Below, one piece after another: positions 1 through 64,000 of a stretch of DNA of 64,000 nt. The notes beneath the pieces are model-generated. The model was not told the DNA's origin, did not search any database, and saw nothing but the letters and a program-made list of their open reading frames with translations. A program made the position numbers and the translations under genes. The stretch covers positions 2,020,041-2,084,040 of the forward strand of contig KE159636.1 in assembly GCA_000403315.2 (NCBI GenBank). The letters are read 5' to 3'. Origin of the DNA: Lachnospiraceae bacterium A2. Its GTDB lineage: Bacteria; Bacillota; Clostridia; Lachnospirales; Lachnospiraceae. Every line of letters begins with the position of its first letter. The first letter of the stretch is position 1.

Positions 1-815
1 TGGGCATCCTGAATTTAATGCCCCTGAAGGAGGAAACGGAGCTGCAAATCCTCCGGGCGCTTTCCAATACCCCCTTGCAGGTGGACGTTACGTTTGTGGT
101 AGCTGGCAGCCATGAGTCCCGCAATACCTCAAACAGCCACTTAAATAAATTTTACAACACCTTTGCCCAGGTCCGGGAGCAGAAGTTTGACGGTTTTATC
201 ATAACCGGCGCCCCGGTGGAAAAAATCGGGTATGAGGAGGTGGATTATTGGGAAGAATTTGAACAAATCTGTGAGTGGACAAAGACCAATGTGACTTCCA
301 CCATGCACCTTTGCTGGGGAGCCCAGGCAGGCCTGTACTACCATTATGGCATCCAGAAAGAAATGCTGGGGCAGAAAATGTTCGGCTTGTTTGAGCATAA
401 GGTGAGGAACCGGAAAATCCCGTTAGTCCGGGGGTTTGACGATTATTTTATGGCGCCCCATTCCCGGCATACCCAAGTGCGGAAAGAGGATATTGAAAAG
501 GAGCCGGACCTGACTGTCCTGGCAGAGTCAGAGGAGGCTGGCCCATACTTGATTATGGATACCACAGGGAAGAAAATTTTTGTGATGGGGCATCCGGAAT
601 ACGATAGGGTTACCCTCCATTCGGAATACATACGGGATAAGGGGAAAGGCCTGGATATTCAGGTCCCTAAGAATTATTACGAGGGGGATGACTGTACCAT
701 CCGGCCCAACCTGCAGTGGCGCGCCCATGCCAATACGCTGTACACCAATTGGCTGAATTATTATGTGTACCAGGCGACGCCCTATGAGTATACGGCAGTG
801 CCGAAGAAAAGCTGA
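1..815 (+). CDS. metA: Homoserine O-acyltransferase (MetA family), 5' end outside window
   Basis: Transfers an acyl group to the hydroxyl of L-homoserine, the committed step of methionine synthesis in the cytosol. The reading frame is open to the window edge: codons before the ATG at 18 read GILNLMP, a conserved internal stretch of the family, so about 35-40 N-terminal residues are missing and ATG 18 is not the start. Counting from that ATG, the nucleophile is Cys99 in HLCWGAQAG, with His192 and Glu194 in MGHPEYD completing the triad. The residue after GAPV is Glu, the position reported to favour acetyl-CoA over succinyl-CoA (Gly in E. coli), so acetyltransferase activity is inferred. The C terminus is intact. 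No clear terminator follows; a hairpin-forming repeat begins 20 bases after the stop. Confidence 0.95.
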   Translation, partial: GILNLMPLKEETELQILRALSNTPLQVDVTFVVAGSHESRNTSNSHLNKFYNTFAQVREQKFDGFIITGAPVEKIGYEEVDYWEEFEQICEWTKTNVTSTMHLCWGAQAGLYYHYGIQKEMLGQKMFGLFEHKVRNRKIPLVRGFDDYFMAPHSRHTQVRKEDIEKEPDLTVLAESEEAGPYLIMDTTGKKIFVMGHPEYDRVTLHSEYIRDKGKGLDIQVPKNYYEGDDCTIRPNLQWRAHANTLYTNWLNYYVYQATPYEYTAVPKKS

Positions 816-1066
816 TAACGGGCTTTCATACTTATATTACTCCGGCGGTTAAATATCGATGTTTTTACTTGCCTAAATTTCCATCTGCTACGTTGTCATC
901 TGTTGACGTAGCCCCGCTACGCCGCCTTCTTCCGCCTTGCAGATGAAAAATTATTCTGCGTAAAATTCGTCGACATTTAATCGCCGGAGTAATAGCAATA
1001 CGTCTTTCCTATAAGGGAACAGAAAACAGGCTCCAAATGGGCCTGCTTTCTGTAAGCAAAAAATGT
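816..1066. other. Spacer after metA
   Basis: No supported gene. It holds the 160 bp inverted-repeat element and, at 1019-1053, a second hairpin (arms ACAGAAAACAGGC and GCCTGCTTTCTGT, 12 of 13 paired). Neither is followed by a T-run in the direction of a neighbouring gene, so no classic terminator is called. Confidence 0.6.
835..994. repeat. 160 bp element with terminal inverted repeats (family A copy 1)
   Basis: The ends are inverted repeats: TATTACTCCGGCGGTTAAAT at the left pairs with ATTTAATCGCCGGAGTAATA at the right. The interior carries an AATTTCCATCTGCT...GTTG block and a TTATTCTGCGT block that recur in the element at 1321-1486. Positions 902-994 are almost identical to 58131-58223. No ORF. 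It behaves like a short non-autonomous hairpin element; mobility is inferred only. Confidence 0.75.
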
Positions 1067-1237
1067 TTAGCTTTCTTGGCTTTTGTGGGATATGGGATAT
1101 CCATTCCCCTGGCTGTCAGTGGTGATCTCATTGAGGTGCTGCCTTTTGGAGCGATGCCATTCCTCGTTGATGATCCCGCTTTCCCAGGCCCCTTTTGGGG
1201 CGGTACGGATACGTTTGCCTTTATCAGTTGCTTTCAT
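1067..1237 (-). CDS. Small hydrophilic protein, 56 aa, unknown
   Basis: Not recognised. The ATG at 1237 (minus strand) is preceded by a perfect AGGAGG five bases upstream (AGGAGGCAGCA-ATG), which is the main reason to accept it. The product begins MKATDKGKRIRTAPKGAWES and is rich in Lys, Arg, Ser and Asn, with no membrane segment, signal peptide or cysteine. A TATACT -10-like hexamer lies a short way upstream (near 1258). It stands alone between two repeat elements. The only alternative in this stretch is a plus-strand frame (1037-1255) without a ribosome site. Confidence 0.5.
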   Translation of the reverse strand: MKATDKGKRIRTAPKGAWESGIINEEWHRSKRQHLNEITTDSQGNGYPISHKSQES

Positions 1238-1320
1238 TGCTGCCTCCTGAATTAGTATAGAAGAATGATTGAAACGAACGATATTTTGTATCATTTTGCT
1301 TAATGCAATACCCCAATAAT

Positions 1321-1486
1321 CTAGCGTAGTGTATCATTCACATTTCTTCAAATTAACGTGTCTGAATTTCCATCTGCTGTGTTGGATTCAATCGACGATG
1401 CCACCGCATCGCCTCATTCAGACGCCCTGCAGTCTGAAAATTCATTCTGCGTTATTTGGCTGAAAGTGAATGATACACTACACTAG
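1321..1486. repeat. 166 bp element with 21 bp terminal inverted repeats (family A copy 2)
   Basis: Left end CTAGCGTAGTGTATCATTCAC (split here as CTAGCGTAGT + GTATCATTCAC) pairs with the right end at 1466-1486 with a single mismatch. The interior shares the AATTTCCATCTGCT-GTTG and ATTCTGCGT blocks with the element at 835-994, although the terminal repeats differ in sequence. No coding potential. Confidence 0.75.
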
Positions 1487-1639
1487 TATAACCGGAAGGG
1501 CGGAAAATATCAGGAGGCATTTTCTGCAAAAACGGTGCGGCAGTTGGGGAAAAGGCTGATAGTTTGGCTGAGAATGGGAAAGATAAGATAGAACGCAAAC
1601 GCAGCAGCTAAAACTACGGGACTCAGACGAAGAAAGGCT

Positions 1640-1667
1640 TTGCAAATTCTAAAAATTCTGCTATAAT
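1640..1667 (+). promoter_or_regulatory. Sigma-A type promoter for the Asp23 gene
   Basis: TTGCAA at 1640-1645 and a perfect TATAAT at 1662-1667, spacing 16. Transcription would begin near 1674, giving a short leader before the ATG at 1699. Confidence 0.7.
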
Positions 1668-1698
1668 AGGAAAATGAATAAGTTTAGGAGGCGTGGAA

Positions 1699-2076
1699 AT
1701 GGCTGAAGACAGGAAAGCATATATGATAAAGGACGACAATCTTGGGGAAGTGCGCATTGCAGACGAAGTCATTGCAATTATCGCAGGCTTGGCGGCAACG
1801 GAAGTGGAAGGCGTCAGCTCCATGGCGGGAAACATCACCAATGAGCTGGTGAGCAAGCTGGGCATGAAGAATCTTTCCAAGGGGATTAAGATTGAGATTA
1901 AGGAAAATGTGGTGAAGGTGGACGTGGCCTTGAATATCCGTTTTGGCTATGCCATCCCCAAGGTTTCCACTAAGGTACAGGAACGTGTGAAATCTGCCAT
2001 TGAGAATATGACAGGGCTGGAAGTAAGCAGCGTCAACGTGCGCATTGCCAGCGTGGAGATGGAAAAGCAGAAGTAG
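1699..2076 (+). CDS. Asp23/Gls24 family envelope stress protein (YqhY-like)
   Basis: Member of the Asp23/Gls24 (DUF322) family, small cytosolic proteins linked in Firmicutes to the cell envelope and, for YqhY, to control of fatty acid synthesis. At 125 residues it shows the family core: a start like GEVRIADEVIAIIAGLAA, then VEGVSSM, an alternating hydrophobic stretch VKVDVALNIRFGYAIP and the closing VNVRIASVEM. The ATG at 1699 sits 7 bases after AGGAGG (1686-1691); an in-frame GTG at 1693 is too close to that site. Its place just before nusB matches yqhY-nusB of Bacillus, which supports the YqhY type. The exact role here is inferred. Confidence 0.9.
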   Translation: MAEDRKAYMIKDDNLGEVRIADEVIAIIAGLAATEVEGVSSMAGNITNELVSKLGMKNLSKGIKIEIKENVVKVDVALNIRFGYAIPKVSTKVQERVKSAIENMTGLEVSSVNVRIASVEMEKQK

Positions 2077-2223
2077 GGAACAGGGCTGGGCATGGCAAAC
2101 GTGTTTCCAACAGAGAGATGGAAAGCAGAAACAGAAAAATGTGCGGCAGGACAGTACCCGTAGGGCCCGCAGGGCAGGGCGGCAGGTTCCTGCATGAAAA
2201 CTGAAGGAAGTGCATGGGTTTGG

Positions 2224-2250
2224 AAGGCTGTCAGTTTGGCAGCCTTTTTC
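2224..2250 (+). terminator. Rho-independent terminator
   Basis: AAGGCTG (2224-2230) pairs with CAGCCTT (2240-2246), followed by a run of T. It lies 150 bases after the Asp23 stop and separates that gene from the repeat and nusB. Confidence 0.65.
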
Positions 2251-2293
2251 TGTAAATTCTTATGCGGCCCAGCAACATTGGCAGGGAGGGGCT

Positions 2294-2579
2294 GCCCCAG
2301 CGAAGCGAGGGTACTCGTGCGAATAGAAGATGTCACTGTGTGACCGCACTCGGCGCAGCAAAGGTTCTAAGCGCCAGTGGCGCTTGTTCAGAACGGACCG
2401 AAACAGAGTGTAGACGCCAAGCCCCTCATGATTGAGGGGTAGGGGAGCTGAAGTGGGCTTGCCCACTTTGTTCTCTTATAGGAAATACCGTGTTACTGTG
2501 AGGTGCCAAAGTGTATGGATTTCCTATAAGAGAAAAACAATTATGCGCAGCTCGCGGAGAGGAAATTTATTGCTGCGCA
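2294..2579. repeat. Dispersed ~240-290 bp repeat, copy 1
   Basis: Starts GCCCCAGCGAAGCGAGGG and ends at GAAATTTATTGCTGCGCA. The same blocks in the same order occur at 49102-49337. It contains a perfect 16 bp inverted repeat, TTCTCTTATAGGAAAT (2471-2486) with its complement at 2519-2534. It fills most of the Asp23-nusB gap, so no other gene is present at 2077-2662. A long frame running through it into nusB is an artefact of the open repeat. Confidence 0.8.
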
Positions 2580-2662
2580 ATCCGCTCGCGCGCGGAGAAT
2601 GCGCTGTGCGCATTCTTTTTTACAAATACAAAATTTTAACAGAAGCATTGGAAAGGAACCAT

Positions 2663-3058
2663 ATGAGCCGGAGAGAAATAAGAGAACAGATATTTAAATT
2701 ACTGTTCCGGGCAGAATTTTACGAAGAAGGGGAACTGCCGGAACAGCTGCAGCTTTTTTTTGAGGACCTGGACAAAAAAGAAGAAAAGGATACCAACTAC
2801 ATCCAGGAAAAGTTTGGGCAGATCCTGGCCCGCCTGCCGGAAATAGACGGGATGGTAAATGCAGTGGCGCAGGGCTGGAAAACCACCAGGATGGGGAAGG
2901 TAGACCTGACGCTGATCCGCCTTGCGGTATATGAAATAAAATTTGAGGAAGGGATTCCCACAGGGGTGGCAATCAACGAGGCGGTAGAGCTTGCAAAAAG
3001 CTATGGCACGGACGATTCCGCTTCCTTTGTGAACGGAATCCTTGCAAAGCTGGCATGA
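2663..3058 (+). CDS. nusB: Transcription antitermination factor NusB
   Basis: NusB binds boxA RNA with ribosomal protein S10 and takes part in antitermination of rRNA operons. The 131-residue product begins MSRREIREQIFKLLFRAEFY, the typical all-helical start, and ends with the signature AINEAVELAKSYGTDDSASF-VNGILAKL. The frame is open far upstream through a repeat, but ATG 2663 gives the usual family length and follows GGAAAGGAACC. Its stop overlaps the xseA start by 4 bases (ATGA), so the two are translationally coupled. Confidence 0.95.
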   Translation: MSRREIREQIFKLLFRAEFYEEGELPEQLQLFFEDLDKKEEKDTNYIQEKFGQILARLPEIDGMVNAVAQGWKTTRMGKVDLTLIRLAVYEIKFEEGIPTGVAINEAVELAKSYGTDDSASFVNGILAKLA

Positions 3059-4314
3059 CAAAAAATGTATACACGGTAGGGCAGGTAAATTCCTACATTA
3101 AAAATATGTTTACCCAGGATTTCATGATGAACCGCATTTATGTCAAAGGCGAGGTGTCGAACTGCAAATACCATACATCCGGCCATATTTATTTTACATT
3201 AAAGGATGAAACAGGGGCGATTCCTGCGGTGCTGTTTGCCGGAAACCGAAAAGGGCTGGCATTTACCATGAAAAATGGGGATAATGTTATCGTACTGGGT
3301 TCCATTTCCGTTTATGAAAGGGATGGGAAATACCAGCTTTATGCCAAAGAAGTTTTGCTGGATGGGGAAGGCCTTTTATACCAGAGGTTCCAGCAGTTAA
3401 AGCAGGAACTGGAAGAAATGGGCATGTTTGCCCCGGAGTATAAGCAGCCTGTTCCAAAGTATATCCGCAGGCTTGGGATTGTGACTGCCCCCACAGGGGC
3501 CGCTATCCGGGATATCCAGAATGTTGCGGGCCGCAGGAACCCTTATGTGCAGACAATCCTTTACCCTGCCCTGGTGCAGGGGGATGGGGCGGCGGCCAGC
3601 ATAGCCAATGGGATTTTTGCCTTGGAGCAGCTTGGGGTAGACCTGATTATCGTAGGCCGTGGCGGCGGATCCATGGAGGATTTATGGGCCTTTAATGAGG
3701 AAATTGTGGCAAGGGCGATTTTTGACTGCACCGTACCCATTATTTCTGCTGTTGGCCATGAAACGGATACGACCATTGCAGATTATGTGGCAGATTTAAG
3801 GGCGCCTACCCCTTCAGCGGCGGCGGAACTTGCAGTGTATGACATCCGGGAACTGGAGTCGGCCCTTTTGTCTTTCCGGCTGGAACTGAACCGGAACATC
3901 AGCCAGAAGCTGGAGTGGGCAGAGGAACGCGCCCGCCAGTTTAAGGACAGGCTAAAGCTGTTAAGCCCCCAGGGGCAGCTAAATGAAAAACGTCAGATGG
4001 CGGCAGATTTGGAAGAAAAGCTGCATATGCGCATGGAACAGCAGCTTCTCCAGAAAAAGCATGGGATGGAGCTGCTGGCAGAGCGGCTGGAAGCCCTTTC
4101 CCCTTTGAAAAAGCTGAGCCAGGGCTACGCCTTTGTGACTGGCCAGTCGGGGCAGGGGATTTGCAGCGCAGCCAGGGTAAAGCCCGGGGACATCCTCAAC
4201 ATCCATATGCTGGACGGGAAGGTGGCTGCAAAAGCAGTGGAAGTAGAATTGGCGCCGAAACGCTGCCGGATAGGGCAGACGGAAACAGAAACCACAGATT
4301 GCCAGAAAGAGTAA
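3055..4314 (+). CDS. xseA: Exodeoxyribonuclease VII large subunit
   Basis: Large subunit of the single-strand specific exonuclease VII, used in mismatch repair and clean-up of nicked DNA. The N-terminal ~100 residues form an OB-fold (YTVGQVNSYI, VKGEVSNCKYHTSGHIYFTL). The catalytic core follows, with TAPTGAAIRDIQN and VGRGGGSMEDLWAFNEE and later SAVGHETDTTIADYVADLRA-PTPSAAAE, then a long helical arm that carries the small subunits. Length 419 is slightly under the usual 440-450. ATG 3055 overlaps the nusB stop; xseB follows by 17 bases. Confidence 0.96.
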   Translation: MTKNVYTVGQVNSYIKNMFTQDFMMNRIYVKGEVSNCKYHTSGHIYFTLKDETGAIPAVLFAGNRKGLAFTMKNGDNVIVLGSISVYERDGKYQLYAKEVLLDGEGLLYQRFQQLKQELEEMGMFAPEYKQPVPKYIRRLGIVTAPTGAAIRDIQNVAGRRNPYVQTILYPALVQGDGAAASIANGIFALEQLGVDLIIVGRGGGSMEDLWAFNEEIVARAIFDCTVPIISAVGHETDTTIADYVADLRAPTPSAAAELAVYDIRELESALLSFRLELNRNISQKLEWAEERARQFKDRLKLLSPQGQLNEKRQMAADLEEKLHMRMEQQLLQKKHGMELLAERLEALSPLKKLSQGYAFVTGQSGQGICSAARVKPGDILNIHMLDGKVAAKAVEVELAPKRCRIGQTETETTDCQKE

Positions 4315-4331
4315 AGGAACCAGGAGGGCTT

Positions 4332-4577
4332 ATGGGACAGGCAGAACAGGAAAAGGAACAGGAATCCCAATCCCTAGAGGAGCTTTTTAGGGAGCTGGAG
4401 GAGCTTATAGAGAACATGCAGCGGCGGGAAGTGACGCTGGAGGAAACATTTGCGTTGTATGAAAAAGGCATCCGGAAACTGAAATCCTGCAATGAAAAAA
4501 TAGACAGCGTGGAAAAGAAAATGCTGCTTTTGAACGGGCAGGGGGAACTGGAGCCTTTTGAGGAGCGGAAAGGATAA
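4332..4577 (+). CDS. xseB: Exodeoxyribonuclease VII small subunit
   Basis: Small subunit of exonuclease VII; several copies coat the helical arm of XseA. The 81-residue product has the family core: LEELFRELEELIENMQRREV-TLEETFALYEKGIRKLKSCNEKI. It is helical and acidic throughout. The start at ATG 4332 follows CAGGAGG with suitable spacing; the longer open frame upstream overlaps xseA in another frame and is not used. ispA starts 6 bases after the stop. Confidence 0.93.
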   Translation: MGQAEQEKEQESQSLEELFRELEELIENMQRREVTLEETFALYEKGIRKLKSCNEKIDSVEKKMLLLNGQGELEPFEERKG

Positions 4578-4583
4578 GACGAT

Positions 4584-5471
4584 ATGGACATGAAAGCAGA
4601 AATTGCAGCCAAGGCCCAGCAGATAGAAGCTGTGATTGCCAGCTACCTGCCAAAAGAGGAAGGGTACCAGAAAACGGTGATAGAGGCAATGAATTACAGC
4701 GTGCTGGCAGGCGGGAAACGGCTGCGCCCCATGCTGATGTGGGAAACTTACCGGATGTTCGGGGGAAGGTCTAAGGTGATTGAGCCTTTTATGGCGGCAA
4801 TTGAAATGGTCCATACGTATTCCCTTGTCCATGATGATTTGCCTGCCATGGACAACGATGAATACCGGAGGGGCAAAAAGACCACCCATGCCCAGTATGG
4901 GGAAGCCATGGGGATTCTGGCTGGGGACGGCCTTTTGAACTATGCCTTTGAAACGGCGGTAAAGGCATTTGAAATAGAGCCCGGAAATGCCAATATCGGA
5001 AAGGCGCTGCAGGTGCTTGCCAGGAAAGCTGGCATTTACGGCATGTTAGGCGGGCAGTGTGTAGATGTGGAGGCAGAAGGGAAGCCTGTGGCAGAGGAAC
5101 GGCTGGAATTTATTTACCGGCTGAAAACCGGGGCGCTGTTAGAAAGCGCCATGCTGATTGGGGCTATTTTAGCCGGTGCAACCAAAGGGGAACAGCGGCA
5201 GGTAGCACAGGCTGCCGGGGAATTGGGGCTGGCGTTCCAGATCCAGGACGACATCCTGGATGTGACAAGCACTACGGAAATCCTTGGGAAACCGGTAGGC
5301 AGCGATGAAAAAAACTGTAAGGCCACATGGGTTACCCTGCGGGGGATTGAGGGGGCGAAGCAGGATGCGGAACGCCTGTGCAAACAGAGCGTAAAGCGGA
5401 TGGACAGCCTTGTGGTCCGGAATGAATTTTTGGCAAACCTGATGCTGGAATTGATGCGGCGGGAAAAATGA
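4584..5471 (+). CDS. ispA: Polyprenyl diphosphate synthase (farnesyl/geranyl type)
   Basis: Condenses isopentenyl diphosphate with allylic diphosphates to give farnesyl diphosphate (possibly geranylgeranyl diphosphate) for undecaprenyl and quinone side chains. At 295 residues it has both Asp-rich metal motifs: the first in VHDDLPAMDNDEYRRGK and the second in FQIQDDILD. GGKRLRPML near residue 40 binds the IPP diphosphate. The gap between xseB and dxs and the order xseAB-ispA-dxs are typical of Firmicutes and tie it to the DXP pathway. The final chain length cannot be told by eye. Confidence 0.93.
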   Translation: MDMKAEIAAKAQQIEAVIASYLPKEEGYQKTVIEAMNYSVLAGGKRLRPMLMWETYRMFGGRSKVIEPFMAAIEMVHTYSLVHDDLPAMDNDEYRRGKKTTHAQYGEAMGILAGDGLLNYAFETAVKAFEIEPGNANIGKALQVLARKAGIYGMLGGQCVDVEAEGKPVAEERLEFIYRLKTGALLESAMLIGAILAGATKGEQRQVAQAAGELGLAFQIQDDILDVTSTTEILGKPVGSDEKNCKATWVTLRGIEGAKQDAERLCKQSVKRMDSLVVRNEFLANLMLELMRREK

Positions 5472-5579
5472 TAATTGGCGGGCATAACTTCTAAGGCAGC
5501 GGCGGAACCCAGAAGAGAAGCGGGTGGCAGCTATCCAGAGGAAAGGCATAAAAGAACAGGAGAAGAAGGGGGTTTACCC

Positions 5580-7514
5580 ATGGTATTGGAACAAATTCAG
5601 GGACCCAACGACATTAAGAATATAGAGGAATCCGAACTGCCGGCGCTTGCAGAGGAAATCCGGGATTTTTTAATCCAGAAGGTTGCGGAGCATGGAGGGC
5701 ATCTGGCTTCCAATTTGGGGGCGGTGGAACTTACCATGGCGCTGCACCTGCATCTGGATTTGCCGGGGGATAAGGTGATCTGGGATGTAGGGCACCAGTC
5801 TTATACCCATAAATTATTGACAGGCCGCCGGGAAGGGTTTGGGACGCTGCGGAAATTCCGGGGAATGAGCGGTTTTCCCAAACGGAAGGAAAGCGGCTGC
5901 GACAGCTTTGGCACAGGCCATAGCTCCACTTCCATTTCGGCAGGCTTAGGGTATGCATCCGCAAGGGAAATTACCGGGGAGGATTACCAGGTCGTTTCTG
6001 TCATAGGGGACGGCGCGCTGACTGGGGGGATGGCGTGGGAAGCGCTGAATAACGCTTCTTTGCTGAAAACAAATTTTACCATTGTGTTAAACGACAATAA
6101 TATGTCCATTTCAGAAAATATAGGCGGGCTTTCCAGCCATCTGGGCAACCTGCGGACCGCAGACGCATATCAGGGGCTGAAAACAGGCGTCACCAATTCC
6201 CTGAATAAAATCCCGGTTTACGGGGAGCGGATGGTAGAACAAATCCGCCGGACCAAAAGCGGCATCAAACAGCTTTTCATCCCGGGGATGCTCTTTGAAA
6301 ATATGGGGATTACCTACCTTGGGCCTGTGGACGGCCATGATATCGGGGCTATGCTCCGGGTGCTGCGGGAAGCTGCAAAAGTCAACGGGGCAGTCCTTGT
6401 CCATGTGATTACCCAGAAAGGGAAGGGATATGTCCCGGCGGAACGCCATCCCGCAAGGTTCCACGGCACGGAGCCTTTTGACATTGGGACTGGCCTTCCC
6501 CTGAAACGGCGGACGGTTGCCAATTATACCGATGTTTTTTCTACGGTCATGCGGAAATTAGGGGAGCGGGACAGCAAGGTAACAGCCATTACGGCAGCCA
6601 TGGAGGATGGCACAGGGCTGAAACGGTTCCACAATATGTTCCCAGAGCGGTTTTTTGACGTGGGGATTGCCGAAGGCCATGCGGTAACCTTTGCCGCAGG
6701 CTTGGCAGCCGCAGGGCTAAAGCCTGTACTGGCTGTGTACTCCTCGTTCCTCCAGCGGGCTTACGACCAGCTTCTGCATGACGTGTGCATCCAAGACCTT
6801 CCAGTGGCCTTTGCCATTGACAGGGCAGGGCTTGTGGGGAGCGACGGGGAAACCCATCAGGGGATTTTCGATTTGTCTTACCTGTCCTCTATCCCAAATA
6901 TGAGCATTATGGCTCCGAAAAATAAATGGGAGCTGTCCGACATGGTGAAATTTGCAGTGGATTTTAACCATCCCATTGCCATACGTTATCCCCGGGGGCA
7001 AGCTTACGACGGCTTAAAAGGCCACCGTGCCAAAATTTCCTATGGGAAAAGCGAGGTCATTTATGAAGGGAGACAGGTTGCCCTCCTTGCAGTGGGCAGC
7101 ATGGTAAAAACTGCAGAGGAAACCTTCCGCCTTTTGGAGCAGCGGGGCTGCCGCTGCACATTAATCAACGCCCGTTTTGTCCAGCCTTTGGATATCGGGC
7201 TGCTGGAGGAACTCCCAAAGAGCCACCAGCTTCTGGTAACGATGGAAGAAAATGTCCAAAGCGGCGGCTTCGGGGAACATGTGCTGCAGTACTATGCAAA
7301 GAACAAAAAGGCCGGCATGGAAACGCACGGCGGAACAGAAGGCCGCCTGCCTGCCCAGGGCACAGCAGGGGAGAGCGGGGAATTTCAGGTTTTAAATATT
7401 TCTATCCCAGACGTTTTTGTGGAACATGGGACTGTAGATGTGCTGAAAAAGGAATTAAACATTGACAGTGAATCCGTAGCAGCAAGAATTCTGGAATACC
7501 TGGGGCATAGTTAA
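5580..7514 (+). CDS. dxs: 1-deoxy-D-xylulose-5-phosphate synthase
   Basis: Thiamine-diphosphate enzyme joining pyruvate and glyceraldehyde 3-phosphate, the first step of the MEP isoprenoid pathway. The 644-residue product carries WDVGHQSYTHKLLTGR, the ThDP/Mg motif GDGALTGGMAWEALNNAS with NDNNMSIS, the transketolase pyrimidine domain (AITAAMEDGTGL, DVGIAEGHAVTFAAGLA), HQGIFDLSYL and a C-terminal transketolase domain. ATG 5580 follows an AGAAGGGGG site and gives the usual N terminus; an upstream in-frame TTG at 5475 would add 35 low-complexity residues. A short insertion (roughly AGMETHGGTEGRLPAQG) near residue 590 is unusual. It supplies the IspA substrate pathway. Confidence 0.95.
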   Translation: MVLEQIQGPNDIKNIEESELPALAEEIRDFLIQKVAEHGGHLASNLGAVELTMALHLHLDLPGDKVIWDVGHQSYTHKLLTGRREGFGTLRKFRGMSGFPKRKESGCDSFGTGHSSTSISAGLGYASAREITGEDYQVVSVIGDGALTGGMAWEALNNASLLKTNFTIVLNDNNMSISENIGGLSSHLGNLRTADAYQGLKTGVTNSLNKIPVYGERMVEQIRRTKSGIKQLFIPGMLFENMGITYLGPVDGHDIGAMLRVLREAAKVNGAVLVHVITQKGKGYVPAERHPARFHGTEPFDIGTGLPLKRRTVANYTDVFSTVMRKLGERDSKVTAITAAMEDGTGLKRFHNMFPERFFDVGIAEGHAVTFAAGLAAAGLKPVLAVYSSFLQRAYDQLLHDVCIQDLPVAFAIDRAGLVGSDGETHQGIFDLSYLSSIPNMSIMAPKNKWELSDMVKFAVDFNHPIAIRYPRGQAYDGLKGHRAKISYGKSEVIYEGRQVALLAVGSMVKTAEETFRLLEQRGCRCTLINARFVQPLDIGLLEELPKSHQLLVTMEENVQSGGFGEHVLQYYAKNKKAGMETHGGTEGRLPAQGTAGESGEFQVLNISIPDVFVEHGTVDVLKKELNIDSESVAARILEYLGHS

Positions 7515-7596
7515 AATATCTTTCCGTTGTTCCCCACCGTTCCCTTGCAACGCAAAGTATCAGCACCAACAAATTTTTAGAAAAGAAGGGCATACC

Positions 7597-8394
7597 ATGA
7601 AAGAACGATTGGACATACTCCTTGTGCAGCGCGGCCTTGCCCCCTCCCGGGAAAAGGCCAAAGCCATGATTATGGAAGGGAACGTATTTGTATCCGGCCA
7701 GCGTGAGGACAAAGCCGGAACTGCCTTTGACGAAAAAGCAGAGATAGAAGTCCGCGGCAACACCCTAAAATATGTAAGCCGCGGCGGCCTGAAGCTGGAA
7801 AAAGCAATGGAACAGTTTGGCATCTGCCTGTCTGGGAAAACCTGCATGGATATTGGCGCTTCCACCGGGGGATTTACCGACTGTATGCTGCAAAACGGCG
7901 CAGGCAAAGTCTATGCCGTAGATGTAGGGTACGGCCAGTTTGCCTGGAAGCTCCGTCAGGATCCCCGGGTGGTCTGTATGGAAAAGACAAATATCCGCTA
8001 TGTAACGCCAGAGGATATTGGGGAACCGCTGGATTTTGCATCCGTGGACGTTTCCTTTATTTCACTTACCAAAGTGCTGCCGGCGGCAAAAGAGCTGCTT
8101 TGCAGGGACGGGGAGCTGGTCTGCCTGATTAAGCCCCAGTTTGAAGCCGGAAGGGAAAAGGTAGGGAAAAAAGGCGTAGTCCGCGACCCTGACGTGCACC
8201 GGGAGGTCATAGGGAACATCCTGGCATTTGCAGAGGGCATTGGCTTTACAGCCCGGAACCTGGATTTTTCACCTATCAGGGGCCCGGAAGGGAACATTGA
8301 ATATTTGATACATATCCAAAAAGGCGAGGAAAGCCAGAAGGGGACAGTGGATGTGGCGGCTGTGGTAGCACAGGCACATGGGACACTGGCATAG
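7597..8394 (+). CDS. tlyA: TlyA-family rRNA 2'-O-methyltransferase
   Basis: Predicted rRNA (cytidine-2'-O)-methyltransferase of the TlyA/hemolysin A family. Residues 1-60 form an S4 RNA-binding domain (RLDILLVQRGLAPSREKAKA), followed by the linker VSRGGLKLEKAM and an FtsJ-like SAM domain with DIGASTGGFTDCML and, near the catalytic site, SVDVSFISLTKVLP and CLIKPQFEAGREKVGKKGVV. Length 265 is normal. ATG 7597 follows AGAAGGG. It overlaps or abuts nadK, as in other Clostridia. The haemolysin name in older annotation reflects an E. coli assay, not its function. Confidence 0.92.
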   Translation: MKERLDILLVQRGLAPSREKAKAMIMEGNVFVSGQREDKAGTAFDEKAEIEVRGNTLKYVSRGGLKLEKAMEQFGICLSGKTCMDIGASTGGFTDCMLQNGAGKVYAVDVGYGQFAWKLRQDPRVVCMEKTNIRYVTPEDIGEPLDFASVDVSFISLTKVLPAAKELLCRDGELVCLIKPQFEAGREKVGKKGVVRDPDVHREVIGNILAFAEGIGFTARNLDFSPIRGPEGNIEYLIHIQKGEESQKGTVDVAAVVAQAHGTLA

Positions 8395-8398
8395 GAAG

Positions 8399-9256
8399 AT
8401 GAAGCATTTTTATATTATTGCAAATCCCAGGAGGGATGATCAGTTGGGGCTTACCAGGGAAATCCAACGATTTATCATAGAACATGGCGGCGTCTGCGGG
8501 TATCAGGCCAGCCGGGAGGAGGAAGGCGTCCTGTTTGGCACGGAGCACGTCCCAGAGGATACGGAATGTATTTTGGTAGTAGGCGGCGACGGCACGCTGC
8601 TGGGGGCGGCAAGGAACATGGCGGAGAAAAACATCCCCCTGATTGGGGTAAATACAGGCCATGTGGGCTACCTTTGCGAGCTGGAGGCAGACACGGTACT
8701 CCATGGGGTAAAGCGGCTGCTGGCAGGGGAAAGCTATGCCGTGGAGCAGAGGATGCTGCTGTCTGGCTTTTGCATGACACGGGAAGGGAACACAAAAGAA
8801 CGGACGGCCTTAAATGATATCGTTATCCACCGCCGGGGCAGGCTGCAGGTGGTGGACCTGATTCTTTCCGTCAATGGGGAATATTTAAATACCTACAGTG
8901 CGGACGGCATAATTATTGCCACGCCTACCGGGTCTACCGGCTACAGCATGTCTGCCGGAGGCCCGATTGTAGACCCCAAGGCCAGCCTGCTCCTGGTGAC
9001 TCCAATCAGCCCCCATACCCTCAATGCCAAAAGCATTGTGCTGGGGGCAGAAGACGAAATTGCCATTGAAGTGGCAAAGCGGGACCAGGGGCAGGAGGAG
9101 CAGTTGGAAGTCAGCTTTGACGGCGGCCATATGGAGCTTTTGCAGGCAGGGGAAAGAATTATAGTAAAAAAGGCTAAGGTCTGCACAAAAATCTTAAAAT
9201 TGAGCCGCATGAGCTTTTTGGAACGGCTGCGGAAAAAGCTGCAGGGGTATTCCTGA
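8399..9256 (+). CDS. nadK: NAD kinase
   Basis: Phosphorylates NAD to NADP. The product has the GGDGT motif (LVVGGDGTLLGAARNM), the NTGHVGYLCELE segment, the NE/D region TALNDIVIHR and the signature TPTGSTGYSMSAGGPIVDP. Start choice is uncertain: ATG 8399 gives the typical MKHFYIIANP opening, 4 bases after the tlyA stop but with little room for a ribosome site; an in-frame ATG at 8378 overlaps tlyA and also lacks one. Translational coupling to tlyA is likely. argR follows after a 65 base gap. Confidence 0.93.
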   Translation: MKHFYIIANPRRDDQLGLTREIQRFIIEHGGVCGYQASREEEGVLFGTEHVPEDTECILVVGGDGTLLGAARNMAEKNIPLIGVNTGHVGYLCELEADTVLHGVKRLLAGESYAVEQRMLLSGFCMTREGNTKERTALNDIVIHRRGRLQVVDLILSVNGEYLNTYSADGIIIATPTGSTGYSMSAGGPIVDPKASLLLVTPISPHTLNAKSIVLGAEDEIAIEVAKRDQGQEEQLEVSFDGGHMELLQAGERIIVKKAKVCTKILKLSRMSFLERLRKKLQGYS

Positions 9257-9321
9257 TAATTTCCATGGATGGTAAAGGGGAAGGCGGCGGGGCGAAAGAA
9301 TGGGAGGGAAAGAAAAAAGAA

Positions 9322-9774
9322 ATGAAGTCAAAGCGCCATGCGAAAATTTTGGAAATTATTTCAAACAATCATATAGAAACACAGGAGGAGCTTTCCGACC
9401 GCTTGGAGAAGGAAGGGTTCCATGTGACACAGGCCACGGTTTCCCGGGATATCCGGGAGCTTAAGCTGACGAAAGTGGCAGGGCAGGAAGGACGCCAGAA
9501 ATATATTTCCCTGAGGGAAAGCCAGATGGATATTGGCGAAAAATATATCCGTGTGTTCCGGGCAGGCTTTGTTTCCATGGATATGGCCCAGAACATTTTG
9601 GTGATCCGAACGGTTTCCGGCATGGCTATGGCTGTGGCAGCCGCTTTGGATTCCATGGACTGCCATGAAATCGTAGGGAGCATTGCCGGGGACGATACCA
9701 TAATGTGCGCCGTGCGTACCGTGGAGGACACGGAAAACCTGATGGAGCGGCTGCGGAACCTGACGGAAAGCTAG
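9322..9774 (+). CDS. argR: Arginine repressor
   Basis: Hexameric arginine-responsive regulator of arginine biosynthesis and catabolism. The 150 residues start MKSKRHAKILEIISNNHIET, a winged-helix domain with the recognition part QATVSRDIRELKLTKV, then the C-terminal hexamerisation and arginine-binding domain ending SIAGDDTIMCAVRT. ATG 9322 gives the family start; the open frame upstream adds a Gly/Lys-rich leader unlike the family. GGGAGGG lies about 14 bases upstream, further than usual. No ARG box was searched for quantitatively. Confidence 0.93.
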   Translation: MKSKRHAKILEIISNNHIETQEELSDRLEKEGFHVTQATVSRDIRELKLTKVAGQEGRQKYISLRESQMDIGEKYIRVFRAGFVSMDMAQNILVIRTVSGMAMAVAAALDSMDCHEIVGSIAGDDTIMCAVRTVEDTENLMERLRNLTES

Positions 9775-9804
9775 GGGGAACTGCATAGGCGGCATGAGGC
9801 AGCA

Positions 9805-9958
9805 GTCAAATACCCCGCAGCAAGCTACGGGGCATGGCCTGGCTTGTTTTTTCCGCCCCAAGGGGCGGGGGATCTGCACCCGCAGGGCACTTACCCTCGC
9901 GGCATTCGCCAAATATCCGCGCGAGCGCGGTTGCTTGGCTCATTGCTCGCGGGAATAA
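9805..9958 (-). repeat. Dispersed ~140 bp GC-rich repeat, copy 1 (inverted)
   Basis: Reads GTCAAATACCCCGCAGCAAG at its left and ends GCTCATTGCTCGCGGGAATA. It is the reverse complement of the repeats at 22636-22773 and 32938-33077 and of the partial copy at 30389-30459. This copy differs by about 20 bases near its middle. Internal short palindromes (CCGCCCC/GGGGCGG and GCGCG clusters) suggest a folded RNA or DNA. It fills the argR-recN gap. Confidence 0.85.
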
Positions 9959-9980
9959 ATTCAGAGAAAGAGGAGAAACT

Positions 9981-11663
9981 ATGTTAGTAAGTCTGCATGT
10001 GAAAAATTTGGCGCTGATGGAGGAAGCGGAAGTGGAATTCGGGGATGGCCTGAATATTCTGTCCGGGGAAACCGGGGCTGGGAAGTCCATTATCATCGGT
10101 TCCGTCAACCTTGCATTGGGGGAGAAGGCGCCAAAGGAAATGCTGCGGGAGCAGGCAGAATATGCCCTGGTGGAGCTGGTGTTCCGTGTGGAAAATAAGG
10201 AACAGGAAAGGCTGCTGGCGGAAATGGATATTTTCCCGGAGGACGGCGAGATTATTATGTCCCGGAAAATTACCCCGTCCCGCAGCATTGGGAAAATCAA
10301 TTCAGAAACGGTTTCTGCTTCCTGCATGAAAAAGGCGGCGTCTTATTTAATTGACATCCATGGGCAGCATGAGCACCAGTCCCTGCTCCATAAGAAAAAA
10401 CATCTGGAAATCCTGGATGCATATGGCAAGGAACAGTTAGAGGAAAAAAAGAAAACCTTAAAGCAGCGTTACCAGGAATACCAAAGCATCCGGGAGGAGC
10501 AGCAGCGGGCCATTGCGGAAGGCGAAGGCCGGGAACGGGAGCTTTCTTTTTTGGAATATGAAATCCAGGAAATTGAAGCTGCCAGCCTTGTGCCCGGGGA
10601 AGATGAGGAACTGGAAACCGCTTACCGGAAGATGGCGAATAACCAGAAAATCATGGAGGCTGCAGGGGCGGCCTATGAGATGACCGGGGGCAGCGGAAGC
10701 GCCACGGAGCAGCTTGGGCGCGCCCTGCGGGAGCTGCAGGCAGCGGCTGGCTTTGACCCTAAGCTGGAAGATATGTGCGGCCAGCTTGGGGAGCTGGACA
10801 GCCTGCTCAATGATTTTAACCGGGAACTGTCCGGCTATATTTCGGAGGAGGAGTTTGACGGGGAAGCGTTTTCCCAGACCGAAAGCAGGCTGGATGAAAT
10901 CAACCATTTGAAGGATAAATTCGGGGGGACCATTGAGGAGGTTTTGCAGGCAAAAGAGGAAAAACAGCAGAAATACAACCGCCTGAAAGATTACGAGGAA
11001 TACTTGGGGCAGTTGGAAGAACGTCTGAAAAAGGCAGAAGCCGCCCTGAAAAAAGTTTCCGGGGAGGTTTCCAAAATCAGGAAAACGTATGCCAAGGAGC
11101 TGGTAAAGCAGGTGCAGGAAGCCTTGGTGGACTTGAATTTCCTGGATGTGGATTTTGCCATGGAATTTGGGGAAACGAAAGGCTATACAGCCAATGGGAC
11201 GGATGAAGCGGAGTTTTTGATTTCCACCAATCCGGGGGAACCCAAAAAGCCCTTAGGGAAAGTTGCTTCCGGCGGGGAGCTGAGCCGGATTATGCTGGCA
11301 ATTAAGGCAATCCTTGCAGAAAGTGACAAGATAGAAACCTTGATTTTCGATGAAATAGATACAGGGATCAGCGGCAGGACAGCCCAGATGGTAGCTGAAA
11401 AAATGAATGTCATCGGGAAAGGCCACCAGGTTATCTGCATTACCCACCTGCCCCAGATTGCGGCTATGGCAGACTGCCATTTCCTGATACGCAAGGATGT
11501 GGTAAATAATGCCACAGTTTCCCATATTTCCCTTCTGGATGAGAAGGAGAGCATTATGGAGCTGGGGCGTATGCTGGGGGGCGTGAAGGTTACGGATAAA
11601 GTTATGGAAAGCGCCCGTGAGATGAAGGAGCTGGCTGTGGCAGTTAAGAAGTCCTGGAGGTAA
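9981..11663 (+). CDS. recN: DNA repair protein RecN
   Basis: SMC-like ATPase that gathers double-strand breaks before recombination. The 560 residues hold a Walker A motif in GETGAGKSIIIGSVNLALG, two long coiled-coil stretches (about 150-370), then GKVASGGELSRIMLAIKAI (signature) and LIFDEIDTGISGRTAQMVAEK (Walker B). ITHLPQIAAMAD is the usual histidine switch region. ATG 9981 is preceded by AGAGGAGAAACT; the open frame upstream crosses a repeat. It is a SOS-type gene in many Firmicutes, but no LexA box was confirmed. Confidence 0.95.
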   Translation: MLVSLHVKNLALMEEAEVEFGDGLNILSGETGAGKSIIIGSVNLALGEKAPKEMLREQAEYALVELVFRVENKEQERLLAEMDIFPEDGEIIMSRKITPSRSIGKINSETVSASCMKKAASYLIDIHGQHEHQSLLHKKKHLEILDAYGKEQLEEKKKTLKQRYQEYQSIREEQQRAIAEGEGRERELSFLEYEIQEIEAASLVPGEDEELETAYRKMANNQKIMEAAGAAYEMTGGSGSATEQLGRALRELQAAAGFDPKLEDMCGQLGELDSLLNDFNRELSGYISEEEFDGEAFSQTESRLDEINHLKDKFGGTIEEVLQAKEEKQQKYNRLKDYEEYLGQLEERLKKAEAALKKVSGEVSKIRKTYAKELVKQVQEALVDLNFLDVDFAMEFGETKGYTANGTDEAEFLISTNPGEPKKPLGKVASGGELSRIMLAIKAILAESDKIETLIFDEIDTGISGRTAQMVAEKMNVIGKGHQVICITHLPQIAAMADCHFLIRKDVVNNATVSHISLLDEKESIMELGRMLGGVKVTDKVMESAREMKELAVAVKKSWR

Positions 11664-11759
11664 AAGAAGGGAAAGGATGCGCGCCGAGTACGGTCTTTCC
11701 TATAGAATAAAAAATTTGATATAACATAAAATCCCAGACTGAAATCCCGGAAATTTTCA

Positions 11760-11766
11760 CATACTA
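11760..11766 (+). promoter_or_regulatory. Sigma-G-like -10 element before spoIVB
   Basis: CATACTA matches the forespore sigma-G -10 consensus exactly and lies 33 bases before the spoIVB start. The -35 region is weak (GAAAT with short spacing), so only the -10 is claimed. spoIVB of Bacillus is expressed by sigma-F and sigma-G, which makes the match plausible. Confidence 0.4.
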
Positions 11767-11798
11767 AAGGGGATTACAAATTTGAAGGATGTGAAACA

Positions 11799-13079
11799 AT
11801 GAAAGGAAAAAGTCTGTTGAGGTTCCAGAAATGGACCGCCCGGGGAAGCTTATTTGCAGGCCTTTGCTGGATTATCTTTTTTTCTTTTTCGTTTATGGAG
11901 GAATCAATCCCCGATAAAATCTGGATCGAAAAAGGGAAGGAGGAGAATTTTAATTTCCGCCTTCCTGTGACTGGGGAGCTGGAGCAGGAGGGGCTGGAGG
12001 TATTCGGGAACCAGTCCCCGGCGGTGGAACAGGATAAAATCAAGCTGGATCTGAATGAGAGCTTTTCCCTGAAATCCACGGAGCAGGGAAAATATTCCAT
12101 TACCTGCAGGCTTTTCGGCCTGTTCCCCATCAAGGAAGTGGCTGTGGAGGTAGTGGAGGAGGCCAAAGTGGTGCCCTGCGGGATCCCGGTTGGGATTTAT
12201 GTGAAAACGGACGGCATCCTGATTATTGGGACAGGCACGGTAACCGGGAGCGACGGCATGAGCTATGAGCCGGCGGAAAACCTTGTAAAAAGCGGCGACT
12301 ATGTGAAAACAGTAGACGACCAGGTGATCGGGACGAAGGAAGAACTGATTGAAAAAATCAACCAATGCCAGGGGAAACCCGTTATACTGGGGGTACTGCG
12401 GGAGGATGAATATATCCACCTAAAAGTGCAGCCTGTGCAGGTTTCCGAAGAAGAATACAAGCTGGGCATCTGGGTTCGGGACGACTTGGCAGGCGTAGGG
12501 ACACTGACTTTTTACGATGGGCAGGGAGCTTATGGCGCATTGGGCCATCCTGTCAGCGATTTGGATACAGGGATAAAGGTAAGCTTGGGGGAAGGAACCC
12601 TGTATGAAGCAGAAGTAGCCGGGATTACAAAGGGCGAAAAAGGCAATCCCGGGGAAATTGCCGGGGTAATTACTTATCTGGACCAATACCGCTTGGGGAC
12701 TGTGGAGGAAAATACCAATGTGGGCATTTATGGCCATTTGGGAAAAACGCCCCAGAAAATCGGGGAAGAAACCTACCTTCCCGTTGGGCTTAAGCAGGAA
12801 ATCAAAGAAGGGGAAGCTACGATTATTTCTACTGTGTCCGGGGAACGCAGGGAGTATTCCATCGTTATTACGGACATGGATTATAATAGTGAGAATAAGG
12901 GAATCTTATTTGAGGTGACGGACCCGGAGCTTTTAAGCCTTACCGGCGGGATTGTGCAGGGAATGAGCGGCAGCCCCATCATCCAGAACGGAAAAGTCAT
13001 CGGGGCAGTTACCCATGTGTTTGTCCAGGATGCTTCCAAGGGTTATGGAATTTTTATTGAAAATATGCTTGGGCATTGA
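11799..13079 (+). CDS. spoIVB: SpoIVB sporulation checkpoint serine peptidase
   Basis: Forespore-secreted S55 serine peptidase which, in Bacillus, triggers processing of pro-sigma-K. The 426 residues start with a basic segment and one membrane anchor (about 13-33, LFAGLCWIIFFSFSF), then a beta-rich region, a PDZ domain (about 120-215) and the peptidase domain. His250 in GALGHPVSD and Ser390 in VQGMSGSPII fit the catalytic residues. ATG 11799 follows GAAGGATGTG. Many Clostridia keep SpoIVB although sigma-K control differs. A strong terminator follows, and the normally adjacent spo0A is absent from the window. Confidence 0.95.
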   Translation: MKGKSLLRFQKWTARGSLFAGLCWIIFFSFSFMEESIPDKIWIEKGKEENFNFRLPVTGELEQEGLEVFGNQSPAVEQDKIKLDLNESFSLKSTEQGKYSITCRLFGLFPIKEVAVEVVEEAKVVPCGIPVGIYVKTDGILIIGTGTVTGSDGMSYEPAENLVKSGDYVKTVDDQVIGTKEELIEKINQCQGKPVILGVLREDEYIHLKVQPVQVSEEEYKLGIWVRDDLAGVGTLTFYDGQGAYGALGHPVSDLDTGIKVSLGEGTLYEAEVAGITKGEKGNPGEIAGVITYLDQYRLGTVEENTNVGIYGHLGKTPQKIGEETYLPVGLKQEIKEGEATIISTVSGERREYSIVITDMDYNSENKGILFEVTDPELLSLTGGIVQGMSGSPIIQNGKVIGAVTHVFVQDASKGYGIFIENMLGH

Positions 13080-13082
13080 TTG

Positions 13083-13106
13083 CGGACTCTTCGGAGTCCG
13101 TTTTTT
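13083..13106 (+). terminator. Strong terminator after spoIVB
   Basis: CGGACTC-TTCG-GAGTCCG hairpin with a stable TTCG tetraloop, followed directly by six T. It ends the nusB-spoIVB block and marks the left border of the accessory region. Confidence 0.92.
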
Positions 13107-13150
13107 GCTGCACCACTATAGAGTTCGGATAAAGCCCAATAGATTCCAGC

Positions 13151-14044
13151 CTAAATTGTATGCATATTTTCCTGCACCATCAACAGGAATTTCTCAGCAG
13201 GCTTGGAAAAGACCTGGTATTTTTTCCAGATCATATACATCTCAACCTCAATTGTGGGCGTCAGGGGGCGGAAACATAGTTTGCTGTCGCCGGAAGTATT
13301 GATGATTCGGTCAAAGCAAATGGCGTATCCCAATCCTTCTTCCACAAGCAGGGAAGCATTGAACAGCAGGTTATATGTCATAGTGATATCCAGCTCCGAG
13401 AGGCGGCGCTTCATCCAACGGGAGATTCTTCCGCCCTCTGCTTCCTGCTGTGAAATCAGTAATGGCTGCTCCCACAGATCCTCCGGGGAGACAGATTCTT
13501 TTTCTGCCAGAGGGGAGTCCTTTGGCATCAGCACGCCCCAGATATCCTTTGACGGGAGCTTTAATGATTCATATTTGACGGAATCCGGCGTTCCAAATAT
13601 AATCCCAAAATCAATTAGCCCTTTATCAAGCTGTTCTTTGACAAAGACAGCATTGCCGCTGGAAATATGGTAATGGATTCCAGGATAAAGCTTTTTTAAA
13701 TTTCCGGCAGCTTTTGCCAGCAGGCGCATCCCATCTGTCTCACCCGCGCCAATATAGACATCCCCGATCACAACATGGTCGGAGCAGGTAATCTCATTCT
13801 CTGCTTTCTTTACCAGATCCAGGATTTCTTCCGCACGTTTCCTGAGAATCATTCCTTCTTCCGTCAATGTGACCTTGCGGGAACCCTTTGTGCCGCGGAT
13901 CAGAAGCTGTTTTCCAAGCTCATCTTCCATTTTTTTAATCTGCGTGGATAGTGTGGGCTGGGAGAGATGAAGATACTCGGCGGCCCGTATAATACTCTGT
14001 TCTCTTGCGATGGCAAGAAAATATTGCAGTACCCGTATTTCCAT
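13151..14044 (-). CDS. LysR family transcriptional regulator
   Basis: 297-residue LysR-type regulator. The N-terminal winged helix-turn-helix is clear (MEIRVLQYFLAIAREQSIIR, AAEYLHLSQPTLSTQIKKME, then a wing region ending TEEGMILRKRAEEIL). Residues ~90-297 are the effector-binding domain. ATG 14044 is chosen over codons at 14056 and 14080 because AAAGGA lies 12 bases upstream and the family begins MEIR. It points away from the IS110 element; its divergent partner was probably the decayed hydrolase/CMD/cupin cluster now beyond the IS. The effector is unknown. Confidence 0.88.
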   Translation of the reverse strand: MEIRVLQYFLAIAREQSIIRAAEYLHLSQPTLSTQIKKMEDELGKQLLIRGTKGSRKVTLTEEGMILRKRAEEILDLVKKAENEITCSDHVVIGDVYIGAGETDGMRLLAKAAGNLKKLYPGIHYHISSGNAVFVKEQLDKGLIDFGIIFGTPDSVKYESLKLPSKDIWGVLMPKDSPLAEKESVSPEDLWEQPLLISQQEAEGGRISRWMKRRLSELDITMTYNLLFNASLLVEEGLGYAICFDRIINTSGDSKLCFRPLTPTIEVEMYMIWKKYQVFSKPAEKFLLMVQENMHTI

Positions 14045-14159
14045 ATTTATATCCATTCCTTTCGCTTCGCTCAGGCACAAAACGTAATGAAAATGGTTTG
14101 CCTGAGCGTATTTTTTCTTTATAATTCTTCTTGTAGGGAGTTCGGTATACTACAAATCA

Positions 14160-14382
14160 CGGGGAGGTGAGTGGGCTGTCCGGCTTACCAAGGTACGCCT
14201 TCGGTGTGCCGGATGACCGTATATTTATATGTGTAGTCCGCCTTTTCAAGCACAAATAAGTGTGGCTCCTAGCACGTAATCTTATCTTTGTATAAACAAT
14301 CTCGTTTATGGCTTAGGCGTTCAGCCAATGCCGTCTCTCCCTATAATCTTTGTCGAACCTTTAGGTTCTGAAAGGAGTCCCT
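14160..14382 (+). ncRNA. IS110 left noncoding region, candidate bridge RNA
   Basis: About 220 bases without an ORF precede the IS110 transposase. They contain GTCCGGC...GCCGGATGAC and GAACCTTTAGGTTC hairpins and a TATAAT at 14342-14347 that can serve the transposase. In IS110-group elements the left noncoding end encodes a ~180 nt bridge RNA that pairs with donor and target DNA. Position, length and hairpins fit; the fold and guide loops have not been computed. The outer edge of the element is not resolved. Confidence 0.45.
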
Positions 14383-15630
14383 ATGGCTTTAAAAATCGTG
14401 TACAAAATCTGTTGTGGCATTGATGTCCACAAAACTTTTGTAGTGGCCTGCATTGCTTCTACTAACAGCAAAGGTGTGACCACCTATGAGAGCCACCGTT
14501 TTTCGACCTACACGAAGGGTTTGAAGGATTTGTTACAATGGCTTCTCGACCGGAATTGCAAAGATGTCTGTATGGAATCCACCGGTAAATACTGGATTCC
14601 TGTTTACAACATTTTGGAAAATGATTGTACGATCGTCCTTGCCCATCCCAAATATGTTAAGGCTATCCGTGGAAAGAAAACTGACAAGAAAGATGCCAAA
14701 TGGATTGCTGACCTGTTTAAGCATGACCTTGTTGCCGGTAGCTTTATGCCCCCCGCTGACATTCGTCAGCTCCGCGACCTTATGCGTTACCGTTTCAAAC
14801 TGACCTGCTTTAAATCAAGTGAAAAGAACCGTTTGCAGAACTGTCTCACGGTTTCCAATATCCAGTTGGGAAACGTTGTCTCGGACACCTTCGGCAAATC
14901 TGCTCAGGCGATACTGGATAAACTTTTGGAAAATCCCGCAGACACTTCCTTTGACCTTGAACCTCTCGTCTACAAAAGTTTGAAAAAGAAACTCCCTGAA
15001 CTCCGTGATGCCATTGACGGCTTTATCACACCGGGGCAAGCCGGTAAACTTAAGGTGATCAAAGGTCACTTTGAAGACCTTGAATCCCGGAAGGCAGAGC
15101 TTGAAGAACTCATTCTTGCGCTCGCCGCTCCCTATCAGCAGGAACTTGCCATTCTCCAAACCGCTCCTGGTATCAGCAGTATTTTCACTGCCATCGGAAT
15201 CATTTCCGAGACCGGTACCAACATGGAGGCTTTTCCTTCGGCGAAACACTTGTGCTCATGGGCTGGTCTTACACCGACCAACAATGAAAGCGCAGGGAAG
15301 AAAAAATCTGTCCGGGTCTCCAAAGCAGGATGCTACATCAAGCCGCTGCTCGTGCAGTGCGCCAATGCTGTTGTTACCAGCAAAAAGCATCCCGAGATTC
15401 GCAACCGCTATCTCCGTCTCAAAAAGCGCCGCGGCCACAAGAAAGCAATCATTGCCATAGCAAGAATGCTTCTGACTGCATTATACCATATGTTGAAGAA
15501 CGGAGAAAACTATAATGCGGAACTTTACCGGAAATCTGACCTGCCGCCTGCAGACCGTGAGATTACGATAGAGCAGGCAATCATCATAGCAAGGAATCAA
15601 GGTTATAAGATCAAGTCAGCTACTGCATAA
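14383..15630 (+). CDS. IS110 family transposase (bridge-RNA type recombinase)
   Basis: 415-residue DEDD recombinase. The RuvC-like domain shows Asp14 in CCGIDVHKTFV, Glu65 in CMESTGKYW and the Asp101/Asp104 pair in GKKTDKKDAKWIADL. The C-terminal Transposase_20 domain begins near LQTAPGISSIFTAIGIISE and holds FPSAKHLCSWAGLTPTNNES with the likely catalytic Ser303. It is full length with no frameshift, start ATG 14383 follows GAAAGGAG, so the element may be active. Codon use is richer in C-ending codons than the neighbours, which suggests recent arrival. Confidence 0.95.
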   Translation: MALKIVYKICCGIDVHKTFVVACIASTNSKGVTTYESHRFSTYTKGLKDLLQWLLDRNCKDVCMESTGKYWIPVYNILENDCTIVLAHPKYVKAIRGKKTDKKDAKWIADLFKHDLVAGSFMPPADIRQLRDLMRYRFKLTCFKSSEKNRLQNCLTVSNIQLGNVVSDTFGKSAQAILDKLLENPADTSFDLEPLVYKSLKKKLPELRDAIDGFITPGQAGKLKVIKGHFEDLESRKAELEELILALAAPYQQELAILQTAPGISSIFTAIGIISETGTNMEAFPSAKHLCSWAGLTPTNNESAGKKKSVRVSKAGCYIKPLLVQCANAVVTSKKHPEIRNRYLRLKKRRGHKKAIIAIARMLLTALYHMLKNGENYNAELYRKSDLPPADREITIEQAIIIARNQGYKIKSATA

Positions 15631-15700
15631 CCTTAACATTCTCAATATTCAATTTTTAAAGCAGCCACCGAAAGATGGCTTGTTTGTGATGCGATTAAGG

Positions 15701-15947
15701 GAATGGATAACCTCTACTTTTCATTTTCAATCTTGCTCCTCCTTTTTGTTTACATTGTTGTTTTTAGCTTTAAAGGAATCCCTGCCTGGAGGATACCTCT
15801 ATGCCATTTGGCAATATTAAGGAAACCCTAAATGCATTCTAACACGAATTTCAATAGGTTTCAATTATGAAAATGGATTATATATAAATATTTGCTATTT
15901 TATTTGTACGGGTTTATATTGGAACTGTCAAAAACATCAGGGGGTGC
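15701..15947. other. AT-rich spacer right of IS110
   Basis: No gene, no clear promoter or repeat. It is notably A+T rich and may be the former promoter region of the decayed hydrolase gene that follows. Confidence 0.4.
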
Positions 15948-16519
15948 TTGTCTTTTTCTCTGAGAGCACTGCTCAAAAATCCTGCCCTGATTATCGGTGC
16001 GCCTTACGGGGCCGGGGTGAAAGAACAGGGGCCATGCGTATATGGCAATGAACTGGCACAGAAAGGATTTATTGTGCTGACCTTTGATCAGTCCTTTCTG
16101 GGAGAATCCGGGGGTTTTCCCAGAAATGTGTCATCACCGGATATCTTTGTGGAGAATTTCAGTGCAGCGGTTTGTGGACAGGGAAAAGAACGGTGTGACC
16201 AGTATCGGTGGTTCCGCTTTTATGCTTTGAAAAGAGGGCATCATCCAAATGCCAGAGGCGGGTTTACTACCACCAGCGAGCTGGCGATCATGGATTTCCG
16301 GCCACTGGATTTCATTGATGAAATATCCCCCGTCCGATTCTGTTTGTGATGGGAGACAGGGCACATTCCCGGTTTTTCAGTGATGCAGCTTATGAGCGGG
16401 GTCTTAGGGCCGAAGGAAATGCAGGTTGTGGAGGATGCGGAGCATATCGACCTGTATGACCAGAGAGACCGTATCCCCTTTGGCAGACTGGCAGAATTTT
16501 TTACAGTAAATATGCAGTG
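15948..16519 (+). pseudogene. Decayed alpha/beta hydrolase
   Basis: Remnant of a dienelactone-hydrolase-like alpha/beta hydrolase. One frame gives NPALIIGAPYGAGVKEQGP and GFIVLTFDQSFLGESGGFPR, the family's N-terminal beta strands. Another frame later gives PRPILFVMGDRAHSRFFSD and a third gives VVEDAEHIDLYDQRDRIPFG, the C-terminal His-containing motif and end. At least two frameshifts separate them, and the central part with the nucleophile elbow and the true N terminus are lost. No single product can be made. It probably belonged with the CMD and cupin genes downstream. Confidence 0.75.
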
Positions 16520-16585
16520 ACAAAAAAGAACAGCACTGCTGGATTTAAGATTTTAGAAAATGATATGGACCATAAGGAGGAAAAA

Positions 16586-16978
16586 ATGGCAATAAAACAG
16601 ACCGCAGGCAGAGACGCCCTGGGCGAATTTGCCCCGAAATTTGCACAGCTAAATGATGATGTATTATTTGGAGAAGTATGGAGCAGGGAAGATAAGCTTT
16701 CTTTGAGGGACCGCTCGTTGGTGACAGTGGTTTCCCTGATGGCTCAGGGGCTTTTGGATTCTTCGTTTCAGTTCCATCTGGCCAGTGCGAAACAGAATGG
16801 AATTACCAGAACAGAAATCGCGGAGATACTGACCCATGGGGCTTTTTATGCAGGATGGCCCAAGGCATGGGCAGCATTTCGGATGGCGAAGGAAGTCTGG
16901 GCAGAAGAATGTTCCGAATCGGATGCGAAGTCCCGCGCATGCAGCCTCCATGCTGTTTCCCATAGGAAAGCCCAATGA
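16586..16978 (+). CDS. Carboxymuconolactone decarboxylase (CMD) family protein
   Basis: AhpD/CMD-fold protein, 130 residues. Typical stretches are GRDALGEFAPKFAQLNDDV, WSREDKLSLRDRSLVTV and LTHGAFYAGWPKAW. The family includes gamma-carboxymuconolactone decarboxylases and thiol peroxidase partners; the usual CxxC of AhpD is absent, so a peroxidase role is unlikely. ATG 16586 follows AAGGAGGAAAAA. The C-terminal ~20 residues (after EVWAEE) read into the cupin region in an odd frame and may be frameshifted. It lies among decayed genes and may itself be losing function. Confidence 0.7.
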   Translation: MAIKQTAGRDALGEFAPKFAQLNDDVLFGEVWSREDKLSLRDRSLVTVVSLMAQGLLDSSFQFHLASAKQNGITRTEIAEILTHGAFYAGWPKAWAAFRMAKEVWAEECSESDAKSRACSLHAVSHRKAQ

Positions 16979-17334
16979 TGCGTTTGCACAGTATTTTACC
17001 GGGCAGAACTATCTGGCTCCCGTTTCTGCCGATCAGGCTGGGATTTTTAATGTGGCCTTTGAACCCGGCTGCCGCAACAACTGGCATATCCATCATGCAA
17101 AGAGTGGGGAGGACAGATTCTGATTTGTGTCAGTGGCCGGGGATATTATCAGGAGTGGGGGAAAAAGCGCAGGAATTATTTCCCGGTGATGTAGTGAATA
17201 TTCCAGCAGGCGTAAAACACTGGCACGGGGCGACGCCTTACAGATGGTTTTCTGTACGGGAGTGCTCCCTGCTATTTCCATACCCTGTGTATTTTATTCC
17301 GCTTTCAATGACACAGATGAAAGAAAGGGGCTAA
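16938..17334 (+). pseudogene. Frameshifted cupin-domain protein
   Basis: Cupin remnant in two or more frames. The first part reads GKPNDAFAQYFTGQNYLAPV and NNWHIHHAKSG, the metal-binding HxH motif. A shift near 17106 interrupts it, ILICVSGRGYYQEWG lies in a second frame, and AQELFPGDVVNIPAGVKHWH, with the second cupin motif, in another. The end has also drifted. CMD-cupin pairs are common in anaerobe reductase/decarboxylase clusters, so this was probably the CMD partner. Confidence 0.75.
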
Positions 17335-17405
17335 ATTTATGCCTGAAAATCAAGTTTTTGGACAGTCTGTAGGGGAAGGCTGTTATTTTATAAAAACTGT
17401 TGGAA

Positions 17406-17766
17406 AGGGGGATGGGGAGATTTCCGCGAACATGGCATTATCGGGGAGAAGAATACGCTTGAAAAGATGGCGCAGACATACATAGGCGAAATAGATATTT
17501 TGATTACCGAGGGAACGATGCTCTCACGTATTGATGAAACAAAACAAAATTTAATCCGGACAGCATTATGGAATTCCATTCTGCAAGAAAAAGGATTTAC
17601 GATGCTTGCAAGGGAGAACAATCCAAGGTTTCAGAAAATGACTCCTGTTATCAGCGAAATTATGGCAGTAATTGGACAGAATAATAAGGATTTGGAAGTC
17701 AAATACCCAGCAGCAGGCGATTCCAAAAAAATACTGATTGGTTATACTTATGCCGCAAACAAATGA
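17406..17766 (+). pseudogene. Fragment of an MBL-fold hydrolase
   Basis: The frame reads WGDFREHGIIGEKNTLEK and YIGEIDILITEGTMLSRIDE, which resembles the C-terminal part of an RNA-processing type metallo-beta-lactamase fold protein (GDFRxHG, ITEGT). The metal-binding N-terminal half is missing. After residue ~45 the sequence no longer fits the family. A conventional ATG occurs only at 17467 (MAQTYIGEID...). It is treated as a fragment; the second half is unrecognised. Confidence 0.45.
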
Positions 17767-17818
17767 ATGGCTATGGGATCATATTTTCATCGTGGAAATG
17801 AATATGCCTTGCCTGTTT

Positions 17819-18331
17819 TTATGAGTTTTGAGCTAAGGCGATAGTATCATTAATATGTTTTTGTATCTGTTCAGGCGTTTCATCAAAGTCATATTTGATC
17901 CACTGATAGATGATTCCGAAATATCCATAGATAAAAAAGGACATAAGATATGAAGCCTGTTTATCGTATGTTTCCCCTGACGGTATCAAATCCTCAAGCG
18001 CACGCATAATGACAGAAATGAGATTATTCTGATAGAGTATCGAAAACAGCTTCCTGCTATCATATATAAATTCTGTCAAATCAGGCTTCTTTCCCTGCCC
18101 GTCATTTTCGTGCCTGTCAGAATACTGTTCCCACTCGTATTTTATCTTAAAAAGAAGCATTTCCTCTTTGCTGTTTTTGTTTTCAAAATACCTGTAAAAA
18201 GTAGTCCTGCCGATGTCGGCTTCCCTGCAAATTGAGTTTACATTGATGGTATCAAAATCCTGGGTTTTCATCAGTTTGATCAGTGCGTCTGCAAGGCATA
18301 GTTTCATAAATGCCGTTTGATTTTTCTTCAT
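17819..18331 (-). CDS. TetR/AcrR family transcriptional regulator
   Basis: 170-residue TetR-type repressor. The helix-turn-helix is clear: INVNSICREADIGRTTFYRY-FENK. The remainder is the helical ligand domain. ATG 18331 gives the family-like MKKNQTAFMKL start; the in-frame codon at 18382 overlaps the promoter region. It is divergent from an alpha/beta hydrolase, and a long inverted repeat sits between them, so it most likely represses that gene and itself. Confidence 0.88.
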   Translation of the reverse strand: MKKNQTAFMKLCLADALIKLMKTQDFDTINVNSICREADIGRTTFYRYFENKNSKEEMLLFKIKYEWEQYSDRHENDGQGKKPDLTEFIYDSRKLFSILYQNNLISVIMRALEDLIPSGETYDKQASYLMSFFIYGYFGIIYQWIKYDFDETPEQIQKHINDTIALAQNS

Positions 18332-18397
18332 AATGGAACAAAGACCCCCTTTCTGTACCGCATAGCGTGATGGCAGTACCATTTTGGCCGATGCGTA

Positions 18398-18426
18398 TTG
18401 ACACTTAGTTTGACCGTTACTATAAT
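18398..18426 (+). promoter_or_regulatory. Perfect sigma-A promoter for the hydrolase
   Basis: TTGACA at 18398-18403 and TATAAT at 18421-18426 with 17 base spacing, both consensus. It reads toward the membrane-anchored hydrolase at 18524. Confidence 0.9.
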
Positions 18427-18437
18427 ATTGCCTGTGT

Positions 18438-18470
18438 GGAACAAGTGTATTTTATTGTGACACTTGTTCC
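18438..18470. promoter_or_regulatory. Operator, inverted repeat for the TetR regulator
   Basis: GGAACAAGTGT (18438-18448) and ACACTTGTTCC (18460-18470) are perfect 11 bp arms separated by 11 bases. It lies just downstream of the -10, over the expected start of transcription, the normal place for repression by a TetR dimer pair. Confidence 0.8.
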
Positions 18471-18523
18471 AAAAACATTATAGCGAAAGGGAATTATTCT
18501 GTCAAACGGAGGGAAATTGATTG

Positions 18524-19483
18524 ATGAGAAAGGTCTTGAAAATAGTGGGAATTGTGATTTTGGGAATGATCATTTTAATTGTACTTGTAGTGAGCTTCCT
18601 GTTGATGAAAAACTATATTGATTCTCAAAAGCCCTGGCTGGCGAAAGATTACTACACGCAGTTTCAGTCGGATTCGGAATTAGAGAAAAAGTATGCGGGA
18701 CTTGGAGATTATGAAGTATCCGTCATGGCAGTAAAATCCGAGGATAAGTCGATAGGGAATATCCGTATCTGGTATCCCTCTGAAATGGAGAACAGGTATC
18801 CGCTGATTGTTGTCGTGAATGGCAGCAATACGGCAGCATTAAACTACGAACCATACTTTGAAAGGCTTGCTTCCTGGGGCTTTGTTGTAGTCGGTAATGA
18901 TGACAGACAGGCGGGAGCAGGAATATCAACCTCACTGACTTTGGATTATATGTTGGAGCAGAATCAAAATTCCGACAGTTTGTTTTATGAAAAAATTGAT
19001 GTTCAAAATATTGGAATTGCCGGATATTCACAAGGCGGTGTAGGTGCGGTCAGAGCGGTAACGGAATGTGGGAACAGCGGTCTGTATAAAACAATTTTTA
19101 CAGGCAGTGCAGCACATTCTTATCTTGCACAGATGTGGGGTGGATATGATGCCTCAAAAGTATCTATTCCGTGGTTTATGGCTGCCGCTGCCGGAACATC
19201 TGACGATACCGGTGCAACGGACGCGGCCACAGAGTGGCTTGGCGTCGCTCCGCTTTCATCGCTGATTGAGAATTACAATGCCATGCCAGACAATGTATTT
19301 AAACTCCGTGCAAGGGTTGAAGGAGCAGAGCATGAGGAAATGCAGATGAAGACCGACGGATATATGACGGCCTGGATGCTGTACCAGTTACAGGGAGATG
19401 AAGAAGCCGGTAAAGCGCTTATTGGTGAAGATGCAGAAATCCTGAGCAACTCCAACTGGCAGGATATTGAGAAAAACAGATGA
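18524..19483 (+). CDS. Membrane-anchored alpha/beta hydrolase
   Basis: 319-residue predicted esterase/lipase of the dienelactone hydrolase or chlorophyllase-like group. Residues ~6-28 are one membrane segment (IVGIVILGMIILIVLVVSF), then a catalytic domain with the oxyanion region LIVVVNGSN, the nucleophile elbow GIAGYSQGGVGAVRA (Ser) and a late His in EGAEHEEMQ. The active domain probably faces outside. ATG 18524 follows CGGAGGG; a TTG codon directly before it is not used. Expression should respond to the divergent TetR protein. Substrate unknown. Confidence 0.85.
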   Translation: MRKVLKIVGIVILGMIILIVLVVSFLLMKNYIDSQKPWLAKDYYTQFQSDSELEKKYAGLGDYEVSVMAVKSEDKSIGNIRIWYPSEMENRYPLIVVVNGSNTAALNYEPYFERLASWGFVVVGNDDRQAGAGISTSLTLDYMLEQNQNSDSLFYEKIDVQNIGIAGYSQGGVGAVRAVTECGNSGLYKTIFTGSAAHSYLAQMWGGYDASKVSIPWFMAAAAGTSDDTGATDAATEWLGVAPLSSLIENYNAMPDNVFKLRARVEGAEHEEMQMKTDGYMTAWMLYQLQGDEEAGKALIGEDAEILSNSNWQDIEKNR

Positions 19484-19486
19484 TTG

Positions 19487-20797
19487 CTATTCCCTTTTAT
19501 CTACATGGCGCTTCAGGATAAATGCTGACACTGCTGATAGAATCCGTGCAAAAACCGTGCTCCACCAGATCATGGCCTGCCCGCCGAACAAAGGCGGCAG
19601 AACAAGCATAAGCACGAACATAAGCAGTGGTTCCATAAAAGTCAAAACATAGGAGAACACACTTTTTTCTGTGGCATAAAAACTTGCGGTTGTGATACGG
19701 AGAACCGCAACAAAGGGAACGGAAATCAGGAAGACAGGCATTATTTTGGCAATTTCCGCATTCACAACATTCGATGCCCCGAATAATGTGCCGAGGCTTC
19801 CCTTTGTCAGGTACATGATGATACAGCTAATCAGGGACAGGAACAAAGCAAATACATACGCCAGTTTTCTTGTACTTTTCAGCTTGTCATAATTTCCTTC
19901 TCCATAATACTGGCTGAGCAGGGGCTGGCTTCCGTCGCCTACTCCCTGTAATATCAGATAAACAATGCAGATTGCATAAGCGATACAGGCATAAATAGCG
20001 ACTGCCTGTTCTCCGCCATAGGACACGGAGAAACGGTTTATGATAGTTAGCGAAATGTTAGGGGACATCGTAAGCCCAAAGGGGGCAATCCCGATTTTCA
20101 GTATGGACGCAGCCACCTTTCCAAATTTGGAAAAAGGAATGCCCAGCGTAAACTGCTTTTTGCGCAGCAGCCAGGCTAGCGCAGTCAGCATGGTAACACC
20201 CTGCCCGATGACGGTAGCCCATGCCGCACCTGAAACTCCCTGCCCTAATATCCATACGAACAGGTAATCCAAAAAGATATTGGTGGCAAAGCCTGCAATC
20301 ATGGAAACCATTGCGTAGAAGGAGCCGCCCTGATTGCGGATAAAAGGCACCAGCCCTGTGCCAATCACCTGCGTGGAAGCTCCCAGAGCGATAACAGCGA
20401 TATATTCTTCTCCCAATGCAAGCAGTTCACTGTCCGCACCTAACAATCGTAACAGCGTGCCATTCAAAAGGAAAGCAAGGATTGTTGCAAGGACGCTTGA
20501 AATGATCAGCACCCACAACGCGCCAGCTATAAAATTTTTTGCCTGATCTTCTTTTTTCTCTGCCTTATAAATGGAATAATAAATCGCACCGCCCATTCCG
20601 ATTCCTGTGCCGAGCGCCTGGATTACGCCAACGATTGGGTAAGCGATATTGACGGCTGAAAGCCCAAGATCACCTATGCTGTTCCCGATAAAAAATCCGT
20701 CCACAATGGCGTAGACTCCCGACAGGGCAAAAGACAATACGGACGGGATGACGTATTGAAAGAAAATTCTGATATCACGGGTTTGTTTCATTGTCAT
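19487..20797 (-). CDS. MATE family multidrug efflux transporter
   Basis: 436-residue MATE (NorM/DinF) transporter with twelve predicted membrane helices, exporting cationic compounds by Na+ or H+ exchange. Typical stretches are YVIPSVLSFALSGVYAIVDG, FFIGNSIGDLGLSAVNIAYP and, in the second half, APFGLTMSPNISLTIINRF. The start at 20797 has AGGAGG five bases upstream and overlaps the MarR gene by 23 bases, so the two form one operon. It ends 4 bases from the hydrolase stop on the other strand. The drug range cannot be read from sequence. Confidence 0.93.
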   Translation of the reverse strand: MTMKQTRDIRIFFQYVIPSVLSFALSGVYAIVDGFFIGNSIGDLGLSAVNIAYPIVGVIQALGTGIGMGGAIYYSIYKAEKKEDQAKNFIAGALWVLIISSVLATILAFLLNGTLLRLLGADSELLALGEEYIAVIALGASTQVIGTGLVPFIRNQGGSFYAMVSMIAGFATNIFLDYLFVWILGQGVSGAAWATVIGQGVTMLTALAWLLRKKQFTLGIPFSKFGKVAASILKIGIAPFGLTMSPNISLTIINRFSVSYGGEQAVAIYACIAYAICIVYLILQGVGDGSQPLLSQYYGEGNYDKLKSTRKLAYVFALFLSLISCIIMYLTKGSLGTLFGASNVVNAEIAKIMPVFLISVPFVAVLRITTASFYATEKSVFSYVLTFMEPLLMFVLMLVLPPLFGGQAMIWWSTVFARILSAVSAFILKRHVDKRE

Positions 20798-21242
20798 TTA
20801 TGCCTCCTGCTTTGCAGAAAAGTTTTGCAAATAAAGCCATACTATCGTTTAGCTGCTGCATACGTTCCATGCCAATTTCCTCTATGACAGAGAGTTCCAC
20901 CTTCCGCAGCGCGTTCACGATGGTGTCCGCATATTCTTTTCCTTCCTTTGTAAAACGGATTATTTTATTCCTCTTATCCTCTGGCAGCGGGGACAGTTCC
21001 ACGAACCCTTTGCGCTGCAAATCTTTGGAAACCATATTGATTGTCTGTTTGGGTATGAGCCACTGCCCGCTGATCTTTTTCTGTGTACAGCCGTTCCCGC
21101 TATCGTAAATTGCGCACAATACTAACAGGCAGTTGACGGACAGCCCGTGTGCTTTTGCCCATTCTTCGTACACATTATTATATTGCAGCCATGCATCGTA
21201 GTATTGGTTTAGCTGTTCCATAAGAATGGTGTTGTTTATCAT
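20775..21242 (-). CDS. MarR family transcriptional regulator
   Basis: 155-residue MarR-type winged-helix regulator: KKISGQWLIPKQTINMVSKD-LQRKGFVELSPLPEDKRNKI holds the recognition helix and wing. ATG 21242 has AGGAGA six bases upstream; codon 21257 is in the leader. It is co-transcribed with the MATE pump, and its own promoter is covered by palindromic sites, which indicates autoregulation and induction of efflux by a ligand. Confidence 0.9.
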   Translation of the reverse strand: MINNTILMEQLNQYYDAWLQYNNVYEEWAKAHGLSVNCLLVLCAIYDSGNGCTQKKISGQWLIPKQTINMVSKDLQRKGFVELSPLPEDKRNKIIRFTKEGKEYADTIVNALRKVELSVIEEIGMERMQQLNDSMALFAKLFCKAGGINDNETNP

Positions 21243-21268
21243 AGTCTGTCTCCTCAAATCTGAATGCG

Positions 21269-21317
21269 ATTAGTACAGTCCTGTACTAATTACAGTATAG
21301 TCCATAACTGTACTAAT
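21269..21317. promoter_or_regulatory. MarR operator sites
   Basis: A perfect palindrome with arms ATTAGTACAG (21269-21278) and CTGTACTAAT (21281-21290) lies just downstream of the -10. A second CTGTACTAAT half-site at 21308-21317 lies between -10 and -35. Binding to both would block the promoter fully. Confidence 0.8.
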
Positions 21318-21323
21318 TGTCAA
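21294..21323 (-). promoter_or_regulatory. Promoter of the marR-MATE operon
   Basis: On the minus strand TTGACA (21318-21323) and TATACT (21294-21299) are 18 bases apart. A CTGTACTAAT half-site lies in the spacer. Confidence 0.8.
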
Positions 21324-22231
21324 GATGGGAATTTTTTGCGGTATTCTTTCGGCAGGACTTTAAAATATGTTTTAAATGCGGCGGTAAATCTGCTTTGGCT
21401 GTCATAGCCCACAGCCCGTGCAATCTCCGCAATGCTTTCATCCGTTTCTTTCAGCATTTTTGCGGCCTGCTCCATGCGGTGCTCCTTGATGTGGGCGGCA
21501 ATCGAAGTCCCATAAATGGACTTGAAGGCGGTTTTTAAAGTGGTCGGGTTAATCAGATATTTTTTGGATAGTTCTTCTATCGTGATTCGCTGCTCCATAT
21601 GCCGGGTCAGTTGGTTGTGGATTTCCCGGACAACGCGGATCTGCTCCGTTTTATATTCGGATAACTGCTGGCTGGAGGCAAGTTCTGTTTTGCCAAGATA
21701 AAGAAGCAGCTCCACCGTCTTTATTTTCTGATAAGGCAGTTTTAATTCTTCCGGCTGGTTAAAAAAGGCTGAAAAAATGTTTTCTGTCTGTTCATTTCCG
21801 GCAAGAAAAACAGGAGCGTCATTCTCGTGAAATATTTTTGGCAATATCGTTTCGAAGATACTGCTGTCGCTTAACAATTCAGGCGGATTACCGGATACTT
21901 CTTGTAAATCAATGTAGATGGAAAGCCCTTCATATATGTCTTTTGGAAAGGTAAGTACAGAATCCGTACACGCTTTCATAGTATGAAGGGAAAAGTCACC
22001 CGGATTTAGATAAATGCGGTTTTGGCTTTTCATTTCCCACACAATTTGCCCGGTTTTGCAGTAGTTGATTTGAATGATGTGCGGCATGGCTTTATGGTGT
22101 ACAGAAAAAGAATTTGTTGAAAATGTCAGATAACACAAATCTATGCCGGGATAAAGCGGGATAACTGTGCCTGCAGTCTCTTGCTGAAAGTTCTCTATAT
22201 TATTCTTTATTTGTATCAATTCATCATTCAT
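21320..22231 (-). CDS. AraC family transcriptional regulator
   Basis: 303 residues: an N-terminal sensing domain (about 1-190, containing PHIIQINYCKTGQIVWEM and NPGDFSLHTM) and a C-terminal AraC DNA-binding domain with two helix-turn-helices (ITIEELSKKYLINPTTLK and IAEIARAVGYDSQSRFTAAF). ATG 22231 follows GAGGT and lies 10 bases after the arsR stop, so it is probably co-transcribed with arsR. Its 3' end nearly reaches the marR promoter. Targets may be the adjacent efflux or metal genes; this is inference. Confidence 0.9.
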   Translation of the reverse strand: MNDELIQIKNNIENFQQETAGTVIPLYPGIDLCYLTFSTNSFSVHHKAMPHIIQINYCKTGQIVWEMKSQNRIYLNPGDFSLHTMKACTDSVLTFPKDIYEGLSIYIDLQEVSGNPPELLSDSSIFETILPKIFHENDAPVFLAGNEQTENIFSAFFNQPEELKLPYQKIKTVELLLYLGKTELASSQQLSEYKTEQIRVVREIHNQLTRHMEQRITIEELSKKYLINPTTLKTAFKSIYGTSIAAHIKEHRMEQAAKMLKETDESIAEIARAVGYDSQSRFTAAFKTYFKVLPKEYRKKFPS

Positions 22232-22241
22232 AGGACAGACC

Positions 22242-22610
22242 TCACAATTCAGGGCAGGTGATTTCCATAACCTGCTCAATCATCTGGTGCAGCAGGCGTC
22301 CCTGCTCCGTATCTGCGGCACGGTAGTAAACTTCTTTTCCCTCACGGCGGCAAATGATCAGGCCGCTGTTTTTCAATGGCCTGAGATGATGCGACACTGC
22401 CGGGCTTGACATATGAAGCATGGCTGAAATATTAAGGACACATTCCTCCTGGTGGCAGAGAAGCCAGAAAATTCGGATTCTGGTGGTATCGCCAAGCTGT
22501 TTGAAAACTTCCGCTACGGTTTGGAAATAATCTACATGGTCTAACTGTTTCTGGATGAGTGCAGTCTGCGGCCCTTCTCCATGTTGATGTGGCAATTTCA
22601 TATTGTCCAT
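22242..22610 (-). CDS. ArsR/SmtB family metal-responsive repressor
   Basis: 122-residue winged-helix repressor. The DNA-binding part is CVLNISAMLHMSSPAVSHHL-RPLKNSGLI, and the N terminus is His-rich (HQHGEG), with Glu-Glu-Cys just ahead of the usual metal-site helix and a C-terminal Cys. These could form the metal site. Start 22610 follows AAAGGA. It is divergent from the HMA chaperone and P-type ATPase genes, the usual arrangement for Zn/Cd/Pb resistance control. The metal sensed is not certain. Confidence 0.9.
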   Translation of the reverse strand: MDNMKLPHQHGEGPQTALIQKQLDHVDYFQTVAEVFKQLGDTTRIRIFWLLCHQEECVLNISAMLHMSSPAVSHHLRPLKNSGLIICRREGKEVYYRAADTEQGRLLHQMIEQVMEITCPEL

Positions 22611-22635
22611 ATTGTTTTTCCTTTCTTATCCTATT

Positions 22636-22773
22636 TTATTCCCGCGAGCAATGAGCCAAGCAGCCGCGCTTGCGCGGATATTTGGCGAATGCCGCGAGGG
22701 TGGATACCCCGCCCCTTGGGGCGGAAAGAACAAGCCAGGTCATGCCCCATAGCTTGCTGCGGGGTATTTGACT
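22636..22773 (+). repeat. Dispersed ~140 bp GC-rich repeat, copy 2
   Basis: Nearly identical to 32938-33077 and complementary to 9805-9958. It sits between arsR and the promoter of its divergent target, so it seems to have entered this intergenic region. Confidence 0.9.
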
Positions 22774-22844
22774 TGTCTGTTCGCCTGTATTTCGCCCAAA
22801 CGGAAATACTTTTCGCCCATTTGGGAGGGAATGCTTTAGGGATA

Positions 22845-22873
22845 TTGACGTGTGCCTTTTTCCGTATTATACT
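22845..22873 (+). promoter_or_regulatory. Promoter of the HMA/P-type ATPase unit
   Basis: TTGACG (22845-22850) and TATACT (22868-22873), spacing 17. Transcription would start near 22880. Confidence 0.8.
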
Positions 22874-22883
22874 ACGGCTACGA

Positions 22884-22905
22884 TGATTAAACAAGTACTT
22901 AATCA
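22884..22905. promoter_or_regulatory. Probable ArsR operator
   Basis: TGATTAA (22884-22890) and TTAATCA (22899-22905) are perfect inverted arms 8 bases apart, placed at the expected transcription start. Size and AT-rich arms suit an ArsR/SmtB dimer. Confidence 0.65.
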
Positions 22906-22937
22906 CTGAATTTAAAAATAACAAGGAGGACTTTACA

Positions 22938-23156
22938 ATGAAGAAAACTTACAAGATCGAGGTAGACTGTGCCAACTGTGCAAATTTGATGGAGGATGCG
23001 GCCCGCAAGACTGCTGGTGTGCAGAGCGCAACAGTTAATTTCATGACGCAGAAAATGATTGTGGAGTTTGACGAGGGGCAGGAGCCAAAGGATATTATGA
23101 AGAACGTGTTGGATGCCTGCAAGAAAGTGGAGCCGGACTGCGAGATTTTCCTTTAA
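22938..23156 (+). CDS. HMA-domain metal-binding protein
   Basis: 72-residue ferredoxin-like HMA protein with the metal-binding CxxC in VDCANCANLMED. It is likely a cytosolic chaperone or separate N-terminal domain for the P-type ATPase that follows, which has no HMA domain of its own. The Asp just before the first Cys (DCANC) is usual in Zn/Cd-type domains, unlike copper MxCxxC. ATG 22938 follows CAAGGAGGAC. A hairpin with a T-run separates it from the ATPase gene. Confidence 0.92.
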   Translation: MKKTYKIEVDCANCANLMEDAARKTAGVQSATVNFMTQKMIVEFDEGQEPKDIMKNVLDACKKVEPDCEIFL

Positions 23157-23176
23157 GCGGCAGCAGCCAGTGATGG

Positions 23177-23223
23177 AATGACACCCTTAAAATGCATCGC
23201 TGCAATTTAGGGGTGTCATTTTT
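23177..23223 (+). terminator. Intercistronic terminator or attenuator
   Basis: AATGACACCCTTAAA (23177-23191) and TTTAGGGGTGTCATT (23206-23220) pair with a single mismatch across a 14 base loop, followed by T. It lies between the HMA gene and the ATPase gene. Partial read-through would make the small chaperone more abundant than the pump. Confidence 0.8.
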
Positions 23224-23270
23224 AACAATAACAGTTAAACAATTAAGCATATCTTGAAAGGAGTTTTACG

Positions 23271-25286
23271 ATGCAGGAATTAGTGATAAGCATACTGCTT
23301 ACAGTGGTTATCATAATGGCTGCTGTTCTTCTTATTTTTGTTGGCAGCCGAAAAGATGGCATGACAAAAAAGCAACGGGTTATGATGGTCCGGATTTTAA
23401 TCAGCGCCGGAATCTTACTGGCGCTCCAGTTTATTTCCGCAGAGACGTTTGATATGGTTGACAGGTATTTATTCCCGTCTGCAGGAAGATGGCTTCGTTT
23501 TGCATGCTATCTGATTAATTATCTGATTATCGGATATGACATTTTACGGAAAGCTATAAAGGGTATTAAAAACCGTCAGGTATTTGACGAGAGTTTTCTG
23601 ATGGCCGTAGCTACTATCGGGGCAATGGCCCTGGCTATTTATGAGAATGGAGAATATCTGGAAGCCATTGCCGTTATGCTGTTTTACCAGATTGGAGAAT
23701 GGTTCCAGGGCTATGCTGTGGGTAAGAGCCGGCGCAATATCAGCAACCTGATGGATATTCGACCCGATTATGCGAATGTAGAGAGTAATGGAAAGTTAGA
23801 GCAGGTAGACCCGGATGAAGTAGGGATTGGCAGCGTAATTGTTGTCCAGCCAGGAGAGAAAGTGCCGATTGACGGTATTATTGTTGAGGGCGCTTCCAGC
23901 CTGAATACCAGTGCACTGACCGGGGAAAGCCTGCCCAGGGAGGGAAAGGTTGGAGATGAAGTAATCAGCGGATGTATCAGCATGACCGGTGTGTTGAAAA
24001 TACAGACCACAAAGGAGTTTGGGGAATCTACGGTTTCTAAGATTTTGGATTTGGTGGAAAATGCAAGTTCCCGCAAATCAAAATCAGAGGATTTTATCTC
24101 GAAGTTTGCAAAAATCTATACCCCGGCTGTCTGCTATGCAGCATTGGCGCTGGCATTCCTTCCACCTGTTGTACGTATGCTTTTTATGGGACTGTCTGCC
24201 GATTGGGGAGTCTGGATTTACCGGGCATTGACATTCCTTGTTATCAGTTGCCCTTGCGCGCTTGTTATCAGTATTCCTTTAAGTTTCTTTGCAGGCATCG
24301 GAGGAGCAAGCAAGGAGGGGGTTTTGGTGAAAGGCTCCAATTATCTGGAAATCCTTTCCCAGACAAAATATGTTGTTTTTGACAAAACCGGAACCATGAC
24401 AAAGGGTGTCTTTGAGGTAAACGGGATTCACCATTCTACCATTGAGAACGAGAAACTGCTGGAGTATGCTGCTTTTGCAGAAAGCGCTTCTTCCCACCCC
24501 ATCAGCAAGAGCTTACAGCGGGCATATGGGAAAGAAATTGACAGAAGCCGTGTATCGGATATACAGGAGATCAGCGGAAACGGCGTAACTGCAAAGGTAG
24601 ACGGTATGGAGGTTGCAGCCGGAAATGACAAGCTGATGAAACACCTGAACATTCCTTATCAGGACTGCCATCAGACCGGGACGATTATTCACATGGCAAT
24701 CAACGGGAAATATGCAGGGCATATTGTGATTTCCGATATTATCAAACCTCATTCCAAAGCAGCGATTGCGGAATTAAAGAAAGCAGGCGTAGATAAGACC
24801 GTCATGCTGACTGGGGATGCAAAGAAAGTGGCAAATCAGGTTGCTTCCTCTCTTGGGATTGACGAGGTTTACAGCGAACTTCTTCCAGCGGATAAGGTGG
24901 ATAAGGTGGAGGAACTTCTGCGTGTGAAGTTAGGCAAGGCAAAGCTGGCATTTGTGGGTGACGGTATCAATGACGCACCAGTGCTTTCCAGAGCGGATAT
25001 TGGGATCGCTATGGGGGCAATGGGTTCCGATGCGGCAATCGAAGCGGCGGATATTGTTCTGATGGATGACGATCCGATTAAGATTGCAAAGGCAATCAAG
25101 ATTTCAAGGAAATGCCTGCGGATTGTGTACCAGAATATTACGATGGCGCTTGTAGTGAAATTTGCCTGCCTTGCATTAGGGGCTGTGGGAATTGCAAATA
25201 TGTATCTGGCTATTTTTGCAGATGTAGGTGTTATGATTCTTGCGGTGCTGAATGCAATCCGTTGTCTGTTTGTGAAAAAACTGTAA
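23271..25286 (+). CDS. Heavy-metal P1B-type ATPase (Zn/Cd/Pb type)
   Basis: 671-residue P-type ATPase exporting divalent metal. Order: no HMA domain, membrane helices, actuator loop with SALTGESLPREGKVGD, the metal-path motif Cys327-Pro-Cys329 in VISCPCALVIS, phosphorylation Asp371 in VVFDKTGTMTKG, SSHPIS (HP motif), GNGVTAKVDG, MLTGDAKK and VGDGINDAPVLSRADIG. The last helices hold ADVGVMILAVLNAIR, the Asp-x-Gly of P1B-2 pumps, which points to Zn2+/Cd2+/Pb2+ rather than copper. Start ATG 23271 follows GAAAGGAG. ArsR control is inferred from the shared upstream promoter. Confidence 0.93.
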   Translation: MQELVISILLTVVIIMAAVLLIFVGSRKDGMTKKQRVMMVRILISAGILLALQFISAETFDMVDRYLFPSAGRWLRFACYLINYLIIGYDILRKAIKGIKNRQVFDESFLMAVATIGAMALAIYENGEYLEAIAVMLFYQIGEWFQGYAVGKSRRNISNLMDIRPDYANVESNGKLEQVDPDEVGIGSVIVVQPGEKVPIDGIIVEGASSLNTSALTGESLPREGKVGDEVISGCISMTGVLKIQTTKEFGESTVSKILDLVENASSRKSKSEDFISKFAKIYTPAVCYAALALAFLPPVVRMLFMGLSADWGVWIYRALTFLVISCPCALVISIPLSFFAGIGGASKEGVLVKGSNYLEILSQTKYVVFDKTGTMTKGVFEVNGIHHSTIENEKLLEYAAFAESASSHPISKSLQRAYGKEIDRSRVSDIQEISGNGVTAKVDGMEVAAGNDKLMKHLNIPYQDCHQTGTIIHMAINGKYAGHIVISDIIKPHSKAAIAELKKAGVDKTVMLTGDAKKVANQVASSLGIDEVYSELLPADKVDKVEELLRVKLGKAKLAFVGDGINDAPVLSRADIGIAMGAMGSDAAIEAADIVLMDDDPIKIAKAIKISRKCLRIVYQNITMALVVKFACLALGAVGIANMYLAIFADVGVMILAVLNAIRCLFVKKL

Positions 25287-25402
25287 GGAAGGAGAGGTTC
25301 CTTTGGCGGAATATCAGGACAGTTAACTTTATGCAGGGTTGAGAGAAAGCAATCTGTATAGTTTAACTGAGTTTTTCAAGATGCTGGGGAACCCACCCAT
25401 AT

Positions 25403-25648
25403 TCGCATCCTGCCAATGTTTACAAAATCATGCAGAACTTTGGAAAGTTATATGCTATAATGAGTGATGAGGAGAAGAAAAACCTTATCACATACCTCAT
25501 TAAAGAAATTCAGATATATCCGAGTGGGGAATCGAAAATGCCGTTGAAGTCGATAGAGTTTAATTTTCCGATTTATATTGACGGCAAGGAAGTAAGGAAA
25601 GTTTTGTGGGAAAGGGGGAATACCGTTGAATCTTGTGTATATATGTAA
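25403..25648 (+). pseudogene. C-terminal remnant of a large serine recombinase
   Basis: The frame reads FGKLYAIMSDEEKKNLITYL, then IKEIQIYPSGE and LKSIEFNFPIYIDGKEVRKV and LWERGNTVES. This is the characteristic end of the large serine recombinases that move Tn4451/ICE-like elements in Clostridia. The resolvase catalytic domain and the zinc-ribbon domain are absent. The fragment suggests that an integrative element once ended here, directly after the metal-resistance genes. It overlaps the start of the next gene. Confidence 0.75.
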
Positions 25649-26834
25649 TCAGATGGTAAGAATGCTGCATTGCTATATTTGCTGTATTCATGCAGATGGA
25701 AAAATTGGAAAATCTTTTGGTGACAAAGCAGATGCCATGAATCCGGTGATAAGGGATGCAGGTTTTCGGAAGCAGATTTTTGACAGGGAAATCATGGACT
25801 GCCCAGTTTTATTTTGTGAGCATACATTGATTTATTATGCAGTTTTTTCGGATGGAGCAGATAAAATTGTGGTAGGTCCTGTAAGTATTGAAAAGCCAAG
25901 CCGGGAACTGAATAACTACGTGGTACAAAAGCATGGTATCAGTCAAAAGGCGGGGTTTCAGCTGGCGTATTGTGAGATGAAGGTTTTTGGTTCAGCCGTT
26001 TTAATGTTTCATCATTTTTTGACGGGTGAAGAAATGTCTCTGGACGATTTATGGCGCAAAAATGAATTAAAGGAAGACGATGTCAAAAATGCCATGAAGA
26101 GCATTTCAACTGTTATTTTCGAGCGCCAGGAGTGGGGGATACCGCATAATCCATATGACCAGGAAGTCAGGGAGCTGGACAGTATCAGAAACGGCGATTT
26201 TGAGAAACTCTCAAAGAGCCTGAAAGAAACGTACAGAGGAGAGGTCGGTCAGCTGTCCAAAAATCAGATACGCCAGGCAAAAAATATTGCAGTTTGTGTA
26301 ATTACGCTGGCATCACGGGCGGCCATAGAAGGAGGGATGCTTCCTGAGGAGGCATTTTCCATGGTAGATGGGTATATTCTGCAGATAGAAGAAATGGACA
26401 GCCCGGTAAAGATTGACGCAATGATGCGGCAGGCGGAATTTGATTATGCGGCAGAGGTTGCAAAGCTTCAAAAAAACAGGCAGAAAAATGAACTGATTGA
26501 GCGTGCTAAGAATTATATTTTCCAGAATCTGCATGATGAGATTGTGATTGGCAACATTGCCGGTCAGATTGGAGTGAATGCCAGTTATTTGTCAAATTTG
26601 TTCCATAAGACGGAAGGGGTTACGATTCAGCAGTATATACGCCATGAAAAAATACGCCTCGCAGAAAATATGCTCCGCTATTCAGAATATGATGTAAAAG
26701 AAATCGCAAATTACCTGTCTTTTTGTTCACAAAGCTATTTTGGACAGGCATTCAGGGAGCAGACCGGAATGAGTCCTTTAAAATACAGAAAAAAATATGG
26801 GACATTTCAAATAGAAAACAACAAAAATAAATGA
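25626..26834 (+). CDS. AraC family regulator of the galactoside operon
   Basis: 402-residue regulator. The N-terminal ~290 residues form a sensing region of the type seen in Lachnospiraceae AraC proteins (CPVLFCEHTLIYYAVFSDGA near residue 60). The C-terminal domain has IVIGNIAGQIGVNASYLSNL and VKEIANYLSFCSQSYFGQAF, the paired helix-turn-helices. The likely start is TTG 25626, six bases after GGGGGAA; ATG 25653 would also work. It is followed by a GPH symporter and a GH42 enzyme, and probably activates them on a galactoside signal. Confidence 0.85.
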   Translation: MNLVYICNQMVRMLHCYICCIHADGKIGKSFGDKADAMNPVIRDAGFRKQIFDREIMDCPVLFCEHTLIYYAVFSDGADKIVVGPVSIEKPSRELNNYVVQKHGISQKAGFQLAYCEMKVFGSAVLMFHHFLTGEEMSLDDLWRKNELKEDDVKNAMKSISTVIFERQEWGIPHNPYDQEVRELDSIRNGDFEKLSKSLKETYRGEVGQLSKNQIRQAKNIAVCVITLASRAAIEGGMLPEEAFSMVDGYILQIEEMDSPVKIDAMMRQAEFDYAAEVAKLQKNRQKNELIERAKNYIFQNLHDEIVIGNIAGQIGVNASYLSNLFHKTEGVTIQQYIRHEKIRLAENMLRYSEYDVKEIANYLSFCSQSYFGQAFREQTGMSPLKYRKKYGTFQIENNKNK

Positions 26835-26918
26835 TAATATACAAAAATGAATGATATATATTTTGGAACATCTTTGGTAATTTTATTATCAGAAATAAGA
26901 AAGCAGGAGGATGAAAAG

Positions 26919-28307
26919 ATGTTCCAAAAATTTACAAATGAAAATGCGTCTCCAAAAGTGACATTTGGAGAACGCGTAGCTTATGGATTTGGAGATTTTT
27001 CCAGTAACATTTTGTACTCTGCCATGGGCGTTTATCTGATGCTGTATTACACTGATGTAGTGGGAGTCAATGCAATAGCGGTCGGGCTGATTATGACGGC
27101 TTCCAAGGTGTTTGACGGTGTCAGCGACCTTATTATGGGTGTCATTATTGACCGGACCAAATCACGGTACGGAAAAGCCAGGGTCTGGATTTTAAGGCTT
27201 GTAATTCCGTATGCAATCGGTAATATACTGCTGTTTGCGGTGCCGGTTGGATGGGGTGTGACGGCAAAGCTGGTTTACATATTTTTCAGCTATAACCTTG
27301 CATTTACAGTATTGTTTACAGCAATTAACCTGCCATATGCAACATTGACGGCTTTGATGACACAGGATCAGTATGAACGGTCTGTACTTGCCATTTTTCG
27401 TATGGTTCTGGCTACTTCTGGTACTTTATTTATTAAGACATGTACCATGCCGGTTGTCCGGTTCTTTGGCGGAGAGGCAAATCCAAGGGCATGGACGCTT
27501 ACATTTGTTGTATTCGGAGCCCTTGAAATTATAACTTTTATGATTACATTTCTATTTACAAGAGAACGTGTGCAGGCAACGGAAACGAAAAAGGATTCTG
27601 TACCCATTTCTCAGGGATTCAAGGCGCTGCTGAAAAATAAATACTGGTTTATTGCTACCATCAACCTTATTTTAATATTCGTTGTGCAGGGTGTGAGCAA
27701 TTCTGCGGAAGCTTATTATACAAAGCAGGTGCTTGGCAGCAGTGACTTGGTTGGGACATTCGGCGTGGCATTTCAGTTAACCCAGATTATATGTATGGTT
27801 ACGTTTATTGCACCGCTTGTTAAGAAATTTGGAAAACGCAATGTCCTGCTTGCAGGGGCTGTCGTTATGGCGGTCGGATATGCGATTATGGGCATTGGAG
27901 CGAAATCCATGCAGCTTCTGATTGCAGGCTGTGTGCTTCGGGGGATTGGAAATGCAGGCGTATCAGCATGTCAGTTTGCTATGGTAACAGATACGATTGA
28001 ATATGGTGAGTGGAAAACCGGCATCCGCACGGAAGGGCTGGTGAATAGTGCGGCAAGCTTCGGACAGAAAATAGGCAATGGACTCAGTGTTCTGATTCTA
28101 AGCATTATACTTAACATTGGAGGGTATGTCGGCACCGCGGCAACACAGACTGCCGGCGCAATTATGTCCATCAAGGCAGCTTATATATACGTACCGATTC
28201 TGTTGACTGCTGTGCAGTTTTTAATTCTCCTGTTTTATAAACTGGATAAGGAATATCCTGCAATTTTGGCTGATTTACAGAAACGTCGCATTAGAGAAAT
28301 GGTATAG
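26919..28307 (+). CDS. GPH-family sugar:cation symporter
   Basis: 462-residue glycoside-pentoside-hexuronide symporter of the MFS superfamily, with twelve predicted helices, importing an oligosaccharide or glycoside with Na+ or H+. Family signatures: FGERVAYGFGDFSSNILYSA, the cytoplasmic loop DRTKSRYGKARVWIL and, in the second half, DTIEYGEWKTGIRTEGLVNS. ATG 26919 follows CAGGAGG; the longer frame from 26847 has no ribosome site. The adjacent beta-galactosidase indicates a beta-galactoside substrate. Confidence 0.92.
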   Translation: MFQKFTNENASPKVTFGERVAYGFGDFSSNILYSAMGVYLMLYYTDVVGVNAIAVGLIMTASKVFDGVSDLIMGVIIDRTKSRYGKARVWILRLVIPYAIGNILLFAVPVGWGVTAKLVYIFFSYNLAFTVLFTAINLPYATLTALMTQDQYERSVLAIFRMVLATSGTLFIKTCTMPVVRFFGGEANPRAWTLTFVVFGALEIITFMITFLFTRERVQATETKKDSVPISQGFKALLKNKYWFIATINLILIFVVQGVSNSAEAYYTKQVLGSSDLVGTFGVAFQLTQIICMVTFIAPLVKKFGKRNVLLAGAVVMAVGYAIMGIGAKSMQLLIAGCVLRGIGNAGVSACQFAMVTDTIEYGEWKTGIRTEGLVNSAASFGQKIGNGLSVLILSIILNIGGYVGTAATQTAGAIMSIKAAYIYVPILLTAVQFLILLFYKLDKEYPAILADLQKRRIREMV

Positions 28308-28337
28308 TTTTTTATACAAAGCGGGAGGGTTCTATTG

Positions 28338-30374
28338 ATGGAGAAATTCATGGAGAAAGATAGGAAACAATTACTTTTTGGCGCGGCATATTATGATGAA
28401 TATATGCCATACGAACGTCTGGATAAAGACGTTGAAATGATGAAAAAGGCAGGTATTAATACCGTCCGGATTGCAGAATCTACATGGAGTACCTGCGAGC
28501 CGCAGGAAGGCGTGTTTGATTTCTCACATGTAGAACGCGTGATGAACGCGATGGAGCAGGCCGGAATTCATGTGATTATTGGCACGCCTACCTATGCAGT
28601 TCCGACGTGGATGGTGAAGTCGCATCCAGATATATTGGCGGAAACAGTGAAGGGAAGGGGGATTTATGGTCCGCGCCAGATTATGGACATTACGCATCCG
28701 GTTTACCGGTTTTATGCGGAGAGGGTGATTCGCAGGCTGATGGAATGCACGGCGCACAGAACATGCGTGATTGGATTTCAACTGGACAATGAGACAAAGC
28801 ATTACGGCACGGCGGGGAGAAATGTGCAGGAGCAGTTTGTAAAATATCTGCGGCAGAAGTTTCATGACGACCTGGATACGATGAACCAGGAATTTGGGCT
28901 GGATTACTGGAGCAATCGCGTGAACGCATGGGAGGATTTTCCAGATGTAAGGGGCACAATTAATGGCAGCCTGGGCGCGGAATTTGAAAAGTTTCAAAGG
29001 GGGCTGGTAACTGAATTTTTAAGCTGGCAGGCAGGCATTGTAAACGAATACCGCAGGGAAGGCCAGTTCATTACCCATAACTTTGACTATGAGTGGCGCG
29101 GGCATTCTTTTGGGGTACAGCCGGATGTAAACCATTTTCATGCATCCAGATGCCTTACGCTTACAGGGGCGGATATTTATCATCCGAGCCAGGATGAACT
29201 GACAGGAACAGAGATCGCCTTTGGCGGTGATATGGCAAGGTCGCTGAAGAATGACAACTATCTGATACTGGAAACGGAAGCGCAGGGGTTCCCGGGATGG
29301 ACGCCTTATAAAGGCCAGCTTCGCCTGCAGGCATACAGCCATATCGCTTCCGGGGCAAACGGCGTGATGTACTGGCACTGGCATTCTATCCATAATTCAT
29401 TTGAAACGTACTGGAAAGGGATACTCAGCCATGATTTTCAGGAAAATGACACTTATCGGGAAGCATGTGCCATCGGGAGGGAGTTTTCAGAGATTGGCAG
29501 CCATCTGATGAACCTGAAAAAGAAAAATGATGTGGCGGTTCTGGTCAGCAATGAAGCGCTGACGGCATTAAAATGGTTTGGCATTGAGGCAACAGCGGCA
29601 GGAAATGCCGGAATCGGCTATAATGATGTGGTCCGCTGGATATACGATGTGCTGTATGAAAGAAATATGGAGTGTGACTTTATCTGGCCAGAGTCTGAAA
29701 ATCTAAATGAATATAAGGTAATTATTGTGCCGGCTCTGTATGCGGCGCCTGAGGAGCTGCTGCAAAAACTGGTTCGGTATGTAGAGGGTGGCGGATATCT
29801 GGCAGCGACGTTTAAGACCGCTTTTGCAGATGAAAATGTAAAAGTCAGCCATGAGGTACAGCCGCATATTCTGCACAAGTGTTTTGGCGTGGAATACCAG
29901 CAGTTTGCATTTCCAAAGCATACCGGCCTGACTGGAAAGATCATCGGAGACGCAGAAGAAGTAGAAGCGGATGTTTTTATGGAGCTTTTGATACCGCACG
30001 GGGCAGAAGTACTGGCATCTTACGACCACTATAATTGGAACGGATATGCCGCAGTAACGGAAAACAGCTATGGAAACGGAAAAGCTTTTTATCTGGGATG
30101 CATGACCGATAAAAAAATATTGTGGCGCATTCTGGAATATGTACTGCGGGCCGCTGCGGTGCAGATACCAGATGAAAACTTTCCTGTGATTGTAAGGCAG
30201 GGGAAGAATGATTTCGGAAAGACCGTAAAATTCTATTTTAATTATTCGGCGGAAGGCAGGAATGTTACATACAGATTTTCAGATAGCACAGAGCTTTTGT
30301 CGGGGGCAGAGATAAAAAGCCGGGAGGAGTTTGAAATTCCGGCGTGGGGTGTTAAAATTATGGAAGAAAAATAA
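28338..30374 (+). CDS. Beta-galactosidase, glycoside hydrolase family 42
   Basis: 678-residue intracellular retaining beta-galactosidase. Domain A is a TIM barrel: FGAAYYDEYMPYERLDKDVE, acid/base Glu152 in GFQLDNETKHYG and nucleophile Glu311 in YLILETEAQGFPGW. A trimerisation domain follows (about 395-600, ALTALKWFG, VIIVPALYAAPEELL, YVEGGGYLAATF), then a short beta domain at the end. No signal peptide, consistent with uptake by the neighbouring symporter. ATG 28338 follows GGGAGGG. GH42 enzymes often act on plant galactan or arabinogalacto-oligosaccharides as well as lactose. Confidence 0.95.
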   Translation: MEKFMEKDRKQLLFGAAYYDEYMPYERLDKDVEMMKKAGINTVRIAESTWSTCEPQEGVFDFSHVERVMNAMEQAGIHVIIGTPTYAVPTWMVKSHPDILAETVKGRGIYGPRQIMDITHPVYRFYAERVIRRLMECTAHRTCVIGFQLDNETKHYGTAGRNVQEQFVKYLRQKFHDDLDTMNQEFGLDYWSNRVNAWEDFPDVRGTINGSLGAEFEKFQRGLVTEFLSWQAGIVNEYRREGQFITHNFDYEWRGHSFGVQPDVNHFHASRCLTLTGADIYHPSQDELTGTEIAFGGDMARSLKNDNYLILETEAQGFPGWTPYKGQLRLQAYSHIASGANGVMYWHWHSIHNSFETYWKGILSHDFQENDTYREACAIGREFSEIGSHLMNLKKKNDVAVLVSNEALTALKWFGIEATAAGNAGIGYNDVVRWIYDVLYERNMECDFIWPESENLNEYKVIIVPALYAAPEELLQKLVRYVEGGGYLAATFKTAFADENVKVSHEVQPHILHKCFGVEYQQFAFPKHTGLTGKIIGDAEEVEADVFMELLIPHGAEVLASYDHYNWNGYAAVTENSYGNGKAFYLGCMTDKKILWRILEYVLRAAAVQIPDENFPVIVRQGKNDFGKTVKFYFNYSAEGRNVTYRFSDSTELLSGAEIKSREEFEIPAWGVKIMEEK

Positions 30375-30388
30375 CATAATTGGGACTG

Positions 30389-30459
30389 ATACCCCGCCCC
30401 TTGGGGCGGAAAGAACAAGTTAGGTCATGCCCCGTAGCTTGCTGCGGGGTATTTGACTG
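30389..30459 (+). repeat. Dispersed GC-rich repeat, partial copy 3
   Basis: Matches the right half of the repeat at 32938-33077 with a few differences. Together the two copies bracket the HxlR and flavin oxidoreductase genes in direct orientation. Confidence 0.85.
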
Positions 30460-30482
30460 CTTTGTATATTGGTTTTGCTTTC

Positions 30483-30818
30483 CTATGGAAGCCTGTTTTT
30501 ATCTCCCCATTCGCACATGCCATCTAATATGGGAATGAGTGACTTTCCACGTTCTGTAAGGCTGTATTCGACCTTTGGCGGAATCTGCGGGTATTCTTTT
30601 CTGTTTACCAACTGGTCTGCCTCTAATGCTTTTAATGTAGAGCTTAGCGTTTTGAAAGAGATCTCGCCAATATACTTTTTCATTTCATTAAAGCGGACGA
30701 TGCCAAATTCCATAAGCGTATAAAGAATTGTCATTTTGTATTTCCCATTGATGAGGGATAATGTGTAGCTGAAACCTGTTGTTTCCAGGCATTCTTGTGA
30801 TATACAGCGTTCGCCCAT
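30483..30818 (-). CDS. HxlR family transcriptional regulator
   Basis: 111-residue winged-helix regulator of the HxlR/YodB type. The core is LINGKYKMTILYTLMEFGIV-RFNEMKKYIGEISFKTLSST-LKALEADQLVNRKEY, with VEYSLTERGKSL in the wing. Two N-terminal Cys residues (CISQEC) could sense oxidants or electrophiles, as YodB does with one Cys. ATG 30818 is preferred; GTG 30827 is too close to AAGGAG. It is divergent from the flavin oxidoreductase, which it probably controls. GCAC...GTGC palindromic bases at 30866-30879 are a weak operator candidate. Confidence 0.9.
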   Translation of the reverse strand: MGERCISQECLETTGFSYTLSLINGKYKMTILYTLMEFGIVRFNEMKKYIGEISFKTLSSTLKALEADQLVNRKEYPQIPPKVEYSLTERGKSLIPILDGMCEWGDKNRLP

Positions 30819-30963
30819 TTCTTTCACTCTCCTTTAGGCAAGTATATAACCTTTATGTTAGTATCGCACTTATAGGTGCGTACTTGTTTTCTGTTCCATT
30901 CTCGCTATAATTATAATATCAACAGCAGGAAAAGTCAATCCTGCAGGTAAAGGAGGCACAGAC

Positions 30964-32937
30964 ATGCAGAACTATGAGTATTTAGGAAAGCCACTCCAGA
31001 TTGGCAGACTGAACATTAGGAATAGGTTTTGTATGGCACCGATTGGCGGCGGGCAGCACCATTTTCCGGGAGGTGGCCTGAAAGACGAAACAATACAGTA
31101 CCTTATAGAGCGGGCGAAAGGCGGGTTTGGTTTGATTTTTACCGGGGCGATCGCGGCAGATGGTACAGTTGACCCATACACCGGGGTTGGACCGGCTATC
31201 TTACAGAATCCGGATGCGTTTAAGATGACGGCAACGGAACTGAATGAGAGGGCAGGCGCTTACGGTACAAAAATCTTTGCACAGATTACCATGGGGCTTG
31301 GGAGGAACTACCCCAATCTTCCGGCACCGTCTTCTGTACATGTTTTCCGGCATCCGGGAGAGGTTTCACCAGAGCTGACCCGTGCCCAGATTAAATCTAA
31401 AATTGAGTCCGTTGTAAAAGCATCTAAAATTGCAAAGGATTCCGGTTTCTCTGGCGTAGAGGTCCATTCCATCCACTGGGGTTATCTGCTTGACCAGTTT
31501 GCCCTGTCCATGATGAACCACCGCACCGACGAATATGGCGGCAGCCTGGAAAACCGTTTACGGGCGGCAAGAGAAATTCTCGAAGGCATCAAGCAGGAGT
31601 GCGGCAGTGATTTCCCGGTCAGTATGCGCCTGGGCCTAAAAACCTTTGTAAAAGGATTTGAACAGGCAAGCCTGACGGGTGAGGAAGAAATCGGCCGTAC
31701 CCTGGAAGAAGGGGTTGAGATTGCGAAGCTGCTGGAATCCTATGGTTATGACTGCCTGAATGTAGATACGGGCATTTACGATTCCTTCTATTATGCCTGC
31801 CCGCCTATGTATATGCCGAAAGGGTATCTGGTGGAACTGGCCGCGAAAGCAAAAGCAGCCGTGAATATCCCGATCCTGGCAGGCGGCCGGATGAATGAAG
31901 CGGATATTGCGGAAAATGCAATACGGGACGGTAAGATCGATGCAGTTGTTCTTGGGCGTGCTGCCCTGGCAGATCCGGAGTATCCCAACAAGGCGCTGGC
32001 CGGACATACGGAGAAAATCCGTCCCTGCATTGCATGCAATCAGGGATGTATCACAAGGCTCCAGCAGGGAAAACAGCCGACCTGTGCAGTAAACCCGGTG
32101 GCGATGCGGGAAGTGAGGTATGCGCTCCGCCCCTGCGTACAGCCGAAAAAGGTTGTGGTCGTGGGCGGCGGTGCCGCCGGTATGGAGGCTGCCAGAACTG
32201 CAGCCATGCGGGGACATAAAGTTTCTTTGTATGAAAAGAATGAGTCGTTGGGCGGCAATCTGATCCCCGGCGGTTCCCATAGCTTTAAAAAAGAGGTACG
32301 GGAGCTGAATGCGTGGTATCAGAATGAATTAAAGGCACTGCCTGTGGAGATCCATACGGGGGCAAATGTTACTGCTGGCCAGCTCCGAAATATGGATGCA
32401 GATGTAATCATTCTGGCAGCAGGTTCCGTCCCTGTCATGCCGAAAGTGCCGGGAATAGATGATAAAAAGGTGATCGGCTGTATGGAAGCATTTGCACATC
32501 CGGAAAAGGTCGGGCAAAAGGTCATGGTGATCGGCGGCGGTCTGGTTGGATGTGAAATGGCATTAGAATATGCACGGGACGGCAAAGAGGTTACGGTCGT
32601 GGAAGCCCTGCCTAAGATTTTGTCGGCAGGTATCCCATCCCCGATCCCAAATGGCCAGATGATCCCAGATTTGTTTGAACATCATCATGTGGCTGTATTG
32701 GAGGGCCACCGTCTTTTTGCTGTGGAAGATGGCAGGGCCATTCTGGAAAGCGGTGGCCAGAAAAAGGTGCTGGATGCAGATTCGGTTGTTATCGCAGTTG
32801 GTTTCCGTCCGGTTCCGTCCATGGCCCAGGAGCTTCTGGGATGCGGCGCAGCCGTTTATGAAATCGGAGATGGACAGAAGGTCAGCACGATCCTTCATGC
32901 TGTATGGGATGGATATGAGGTAGGGAACAATATTTGA
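30964..32937 (+). CDS. Old-yellow-enzyme type flavin/FeS oxidoreductase
   Basis: 657-residue multidomain NAD(P)H:flavin oxidoreductase of the 2,4-dienoyl-CoA reductase/enoate reductase group. Residues 1-340 form the FMN TIM barrel (NRFCMAPIGGG, HWGYLLDQFALSMMNHRTDE-YGGSLENR). A 4Fe-4S cluster is bound by Cys355, Cys358, Cys362 and Cys374 (CIACNQGC...PTC). The FAD/NAD(P)H domain follows (VVVVGGGAAGMEAART and VMVIGGGLVGCEMALEYA). Such enzymes reduce activated C=C bonds; relatives include the bile acid enzymes BaiCD and BaiH, but sequence alone does not fix the substrate. It is flanked by direct copies of a repeat. Confidence 0.9.
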   Translation: MQNYEYLGKPLQIGRLNIRNRFCMAPIGGGQHHFPGGGLKDETIQYLIERAKGGFGLIFTGAIAADGTVDPYTGVGPAILQNPDAFKMTATELNERAGAYGTKIFAQITMGLGRNYPNLPAPSSVHVFRHPGEVSPELTRAQIKSKIESVVKASKIAKDSGFSGVEVHSIHWGYLLDQFALSMMNHRTDEYGGSLENRLRAAREILEGIKQECGSDFPVSMRLGLKTFVKGFEQASLTGEEEIGRTLEEGVEIAKLLESYGYDCLNVDTGIYDSFYYACPPMYMPKGYLVELAAKAKAAVNIPILAGGRMNEADIAENAIRDGKIDAVVLGRAALADPEYPNKALAGHTEKIRPCIACNQGCITRLQQGKQPTCAVNPVAMREVRYALRPCVQPKKVVVVGGGAAGMEAARTAAMRGHKVSLYEKNESLGGNLIPGGSHSFKKEVRELNAWYQNELKALPVEIHTGANVTAGQLRNMDADVIILAAGSVPVMPKVPGIDDKKVIGCMEAFAHPEKVGQKVMVIGGGLVGCEMALEYARDGKEVTVVEALPKILSAGIPSPIPNGQMIPDLFEHHHVAVLEGHRLFAVEDGRAILESGGQKKVLDADSVVIAVGFRPVPSMAQELLGCGAAVYEIGDGQKVSTILHAVWDGYEVGNNI

Positions 32938-33077
32938 TTTATTCCCGCGAGCAATGAGCCAAGCAGCCGCGCTTGCGCGGATATTTGGCGAATGCCGCGA
33001 GGGTTGAATACCCCGCCCCTTGGGGCGGAAAGAACAAGCCAGGTCATGCCCCATAGCTTGCTGCGGGGTATTTGACT
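32938..33077 (+). repeat. Dispersed ~140 bp GC-rich repeat, copy 4
   Basis: Begins directly after the stop codon of the flavin oxidoreductase and ends ~55 bases before the next gene. Nearly identical to 22636-22773. Confidence 0.9.
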
Positions 33078-33133
33078 TTGGTATAAGGCAGAATGCTTTA
33101 TATAATGTCAAAAAAATTAAGGAGGCTATTACA

Positions 33134-33517
33134 ATGAGAGCAGAATTAAAGGAATATCAGGCAGTGGAAGCTGCTGCAATGAAGTTTGTCAAGAGCGTTG
33201 CCGAGGGAAACAGCGTATATGCAAAGGAACTGTTCACGGATGAGGCTGTTTTGTTTGGATATCTGGACGGTAAGCTGGAGCATGGCTCTATTGAGCAGTT
33301 CTATCACAATGTGGATACTGTGCCTGGCGGTGATAATTTCAAGGCCCGTGTGGATGTCCTGATGGTAGAGGAATCCTTGGCTGTTGTACGTGTGCTGGAA
33401 GAAGGCTGGGGCAACCGTATTGACTTCACGGATGTGTTGCTTCTGTTGAAGATGAATGGCGAATGGAAATGCGTTGCAAAGGCATATAATCAGAATTCCG
33501 ATACCATTCAGAAATAA
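33134..33517 (+). CDS. NTF2-like (SnoaL/lumazine-binding type) protein
   Basis: 127-residue protein of the nuclear transport factor 2 fold: helices at the start (AVEAAAMKFVKSVAEGNS), then the conserved FTDEAVLFGYLDGKLEHGSI-EQFY and a strand-rich end DVLLLLKMNGEWKCVAKAYN. It resembles the 'putative lumazine-binding' subgroup. The pocket could bind or isomerise a small hydrophobic molecule. ATG 33134 follows AAGGAGG; the upstream open frame runs through a repeat. It is next to two redox enzymes, which suggests a shared pathway. No enzymatic residue can be assigned with confidence. Confidence 0.75.
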   Translation: MRAELKEYQAVEAAAMKFVKSVAEGNSVYAKELFTDEAVLFGYLDGKLEHGSIEQFYHNVDTVPGGDNFKARVDVLMVEESLAVVRVLEEGWGNRIDFTDVLLLLKMNGEWKCVAKAYNQNSDTIQK

Positions 33518-33700
33518 CCAACATAAATAGATTGATGCAGGAAGCGGGGAACAGGCGGGTGCGTTGGATATACTGCGGCGATATGCCATATTGCAGGGAG
33601 CAGGTGACAGAATGGCTGAAAGGGTTGTGAAAGCCGGATCAAAGTATAAGCCGGCTTATTATAAAAAAGCAAGAAGGAAGAATAGAGGAGGAATCGTTGT

Positions 33701-34246
33701 ATGAGTAAGAAAATTGTTGTTATTACGGGAAGCCCGCGTAAAAATGGTAACAGTTTTGCCATGACGGAGGCCTTTATCAAAGGGGCGGAGGAGAAGGGGC
33801 ATACAGTTACCAGGTTTGATGCCGCCATGAAAAAAGTAGGCGGATGCCATGCCTGCGAAACCTGCTATTCCACCGGGAAGGCCTGTACCTTTGATGATGA
33901 CTTCAATACGATAGCGCCGGCAATCCTGGAGGCGGATGCCATTGTGTTTACGATGCCGGTCTACTGGTATTCCATCCCGGCGCAGATCAAGGGCGTCATT
34001 GACCGGATATTTTCCCTTGTCGTAGGAGGAAAAGATATTGCAGGTAAGGAATGCGCGCTGATTGCCTGCTGTGAGGAGGAAGATATGTCGGTCATGGATG
34101 GGGTGCGTATCCCGATGGAGCGTATGTGTACTCTGAACAAATGGAAGATGGTAGGCGAGGTTTTGATCCCCGGCGTGCTGAATGTGGGTGATATTGGCAA
34201 AACGGACGGCTGCGAAAGGGCGGCGGCTCTGGCTGATGCGATTTAG
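33701..34246 (+). CDS. Flavodoxin-fold NAD(P)H-dependent oxidoreductase
   Basis: 181-residue FMN protein of the NADPH-dependent FMN reductase/iron-sulfur flavoprotein family. ITGSPRKNGNSFAMTEAFIK is the FMN phosphate loop; GCHACETCYSTGKACTFDDD has a compact Cys cluster that may bind iron-sulfur; MPVYWYSIPAQIKGVIDRIF is the second flavin loop. ATG 33701 follows GAGGAGG. It lies in the same direction as the NTF2-like gene. A stub MGKKIVILKCL (34256-34291) after it resembles the start of a second, lost copy. Confidence 0.88.
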   Translation: MSKKIVVITGSPRKNGNSFAMTEAFIKGAEEKGHTVTRFDAAMKKVGGCHACETCYSTGKACTFDDDFNTIAPAILEADAIVFTMPVYWYSIPAQIKGVIDRIFSLVVGGKDIAGKECALIACCEEEDMSVMDGVRIPMERMCTLNKWKMVGEVLIPGVLNVGDIGKTDGCERAAALADAI

Positions 34247-34468
34247 GAGAAAGATATGGGAAAGAAAATTGTCATTTTGAAATGCTTATAGTGTTTTAAA
34301 ACAGTAAATAAAAGCGATACATACATTTTGGCGGGCATGCTGCTTTTCACGATGAATGTGGATTGCGGCGCGCCGGCTTTTTCTGTGCTTGGAAATAGGA
34401 TGTACTGTGTATGGAAATTTGCGAATAAATGAGGTATACTCCTATCTTTGACAGTTGAAAAGTAATAA

Positions 34469-34516
34469 AACGACCACAAAGCTTATAGTTATGGCATTTG
34501 TGGCCGTTCTTCTTTT
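34469..34516 (+). terminator. Terminator
   Basis: CGACCACAAA (34471-34480) pairs with TTTGTGGCCG (34497-34506), with T-rich sequence after it. Closes the flavodoxin transcript. Confidence 0.6.
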
Positions 34517-34571
34517 TGCAACAATATGTGCTATTTTATGATGCATCTGATTTTATCTGTTTTGTTTCTTT

Positions 34572-34943
34572 AATTAACGTGAGTTCGATGAGCACAATTA
34601 CACAAAAGTCAGGAACTGGCACCCATAGACTGCACAAACAGCGCAAGGGGCATGGCGGCATAGGGCATAAGCTCCACGAACCGGTTGTAGCTGACAAGTT
34701 TTGGGAAGAACTTGCGGTATTCCTTTTGGATAAGCTTTGTATAGTACCATTTGAAAGTCCGGTAGCCTGATAAGTGGAAAATATTTTTTTAATTCTTTGC
34801 AGAAGTTGTCAATGTCATAGAAAACTGATATAATCATTTCGTCCATAAGTTTATTCTTCTCTGGTATTTTTGGGTTTGGCGATTTAATTATACCAGAGAA
34901 TTAGGCTTATGGACATTTATTTTTCATCGAACTCACGTTAATT
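34572..34943 (-). mobile_element. Internally deleted IS982-like element
   Basis: Perfect 20 bp terminal inverted repeats: AATTAACGTGAGTTCGATGA (34572-34591) and its complement at 34924-34943. Between them, the minus strand (34846 down to 34598) encodes MDEMIISVFYDIDNFCKELK, the typical start of an IS982 transposase, then a deletion, and in another frame FKWYYTKLIQKEYRKFFPKL and VSYNRFVELMPYA from the next part of the same protein. The catalytic DDE domain is gone. At 372 bp with intact ends it could still be moved by a full-length relative. Confidence 0.8.
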
Positions 34944-35350
34944 TAAAATGAGAATGTGACAGGCATTCTGCCTGAAATATCAAAATCATAAACCGCTTTG
35001 TGAAGTACGCGCGTTAGCAGAGCGGTGGATGAAGAAACCTAATTATTCAAGGAGGATTTTATGATGACTATTACGCTGAAAGTGATTCCATGACTGCTCA
35101 GGGGAAATGGGATGCAGTTGTTAAGCGGTAGGAAAGGAGTGGGCTATCAAGCCGCTTGGTGGCGGGAATGGCAACTGGCTGCTGACCAAGAAGATCATAG
35201 AAGCAGATAGCTGATGTTTTTCTCTAAAGGCAGGTGATGTTATGAAGGACTCTCAAAAACGTACCTGTTGTGCCAGTTTATTTAACATAAAAAACTTCAG
35301 CAAAATGTGCTATTCTATAGTTGTGCACGACTACGAAAGGAAGTGATATA
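34944..35350. other. Spacer with remnants
   Basis: No supported gene. A short frame (35054 on) FYDDYYAESDSMTAQGKWDA ends in a stop after ~25 residues and looks like a remnant of a lost gene. No promoter or repeat of note was found. Confidence 0.4.
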
Positions 35351-36292
35351 GTGATTTTAAGTGTTAGCCGTAGAACAGATATTCCGAATTATTATTCTGA
35401 ATGGTTTTTGAATAGGATAAAGGAAGGATACGTATATGCCCGCAATCCGATGAATGCACATCAGATTAGTAAAATTATTTTGTCACCGGAAGTTATAGAC
35501 TGTATTGTTTTTTGGACAAAAAATCCTGAACCAATGTTTTCAAGGTTAAATGAACTGGATAATTATAAATATTATTTTCAATTTACACTTACCAGTTATG
35601 GAAATGACATAGAATGTAACGTTCCGCATAAGAAGAAATTAATGATACCAATATTTCAAAAATTGTCGCATAAAATCGGGAAAGAAAAGGTGATATGGAG
35701 ATACGGTCCAATTATCTTTACTGATAAATACAATATTGAATACCACTTAAAAGCATTTGAACAAATTGCAAAAGAATTGCATGGATACACATCTAAATGT
35801 GTTATAAGTTTCGTGGATATATATGCGAAAAACAAAAAAAACATGAAAACATTAAATCCTTTTTTTCTAACAGAAGATGAGTTGGTTTCGTTTGGAAAAG
35901 AAATTGCATTAATTGCGAGAAACCATAATATCAAAGTTGCGTCATGTGCAGAAACTGTTGATTTGTCATCCTGTGGAATAGAACATAATTGTTGTATTGA
36001 CATAGAATTAATTGAAAAGATTATTGATTGTAAAATTCAAGCAGATAAAGATAAGAATCAAAGGAAAGAGTGTGGCTGTATTGAAAGTATTGAAATAGGT
36101 ACATACAATACATGTAAAAATGGATGCCAATATTGTTATGCAAACTATAGTCAGGAAAGTGTTTCCCAAAACTGTAAATTATATGATGTGCATTCTCCGC
36201 TTTTATGCGGAAAAATTTCAGAAAATGATAAAATTACGGAAAGAAAAGTAAAATCGTTGAAAGAAAAGCAATTGACTATTTGGGATATATAA
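35351..36292 (+). CDS. DUF1848 family protein (putative radical-SAM-like)
   Basis: 313-residue DUF1848 protein. Family hallmarks: ILSVSRRTDIPNYYSEWFLN at the start, VYARNPMN, CIVFWTKNPEPM and a C-terminal Cys cluster in GTYNTCKNGCQYCYANYS. The fold resembles a radical-SAM barrel, but the reaction is unknown. GTG 35351 is the probable start, 8 bases after AAGGAAG; the frame upstream has no site. It is much more A+T rich than the core genes, a sign of acquisition from another genome. It closes the accessory region. Confidence 0.88.
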   Translation: MILSVSRRTDIPNYYSEWFLNRIKEGYVYARNPMNAHQISKIILSPEVIDCIVFWTKNPEPMFSRLNELDNYKYYFQFTLTSYGNDIECNVPHKKKLMIPIFQKLSHKIGKEKVIWRYGPIIFTDKYNIEYHLKAFEQIAKELHGYTSKCVISFVDIYAKNKKNMKTLNPFFLTEDELVSFGKEIALIARNHNIKVASCAETVDLSSCGIEHNCCIDIELIEKIIDCKIQADKDKNQRKECGCIESIEIGTYNTCKNGCQYCYANYSQESVSQNCKLYDVHSPLLCGKISENDKITERKVKSLKEKQLTIWDI

Positions 36293-36302
36293 ATTCAAAA
36301 AA

Positions 36303-36536
36303 ATGCTTAAAAGAGAGTTATCAAAAAAGACCCCGGCGGCATCCATAGGGCTTAGCCTTTCGCTGCTGAAAAAGAAAGCGTGGGATGAGGAGGCAAAAGG
36401 AGACATCGGGCGGATGGAGGGGCAGGAGATGCTAGTCAGGTATGTGGAAGCAGAATCCGAACTGGAGGCAAAGGCGATGATGCAGAAAGAAAAGCCAAAA
36501 GACGCGTATTATCCTAAGTTTGATAAGAATGTTTAG
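36303..36536 (+). CDS. Hypothetical protein, 77 aa, doubtful
   Basis: Not recognised. Lys/Glu-rich, helical, beginning MLKRELSKKTPAASIGLSLS and ending AYYPKFDKNV. No ribosome site precedes ATG 36303, and the base composition changes sharply from the AT-rich gene before it. It may be the 3' part of a lost gene joined at the edge of the accessory region. Confidence 0.3.
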   Translation: MLKRELSKKTPAASIGLSLSLLKKKAWDEEAKGDIGRMEGQEMLVRYVEAESELEAKAMMQKEKPKDAYYPKFDKNV

Positions 36537-36573
36537 GATTATGAAGTTGGATAAAAAAGATATTGGCTTAGTC

Positions 36574-36602
36574 TTTACACCATACCGCCTGTTTGGTATA
36601 AT
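36574..36602 (+). promoter_or_regulatory. Sigma-A promoter with overlapping inverted repeat
   Basis: TTTACA (36574-36579) and TATAAT (36597-36602), spacing 17. CTGTTTGG (36589-36596) and CCAAACAG (36611-36618) flank the -10 as an inverted repeat and could be an operator. It reads toward the small membrane peptide and the DUF512 gene. Confidence 0.75.
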
Positions 36603-36676
36603 AGGGAAAGCCAAACAGTAAAAGCCGCATGGAATGCGCATTTACGGTGAATCAAATAAGAAAGAGATGATAAGGA

Positions 36677-36787
36677 ATGATGGTGTTTATAATCGGGGGC
36701 GTAGTCCTCATTGCAGTAATTGTTGCAGTAGTATCCTCTGTAGCCGGCGCAGTAGCCGGGGTTGTAGATGAGGACAGCGAAGATTAG
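36677..36787 (+). CDS. Small single-span membrane peptide, 36 aa
   Basis: Below the usual length cut-off. MMVFIIGGVVLIAVIVAVVS begins a single strongly hydrophobic helix, followed by SSVAGAVAG and an acidic tail VVDEDSED. It lies about 70 bases after a good promoter; AAGGA directly precedes the double ATG, with spacing better for the second (36680). Function unknown. Similar short Gly/Ala/Val-rich membrane peptides with acidic tails occur in Clostridia. Confidence 0.55.
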   Translation: MMVFIIGGVVLIAVIVAVVSSVAGAVAGVVDEDSED

Positions 36788-36911
36788 GAAAAAGATGGCT
36801 GTAAGGGGCTGCCAAGGCAGCCCTTGAGGACGTGCCTGAAAGTATTCCCTGAACATGTAACGCAGTGGCAGGAATATTTTTAGGCGCGTTTTCTTATGAA
36901 AAGGAGCATTA

Positions 36912-38297
36912 ATGTTGAAAGAACATACCATTTGTAAAGTACAGCCATGCAGCATTGCGGAAGAACTGGAACTGGAGCCAGGGGATGTGCTGCTGTCCGT
37001 AAATGGGCATGAAATCGAGGATGTATTTGACTATAAATATTTCACCAACGAAGAATACCTTACTGTCCTTGTCCGCAAAGGGACGGGGGAAGAATGGGAA
37101 CTGGAGATCGAAAAAGAATACGAAGATGATTTGGGCATTGAGTTTGAAAACGGCTTGATGGATGAATACAAGTCCTGCCGCAACAAATGCATTTTCTGCT
37201 TTATCGACCAGATGCCAAAGGGGATGCGGGACACGCTGTATTTTAAGGACGATGATTCCCGCCTGTCTTTTTTGCAGGGGAATTATGTGACCCTTACCAA
37301 TATGGGGGAACGTGATTTGGAGCGGATTGTGGCTTACCGTTTAGGGCCGATCAATATTTCTGTACAGGCCACGGATCCTGCGCTCCGCTGCAAAATACTG
37401 AACAACCGGTTCGCCGGGGAGGCGCTGAAAAAAATGGATGTCCTGCATAAAGCGGGGATTCCAATGAACGGCCAGATTGTGCTCTGCAAGGGCGTCAATG
37501 ACGGGGAACAGCTAAAAAAAAGCATTACAGATTTGATGGGATACATGCCTGTAATGGAAAGCGTGTCTATAGTCCCGGTAGGATTGAGCAAATACCGGGA
37601 AGGCCTGTACCCTTTGGGGCCTTTTACGAAAGAAGATGCAAAAGAAGTGCTGGGGCTGGTGCACCAGTTCCAGAAAACATGTTTTGAAACGTGCGGGCTG
37701 CATTTTGTCCATGCCAGCGACGAGTGGTACCTTCTGGCAGGGCAGGAGCTGCCGGGGGAGGAAATTTATGACGGCTATCCCCAATTGGAAAATGGCGTGG
37801 GGATGCTGCGGCTGCTGCGGGAAGAATTTGCCGCAGCCCTTGGGGAAGCAGTAGCGGAAAGCTCAGGACCCGGAGGATTTGGCGGGCTGGCCAGGGCAGA
37901 AAAAATTACCATCGCCACAGGCGTCCTTGCCGCCCCCACCCTGCAGGAGCTGGCAGATGCCTTCCAGCGGGAATTTCCCCAGAAGGAAATACAAGTCATT
38001 TCCATAACCAATCAATTTTTCGGGGAACAGATTACCGTTTCCGGGCTGCTGACAGGGCAGGACCTGGCAGGGCAGCTAAAAAACAGGGATTTGGGCAGCA
38101 GGCTTTTGCTGCCATGCAGCCTTCTGCGCAGCGGGGAGGAGGTATTTTTGGACGATATTACCCTTTCCCAGCTTAAAAATGCTTTACAAGTGGAAATAGA
38201 TATTGTAAAATCAAGCGGACAGGATTTGGTGTCATGTTTGATTGGAGGTGCGGACCAGGTTCTATGCCGCGCCGGACGGGAAAAGTTAGGAGAGTAG
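36912..38297 (+). CDS. DUF512 family radical-SAM protein
   Basis: 461-residue protein with three parts: an N-terminal PDZ-like domain (about 1-75, [20 protein letters not shown]), a radical-SAM core with the Cys triad in [20 protein letters not shown] and NYVTLTNM, and the C-terminal DUF512 domain (about 280-455). The target is unknown. ATG 36912 follows AAGGAG. der starts one base after the stop, and this pairing is widespread in Clostridia, which suggests a role linked to translation or ribosome assembly; this is inference. Confidence 0.9.
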
Positions 38298-38298
38298 G

Positions 38299-39621
38299 AT
38301 GAGTAAACCAGTAGTTGCAGTAGTTGGGCGTCCCAATGTGGGGAAATCTACCTTATTTAATGCCTTGGCAGGGGAGCGGATTTCCATTGTAAAAGATACG
38401 CCGGGAGTTACAAGGGACAGGATTTATGCGGAGGTAAGCTGGCTGGGCCGGGCCTTCACCCTGATTGACACAGGGGGGATTGAGCCGGAGAGCAAGGATA
38501 TTATTTTATCCCAGATGCGGGAGCAGGCCCAGATAGCCATTGACACGGCGGACGTCATTATTTTTATGACGGATGTGCACCAGGGGCTGGTGGACGCAGA
38601 CGCCAAGGTGGCAGACATGCTCCGCCATTCGCGGAAGCCAGTGGTTTTGGTAGTAAATAAAGTGGACAGTTTTGAGAAATACATGCCGGATGTTTATGAA
38701 TTTTACAACCTTGGCATTGGGGAACCAATCCCCATTTCCTCAGCAGGGAAATTAGGGCTTGGGGACATGCTGGATGAGGTGTTAAATTATTTCCCGGAGG
38801 AAACGGAAGGGGAGCAGGAAGACGGCAGGACGAAAGTTGCCATTGTAGGGAAGCCAAACGTGGGCAAGTCCTCCCTGATTAACCACCTGATAGGGGAAGA
38901 ACGCGTGATTGTTTCTGAAATTGCAGGGACTACCAGGGACGCTGTGGACACTGAGGTGGCATGGGATGGAAGGGAATACATTTTCATTGACACGGCGGGG
39001 CTGCGGCGCAAAAGCAAAATCAAGGAGGAGCTGGAGCGGTTCAGCATTATCCGGGCAGTGACTGCGGTGGAACGGGCAGACGTGGTTATCCTGATGATTG
39101 ACGCCACGGAAGGGGTGACGGAGCAGGATGCCAAGATTGCCGGGATTGCCCATGACAGGGGGAAAGGGATTATCATTGCCGTCAATAAATGGGACGCCAT
39201 TGAAAAAGATGACAAAACCATGTACAAGCATACAGACCGCATCCGCCAGGTGCTGAGTTTTATGCCTTATGCGGAAATCCTGTTTATTTCCGCCAAGACA
39301 GGCCAGCGCACCAGCCGGATTTTTGACATGGTGGACGTGGTGCTGGAAAATAATTCCATGCGGATTGCCACGGGCGTCCTCAATGAAATTATGTCAGAGG
39401 CAGTGGCGATGCAGCAGCCGCCTTCCGACAAAGGCAAGCGGCTAAAGCTTTACTATATTACGCAGGTTGCAGTGAAGCCCCCTACATTCGTGATTTTCGT
39501 CAATGACAAAAAGCTGATGCATTTTTCCTATACAAGGTATCTGGAAAACCGCATCCGGGATGCGTTTGGGTTTCAGGGAACATCGCTAAGGTTTTTTATT
39601 CGGGAGAGGAAGGAAAAATAA
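38299..39621 (+). CDS. der: Ribosome-assembly GTPase Der (EngA)
   Basis: Essential GTPase for 50S maturation. The 440 residues hold two tandem G domains: first P-loop GRPNVGKST (10-18) with DTGG and NKVD; second P-loop GKPNVGKSS (184-192) with DTAGLRRK and NKWD. A KH-like domain follows (about 355-440, [18 protein letters not shown] and [19 protein letters not shown]). Length and all motifs are normal. The gene overlaps neither neighbour and is followed by plsY one base after its stop. Confidence 0.97.
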
Positions 39622-39622
39622 T

Positions 39623-40285
39623 ATGATTTTAAACCGCGTCATCTGTCTGGCGCTGGGCTATGTGCTTGGGCTGTTCCAGACAGGGTATATTTATGGGAAA
39701 CTGCACCACATTGATATCAGGGAATATGGGAGCGGAAACGCCGGGGCAACCAATACGCTGCGTACCTTGGGCTGGAAAGCAGGCCTAGTTACGTTTTTGG
39801 GGGATGCCGGGAAGGCAGCCCTTTCCATGGGGCTTGCGTGGCTGTTCTTCCACCAGGCATATCCGGGGCAGGCCCATTTGCTGGAGCTGTATGCAGGGCT
39901 TGGGACTGTGCTGGGGCATAATTTCCCTTTTTATATGAAATTCAAGGGCGGGAAAGGCATTGCCTGCACCGCTGGGGTGCTGCTGACCTTTTATCCGCCT
40001 ATGGCGCTTTTGTGCCTGCTGGTGTTTGCGGGGACGGTTGCGGCTACACGGTATGTGTCCCTTGGGTCGATTTTAGTTTCCCTCTGCTTTTTTGGGCAGC
40101 TTGTTGCGTTTGGGCAGATGGGGTTCTTGTGGGTAGACAAAGAATTTCTGATGGAAACGTATGCAGTGGGGGCGGTTTTTATGGTTCTTGCCATTTGGCG
40201 GCACCGGGCGAATATTAAGCGTCTGGTAAGCGGGACGGAGAATAAGATTTCCGTCAGCAAGTCGGGGAGCCTGAACAAAAATTAG
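39623..40285 (+). CDS. plsY: Glycerol-3-phosphate acyltransferase PlsY
   Basis: Membrane acyl-phosphate:glycerol-3-phosphate acyltransferase, the first step of phospholipid synthesis with PlsX. The 220 residues contain at least five helices and the conserved loops GSGNAGATNTLRTLGWKAG, GHNFPFYMKFKGGKGIACT and, near the end, a polar IWRHRANIKRLVSGTENK. der-plsY is a common Clostridia pairing, normally followed by gpsA; here a kinase gene follows instead. Confidence 0.95.
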   Translation: MILNRVICLALGYVLGLFQTGYIYGKLHHIDIREYGSGNAGATNTLRTLGWKAGLVTFLGDAGKAALSMGLAWLFFHQAYPGQAHLLELYAGLGTVLGHNFPFYMKFKGGKGIACTAGVLLTFYPPMALLCLLVFAGTVAATRYVSLGSILVSLCFFGQLVAFGQMGFLWVDKEFLMETYAVGAVFMVLAIWRHRANIKRLVSGTENKISVSKSGSLNKN

Positions 40286-40472
40286 GAAAGGCGGGCTTTT
40301 TCTATCGTTACGTGCAGAGGAAGGTTGGAGAGAATCTCGGAGTGTGGGATTCTCTTTTTCTGTGGTGAACGGCAGCTCCTGCCCGGGGCGGCCCATGCGG
40401 TGCGTTCCAAAAGATGGGGTTTTTCCAATACACAGGCAACCTGGAGGGAAAGTAATCCAAGGAGAAGGAATT

Positions 40473-41249
40473 ATGCTGGAACAGGGAAAGGTGCTCAAAG
40501 GGCGTTATGAAATCAAGGGGATTTTAGGGGCAGGCGGTTCCTCCCATGTGTATTTTGCATACGACAGGGAAACATGCAGGAACCGGGCAATTAAGGAAGT
40601 GCGCCAAATCCAGGAAGGGCAGGCGGCCTGCATGGCACGGCAGGAAGTGGAATTGGTGCAGAAGCTGCGTTATCCGTATTTCCCTGAAATTGTGGAGGTA
40701 CTGGAACAGGAGGGGATGTGCTATATTGTAATGGAATATTTAGAAGGGGAAACGTTGGAGCATCTCCTTGCCCGGACAGGGGCGCAGCCTTGGCAGCAGG
40801 TTGTCCGGTGGGCAAAGGACATGTGCCTGGTGCTGGGCTACCTCCACAACTGCAGGCCGCCCATTGTCTACAGGGACATGAAGCCGGCCAATATTATCTT
40901 GCAGCGGGGCGGGAACCTGCGCCTGATTGATTTTGGGGCAGCCTTAGAGTGCGGGGGACAGGAAGGGGAATACATAAGCCTTGGGACACGGGGCTACGCG
41001 GCGCCAGAGCAGCTTGCCGGGGGAATGGCAGATGCAAGGACGGATATATACTGCCTTGGCGCAACCATGTACCACCTGCTTACGGGGGAAGATCCTTGCC
41101 AGTATCCCTGCGGGGCGTATCCTGTCCGGAAATTTAACCGGAAGGTGCCGCGGAAGCTGACGAAAATCATAAAAAAGTGCACATGCATGCAGCCGGAGGG
41201 CAGGTATGGGAGCAGCGGGGAATTGCGGAAGGCTTTGGAAGGGATTTAG
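40473..41249 (+). CDS. Soluble Ser/Thr protein kinase
   Basis: 258-residue Hanks-type kinase made of the catalytic domain only. Gly loop GILGAGGSSHVYF, Lys41 in RAIKEV, catalytic Asp135 in VYRDMKPANIIL, Asp153 in LIDFGAA and the APE-type segment GTRGYAAPEQLAG. The usual HRD is YRD. There is no membrane span or PASTA repeat, unlike PrkC. ATG 40473 follows AAGGAGAAGG. The target cannot be inferred; phosphorylation of a ribosomal or envelope protein would fit the neighbours but is speculation. Confidence 0.9.
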   Translation: MLEQGKVLKGRYEIKGILGAGGSSHVYFAYDRETCRNRAIKEVRQIQEGQAACMARQEVELVQKLRYPYFPEIVEVLEQEGMCYIVMEYLEGETLEHLLARTGAQPWQQVVRWAKDMCLVLGYLHNCRPPIVYRDMKPANIILQRGGNLRLIDFGAALECGGQEGEYISLGTRGYAAPEQLAGGMADARTDIYCLGATMYHLLTGEDPCQYPCGAYPVRKFNRKVPRKLTKIIKKCTCMQPEGRYGSSGELRKALEGI

Positions 41250-41381
41250 CGGGATAATGGGATTTGTGGGAAGGGGACAGGCCGGAGCCTGCCCTGCTGT
41301 TCCGACACTTCCCAGCATTGCCGCTTCCCGAAAAACCCATTTCCATTTATAAGCCCCTTATTGCCAAAATCCCTTCTTTTT

Positions 41382-41511
41382 CGTTACTGTTCACAGTAAC
41401 GAATCCGGCCTATTTAAAGTTGCCTTACGGCAAGAGGCCGGGTTCTGGCTCCATTACTGTATTGGCCTGTAGCCGTGCAGCACAGTGCACGGCTCAGGAG
41501 TGAACAGTAAC
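41382..41511. repeat. Dispersed repeat (family C copy 1)
   Basis: Begins with the inverted repeat GTTACTGTTCACAGTAAC and continues GAATCCGGCCTATTTAAAGT; ends in GTGAACAGTAAC. The middle matches 58060-58117 (ATCCGCC...TTTAAAGTT...GGC(A)AAGAGGC...TTCTGGCT). It occupies the spacer between the kinase and the topoisomerase genes. Confidence 0.7.
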
Positions 41512-41549
41512 TCTTTTTCCCCTACCCAAAAATCTGTTCGCAGAAATCT

Positions 41550-41578
41550 TTGCAAATCCCACAAACTTGTGTTACAAT
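41550..41578 (+). promoter_or_regulatory. Promoter of the topoisomerase operon
   Basis: TTGCAA (41550-41555) and TACAAT (41573-41578), spacing 17. Confidence 0.7.
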
Positions 41579-41631
41579 AATCAAGTCAAAACCAGAACAT
41601 GTGTATCAAAAATATAGAAAGGGAACAAAAA

Positions 41632-43554
41632 ATGGCAAAAAATCAGGAATATGGCGCCGGCAGCATTACCGTGCTGGAAGGCTTGGAAGCCGTCAGGAAA
41701 CGCCCAGGCATGTACATAGGAAGCGTGTCCCGGAAAGGCCTGAACCATTTAATTTACGAAATTGTAGATAACTCTGTGGATGAACATCTGGCAGGGTTTT
41801 GCGATACCATATACGTCGCGCTGGAAGCAGACGGTTCCTGCACGGTAGAGGACAATGGCCGGGGCATCCCTGTAGGGATGCATGAAAAGGGCATGTCGGC
41901 AGCGCGCCTTGTCTTTACTACGCTGCACGCAGGGGGAAAATTCGACAACGACGCCTATAAGACCAGCGGCGGGCTCCACGGGGTAGGCTCCTCGGTAGTA
42001 AACGCCCTCTCCACCTATCTGGATTTGGAGGTTTACCTGGGCGGGAAAATATACCATGACCGGTATGAAAGAGGGAACCCGGCCCTGGAACTGGACCATG
42101 GGATGCTGCCTGTCATTGGGAAAACGAAAAAGACCGGGACCCGCATTAATTTCCTTCCGGACCCGGAGATTTTTGAAAAGACCCGCTTCAAGGAGGAGGA
42201 TGTCAAAAGCCGGCTGCATGAAACGGCATACTTAAACCCAAAGCTTACCATTGTTTATGAGGACAGGCGCGGGGAAATTCCTGAAAAGCTGACCTTCCAC
42301 GAAGAAGAAGGGATCAGCGGCTTTGTGAAGGACTTAAACCGGAAAGCGGAAGCCGTCCACGAGGTGGTGTATTTCAAAGGGGAAAACGAAGGGATTACCG
42401 TGGAAGCAGCCTTCCAGTATGTCAATGAATTCCATGAAAATGTGCTGGGTTTCTGCAACAACATTTACAATGCAGAAGGGGGCACTCACCTGACGGGCTT
42501 TAAGACGGTGTTTACTACAGTCATCAACAATTATGCCAAGGAGCTGGGGATTTTAAAGGAAAAGGATTCGAACTTTACCGGGGCGGACGTGCGGAACGGG
42601 ATGACGGCCGTCATATCCATCAAGCACCCCAGCCCCAGGTTTGAAGGCCAGACGAAGACAAAATTGGACAACCAGGACGCGTCCCGTGTCACTGGGAAAG
42701 TGACTGGGGAGGAAATCCAGCTTTATTTTGACAAAAATCTGGACAGCTTAAAAAAAGTCATTGCCTGTGCAGAAAAAGCGGCGAAAATCCGCAAAACCGA
42801 GGAAAAGGCAAAGACAAACCTGCTGACAAAACAGAAGTTTTCCTTTGACTCCAATGGGAAGTTAGCCAACTGCGAAAGCAGGGACGCTTCTGCCTGCGAG
42901 ATTTTCATTGTGGAGGGGGATTCTGCCGGGGGCTCCGCTAAAACTGCCCGGGACCGGAACTATCAGGCAATCCTGCCAATCCGGGGGAAAATCTTAAACG
43001 TGGAAAAAGCCAGCATTGACAAAGTCCTTGCAAATGCGGAAATCAAGACCATGATCAATGCCTTTGGCTGCGGGTTTTCCGAAGGGTATGGGAATGATTT
43101 TGACATTACCAAGCTGCGCTACGATAAGATTATTATTATGGCGGATGCGGACGTGGACGGGGCGCATATTTCTACCTTGTTGCTGACGCTGTTTTACCGG
43201 TTTCTGCCGGAACTGATTTTCGAGGGCCATGTGTACATTGCCATGCCCCCCCTGTACAAAGCCATTCCCTCCAGAGGTGCGGAGGAATACCTTTACGATG
43301 ACGTTGCTTTGGAAAAATACAGGAAAAGGCATAAAGGCCCCTTTACCCTCCAGCGGTACAAGGGCTTGGGGGAAATGGACGCAGACCAGCTTTGGGAAAC
43401 TACCTTAAACCCGGAAACCCGGATTTTAAAACAAGTGGAGATTGAGGATGCAAGGATGGCGTCAGACGTGACGGAACTGCTGATGGGCACAGAAGTGCCG
43501 CCGCGGCGGGAATTTATCCATGAGCACGCCCATGACGCAGAGCTTGATATATAG
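41632..43554 (+). CDS. parE: Type IIA topoisomerase subunit B (ParE/GyrB)
   Basis: 640-residue ATPase subunit. GHKL domain motifs: IVDNSVDEHLAGFCD, VEDNGRGIP and GGLHGVGSSVVNALS. The transducer domain follows, then the TOPRIM region with EIFIVEGDSAGGSAKTARDR, IMADADVDGAHISTLLL and the tail QRYKGLGEMDADQLWETTLN. ATG 41632 follows AAAGGGA; the open frame upstream is leader. With parC-like gene 12 bases downstream it forms a heterotetrameric enzyme. Gyrase and topo IV B subunits are hard to separate by eye; the ParC features of the partner favour topo IV. Confidence 0.85.
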   Translation: MAKNQEYGAGSITVLEGLEAVRKRPGMYIGSVSRKGLNHLIYEIVDNSVDEHLAGFCDTIYVALEADGSCTVEDNGRGIPVGMHEKGMSAARLVFTTLHAGGKFDNDAYKTSGGLHGVGSSVVNALSTYLDLEVYLGGKIYHDRYERGNPALELDHGMLPVIGKTKKTGTRINFLPDPEIFEKTRFKEEDVKSRLHETAYLNPKLTIVYEDRRGEIPEKLTFHEEEGISGFVKDLNRKAEAVHEVVYFKGENEGITVEAAFQYVNEFHENVLGFCNNIYNAEGGTHLTGFKTVFTTVINNYAKELGILKEKDSNFTGADVRNGMTAVISIKHPSPRFEGQTKTKLDNQDASRVTGKVTGEEIQLYFDKNLDSLKKVIACAEKAAKIRKTEEKAKTNLLTKQKFSFDSNGKLANCESRDASACEIFIVEGDSAGGSAKTARDRNYQAILPIRGKILNVEKASIDKVLANAEIKTMINAFGCGFSEGYGNDFDITKLRYDKIIIMADADVDGAHISTLLLTLFYRFLPELIFEGHVYIAMPPLYKAIPSRGAEEYLYDDVALEKYRKRHKGPFTLQRYKGLGEMDADQLWETTLNPETRILKQVEIEDARMASDVTELLMGTEVPPRREFIHEHAHDAELDI

Positions 43555-43566
43555 AAAGGATATGCC

Positions 43567-45807
43567 ATGCAGGAAAAGGAACAGATTATCCGTACAGAAT
43601 ATTCAGAAATCATGCAGAAATCATATATTGACTATGCCATGAGCGTAATCATTACAAGGGCGCTGCCGGATGTGCGGGACGGGCTGAAGCCAGTGCAGCG
43701 AAGGACCCTCTATGACATGCATGAACTTGGCATCCGTTACGACAGGCCATACCGGAAATGCGCCCGTATCGTAGGGGATACTATGGGTAAATACCACCCC
43801 CATGGGGACAGCTCCATTTATGAAGCGCTGGTGGTGATGGCGCAGGAATTTAAGAAAGGCCTGCCCCTGGTGGATGGCCATGGGAATTTCGGCTCCATAG
43901 AAGGGGACGGGGCAGCGGCCATGCGTTACACGGAAGCCCGGCTGCAGAAAATTACCCAGGAAGCCTATCTTGCCGACTTGGACAAAAACGTGGTGGATTT
44001 TGTGCCAAATTTTGACGAAACGGAACAGGAGCCTTCCGTGCTCCCGGTAAAAGTTCCGAACCTTTTAATCAACGGGGCAGAAGGCATTGCCGTAGGCATG
44101 GCAACCAGCATCCCGCCCCATAATTTTTCCGAAGTCATAGACGGGGTAAAGGCCTACATGAAAAACCCGGACATTACCACGGAGGAACTGATGGGGTACA
44201 TCAAGGGGCCGGATTTCCCCACTGGGGGGATTGTGGTGAACCAGTCGGACCTGAAAAGCATTTATGAAACTGGCGCAGGGAAAATTAAAATCCGCGGAAA
44301 AGTGGAAACGGAACAGGGGAAAGGCGGGAGGCAGCGGCTGGTGATTACAGAAATCCCCTACACCATGGTAGGGGCAAATATTGGGAAATTCCTGATGGAC
44401 GTATACCATCTGGTGGAAACCCGCAAGACCAGCGACATTGTGGATATTTCCAACCAGTCCTCGAAGGAAGGCATCCGCATTGTGCTGGATTTGAAAAAAG
44501 GCGCGGACCCCGAGAACCTCTGCAACATGCTTTACAAGAAAACAAGGCTGGAGGACACGTTTGGCGTCAATATGCTTGCCGTGGCAGGGGGCAGGCCGGA
44601 AACCATGGGGCTTGTGCCCATCATCCGCCACCATGTGGATTTCCAGTATGAACTGGCTACGAGGAAATACCAGACCCTCCTTGCCAAGGAACTGGAAAAA
44701 AAGGAAGTCCAGGAGGGCTTAATCAAGGCATGCGACGTGATAGACCTGATTATTGAAATCCTCCGCGGCTCTAAAAATATCCGGGACGCCAAAGACTGCC
44801 TGATGCATGGGAATACGGAAAAAATTAAATTCCGCTACAAAGGCTCCGAAGCCGATGCAAAGCAGCTTTGCTTTACCGAGCGGCAGGCAACAGCTATTTT
44901 GGAAATGCGCCTTTATAAGCTGATTGGGCTGGAAATTGAAGCCCTGTTAAAAGAGCATAACACTACCCTTTCCAATATTGCAAAATATGAGGAAATCCTG
45001 GGCAGCCGTTCTGCGATGGCAAAAACCATTATCAAGGAGCTGGACCGGTTCCAGAAGGAATATGGGACGCCCCGCAAGACCGCCATTGAAAATGCAGCGG
45101 AAGCCGTCTATGAGGAAAAGAAAATAGAAGAAATGCCGGTAGTCCTTCTGATGGACCGGTTCGGCTATGTGAAATCCATAGACGTGCCCACCTATGAACG
45201 GAACAAGGAAGCTGCCGACGGGGAGAATAAATTTGTCATCCACTGCATGAACACGGACAAGCTGTGCATTTTTACGGACAAAGGCCAACTGCATACAGTA
45301 AAGGCCATAGACCTGCCCCATGGGAAATTCCGGGACAAGGGGACGCCCTTGGACAACATCAGTAATTATAACAGTAATGAGGAAGCCATGCTGTGCGTCA
45401 GCAGCCTGGGGAACCTGCTGGGGAAAAAACTCCTGTTTGCAAGCAGCAGCGGGATGCTAAAGCAGGTAAAAGGCGAAGAATTTGACGTTTCCAAACGCAC
45501 TGTGGCAGCCACGAAGCTAAACGGAGGGGAAACCCTGCTCCTGGTCCAGCCCCTTGCAGGGACAGAGGAAGAAAGCATTGTCATGCAGACCGAAAAAAAC
45601 ATGTTCCTGCGGTTCCCAGCCTCAGACGTGCCGGAAAAAAAGAAAAGCGCCATTGGCGTCCGGGGCATGAAAATTGACGGGAAGGACAGCCTGCTTGCCG
45701 TCTTCCTGCTGGGGGCGGCGGAGCATACCATAAAAGTGAAGGAGAAGGAAATTGCCCTGCACCGGCTGCGGCTGGCAAACCGGGACGGGAAGGGCGTGAA
45801 GAAATAA
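43567..45807 (+). CDS. parC: Type IIA topoisomerase subunit A (ParC-like)
   Basis: 746-residue DNA-cleaving subunit. The winged-helix region has [18 protein letters not shown] and [17 protein letters not shown], and the catalytic Tyr is in [11 protein letters not shown]. The quinolone region reads GDSSIYEA, as in ParC, rather than GDSAVYDT of gyrase. The C-terminal blades (about 490-740) lack a recognisable GyrA box (QRRGGKG), which argues for decatenation (topo IV) rather than supercoiling. Start ATG 43567 follows AGAAAGGAT. A hairpin follows in the spacer. Confidence 0.85.
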
Positions 45808-45904
45808 AGGATGCCATGGCTTTTACAGGAACGGGTTCCAGGCATAGTGATATGTTCTTACGGCCTTTGCGGCAGGCTCAAATTCTGGGCTGGGCCGTAA
45901 TGGG

Positions 45905-45953
45905 CTAGAGCGTGCCTGAAAATTGTAGGAATGAATTTTCAGGCACGCTCTAG
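45905..45953. repeat. Perfect 20 bp hairpin in the parC-nadB spacer
   Basis: CTAGAGCGTGCCTGAAAATT (45905-45924) is exactly complementary to 45934-45953 across a 9 base loop. No T-run follows, so a simple terminator is unlikely. The TGAAAATT...AATTTTCA core recalls the short inverted elements elsewhere in the window. The rest of the 45808-46113 spacer holds no gene. Confidence 0.8.
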
Positions 45954-46113
45954 AAATTTCGTGTCAGATATGGTAGAATTTTATTGGTTAATCCAGAAGG
46001 GAAAAGCGCAAGGCATGAGCGGGACTCCAGAATGTATGGTTGCCCCTTTTCAGGCGGCGGGAGCCTTTTGGATGCCCAAACTTAAGATGGAAAAGAAAAA
46101 CGCAGGTGGGGAT

Positions 46114-47463
46114 ATGGAAAAAGAAACAGATGTTGTAATCGTAGGCACAGGGGCGGCCGGGCTGTTCTGTGCGCTGCAGTTGCCGGAAAGCATGGAAATC
46201 ACAGTGATTACCAAAGAGGACGCGGAAAACAGCGATTCCTTTCTGGCACAGGGCGGGATCTGTGTCCTGCGTTCCGAAGACGACTATGAAAGCTATTTTG
46301 AGGACACCATGAAGGCAGGGCATTACAGGAACAACCGGGAATCCGTGGAAATGATGATACGCAGTTCCAGGGGGATTATCGATTTGCTGCTGGGATATGG
46401 CGTAGAATTTGAGCGCAGGGACGGGGAACTGGCGTACACAAGGGAAGGGGGCCATTCCAAGCCAAGAATCCTGTTCCACGAGGACGTTACCGGGAAAGAA
46501 ATTACAGGGAAATTGTTAGGGCAGGCAAAAAAGCGGGGGAACATTTCCATTTATGAGCAGACGGAAATGATTGACTTGCTCTGCAAGGGCAATGTTTGCT
46601 ATGGGATTGTGGCAGCCCGTAATGCCAGCGAAGCCAGAACAGGCAAAGAGGAGGGAATATTCCCTATCTGGGCAAAGCAGACGGTGCTTGCCTGCGGCGG
46701 CATTGGCGGGCTGTACCCCCATTCTACAAATTTCGCCCACCTGACAGGGGATGGGTTGGCTGTTGCGCTGCGCCATCATGTTAAGCTGCAGGATGTGAAT
46801 TTTGTGCAGATACATCCCACTACCCTTTATTCCGTGAAACCGGGCCGGAGGTTTTTGATTTCCGAGTCTGTCCGGGGGGAAGGGGCGGTATTGTATAATG
46901 CCAGGATGGAACGTTTTGTGGATGAGCTGCAGCCAAGGGACATCGTAACGGCGGCTATTGAAAAACAGATGGAAGAAGACGGGAAGCCCTATGTCTGGCT
47001 TTCTATGGAGCATATTCCAAAAGAGGATATTTTAAGCCATTTCCCTAATATTTACCAAAGGTGCCTGGAGGAAGGGTATGACGTGGCGGAAGAATGTATC
47101 CCAGTGGTGCCGGGGCAGCATTATTTCATGGGCGGCGTCCAGTCTGATTTGGAGGGAAGGACCTCCATGGGATGCCTGTATGCCGTGGGGGAAACAAGCT
47201 GCAACGGCGTGCATGGGGCCAACCGCCTTGCAAGCAATTCCCTGCTGGAAAGCCTTGTATTTGCACGGAGGGCAGCCCTTGACATTGCATCAGCCCTTAA
47301 GCCCGTGGGGCAGAAAGGGGAAGCGGGCAGCCACAGTGGACGGACAGGCACAGAGGGGTTATTCCAGCCGTGGAAGTACCATGACAGAGAAAAACTGCAG
47401 CAGGAAAACAAAGCCCTGGTGCAGCAGGAAATAGAGAGGATGAGGAAAACAGATGGACAATAA
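46114..47463 (+). CDS. nadB: L-aspartate oxidase
   Basis: FAD enzyme turning aspartate into iminoaspartate for NAD synthesis. The 449 residues start METD-type (TDVVIVGTGAAGLFCALQLP, the FAD-binding motif), then SDSFLAQGGICVLRSEDDYE, HSKPRILFHEDVTGKEI, the active-site region LQDVNFVQIHPTTLYS and the C-terminal signature CNGVHGANRLASNSLLESLV. ATG 46114 follows AGGTGGGG; a longer frame from 45931 starts inside the hairpin. Shorter than E. coli NadB because the C-terminal helical domain is reduced. It overlaps nadC by 11 bases. nadA is not nearby. Confidence 0.93.
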   Translation: MEKETDVVIVGTGAAGLFCALQLPESMEITVITKEDAENSDSFLAQGGICVLRSEDDYESYFEDTMKAGHYRNNRESVEMMIRSSRGIIDLLLGYGVEFERRDGELAYTREGGHSKPRILFHEDVTGKEITGKLLGQAKKRGNISIYEQTEMIDLLCKGNVCYGIVAARNASEARTGKEEGIFPIWAKQTVLACGGIGGLYPHSTNFAHLTGDGLAVALRHHVKLQDVNFVQIHPTTLYSVKPGRRFLISESVRGEGAVLYNARMERFVDELQPRDIVTAAIEKQMEEDGKPYVWLSMEHIPKEDILSHFPNIYQRCLEEGYDVAEECIPVVPGQHYFMGGVQSDLEGRTSMGCLYAVGETSCNGVHGANRLASNSLLESLVFARRAALDIASALKPVGQKGEAGSHSGRTGTEGLFQPWKYHDREKLQQENKALVQQEIERMRKTDGQ

Positions 47464-48307
47464 AATAACAATGGGATTAAATGCGGATGAACTGATACTG
47501 CAAGCGCTGCGTGAGGACATTTCCAGCGAGGATGTTACCACAAATGCAGTGATGCGTAAGGCACAGAAAGGGGAAGCCCAACTGATTTGCAAGCAGGACG
47601 GCGTCCTTGCGGGGCTGTATGTATTCCGGCGGGTGTTTGAACTGCTGGACGGGGACGTTGCCGTGGAATTCCATTTTTCAGATGGGGACAAGGTGAAAAA
47701 AGGCGATTTAATCGGGACAATTTCCGGCGATATCCGCGCGATTCTGTCCGGGGAGCGGACGGCGCTTAATTTCCTGCAGCGCATGAGCGGGATTGCAACT
47801 TATACCAATTCCATTGCGTCCTTGCTGGAAGGGAGCAAGGTGAAGCTGCTGGATACCAGAAAAACTACCCCCAATATGCGCATTTTTGAAAAATATTCTG
47901 TGAAGGTGGGCGGCGGCTATAACCACCGTTATAACCTTTCCGATGGGATTTTGCTGAAAGACAACCATATCGGGGCGGCAGGGGGCGTAAAGGAAGCCAT
48001 AGCCATGGCGAAAGAGTATGCGCCCTTTGTCCGTAAGATTGAGGTAGAATGTGAAACAGTAAAAATGGTAAAAGATGCCCTGGAAGCAGGGGCAGATATT
48101 ATCATGCTGGACAATATGGGCGTGGAAGAAATGCAGGAGGCCATTGCTGCCATTGGCGGGAAAGCAGAGATTGAGTGCTCCGGCAATGTGACGAAGGAAA
48201 ATATAGGGCATTACATCTCCCTTGGGGTGGATTATATTTCCAGCGGGGCATTGACACATTCTGCGCCGATTCTGGATATTTCCCTTAAAAACCTCCATGC
48301 AGTCTGA
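47453..48307 (+). CDS. nadC: Quinolinate phosphoribosyltransferase
   Basis: Converts quinolinate and PRPP to nicotinate mononucleotide. The 284 residues have REDISSEDVTTNAVM at the start, GERTALNFLQRMSGIATYTN, the phosphate-binding LLDTRKTTPNMRIFEKYSVK, NHRYNLSDGILLKDNHI and the barrel end IMLDNMGVEEM, ISSGALTHSAPILDISLK. ATG 47453 overlaps nadB; ATG 47471 is an alternative. Together with nadB it makes two of the three steps of de novo NAD synthesis. Confidence 0.95.
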   Translation: MDNKITMGLNADELILQALREDISSEDVTTNAVMRKAQKGEAQLICKQDGVLAGLYVFRRVFELLDGDVAVEFHFSDGDKVKKGDLIGTISGDIRAILSGERTALNFLQRMSGIATYTNSIASLLEGSKVKLLDTRKTTPNMRIFEKYSVKVGGGYNHRYNLSDGILLKDNHIGAAGGVKEAIAMAKEYAPFVRKIEVECETVKMVKDALEAGADIIMLDNMGVEEMQEAIAAIGGKAEIECSGNVTKENIGHYISLGVDYISSGALTHSAPILDISLKNLHAV

Positions 48308-48372
48308 AAGCAGCATGGCGGAGCATAGGTTTTTAAACATTGTCAATGGACAGGTGGAAGGGGATTTGGACG

Positions 48373-48843
48373 ATGGATTACAACGGAAGCAAATACGGAC
48401 AAGCCGCAGAAGAAAATTTCCTAAAAGGCTACAACTGCACCCAGGCAGTATTCCTGGCCTTCTCTGACCTGCATGGCATGGACCCAAAAACAGCCGCAAG
48501 GCTCAGCTCCTCCTTCGGGGCTGGGATGGGCAGGCTCCGGGAGGTCTGCGGGGCAGTCAGCGGGATGTTCCTGGTGGCCGGGGCGCTCTACGGATACGAG
48601 GAGCCAAAGGACCACCAGGGCAAAAAAGAGCACTACGCGCGGATCCAGGAGCTGGCCGGGGCCTTTGAGGGAGAGAATGGTTCCATTGTCTGCAGGGAAC
48701 TGTTAGGGCTGGACAGGAAAAAAGACGTGCCAGTCCCGGAACGGAGGACAGAAGAATATTATAAAAAGCGGCCATGTGGGAAAATCGTGCATATGGCGGC
48801 GGCAATTATGGAAGAATATATCAAAGGGCACCCGTTGGGGTGA
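48373..48843 (+). CDS. C-GCAxxG-C-C family redox protein
   Basis: 156-residue member of the C_GCAxxG_C_C family, proteins of unknown function found in anaerobes, probably binding a metal or FeS centre. Cysteines occur in the expected order: one in GYNCTQAV, one in REVCGAVSGMFLVAGALYG (the GA-x-x-G motif), one in SIVCRELLG and one in RPCGKIV. ATG 48373 is preferred over TTG 48340 and ATG 48346 because a GGAAGGGG stretch precedes it and the family start is close by. It follows nadC by 65 bases, and a terminator follows. Confidence 0.88.
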   Translation: MDYNGSKYGQAAEENFLKGYNCTQAVFLAFSDLHGMDPKTAARLSSSFGAGMGRLREVCGAVSGMFLVAGALYGYEEPKDHQGKKEHYARIQELAGAFEGENGSIVCRELLGLDRKKDVPVPERRTEEYYKKRPCGKIVHMAAAIMEEYIKGHPLG

Positions 48844-48861
48844 GGGTTTTAAGGCTGCATG

Positions 48862-48897
48862 ATGCCCCGTTGTTGCTTACAGCGGGGCATTTTTTTA
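48862..48897 (+). terminator. Terminator after the C-GCAxxG gene
   Basis: ATGCCCCG...CGGGGCAT stem followed by seven T. Confidence 0.88.
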
Positions 48898-49101
48898 TTC
48901 TATAGGAAAGACCTTGTCACGCTAACGCGTGAAAGTATCTTTCCTATAGAATAAAAAAGCTCTTATCGCACTGCGGCGGGTATGAAATTTGTCGCAAAGC
49001 GACCCGCCGCAGGCGGAGAATCCTGCTTTGCAGGATTCTTTCTTGCTTTATAGGAAATTGCGTCCTATAAAGCAAAAAAAGCGCAAGGATGCGCAGGGTC
49101 A
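48898..49101. repeat. Cluster of TATAGGAAA palindromes
   Basis: Three hairpins in a row: TTCTATAGGAAAGA (48898-48911) with its perfect complement at 48938-48951; AATCCTG...CAGGATT at 49019-49037; TTGCTTTATAGGA (49043-49055) with its perfect complement at 49063-49075. No gene. Confidence 0.75.
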
Positions 49102-49337
49102 GCCCCAGCGAAGCGAGGGTACTCGCACAAGAGGTAAAATATTGCTTCGCAATTGTGCTCGGCGCGCAAAGTGTCCAAGCCCCTTATGAGTGAGGGGGTC
49201 GGGAGCTGAAGTGGGCTTGCCCACTTTGTTCTCTTATAGGAAATACCGTGTTACTGTGAAGTGCTAAAGTGTATGGATTTCCTATAAGAGAAAAACAATT
49301 ATGCGCAGCTCGCGGAGAGGAAATTTATTGCTGCGCA
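49102..49337. repeat. Dispersed ~240-290 bp repeat, copy 2
   Basis: Same block order as 2294-2579, including GAAGTGGGCTTGCCCACTTT and the TATAGGAAA inverted repeat around 49231-49291. This copy is about 50 bases shorter in its left part. No gene is present in 48844-49606 other than the regulatory sites of groES. Confidence 0.8.
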
Positions 49338-49480
49338 CTACGCGCAAGGGAAAATAGCTGCTGCCGCAGCCGCGCTCCGGCGCGAAAGTCTGGCAAGCCA
49401 GACTCTTTGTTCTGGAATTATGGCATCCTGCCATCTGCCGGATCCAATTCTAAACTTTTTATAAAATATGAAATTCCATA

Positions 49481-49509
49481 TTGACAAAGAAAAACCATAG
49501 TGCTATCTT
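49481..49509 (+). promoter_or_regulatory. Promoter of groES-groEL
   Basis: TTGACA (49481-49486) and TATCTT (49504-49509), spacing 17, just ahead of the CIRCE element. Confidence 0.85.
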
Positions 49510-49523
49510 ATGTACATAAGAAA

Positions 49524-49550
49524 TTAGCACTCGATATAAATGAGTGCTAA
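49524..49550. promoter_or_regulatory. CIRCE element (HrcA operator)
   Basis: TTAGCACTC, nine bases, then GAGTGCTAA: an exact match to the CIRCE consensus. It lies at the expected transcription start, so HrcA would repress groESL until heat or unfolded protein inactivates it. Confidence 0.97.
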
Positions 49551-49594
49551 TAACTAAAAAAGAAAAGCATAACATAGGACAGAAGGCTGAATAA

Positions 49595-49894
<300 letters not shown>

Positions 49895-49915
49895 GCAGAA
49901 GCATCCCATATATGA

Positions 49916-51571
<1,656 letters not shown>

Positions 51572-51628
51572 TTCCCAGCCAGCAGGCAGGCGGGGCATGT
51601 TATAGCCCCAAATAGCACAATCAAATGA

Positions 51629-51726
51629 AAGGCTGCCATGGAACAGGGCAACGGCAACAGATTTTGGGATTATCCTTTCGGGAACCAAATCTGGCGCCTG
51701 CGCTCCGGGACATGGCAGCTTTTTTC
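51629..51726 (+). terminator. Terminator after groEL
   Basis: AAGGCTGCCATG (51629-51640) pairs with CATGGCAGCTTT (51711-51722), followed by more T. The ~70 base loop has its own short hairpins. A small frame inside (51638-51820) is an artefact. Confidence 0.65.
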
Positions 51727-51794
51727 TTCTTACAGGAAAGACCCATCTGGCAGGGATATCCACTTTTTTTCAGGCGCTGTACCAGATTTGTTTA

Positions 51795-51823
51795 TTGACA
51801 GCCCGGCAATTATGCCATAGAAT
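51795..51823 (+). promoter_or_regulatory. Promoter of the FapA-like gene
   Basis: TTGACA (51795-51800) and TAGAAT (51818-51823), spacing 17. Confidence 0.75.
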
Positions 51824-51862
51824 TAATATGCAGGATGATGAAGCAGAGGAGTGCAGAAAGAA

Positions 51863-53980
51863 GTGAACAGTCAGCAAATCAGAAAATATGAAGGGATGGG
51901 ATTTGACAAGGGACAGATGGAGGAAATCCGGCAGGGGCTGGAAAAAGGCCTGGATGTGTCTTGGTACACGTCGGTAAATTATGACTGGTTCCAGATGGAG
52001 GAAATCAAAAAGGGCTTGGAGCACGGCCTTGATGTATCTGTGTACGCCAAGCCGGAAATTTCCTATGACCGGATGCGCCAAATCCGAAAAGCGTTAAAGG
52101 AAGGCCTTGACGTGTCAAGGCATCAGGAACTGGAAGCCGGGTACCTGCGCCAAATCCGTAAAGCGAAGCTGGGGCATGTAGACATTTTTTCCTATATTGA
52201 GGAAGGGTACGAGCCAGACCAATTAGAAGAAATCCGTTTAGGGTTAGAACACAAAGCAGATATTTCGAAATACCTGATAAAAGAATTTTTAGGGGAGTCC
52301 CTGCGGGAAATCCGTCTGGGCGTGGAAGAAGGGCTGGAGGTATCCGTATATGCCAAGATTTATTTTGGCTGGCAGCAGATGCGGGAAATCCGCCTGGGGC
52401 TGGAGCGGCGGGTGGATGTGTCCATCTACGCAAAGGAACTGTACCGCTGGCAGCAGATGCGGGAAATCCGCTTAGGGCTGCAAGAAGGGCTGGATGTGTC
52501 TGCCTACCAGAGCATGATGTATTCCGCCAAGGAAATGAAGCAGATACGCCAAAAGCTGCAGGAACAGGAGAAAAAGGCAGAAAATGCCGATATCCAGCTA
52601 GAAACATTGATGGAACAGGCGCGGCAGGCATCAGAATGCTTGGTGACCGTCAGCCAGGATAAGATGGAAGCCTATGTCACGCTGGAAAAAGGGACAACAA
52701 AGACAAAGAATGAAATCATGCGCCTTCTGGCGAAGGAGCATGTGGTATTTGGCATCCGACAGGATGAGATAGAGAAAAATTTAAAAGAAGCGGAGTTTGC
52801 CACCAGACGGTTTTTGGCTGCAGAAGGCATCCGGCCCGAACGGGGCAGGGATGGCTATTACGAGTTTTTCTTCCGCACGGGTATCCCCCAGATTCCCGCG
52901 ATCCGGAAAGACGGCTCGATTGACTACCAGAATACCGTATATTTTGAACAGGTAAAGGCTGGGCAGGTAATCGCTGTGTACCACGAAGCCCAGCCGGGGA
53001 TTGGCGGAAGGATGGTGGATGGCACGGAGCTGCCAGCCCATGGGGGGCAGGAAAAGTGCATCCTGAAAGGAAAAGGCTTCCTCCTTTCCCAGGACAGGAA
53101 GACCTATATTGCCCGGGAATCGGGCAAAATTGAACTGAAAGACAATAAAATTACCATACAGCCCCTCTTAGTGGTGAATGAAGTAACGATTTCCACCGGG
53201 AACCTGCGTTTTAACGGCAGCATCTGGATCCGGGGGAACGTAGGAAGCGGCGTCGTCATCCAATCCAAGGACGAGCTGATTATCGAAGGGAACGTGGAAT
53301 CTGCCCGTTTGCAGAGCGGAGGGCGGATTGTCATTAAAAACGGCGTTTCCGGCGGAGGGCTTGCCGTGATAGAAGCGGCAGGGGAAATCCATGGGAAATT
53401 CTTTGAAGGGGCGTCTTTGACAGCCAACGAGGGGATATATGCCAACTATGTGATGAACAGCAACATGATTGCAGGCAAGGAGATTGTCATTGCCGGCAGC
53501 AGGGGCGCCATAATCGGCGGGACTGCTGCGGCCGTCAATGGGGTTACAGCCCACCATATCGGGAACCGGGCTGGGCTGCCCACAATAATTTCCCTTGGCG
53601 TCAGCAAGGCCATGATAGAAAAAGAAGAAGAAGCGGAACTTAAGCTGAAAAAACTCCAGTCCGAACTGGCAATTTTTGAAGAAGCCTATAAAAAACTCCA
53701 GAAACAGTACCCGCCGGAAGTACGCAACGGGATGGACCTGTACCTGAAAGTGGAACAGGCAACCTATTTAAAGCGCAAGCAGATGGAGCTGCAGGTAGAA
53801 CGCACACGGGAACTGGAGGAAAAGCGGAGCAAGGCCAACGAGGCCAGGATGCTGGTTTACGGCATTTTAAATGCCGGTACTACCGTGCTGATGAACGGCA
53901 TGCAGTGGACAGCAGCCAATTCTGTCAGGAATGTCACCGTGCGCCTGTCCCACAGGGAAATCGGCGTATTTCGGAATTAA
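51863..53980 (+). CDS. FapA (DUF342) protein with N-terminal 26-residue repeats
   Basis: 705 residues in two parts. Residues 19-230 contain eight full and one partial tandem repeats, mostly 26 residues apart, of the type MREIRLGLEEGLDVSVYA...W. This is a helix-turn repeat also seen in other Clostridia proteins of unknown role. Residues ~250-700 are a FapA/DUF342 module: YYEFFFRTGIPQIPAIRKDG, a right-handed beta-helix (SIWIRGNVGSGVVIQSKDEL, IVIKNGVSGGG) and a coiled coil (about 600-660). DUF342 proteins form surface or cytoskeletal polymers and may influence division. GTG 51863 is taken as the start, 11 bases after GAGGAG; GTG 51851 overlaps that site. The adjacent receiver protein probably works with it. 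Confidence 0.85.
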   Translation: MNSQQIRKYEGMGFDKGQMEEIRQGLEKGLDVSWYTSVNYDWFQMEEIKKGLEHGLDVSVYAKPEISYDRMRQIRKALKEGLDVSRHQELEAGYLRQIRKAKLGHVDIFSYIEEGYEPDQLEEIRLGLEHKADISKYLIKEFLGESLREIRLGVEEGLEVSVYAKIYFGWQQMREIRLGLERRVDVSIYAKELYRWQQMREIRLGLQEGLDVSAYQSMMYSAKEMKQIRQKLQEQEKKAENADIQLETLMEQARQASECLVTVSQDKMEAYVTLEKGTTKTKNEIMRLLAKEHVVFGIRQDEIEKNLKEAEFATRRFLAAEGIRPERGRDGYYEFFFRTGIPQIPAIRKDGSIDYQNTVYFEQVKAGQVIAVYHEAQPGIGGRMVDGTELPAHGGQEKCILKGKGFLLSQDRKTYIARESGKIELKDNKITIQPLLVVNEVTISTGNLRFNGSIWIRGNVGSGVVIQSKDELIIEGNVESARLQSGGRIVIKNGVSGGGLAVIEAAGEIHGKFFEGASLTANEGIYANYVMNSNMIAGKEIVIAGSRGAIIGGTAAAVNGVTAHHIGNRAGLPTIISLGVSKAMIEKEEEAELKLKKLQSELAIFEEAYKKLQKQYPPEVRNGMDLYLKVEQATYLKRKQMELQVERTRELEEKRSKANEARMLVYGILNAGTTVLMNGMQWTAANSVRNVTVRLSHREIGVFRN

Positions 53981-53992
53981 GGAGGGAAGGCC

Positions 53993-55096
53993 ATGGACCG
54001 CCATCAGATTTTGGTTGTGGATGATTTGGAAAGCAACCGCATAATTTTAACAGAGATATTCCGTAAGGATTACGAAATCTTAGAAGCATCCAGCACCAGG
54101 GAGGCCTTGCAGATGTTAAAGGGCAATGCCGCCGGGATCGCTGCAGTGCTGCTGGACTGGCACCTGTCCGGGGAAGATGGGGGCAAGGTGCTGGCAGGGA
54201 TGAAGCAAAACGGCTGGATGGCCCATATCCCGGTGCTTGTAGTTACCGCAGAGCAGTCCATAGAAACTGAAAAAAAATGCATTGGGCTGGGGGCGGCAGA
54301 CATGATACGCAAACCTTTTGACCGGGACGTGGTGAGGAAACGTGTGGACAATAATATATCCCTCTACCAGCACAAGAACCATATGGAAGAAAAAGTAGCG
54401 GAACAGAACCAGCTTCTGCGCAAACAGTATGCCGTGTTGAAGATGCAGGCAGAAAAATTAAAAAAATCCAGCCAGCAGATGGTTGACGTGGTGTGCAACA
54501 TCTTAGAGACCCATTACCCGGAAGCTGAGGAGCATACCCAGACTGTCCGGGAACTCACCAGGATTATCGGCAGGAAGGTGCAGGCCCATTACCCGGAATA
54601 CCGGCTGACAGACGGGGACGTGGAGGCCATTGCGGAGCTGGCTGCCCTGCGGGACATTGGGAAACTTCTGATTTCCGACCATGTGCTGTTTAAGCCAGCA
54701 AAGCTCACAAAGGAAGAACGGGAATATATGAAATCCCACACCACCAAAGGGTGCGAGATTATGAAAATGATGAAAAATGTCCAGACGCCGGAATATTTTA
54801 AGAAAAGCATCGAAATCTGCCGGTACCACCATGAGCGTTACGACGGGCGCGGCTATCCTGAAGGGCTGAAAGGGGATGAAATCCCCATTGCCGCACAGAT
54901 TGTGTCGGTGGTGGATGCCTACCATGCGCTGATAAGCGAGCGGGTTTACAAGCGGGCTTATTCCAAGGAAGATGCCTATTATATGGTGTTAGGCGGGGAG
55001 TGCGGGATTTTTTCGCCAAAAGTTATGGAATGTTTCCGCATGTCCAGAAAAGAAATGGAAACAATTGGCACAGTGGAATGTGCAGAAACAGCATAA
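53993..55096 (+). CDS. Response regulator with degenerate HD-GYP domain
   Basis: 367 residues. The receiver (1-125) has Asp10/Asp11, phospho-acceptor Asp55 in LLDWHLSG and Lys107 in IRKPF. A coiled-coil linker follows (130-165), then an HD-GYP domain (about 168-360) that in active members degrades cyclic di-GMP. It keeps His181, HTTKG at 249, HHERYDGRGYPEG at 279 and the GYP motif, but the HD dyad is Arg220-Asp221 (ALRDIGKL), so a metal ligand is missing. Activity may be lost or altered. ATG 53993 follows AAGGAGGG, 12 bases after the FapA-like gene, so the two share an operon. No partner histidine kinase is in the window. Confidence 0.9.
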   Translation: MDRHQILVVDDLESNRIILTEIFRKDYEILEASSTREALQMLKGNAAGIAAVLLDWHLSGEDGGKVLAGMKQNGWMAHIPVLVVTAEQSIETEKKCIGLGAADMIRKPFDRDVVRKRVDNNISLYQHKNHMEEKVAEQNQLLRKQYAVLKMQAEKLKKSSQQMVDVVCNILETHYPEAEEHTQTVRELTRIIGRKVQAHYPEYRLTDGDVEAIAELAALRDIGKLLISDHVLFKPAKLTKEEREYMKSHTTKGCEIMKMMKNVQTPEYFKKSIEICRYHHERYDGRGYPEGLKGDEIPIAAQIVSVVDAYHALISERVYKRAYSKEDAYYMVLGGECGIFSPKVMECFRMSRKEMETIGTVECAETA

Positions 55097-55210
55097 GCTA
55101 AGAAGCAGAAGGCGCTTGGGCGCAGCAGGCATGGCTGCGGCAGGCGCCACGCAGTATAGATGGGAAATATCCAAGGTGAAGCGGAACAATTATAGAAGGA
55201 GGAAAATTCG

Positions 55211-56083
55211 GTGGGAAATATAGCATTAGTCACAGACAGCAACAGCGGGATCACCCAGGCAGAGGCAAAGGAATATGGGATCCATGTCCTGCCTATGCCA
55301 TTTTTTATCAATGGGGAAACTTATTTTGAAGACATAGATTTGTCACAGGAAGAATTTTATGAAAAATTAGAGGGGAATGCAGAAATCTCCACGTCCATGC
55401 CGGCAATCGGCTCCGTGACGGATTTGTGGGAACAGCTGCTGGAGGAATATGAAGGGATTGTCCATATCCCTATGTCCAGCGGCTTAAGCAGCTCCTGCGA
55501 AACGGCCATTATGCTGGCCCAGGAATATGAGGGCAGGGTGCAGGTGGTAAACAACCAGCGGATTTCCGTGACACAGAAGCAGGCGGTCCTGGACGCGGCA
55601 GAGTTGGCAAAGCGCGGGAAAAGCGCAGTGGAAATCAAGGAATTTCTGGAGGAAACAAAGTTTGATTCCAGCATTTATATTATGGTAGATACTTTAACAT
55701 ACCTGAAAAAGGGCGGCAGGATTACCCCTGCGGCGGCAGCCCTTGGCACATTGCTGAAATTAAAGCCCGTTCTGCAAATCCAGGGGGACAAGCTGGATGC
55801 CTTTGCCAAGGCAAGGACGGTAAAGCAAGCCAAAAACATTATGGTGGACGCCATGAAAAATGATTTTAAGAAACGCTTCGGGGATGAGGAGGGGAAAAAT
55901 ATGCACCTCTACATTGCCTATACCAAAGACCGTCAGGCTGCATTGGAATTTAAGGGGCAGGTACAGGAAGCCTTCCCCCATGCAGAAATTACCATGACAG
56001 ACCCCCTTTCCTTAAGCGTGGCATGCCATATCGGGCCGGGATCCTTAGCCATTGCCTGCGCAAAGAAGCTTCCCACGGCATAG
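55211..56083 (+). CDS. DegV family fatty-acid binding protein
   Basis: 290-residue DegV protein (FakB-like). ALVTDSNSGITQAEAKEYGI begins the domain, PMSSGLSSSCETA contacts the bound lipid carboxylate, and VDTLTYLKKGGRITPAAAAL is the conserved middle. FakB proteins present fatty acids to the kinase FakA; the fakA gene is not nearby, so this role is inferred. GTG 55211 follows GGAGGA and gives the family start. A bidirectional terminator follows. Confidence 0.93.
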   Translation: MGNIALVTDSNSGITQAEAKEYGIHVLPMPFFINGETYFEDIDLSQEEFYEKLEGNAEISTSMPAIGSVTDLWEQLLEEYEGIVHIPMSSGLSSSCETAIMLAQEYEGRVQVVNNQRISVTQKQAVLDAAELAKRGKSAVEIKEFLEETKFDSSIYIMVDTLTYLKKGGRITPAAAALGTLLKLKPVLQIQGDKLDAFAKARTVKQAKNIMVDAMKNDFKKRFGDEEGKNMHLYIAYTKDRQAALEFKGQVQEAFPHAEITMTDPLSLSVACHIGPGSLAIACAKKLPTA

Positions 56084-56113
56084 GGGGCTGCCGGAAAAGT
56101 TTATAAAACATAA

Positions 56114-56158
56114 AAAGGGGCTGCCGGAAAATGATACGGTTCCGTCAGCCTCTTTTTT
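56114..56158. terminator. Bidirectional terminator
   Basis: AAGGGGCTGCCGGAA pairs with TTCCGTCAGCCTCTT (two mismatches), with T-run on the right and A-run on the left. It serves degV from the left and the minus-strand gene from the right. Confidence 0.8.
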
Positions 56159-56169
56159 GTCCCTGAAAT

Positions 56170-57279
56170 TTAGGTCTGCTGGTGCAAAAATGCGATAATC
56201 CGGCAGTCCCTGCAGATTTCCAGATAGGCGTTGCCTTCTGTCTCCTCCAGCACAGTATCCCATTGGATTTGTGCAAGGTATTTCATAGGCTTCCCGCAGT
56301 CGGGGCATAGTTTAATTTCACAGTCCTGAATTCAGAACCCAAAACCGCCCACAGAGGATCCGCCTTCCCAATCGGCGGCGTACCGTGGCGGGACAGGGTC
56401 TTTCCCCAGGACGTAGCAGTTGGAGGCAAGCTCCTCAACCCATTGGTCTTCCGGGCCGTCTTCTGCCATGGAGCACCCTTCCCCGGGGAAATACCTGCTT
56501 TCGCCGTTTACTTCGTACCTGCAGAAAGTACTGTCTGAATAGATCAGGCAGTCCGGGCAGCATTTTGCCTTGGCAGTGCCGCTGATCCCCAGGAAAGAAA
56601 GACGTGGGTCGCTGCCGTCAATTTCCATCAGGTTTACAAGGGCGCAGCCGCAGGAAGGGCAGGTTTCCCCTGTCTTAACCCCTATTTTTACAGGGCTTTT
56701 CTTTTTTTCTTCCAAAGTCCCTTTTACCATGGGATAACATTCCTTAAAATTTGTTTCCAAATAATTGCCGTCCTTGTCGTAGGACCATCCGCCGTAAGTG
56801 GCGTGGACGGAGGGATTGGCGTACAGTTTTTCCCGCCACTTACGTGGATGCCGCTCCAGCTCCAGGAATGCTTGGAACACGTCTTCGCCCCCATGGACGG
56901 CAAGGCACAGCAGTAACTTTCCGGCAAGCATTGGGTCTGTACCATCCTCCATCACCATTTCCAGCATTTTGGCGGTGATATCATCAGGGGCGTCTTTATA
57001 TAGCTCGGAAGGATAGAAAAGCCCCTTTTGGAAGGCGGCTTTTGCCAGTTCCGTGGTATCGATGTCCCGGTAGCCCAGCAGGTTTTTAAATAAACCCCAG
57101 TGCTCCTCAAGATCGCCCGTTTCCATTATTTCCCTGCAGATGCTTTGGACTGCGGCGGCAAGCTCCTCCTTGGGCATTGCCAAGATCCGCTCCCTTTCGT
57201 TTTCGGTCTGGCAGGCAACGCAAATCCCGTCAAAAAAGATTTTCCTGCCGCATTGTTTGCAGTGCTGTATTTTTACCAT
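56170..57279 (-). pseudogene. Zinc-ribbon protein interrupted by an in-frame TGA
   Basis: The intact part (57279 down to 56332) is 315 residues: an N-terminal zinc ribbon (KIQHCKQCGRKIFFDGICVA CQ), a helical middle and a second zinc ribbon (CPSCGCALVN...CCPDC). The frame meets TGA at 56332-56334 and then stays open for 53 more codons reading IQDCEIKLCPDCGKPMKYLA and LEICRDCRIIAFLHQQT, a third zinc ribbon. In related proteins this position reads GGxPxW-IQDAEYPxCPxCG, so TGA stands where Trp (TGG) is expected. A point mutation is the simplest view; translational read-through is possible. ATG 57279 follows AAGGAGG, 13 bases after the TRIC gene. Function unknown. Confidence 0.75.
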
Positions 57280-57292
57280 AAATCCTACCTCC

Positions 57293-57943
57293 TTATCGTA
57301 TCCTCGGCAAGTTCCAACGGTAATGGGCTGCCAGCAGCCTTACCGCCACCACTGTGATGGAACTTACCAGCATCGCCCCAATATCCGGGACTGCCCTGCA
57401 CAGGAAAATATACAGGAACGCCCCAATCAGCGCCGCGCAGGCATAGACGTGCTTGATAAAGACAAAGGGCGTTTCCCCTGCCATCACATCCCGCATCATG
57501 CCCCCGCCAATCCCAGTAGCTACCCCTACAAAAACGAGGAGGAACCAATGGTCAAAATGGCTGCCTTCCAAATCCATGGCCGTACGGATGCCCATTACAG
57601 TAAAAATCCCAAGGCCCACCGCATCCAGCGCGCTCATTACCCGTTCGTACCGCTCTAAAAATGTGCTTTCCAAAAGCTCCTTTTTTATGAAGAATACCAC
57701 GAACAGCAGGCAGGAGGTCAGGATGGCAGTGCCCACATAGGCAAAATTTTGGAACATTTTCGGGGGATGGATGCCAAGGAGCAGGTCCCGGACACAGCCG
57801 CCTCCTACCGCAGTGGTAATGCCCAGCACATTGACGCCAAAGATATCCATGTTTTTCCGTATGCCCAGCATCGCCCCGGAAGAAGCAAAGGCAATGGTCC
57901 CAACGATTTCCAACAGGAAAATAAAAAGTTCTGAGTAAGGCAT
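57293..57943 (-). CDS. Trimeric intracellular cation channel (TRIC) family protein
   Basis: 216-residue membrane protein with seven predicted helices and the internal repeat of UPF0126/TRIC proteins. The paired motifs are GTIAFASSGAMLGIRKNMDI and GGGCVRDLLLG, then GLGIFTVMGIRTAM and GIGGGMMRDVMAGETPFVF. Bacterial homologues are K+-permeable channels or Gly transport candidates. ATG 57943 has AAAGGAG seven bases upstream. It is the first gene of a two-gene minus-strand unit. Confidence 0.9.
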   Translation of the reverse strand: MPYSELFIFLLEIVGTIAFASSGAMLGIRKNMDIFGVNVLGITTAVGGGCVRDLLLGIHPPKMFQNFAYVGTAILTSCLLFVVFFIKKELLESTFLERYERVMSALDAVGLGIFTVMGIRTAMDLEGSHFDHWFLLVFVGVATGIGGGMMRDVMAGETPFVFIKHVYACAALIGAFLYIFLCRAVPDIGAMLVSSITVVAVRLLAAHYRWNLPRIR

Positions 57944-58030
57944 TGAAAGGCTCCTTTCTGTTTTATTGCTCCTTTTGATTATACAAAAAGCCGCCGCCAA
58001 ATACAATGAGGAAATGAAAAACGCCGGAGG

Positions 58031-58124
58031 GAACTGTAACAGTTCAGCCTTCCGGCTTCACTGTTACGGAATCCGCCCATTTTAAAGTTTGCCTGTGGCA
58101 AAGAGGCGGATTCCTGGCTACTCC
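58031..58124. repeat. Dispersed repeat (family C copy 2)
   Basis: Begins GAACTGTAACAGTTC and continues ACTGTTACGGAATCCGCCC with TTTAAAGTTTGCC, as at 41382-41511. It is joined directly to a truncated family A element. Confidence 0.7.
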
Positions 58125-58130
58125 AATTCG

Positions 58131-58223
58131 GTTGACGTAGCCCCGCTACGCCGCCTTCTTCCGCCTTGCAGATGAAAAATTATTCTGCGTAAAATTCGTC
58201 GACATTTAACCGCCGGAGTAATA
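58131..58223. repeat. Family A element, truncated copy 3
   Basis: Nearly identical to 902-994, the right half of the 160 bp element. The left half is missing, replaced by the family C repeat. Confidence 0.85.
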
Positions 58224-58317
58224 TAATAAAAAAGCTGGCGGGATTGGGGCCGGAATAGATGGAAAGGCAGGGCGGAAGCGGGCTGCATCCGTAAAACCAC
58301 AGGTTAGGGGGATTGTT

Positions 58318-59205
58318 ATGTCAGATATTAATTTAGAATATTACAAAATTTTTTATTATGTAGGGAAAGTAAAAAGCATCACCCTTGCAGCAGAAGAACT
58401 GGCTGTTTCCCAGCCGGCAGTGAGCCAGGCCGTCCGCCATCTGGAGGAAGCCCTGGGCAGCCCCCTGTTTGTGCGGACCTCCAAAGGCGTCCGGTTCACC
58501 CCGGAAGGGGAAATGCTCTATTCCTTCGTGCAGCGGGGCTATGGCTATATCCAGCAGGGAGAACGGAAAATCCGGGGGATGCTGGATTTAGAAGCCGGGG
58601 AAATCCGTATTGGGGCCAGCGACATGACGCTGCAGTTTTACCTTCTGGAAGTGCTGGAGCAGTTCCACGAGAAATATCCAGGCATTAAAGTAGCGGTCAC
58701 CAACGCCCCCACCCCGGAAACTTTAAAGCACCTGCAGGACGGGAAAATTGATTTCGGCGTAGTCAGCGCCCCCTTAAACAGCCGCCGGGGCTGGGAGGTG
58801 AAAAAGGTGCGCAGGATTCAGGACGTATTTGTGGCGGGGAAAAAATTTAACTATCTGCGCCGCCAGCAGTTAAGCTATGGGCAGCTAAACAGCCTGCCGG
58901 TGCTCTGCCTGGAAAAGAATACTTCTACTAGGAATTATGTGGAAAGCTTCCTGGAGAAAAACGGCGTATCCCTGTCTCCGGAATTTGAGCTTGCCACCAG
59001 CAACATGCTGATACAGTTCGCAAGGAAAGGGCTGGGGATTGCCAGCGTGGTACAGGATTTTGCAGAGGAATTTCTGCAGTCCGGGGAACTGTTCCTGCTG
59101 GAATTCCCGGAAAAAATCCCGGCAAGGGATTTCTGCGTAGTGACGGACGGGCGCGTCCCGGTGTCTGCCGCTGCCGGGAAATTGCTGGAAATGATTGGGG
59201 CATAG
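58318..59205 (+). CDS. LysR family transcriptional regulator
   Basis: 295-residue LysR-type regulator. The DNA-binding domain reads YYKIFYYVGKVKSITLAAEE and LAVSQPAVSQAVRHLEEALG, with SPLFVRTSKGVRFTPEGE in the wing. The effector domain has DLEAGEIRIGASDMTLQFYL and the typical late FARKGLGIASV. ATG 58318 follows TTAGGGGGAT. It stands alone; the next gene, purA, has its own promoter. The regulated gene is unknown. Confidence 0.92.
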   Translation: MSDINLEYYKIFYYVGKVKSITLAAEELAVSQPAVSQAVRHLEEALGSPLFVRTSKGVRFTPEGEMLYSFVQRGYGYIQQGERKIRGMLDLEAGEIRIGASDMTLQFYLLEVLEQFHEKYPGIKVAVTNAPTPETLKHLQDGKIDFGVVSAPLNSRRGWEVKKVRRIQDVFVAGKKFNYLRRQQLSYGQLNSLPVLCLEKNTSTRNYVESFLEKNGVSLSPEFELATSNMLIQFARKGLGIASVVQDFAEEFLQSGELFLLEFPEKIPARDFCVVTDGRVPVSAAAGKLLEMIGA

Positions 59206-59278
59206 GCGAGCCCGTCCAAGGAGGGCGGCAGTGGGCATAGCATAAGAAATAATTATATGAACCATAAAAAACATTGAT

Positions 59279-59307
59279 TTTACTTATACTGGGAATTGGG
59301 TTATACT
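59279..59307 (+). promoter_or_regulatory. Probable purA promoter
   Basis: TTTACT (59279-59284) and TATACT (59302-59307), spacing 17. No purine riboswitch or PurR box was recognised in the 60 base leader. Confidence 0.5.
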
Positions 59308-59371
59308 AAACTGTGTCTGGGAAGCTATATGTTCCAAACAGCAGTGTACAAAAAGCAAAGGAGGAACGAAA

Positions 59372-60655
59372 ATGGTAAATGCAATTGTTGGTGCAAACTG
59401 GGGAGATGAGGGAAAAGGGAAAATCACCGATATGATGGCGAAAGAAGCCGACATTATCGTGCGTTTCCAAGGCGGCGCAAATGCCGGCCATACCATCGTC
59501 AATGATTATGGGAAATTTGCGCTCCACACCCTTCCAAGCGGCGTATTCTACAGCCATACCACAAGCATCATTGGAAATGGGGTGGCGCTGAATATCCCGG
59601 TGCTCTTTGAGGAAATCCAGTCCATTGTGGACAGGGGCGTGCCAAAGCCGAAAATCCTGGTGTCCGACCGGGCGCAGATCGTCATGTCCTACCACATTTT
59701 GTTCGACCAGTATGAGGAGGAGCGTTTGGGTGGGAAATCCTTTGGCTCCACAAAATCAGGGATTGCGCCATTTTATTCAGATAAATATGCAAAAATCGGG
59801 TTTCAGGTCAGCGAGCTCTTTGAGGAAGAATCCTTGAAGGAAAAAGTAGGGCGTATCTGTGAAACTAAAAATATAATGCTGGAGCATTTATACCATAAGC
59901 CCCTGCTGGATCCGGAAGAACTGATGAAAGAGCTGAAAGGCTATCGGGAAATGGTGGAGCCGTATGTCTGCGACACCTCCGCCTATCTCTGGCAGGCCAT
60001 ACAGGAAGGGAAGAATATCCTGCTGGAAGGACAGCTTGGTTCCCTGAAAGACCCGGACCACGGAATTTACCCCATGGTTACGTCGTCATCCACGCTGGCA
60101 GCTTACGGGGCCATTGGGGCAGGCGTCCCGCCGTATGAAATTAAGAAAATCATTACGGTCTGCAAGGCGTATTCTTCCTCGGTTGGGGCAGGCGCTTTTG
60201 TCAGCGAGATTTTCGGCGAAGATGCAGATGAATTAAGGCGCCGGGGCGGCGACGGCGGGGAGTATGGGGCAACCACAGGGCGCCCAAGGCGTATGGGCTG
60301 GTTTGACGCAGTTGCCAGCAAATATGGCTGCCGTATCCAGGGGACTACGGACGTAGCCTTTACCGTACTGGATGTGCTGGGCTACCTGGATGAAATCCCA
60401 GTCTGCGTCGGGTATGAAATTGACGGGGAAGTTACTACGGAATTCCCGGCTACCACAAAATTAGAGAAGGCAAAGCCTGTGCTGGAGGTGCTGCCGGGAT
60501 GGAACTGCGATATCCGGGGCATACGGAATTATGGGGATTTGCCGGAAAACTGCCGGAACTATGTAGAATTTGTGGAAAAACACATCGGATTCCCGATTAC
60601 CATGATTTCCAACGGGCCGGGCAGGGACGACATTATTTACCGCAGTAAGGGATAG
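59372..60655 (+). CDS. purA: Adenylosuccinate synthetase
   Basis: GTP-dependent conversion of IMP and aspartate to adenylosuccinate, the first step to AMP. The 427 residues begin MVNAIVGANWGDEGKGKITD with the P-loop, then the catalytic RFQGGANAGHTIV (His), LGSLKDPDHGIYPMVTSSST, GVPPYEIKKIITVCKAYSS and the GTP-binding end GYEIDGE...TKLEKAKPV. Length is normal. ATG 59372 follows AAAGGAGG. A HAD phosphatase follows after 15 bases. Confidence 0.97.
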   Translation: MVNAIVGANWGDEGKGKITDMMAKEADIIVRFQGGANAGHTIVNDYGKFALHTLPSGVFYSHTTSIIGNGVALNIPVLFEEIQSIVDRGVPKPKILVSDRAQIVMSYHILFDQYEEERLGGKSFGSTKSGIAPFYSDKYAKIGFQVSELFEEESLKEKVGRICETKNIMLEHLYHKPLLDPEELMKELKGYREMVEPYVCDTSAYLWQAIQEGKNILLEGQLGSLKDPDHGIYPMVTSSSTLAAYGAIGAGVPPYEIKKIITVCKAYSSSVGAGAFVSEIFGEDADELRRRGGDGGEYGATTGRPRRMGWFDAVASKYGCRIQGTTDVAFTVLDVLGYLDEIPVCVGYEIDGEVTTEFPATTKLEKAKPVLEVLPGWNCDIRGIRNYGDLPENCRNYVEFVEKHIGFPITMISNGPGRDDIIYRSKG

Positions 60656-60670
60656 GATAAGGAAAGGGAT

Positions 60671-61276
60671 ATGATAAAAAATATAGTATTTGACGTAGGG
60701 AAAGTACTGGTGGATTTTGACTGGCAGGGGTTTATGGATACCCTTGGCTTTCCGCCGGATGTGTATGAAAAAGTAGCAAATGCAACCGTCCTTTCAGAAC
60801 TTTGGAATGAATTTGACCGGAGCAAAATGACGGACGAGGAAATTTTGGAAGGCTTTCTGGAAAAAGCCCCAGGATGTGAAAAAGAAATCATGCAGTTTTG
60901 GGACAACATGGGCAACTGCATCAAGCAGTACGGGTATGTCCATGAATGGATCCAACGCCTGAAAGGGCAGGGGTATGGGGTGTACCTGCTGTCCAACTAT
61001 TCCAGGCGGATGTATTCCCAGAGCATTGAGGAGCTTTCCTTTGTGGAAGAAGTGGACGGCGCTATTTTTTCCTATGAAGTGCAGTCCACCAAACCGGAAC
61101 CGGAGATTTACCAGGCCCTGTTCCAGAAATACCAGTTAGATCCGACAGAATGTGTATTTCTGGATGATAACCGGGGGAATATTGTTGCTGCCAACCAGCT
61201 TGGCATGGCAACTATCCTGTTCCATACCAAGCAGCAGGCAGACGGGGAACTGAGAAGCCTGGGGGTAAATTTCTAG
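60671..61276 (+). CDS. HAD family phosphatase (YihX-like)
   Basis: 201-residue haloacid dehalogenase-like hydrolase, subfamily IA. Motif I is altered-looking but complete: NIVFDVGKVLVDFDW with nucleophile Asp and the second acidic residue replaced by Gly-Lys-Val spacing as in YihX-type enzymes. Motif II lies in VYLLSNYSRR, motif III Lys in STKPEPEIYQ and motif IV in CVFLDDNRGNI. YihX dephosphorylates glucose 1-phosphate; specificity here is not known. ATG 60671 follows GGAAAGGG. Probably co-transcribed with purA. Confidence 0.9.
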   Translation: MIKNIVFDVGKVLVDFDWQGFMDTLGFPPDVYEKVANATVLSELWNEFDRSKMTDEEILEGFLEKAPGCEKEIMQFWDNMGNCIKQYGYVHEWIQRLKGQGYGVYLLSNYSRRMYSQSIEELSFVEEVDGAIFSYEVQSTKPEPEIYQALFQKYQLDPTECVFLDDNRGNIVAANQLGMATILFHTKQQADGELRSLGVNF

Positions 61277-61295
61277 GGCGTGCCTTATACGCGCC

Positions 61296-61526
61296 TTATG
61301 GCTTTGGGGCGTCGTTTTCCTGGCCGTTCCCAAAATTTTTCTTAATCAGCCGGTAGACAAACCCATATGCCCAAAGGAGCACAGGCAGCACAAAGCTGGA
61401 AAAAAGGGCTGCCATGAACATAGGGAAAAAATCCTTCCCCAGAAAAGCAAAAACTAAAGTGGAAAGATAGAGGCCAACCAGCACAATGATGCCGATAATT
61501 GCTAAAATCCGCTGTACTTTTTTCAT
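61296..61526 (-). CDS. Small membrane protein, 76 aa, two helices
   Basis: Not recognised. Two hydrophobic segments (about 8-28, ILAIIGIIVLVGLYLSTLVF, and 36-58, FMAALFSSFVLPVLLWAYGF) with a short loop between, and a polar tail KKNFGNGQENDAPKP. ATG 61526 has GGAGGG eight bases upstream. It faces away from azlC and ends close to the HAD gene on the opposite strand. Similar two-helix proteins are common in Clostridia. Confidence 0.75.
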   Translation of the reverse strand: MKKVQRILAIIGIIVLVGLYLSTLVFAFLGKDFFPMFMAALFSSFVLPVLLWAYGFVYRLIKKNFGNGQENDAPKP

Positions 61527-61620
61527 TTTTTCATCCCTCCGTCCTGTTCACTGAAACAGTATACTTTACTATTTATCATAGCCCCAACAGGGGGCTTTGG
61601 CAAGAGAATTTTACAAACGC

Positions 61621-61649
61621 TTGTTGTCTTTACGGAAATCCTGTATAAT
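61621..61649 (+). promoter_or_regulatory. Promoter of azlCD
   Basis: TTGTTG (61621-61626) and TATAAT (61644-61649), spacing 17. Confidence 0.7.
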
Positions 61650-61728
61650 GGGAAGTGCCAAACGCCTGGGGCTGGGGGCTATCCCTACCCGCCGGGCAGG
61701 CAGGACTTACATAAGAGAGGGAAAGAGA

Positions 61729-62424
61729 ATGGAACAGTTTTTACAGGGAATAAAGGATGGGAGCCCTATAGGCATAGGGTATTTTTCCGTTTCCTTTACT
61801 TTTGGCCTTGCAGCGGTTTCCTCCGGCCTGAACTGGTGGGAATCGCTGCTGGTGTCTATGATGAACTTAACTTCTGCCGGGCAATTTGCAGGGATTACGG
61901 TAATGGCTGCGGCAGGCTCTTACTTAGAACTTGCAGTGTCCCAGTTTGTCATTAATCTCCGGTATGCGCTGATGAGCATTTCCCTGTCCCAGAAAGTAGA
62001 CAGCCAATTTGGGGCGGGGAAAAAGCTGTTCCTTGGGTTTGCAAATACGGATGAAATTTTTGCAGTGGCCATGAGCCGGGAAGGGGAGGTGGGCAGCCGC
62101 TATTTTGGCGGCCTTGCGGTCTTGCCCTATCTGGGCTGGACCCTTGGGACCTTGGCTGGGGCAGTCTGTGGGAACATATTGCCGCGGCAGGTCAGCGATG
62201 CCCTTGGCCTTGCCATTTATGGGATGTTTATTGCCATTATAGTGCCAGCCATGAAAAAGGACAGCCGTATCCTGAAAATGGTCCTGCTGGCTGTGGCCTT
62301 AAGCTGTGCACTTTATTATATCCCCGTGTTCCAGCATATTTCGGAGGGCTTTGCCATTATTATCTGCGCAGTAGCCGCTTCGGCGGCAGGAGCCTTGCTG
62401 TTCCCCATGGAGGAAGGGGAGTAG
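61729..62424 (+). CDS. azlC: AzlC family branched-chain amino acid exporter, large subunit
   Basis: 231-residue membrane protein with about six helices, exporting branched-chain amino acids with AzlD (YgaZ in E. coli). Family stretches: GIKDGSPIGIGYFSVSFTFG, NLTSAGQFAGITVMAA, INLRYALMSISLSQKV and FANTDEIFAVAMSR. ATG 61729 follows GAGAGGG; a longer frame from 61597 starts upstream of the promoter. azlD follows after 72 bases. Confidence 0.93.
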   Translation: MEQFLQGIKDGSPIGIGYFSVSFTFGLAAVSSGLNWWESLLVSMMNLTSAGQFAGITVMAAAGSYLELAVSQFVINLRYALMSISLSQKVDSQFGAGKKLFLGFANTDEIFAVAMSREGEVGSRYFGGLAVLPYLGWTLGTLAGAVCGNILPRQVSDALGLAIYGMFIAIIVPAMKKDSRILKMVLLAVALSCALYYIPVFQHISEGFAIIICAVAASAAGALLFPMEEGE

Positions 62425-62496
62425 GGCGTGCTGGCTTTGGGGAAAGGGCTGCATGGGACTGCCTGCATGTGGAAAAGAAAAATAGGAGGAAATCCA

Positions 62497-62805
62497 ATGG
62501 GGACAGGAAATTTCTGGCTTTACCTGCTGGTGATGTTTGGGGTAACGTACTTAATCCGGGTGCTGCCCTTTGTGGCGTTCCACAGGAAAATTGAAAATAA
62601 ATATGTGCGTTCTTTTTTGGCATATATCCCTTATACGGTGCTGGGCGCCATGACGTTCCCGGCAGTCCTGTATGCGACAGGCTCCATGGTGGCAGCCGCA
62701 GCCGGGGTTGCCGCAGCCTTTGCTGCAGCCTACCGGGGGAAAGGTCTGTTTACAGTGGCAGTCTGTGCCAGCGCAGTTGCATTTGCAGCAGGCCTTATCC
62801 TGTAG
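62497..62805 (+). CDS. azlD: AzlD family branched-chain amino acid exporter, small subunit
   Basis: 102-residue partner of AzlC (YgaH). Three helices: WLYLLVMFGVTYLIRVLPFV, the second around YVRSFLAYIPYTVLGAMTFP, the third an Ala-rich stretch. ATG 62497 has AGGAGG seven bases upstream; a longer frame from 62428 has no site. Confidence 0.92.
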   Translation: MGTGNFWLYLLVMFGVTYLIRVLPFVAFHRKIENKYVRSFLAYIPYTVLGAMTFPAVLYATGSMVAAAAGVAAAFAAAYRGKGLFTVAVCASAVAFAAGLIL

Positions 62806-62831
62806 GCGCAGCGGCTGTGGGAAAAATACAC

Positions 62832-62860
62832 TTGACATTCCTTTTTGGTTAGTATATACT
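62832..62860 (+). promoter_or_regulatory. Promoter of the FeoB-associated peptide
   Basis: TTGACA (62832-62837) and TATACT (62855-62860), spacing 17. Confidence 0.85.
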
Positions 62861-62884
62861 AACCTTAAATGATAACTATTCTCA
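62847..62884. promoter_or_regulatory. Two candidate metal-regulator sites
   Basis: A perfect 18 bp palindrome GGTTAGTATATACTAACC (62847-62864) covers the -10. It resembles DtxR/IdeR half-sites (GGTTAG/CTAACC) but with wider spacing. Beside it, TGATAACTATTCTCA (62870-62884) is close to a Fur box half-pair (TGATAAT-ATTATCA). Iron-dependent repression is inferred. Confidence 0.55.
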
Positions 62885-62904
62885 AATAGACAGGAGGATT
62901 TGCC

Positions 62905-63048
62905 ATGGGTACTATTTTAGTTGGCGCAGTTGTGCTGCTTATTTCCATAGCCGCAGGCCGCAGCATTTATAAAAATAAAAAGGCAGGGAACTGCTGCGGC
63001 TCCTGCAGCGGGTGTGCCGGATGCAGCGAAAATTTTAGGAAAAATTAA
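62905..63048 (+). CDS. FeoB-associated Cys-rich membrane protein
   Basis: 47-residue protein, missed by length cut-offs. One membrane helix at the start (TILVGAVVLLISIAAGRSIY), then a Lys stretch and a Cys-rich tail: NCCGSCSGCAGCSEN with six Cys. This is the layout of the FeoB_associated family, small partners of the ferrous iron transporter. No feoA or feoB is in the window, so it is separate here. ATG 62905 follows AGGAGG. The promoter carries possible iron-regulator sites. Confidence 0.85.
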   Translation: MGTILVGAVVLLISIAAGRSIYKNKKAGNCCGSCSGCAGCSENFRKN

Positions 63049-63133
63049 GAAAACTGTAAGATACGCCTTCTGGGTTTATGGTATGATAAACAAGCGTAAA
63101 ATTTTGATACCGTATGCTCAGGAGGTGTTTTTT

Positions 63134-63538
63134 ATGAAAAAAAAATTTGCCATTTTAATAGGAGTGCTGGCAGTGGCCGCCCTGTTTGCAGGGCGCCATG
63201 TGATTGTGCAGGAAATCAAGACAAAAGCGACAATAGAAATTGGAAAGAAAATATTTGAAGGCCAATTGGGGAAGACTGTGAATATCGGCGGGGCTGATAT
63301 AGATGTTTCCAGCATTGCAGACCATTTTGAGGAACAGGACGTGAAACAGGCCACGGAGATTGCAGAGAAATATATTTCCCCGGAAAATATCCAGCAGGCG
63401 GCGGCTTTGGTGGCAAGCGGGGATACGGAAGGCCTGCAGGCCCTGGCGGAGGGGCAGGTAACGGAGGAGGATAAGCAAAAACTGCAGGAACTCTATGAGA
63501 AATATAAAGGCCTGCTGGAACAATATGCACCAAAATAA
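63134..63538 (+). CDS. Small secreted or membrane-anchored protein, 134 aa
   Basis: Not recognised. A basic start and one hydrophobic segment (MKKKFAILIGVLAVAALFAG) indicate export or anchoring; no lipobox Cys is present. The rest is acidic and helical (DHFEEQDVKQATEIAEKYIS, EEDKQKLQELYEKYKGLLEQ). ATG 63134 follows GGAGGTG; the longer frame from 63014 overlaps the Cys-rich peptide. The stop codon lies inside a 12 bp direct repeat that flanks the hairpin element downstream. Confidence 0.75.
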   Translation: MKKKFAILIGVLAVAALFAGRHVIVQEIKTKATIEIGKKIFEGQLGKTVNIGGADIDVSSIADHFEEQDVKQATEIAEKYISPENIQQAAALVASGDTEGLQALAEGQVTEEDKQKLQELYEKYKGLLEQYAPK

Positions 63539-63542
63539 GCTT

Positions 63543-63763
63543 TGAATTCCCCATTTTGGATTAGGGTGCCAAAAGGGTGCGACGCACCCACTCTATACCA
63601 TATATTGATGTGCAAATTGATTTGCAATAACAATATATGGTATGAGCGTAGCACCAAAGGTGCTTTTGACACCTTAATCCCATTTTGTAATTCATAGTGC
63701 CAAAGGCAGCAAGACCTTTTGGCACTATCATATCGGCTATTATAAAAAATGGGGAAATTCAAA
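63543..63763. mobile_element. 221 bp nested hairpin element with flanking 12 bp direct repeat
   Basis: Ends are inverted: TGAATTCCCCATTTT at the left and AAAATGGGGAAATTCA at the right. CAAAATAAGCTT occurs directly before (63531-63542) and directly after (63764-63775), like a target duplication. Inside are further inverted pairs: GGATTAGGGTG with CACCTTAATCC, ATACCATATATTG with CAATATATGGTAT, and AGTGCCAAA with TTTTGGCACT. No ORF. It is most likely a miniature transposable element that may also end transcription of the gene before it. Confidence 0.7.
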
Positions 63764-63776
63764 CAAAATAAGCTTC

Positions 63777-63805
63777 TTGCAAAAGGCAAGGCGAAATGCT
63801 ACAAT
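63777..63805 (+). promoter_or_regulatory. Promoter before the last gene
   Basis: TTGCAA (63777-63782) and TACAAT (63800-63805), spacing 17. It leaves a leader of about 130 bases; no known riboswitch was recognised in it. Confidence 0.65.
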
Positions 63806-63940
63806 AGTAAAAATAAGCCGCCAGACGGGCTTGGTACGCAAGCTGTTTCTAGTGGTTTGCCGTTCCGTTTGGAAGGGCCGTAATATGGTTGCAGGCCATT
63901 TGGCTTGCAGGCATAAGAATTACAGATATGGGAGGAAAAA

Positions 63941-64000
63941 ATGGGAAATATTATGGATAAGCTGCCCAGGCAGATAAAAGCAAAAGATCCGGAAGCGGAG
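63941..64000 (+). CDS. Start of a gene cut by the window end
   Basis: ATG 63941 follows TATGGGAGGAAAAA, a strong ribosome site. Only 20 residues are visible (MGNIMDKLPRQIKAKDPEAE), too few to assign. The ORF continues beyond the window. Confidence 0.6.
   Translation, partial: MGNIMDKLPRQIKAKDPEAE

Follow-up and report, generated by a model that had tools for sequence, protein, structure and literature searches.

We identified an in-frame TGA that interrupts a conserved zinc-ribbon gene in Lachnospiraceae bacterium A2, and the best explanation, which we hold with good though not complete confidence, is a recent nonsense mutation in an accessory gene that seems dispensable: a very young and ordinary gene-breaking event. 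On the minus strand of the window (the whole stretch of DNA analyzed here, 64 kb long), the open reading frame 57279..56332 starts with the ATG at 57279 and encodes 315 aa up to a TGA at 56334-56332; past this TGA the frame remains open for 53 codons (56331-56173), until a TAA at 56172-56170, and the 53-codon extension encodes CPDCG...CRDC. All of this agrees with the preliminary description of the locus, which had pointed out the TGA, the open codons behind it, and the ribbon motif that they encode; it named no strand. The features of the locus are as follows.

56335..57279, minus strand: gene body, 315 codons (open reading frame; homologues; AF2 models of the homologue L004; structural match to YwqG, 1PV5), comprising an N-terminal zinc ribbon (CKQCG...CVAC), a HEAT-like helical region, repeat 1 of a YwqG-like domain (CPSCG...CCPDC), and the GG motif of repeat 2
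56332..56334, minus strand: in-frame TGA, codon 316 (TGG in 15 of 16 intact homologues, TTT in one)
56173..56331, minus strand: orphaned tail, 53 codons (homology; dN on the window branch not above expectation), containing the second CxxC pair (CPDCG...CRDC), the conserved Gln of YLAQIQWD, and the C-terminal HQQT
56170..56172, minus strand: natural TAA (from the sequence), following HQQT, at the usual gene end of the family
56107..56161, minus strand: terminator-like hairpin with a U run, just 3′ of the natural gene end (fold -22.7 kcal/mol, z -3.85)
57288..57294, minus strand: strong ribosome-binding site AAGGAGG (from the sequence), 8 bases before the ATG at 57279
57293..57943, minus strand: upstream same-strand neighbor, a UPF0126-type membrane protein (Pfam Gly_transporter, E 1.2e-42)
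55211..56083, plus strand: convergent neighbor, a DegV family protein (neighbor annotation), its end facing the end of the zinc-ribbon gene

Only one lesion is visible in the gene: the body is open, and the Shine-Dalgarno sequence (overlapping the stop of the UPF0126-type gene that lies upstream), the ATG, the natural TAA, and the terminator-like hairpin are all present. The hairpin was missed by our hairpin scan, because its 10-base loop exceeds the limit of that scan. We rejected the openness of the frame behind the TGA as evidence, since 198 of the 1700 TGA triplets in the 64-kb window (any frame, both strands) are followed by at least 53 open codons; with such runs this common, it is homology rather than openness that is decisive.

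We compared the gene to 16 intact full-length homologues (L003-L011, L092-L094, L096, L097, L110, and L111), of which L003 is from an uncultured Lachnospiraceae bacterium and the other 15 are from genome samples of the family, order, and class. The window's own gene (L001, L002, L013, and L095), repeats of genomes that were already counted (L091 and L098-L104), and decayed copies (L012, with L108 and L109; and L105) were handled apart from these, and the partial matches L106 (AGA at the column of codon 316), L107 (TTA at this column), and L112 were not counted as full-length. At the position of the TGA, every one of the 16 intact homologues carries a sense codon and continues through it to a conserved C-terminus: codon 316 is TGG in 15 and TTT in one (L111), and it is a stop in none, which upholds the earlier suggestion that the TGA stands exactly in the place of a TGG. 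We also looked for homologues that end at codon 316, and none of the 16 intact relatives does; frameshift damage was looked for as well, and a frameshift or deletion was seen in the two decayed copies, L012 and L105. The consensus that the preliminary description gave for related proteins (W-IQDAEY-x-CPxCG) mixes two subgroups of homologues: the motif at and after the Trp site is WIQDCx(I)xxCPDCG in the close relatives, and WVQD(A/W)EYxxCPxCG in a more distant group.

The tail itself is well conserved. Along its full length of 53 residues it is 79-81% identical to the C-termini of the three closest relatives (E 1e-29 to 9e-29), whereas the body shares a lower identity (61-66%) with the same three proteins. 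Fourteen of the 16 homologues end in QQT (13 of them in HQQT), and L096 and L097 have slightly different ends. The four cysteines in the two CxxC motifs of the tail are retained in A2. No relaxed selection on the tail was detected when terminal-branch dN was compared for four sequences out of the 17 (window included), namely those of the window and the three relatives nearest to it: the ratio of tail dN to body dN is 0.44 on the window branch and 0.43, 0.85, and 0.25 on the branches of the three relatives, and the window branch has an excess tail dN of -0.003 (bootstrap 95% interval -0.058 to 0.058). Pairwise comparisons (ten sequences aligned, pairs computed among five) gave a tail dN of 0.118-0.140 between the window and the three relatives, and of 0.069-0.126 among those relatives. 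Synonymous change in the tail has reached saturation in comparisons of the window with its nearest relatives (pS 0.88-1.04), so a tail that had long gone without translation should have decayed; if this saturation is taken to mean at least one synonymous change per site, the unconstrained share of the window branch would be at most roughly 6%. Judged from the sequence alone, the stop is either very recent or followed by a tail that is still translated, and a young stop cannot be separated from a leaky one in this way, since read-through would also keep the tail conserved.

The intact protein has about 369 amino acids and comprises a zinc ribbon at the N-terminus, a HEAT-like helical region, and a YwqG-like domain built of two repeats. 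In the AF2 model of L004, an intact homologue (mean pLDDT 84.3, pTM 0.81), the N-terminal zinc ribbon is followed by helices and then by a beta-rich C-terminal half; the C-terminal domain of L004 was also modeled alone (pLDDT 88.4, pTM 0.86). Among 383 chains aligned, this domain matched Bacillus subtilis YwqG (1PV5) with a Z of 8.1 and an rmsd of 3.9 (164 of 191 residues aligned), and the next match had a Z of 2.5; the whole L004 protein matched 1PV5 with a Z of 7.4 over 170 residues, tied with unrelated helical-repeat structures, and a structural Z near 8 can reflect a merely common arrangement. For the HEAT/ARM structural matches of the helical region, whose Z reaches 8.0, the same caution holds, as they possibly reflect just such an arrangement. 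1PV5 was not among the best 50 Foldseek matches listed, an absence that we did not count against any fold. Within the C-terminal domain, Gln 159 and all eight CxxC cysteines are invariant in the 16 homologues; the GG motif is invariant too, with A or G in all 16 at the position of the P that is typical of GGxP.

YwqG belongs to the TYPP superfamily, which is described as having a GGxP-like motif and a conserved Gln, with CxxC pairs in a subset of its members, and for which a chaperone-like or protein-binding role was proposed (PMC4275035). The intact family resembles this superfamily in the 1PV5 fold match of L004, the GG motif, the conserved Gln, and the CxxC pairs, where Gln 159 is probably the conserved Gln of TYPP, judging from its place rather than from a superposition. 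In contrast, the P of GGxP is missing, and DUF1963 was not among the Pfam matches listed (one listing covering 25 of 53 families), which is why we name the protein YwqG-like instead of filing it under DUF1963. The zinc ribbon and the HEAT-like helices are additions here, and recall the helical domain and zinc finger described for TYPP family 2 (PMC4275035). Searches of NCBIfam, PHROGs, and PDB sequences returned only weak matches, mostly to zinc ribbons. Pfam and NCBIfam list only weak matches for the intact family, which seems to be a divergent YwqG-like protein that escapes the DUF1963 model of Pfam. A role in defense was considered and rejected: PADLOC gave only a weak match to a HEAT/ARM model (best E 0.00037, in 5 of 9 members) and a single match at chance level, neither of which is evidence for it.

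In the second repeat, the stop comes four codons after the GG motif. It removes the last 54 residues, namely the Trp, the second CxxC pair, the conserved Gln, and the last three strands, and 9 of the 17 columns of the C-terminal domain that are invariant in the 16 homologues fall beyond it. The truncated protein would probably be inactive or unstable.

The zinc-ribbon gene is found in only one of 29 genomes of the genus, namely the source genome, and in 10 of 397 genomes of the family sample (counting the source genome and one decayed copy). Among 12 congener loci, five have the DegV gene immediately beside the UPF0126 gene and lack the zinc-ribbon gene in between; no DegV match was found within the stretch examined at the other seven. 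As a separate observation, the sequences that intervene between DegV and UPF0126 (the region corresponding to 55211-57943) vary among the congeners. Two decayed copies speak for the dispensability of the gene: L012 (genome G082) has an internal deletion, stops, and a frameshift; and of L105 (genome G289), a short piece of the N-terminus and the final 38 residues are all that is left. The gene is apparently rare, accessory, and dispensable, and a gene that is carried by few and lost by several would be an expected place for fresh nonsense mutations. Mobile carriage was not indicated: plasmid and phage records contained no match to the 315-aa body, and 48 stretches in viral contigs fitted the pattern, none of which was confirmed as a relative. 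Intact members of the family are thinly scattered over the family, order, and class samples searched.

We propose that a G-to-A transition turned TGG into TGA at codon 316 and would thereby have truncated this accessory gene, taking away the second-repeat CxxC motifs and the conserved Gln, so that the function is likely to have been lost or strongly weakened; a small amount of full-length protein might still arise through ordinary misreading of UGA by tRNA-Trp. The mutation is probably young. A fresh nonsense mutation was one of two possibilities offered in the preliminary description, and it is the one that our results favor: there is one lesion, no excess tail dN, a stop in none of the 16 intact relatives, and a gene that is rare and apparently dispensable. 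Against it, the TGA is known from one genome, and a single base of a single assembly could be an error. Belinky et al. (2021; PMC7918605) describe in-frame stops as widespread in bacterial genes and as persisting mostly for short times; they also argue that many such stops do not mark pseudogenes and keep dN/dS below 1, and suggest frequent read-through, an argument that, as far as it goes, counts against a recent nonsense mutation in A2. The A2 stop is similar to the stops described there in being a single stop in a conserved gene with purifying selection on both sides; it differs in that the focus of that study is on stops found in at least two species, whereas here the stop is found in one genome only (PMC7918605).

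A different decoding of TGA would also account for a TGA at a sense codon of the relatives, either as selenocysteine or as Trp via a reassigned or suppressor tRNA, and we give this next to no probability. The assembly (rated 93.45% complete) had no match to selA, in a search whose controls included an E. coli hit; the 17 matches to tRNA-Sec were all under the gathering score, several of them on ordinary tRNAs (150 of 304 candidates scored); and none of 57 tRNAs predicted by ARAGORN, in stretches that span all 60 Rfam tRNA matches, has a UCA anticodon. The ancestral residue, moreover, is Trp and not Cys. TGA is an ordinary stop in this genome: among 187 non-overlapping long ORFs in a 541-kb sample that includes the window, 102 end with TAA, 43 with TGA, and 42 with TAG. 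As far as the searched genome goes, selenocysteine, UGA-to-Trp reassignment, and a suppressor tRNA are thus refuted. In the same sample, 106 of 350 coding-like ORFs were followed by an in-frame stretch of at least 30 codons, but most of these stretches, judged by eye, look like separate neighboring genes or shadow frames, and no other convincing TGA-interrupted gene was found by eye in the 541 kb among stretches with a coding-like score above 0.05. An RNA element at the stop was also considered and rejected: the six Rfam matches obtained for 55900-57400 all lie far under their gathering scores and do not include SECIS, and the hairpin that overlaps the TGA is weak, with a z of -1.87 and equally good folds in 6 of 200 shuffles.

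The second possibility in the preliminary description was a read-through site that makes two forms, in which tRNA-Trp(CCA) inserts Trp at a leaky TGA and the 315-aa and 369-aa proteins arise in a useful ratio. It would explain why the tail is still constrained, and misreading at a former Trp codon would restore the ancestral residue. In the E. coli data reported in PMC11126739, UGA is the leakiest stop and is misread mostly as Trp; mean reporter read-through in minimal medium was 0.89% at 37°C, against 5.58% at 18°C, and values as high as 80% are given for certain positions under stress. The argument that read-through is frequent at in-frame stops of bacterial genes (PMC7918605) points in the same direction. 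Moreover, the single tRNA-Trp found in the A2 genome (anticodon CCA; L074:10264-10336, contig C1) has a five-pair anticodon stem topped by G.U, and opening this top pair in E. coli, by the C27A change in an overexpressed tRNA-Trp, is reported to raise UGA read-through about 2.5-fold (PMC13092985). The A2 gene resembles the system of PMC13092985 in having UGA at a Trp position and CCA in the only tRNA-Trp found; it differs in that the stem has five pairs, since G.U counts as a pair and the 4-bp stem described there is not formed, and in showing no signs of reassignment. The stop, furthermore, is common to none of the 16 intact relatives, so its position is not conserved across related species; no second convincing case stood out by eye in the 541-kb sample; the truncated form would be without the second-repeat CxxC motifs and the Gln; and the RNA structure at the stop is unremarkable. 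With no special tRNA or Sec machinery found, an unshared stop, and only a weak hairpin, the proposal of a two-form site found no positive support in our analysis, and we consider functional read-through quite improbable. We regard as very improbable, specifically, a leaky stop kept by selection, whose main product would be a 315-aa protein lacking the metal site of the second repeat, made together with a little 369-aa protein, and which the wobble-topped stem of tRNA-Trp(CCA) might help. Some full-length protein may nevertheless be made by background misreading of UGA by tRNA-Trp, in an unprogrammed way; this is plausible, given the misreading of UGA as Trp published for E. coli (PMC11126739). 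An error of sequencing or assembly, or a minority strain variant that entered the assembly while the species is otherwise intact, is unlikely. In its favor, only a single base departs, the rest of the gene, including the tail, looks functional, and the comparison rests on one genome per species; against it, the assembly is fairly good (10 contigs, the largest 3.2 Mb).

With a recent nonsense mutation as the preferred explanation, the A2 gene is a clean case of a bacterial gene apparently caught soon after its inactivation, and as it stands an ordinary instance of little significance. It calls for caution with the predicted 315-aa protein, which here is a truncated one, and the intact, divergent YwqG-like family is somewhat more interesting than the stop. 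If read-through were true instead, the case would gauge how natural leakiness of UGA buffers new nonsense mutations. Elsewhere in the window, a 709-aa ORF is found at 51851-53980, the N-terminal third of which is made of degenerate repeats of the type QMREIRLGLExGLDVSxYA.
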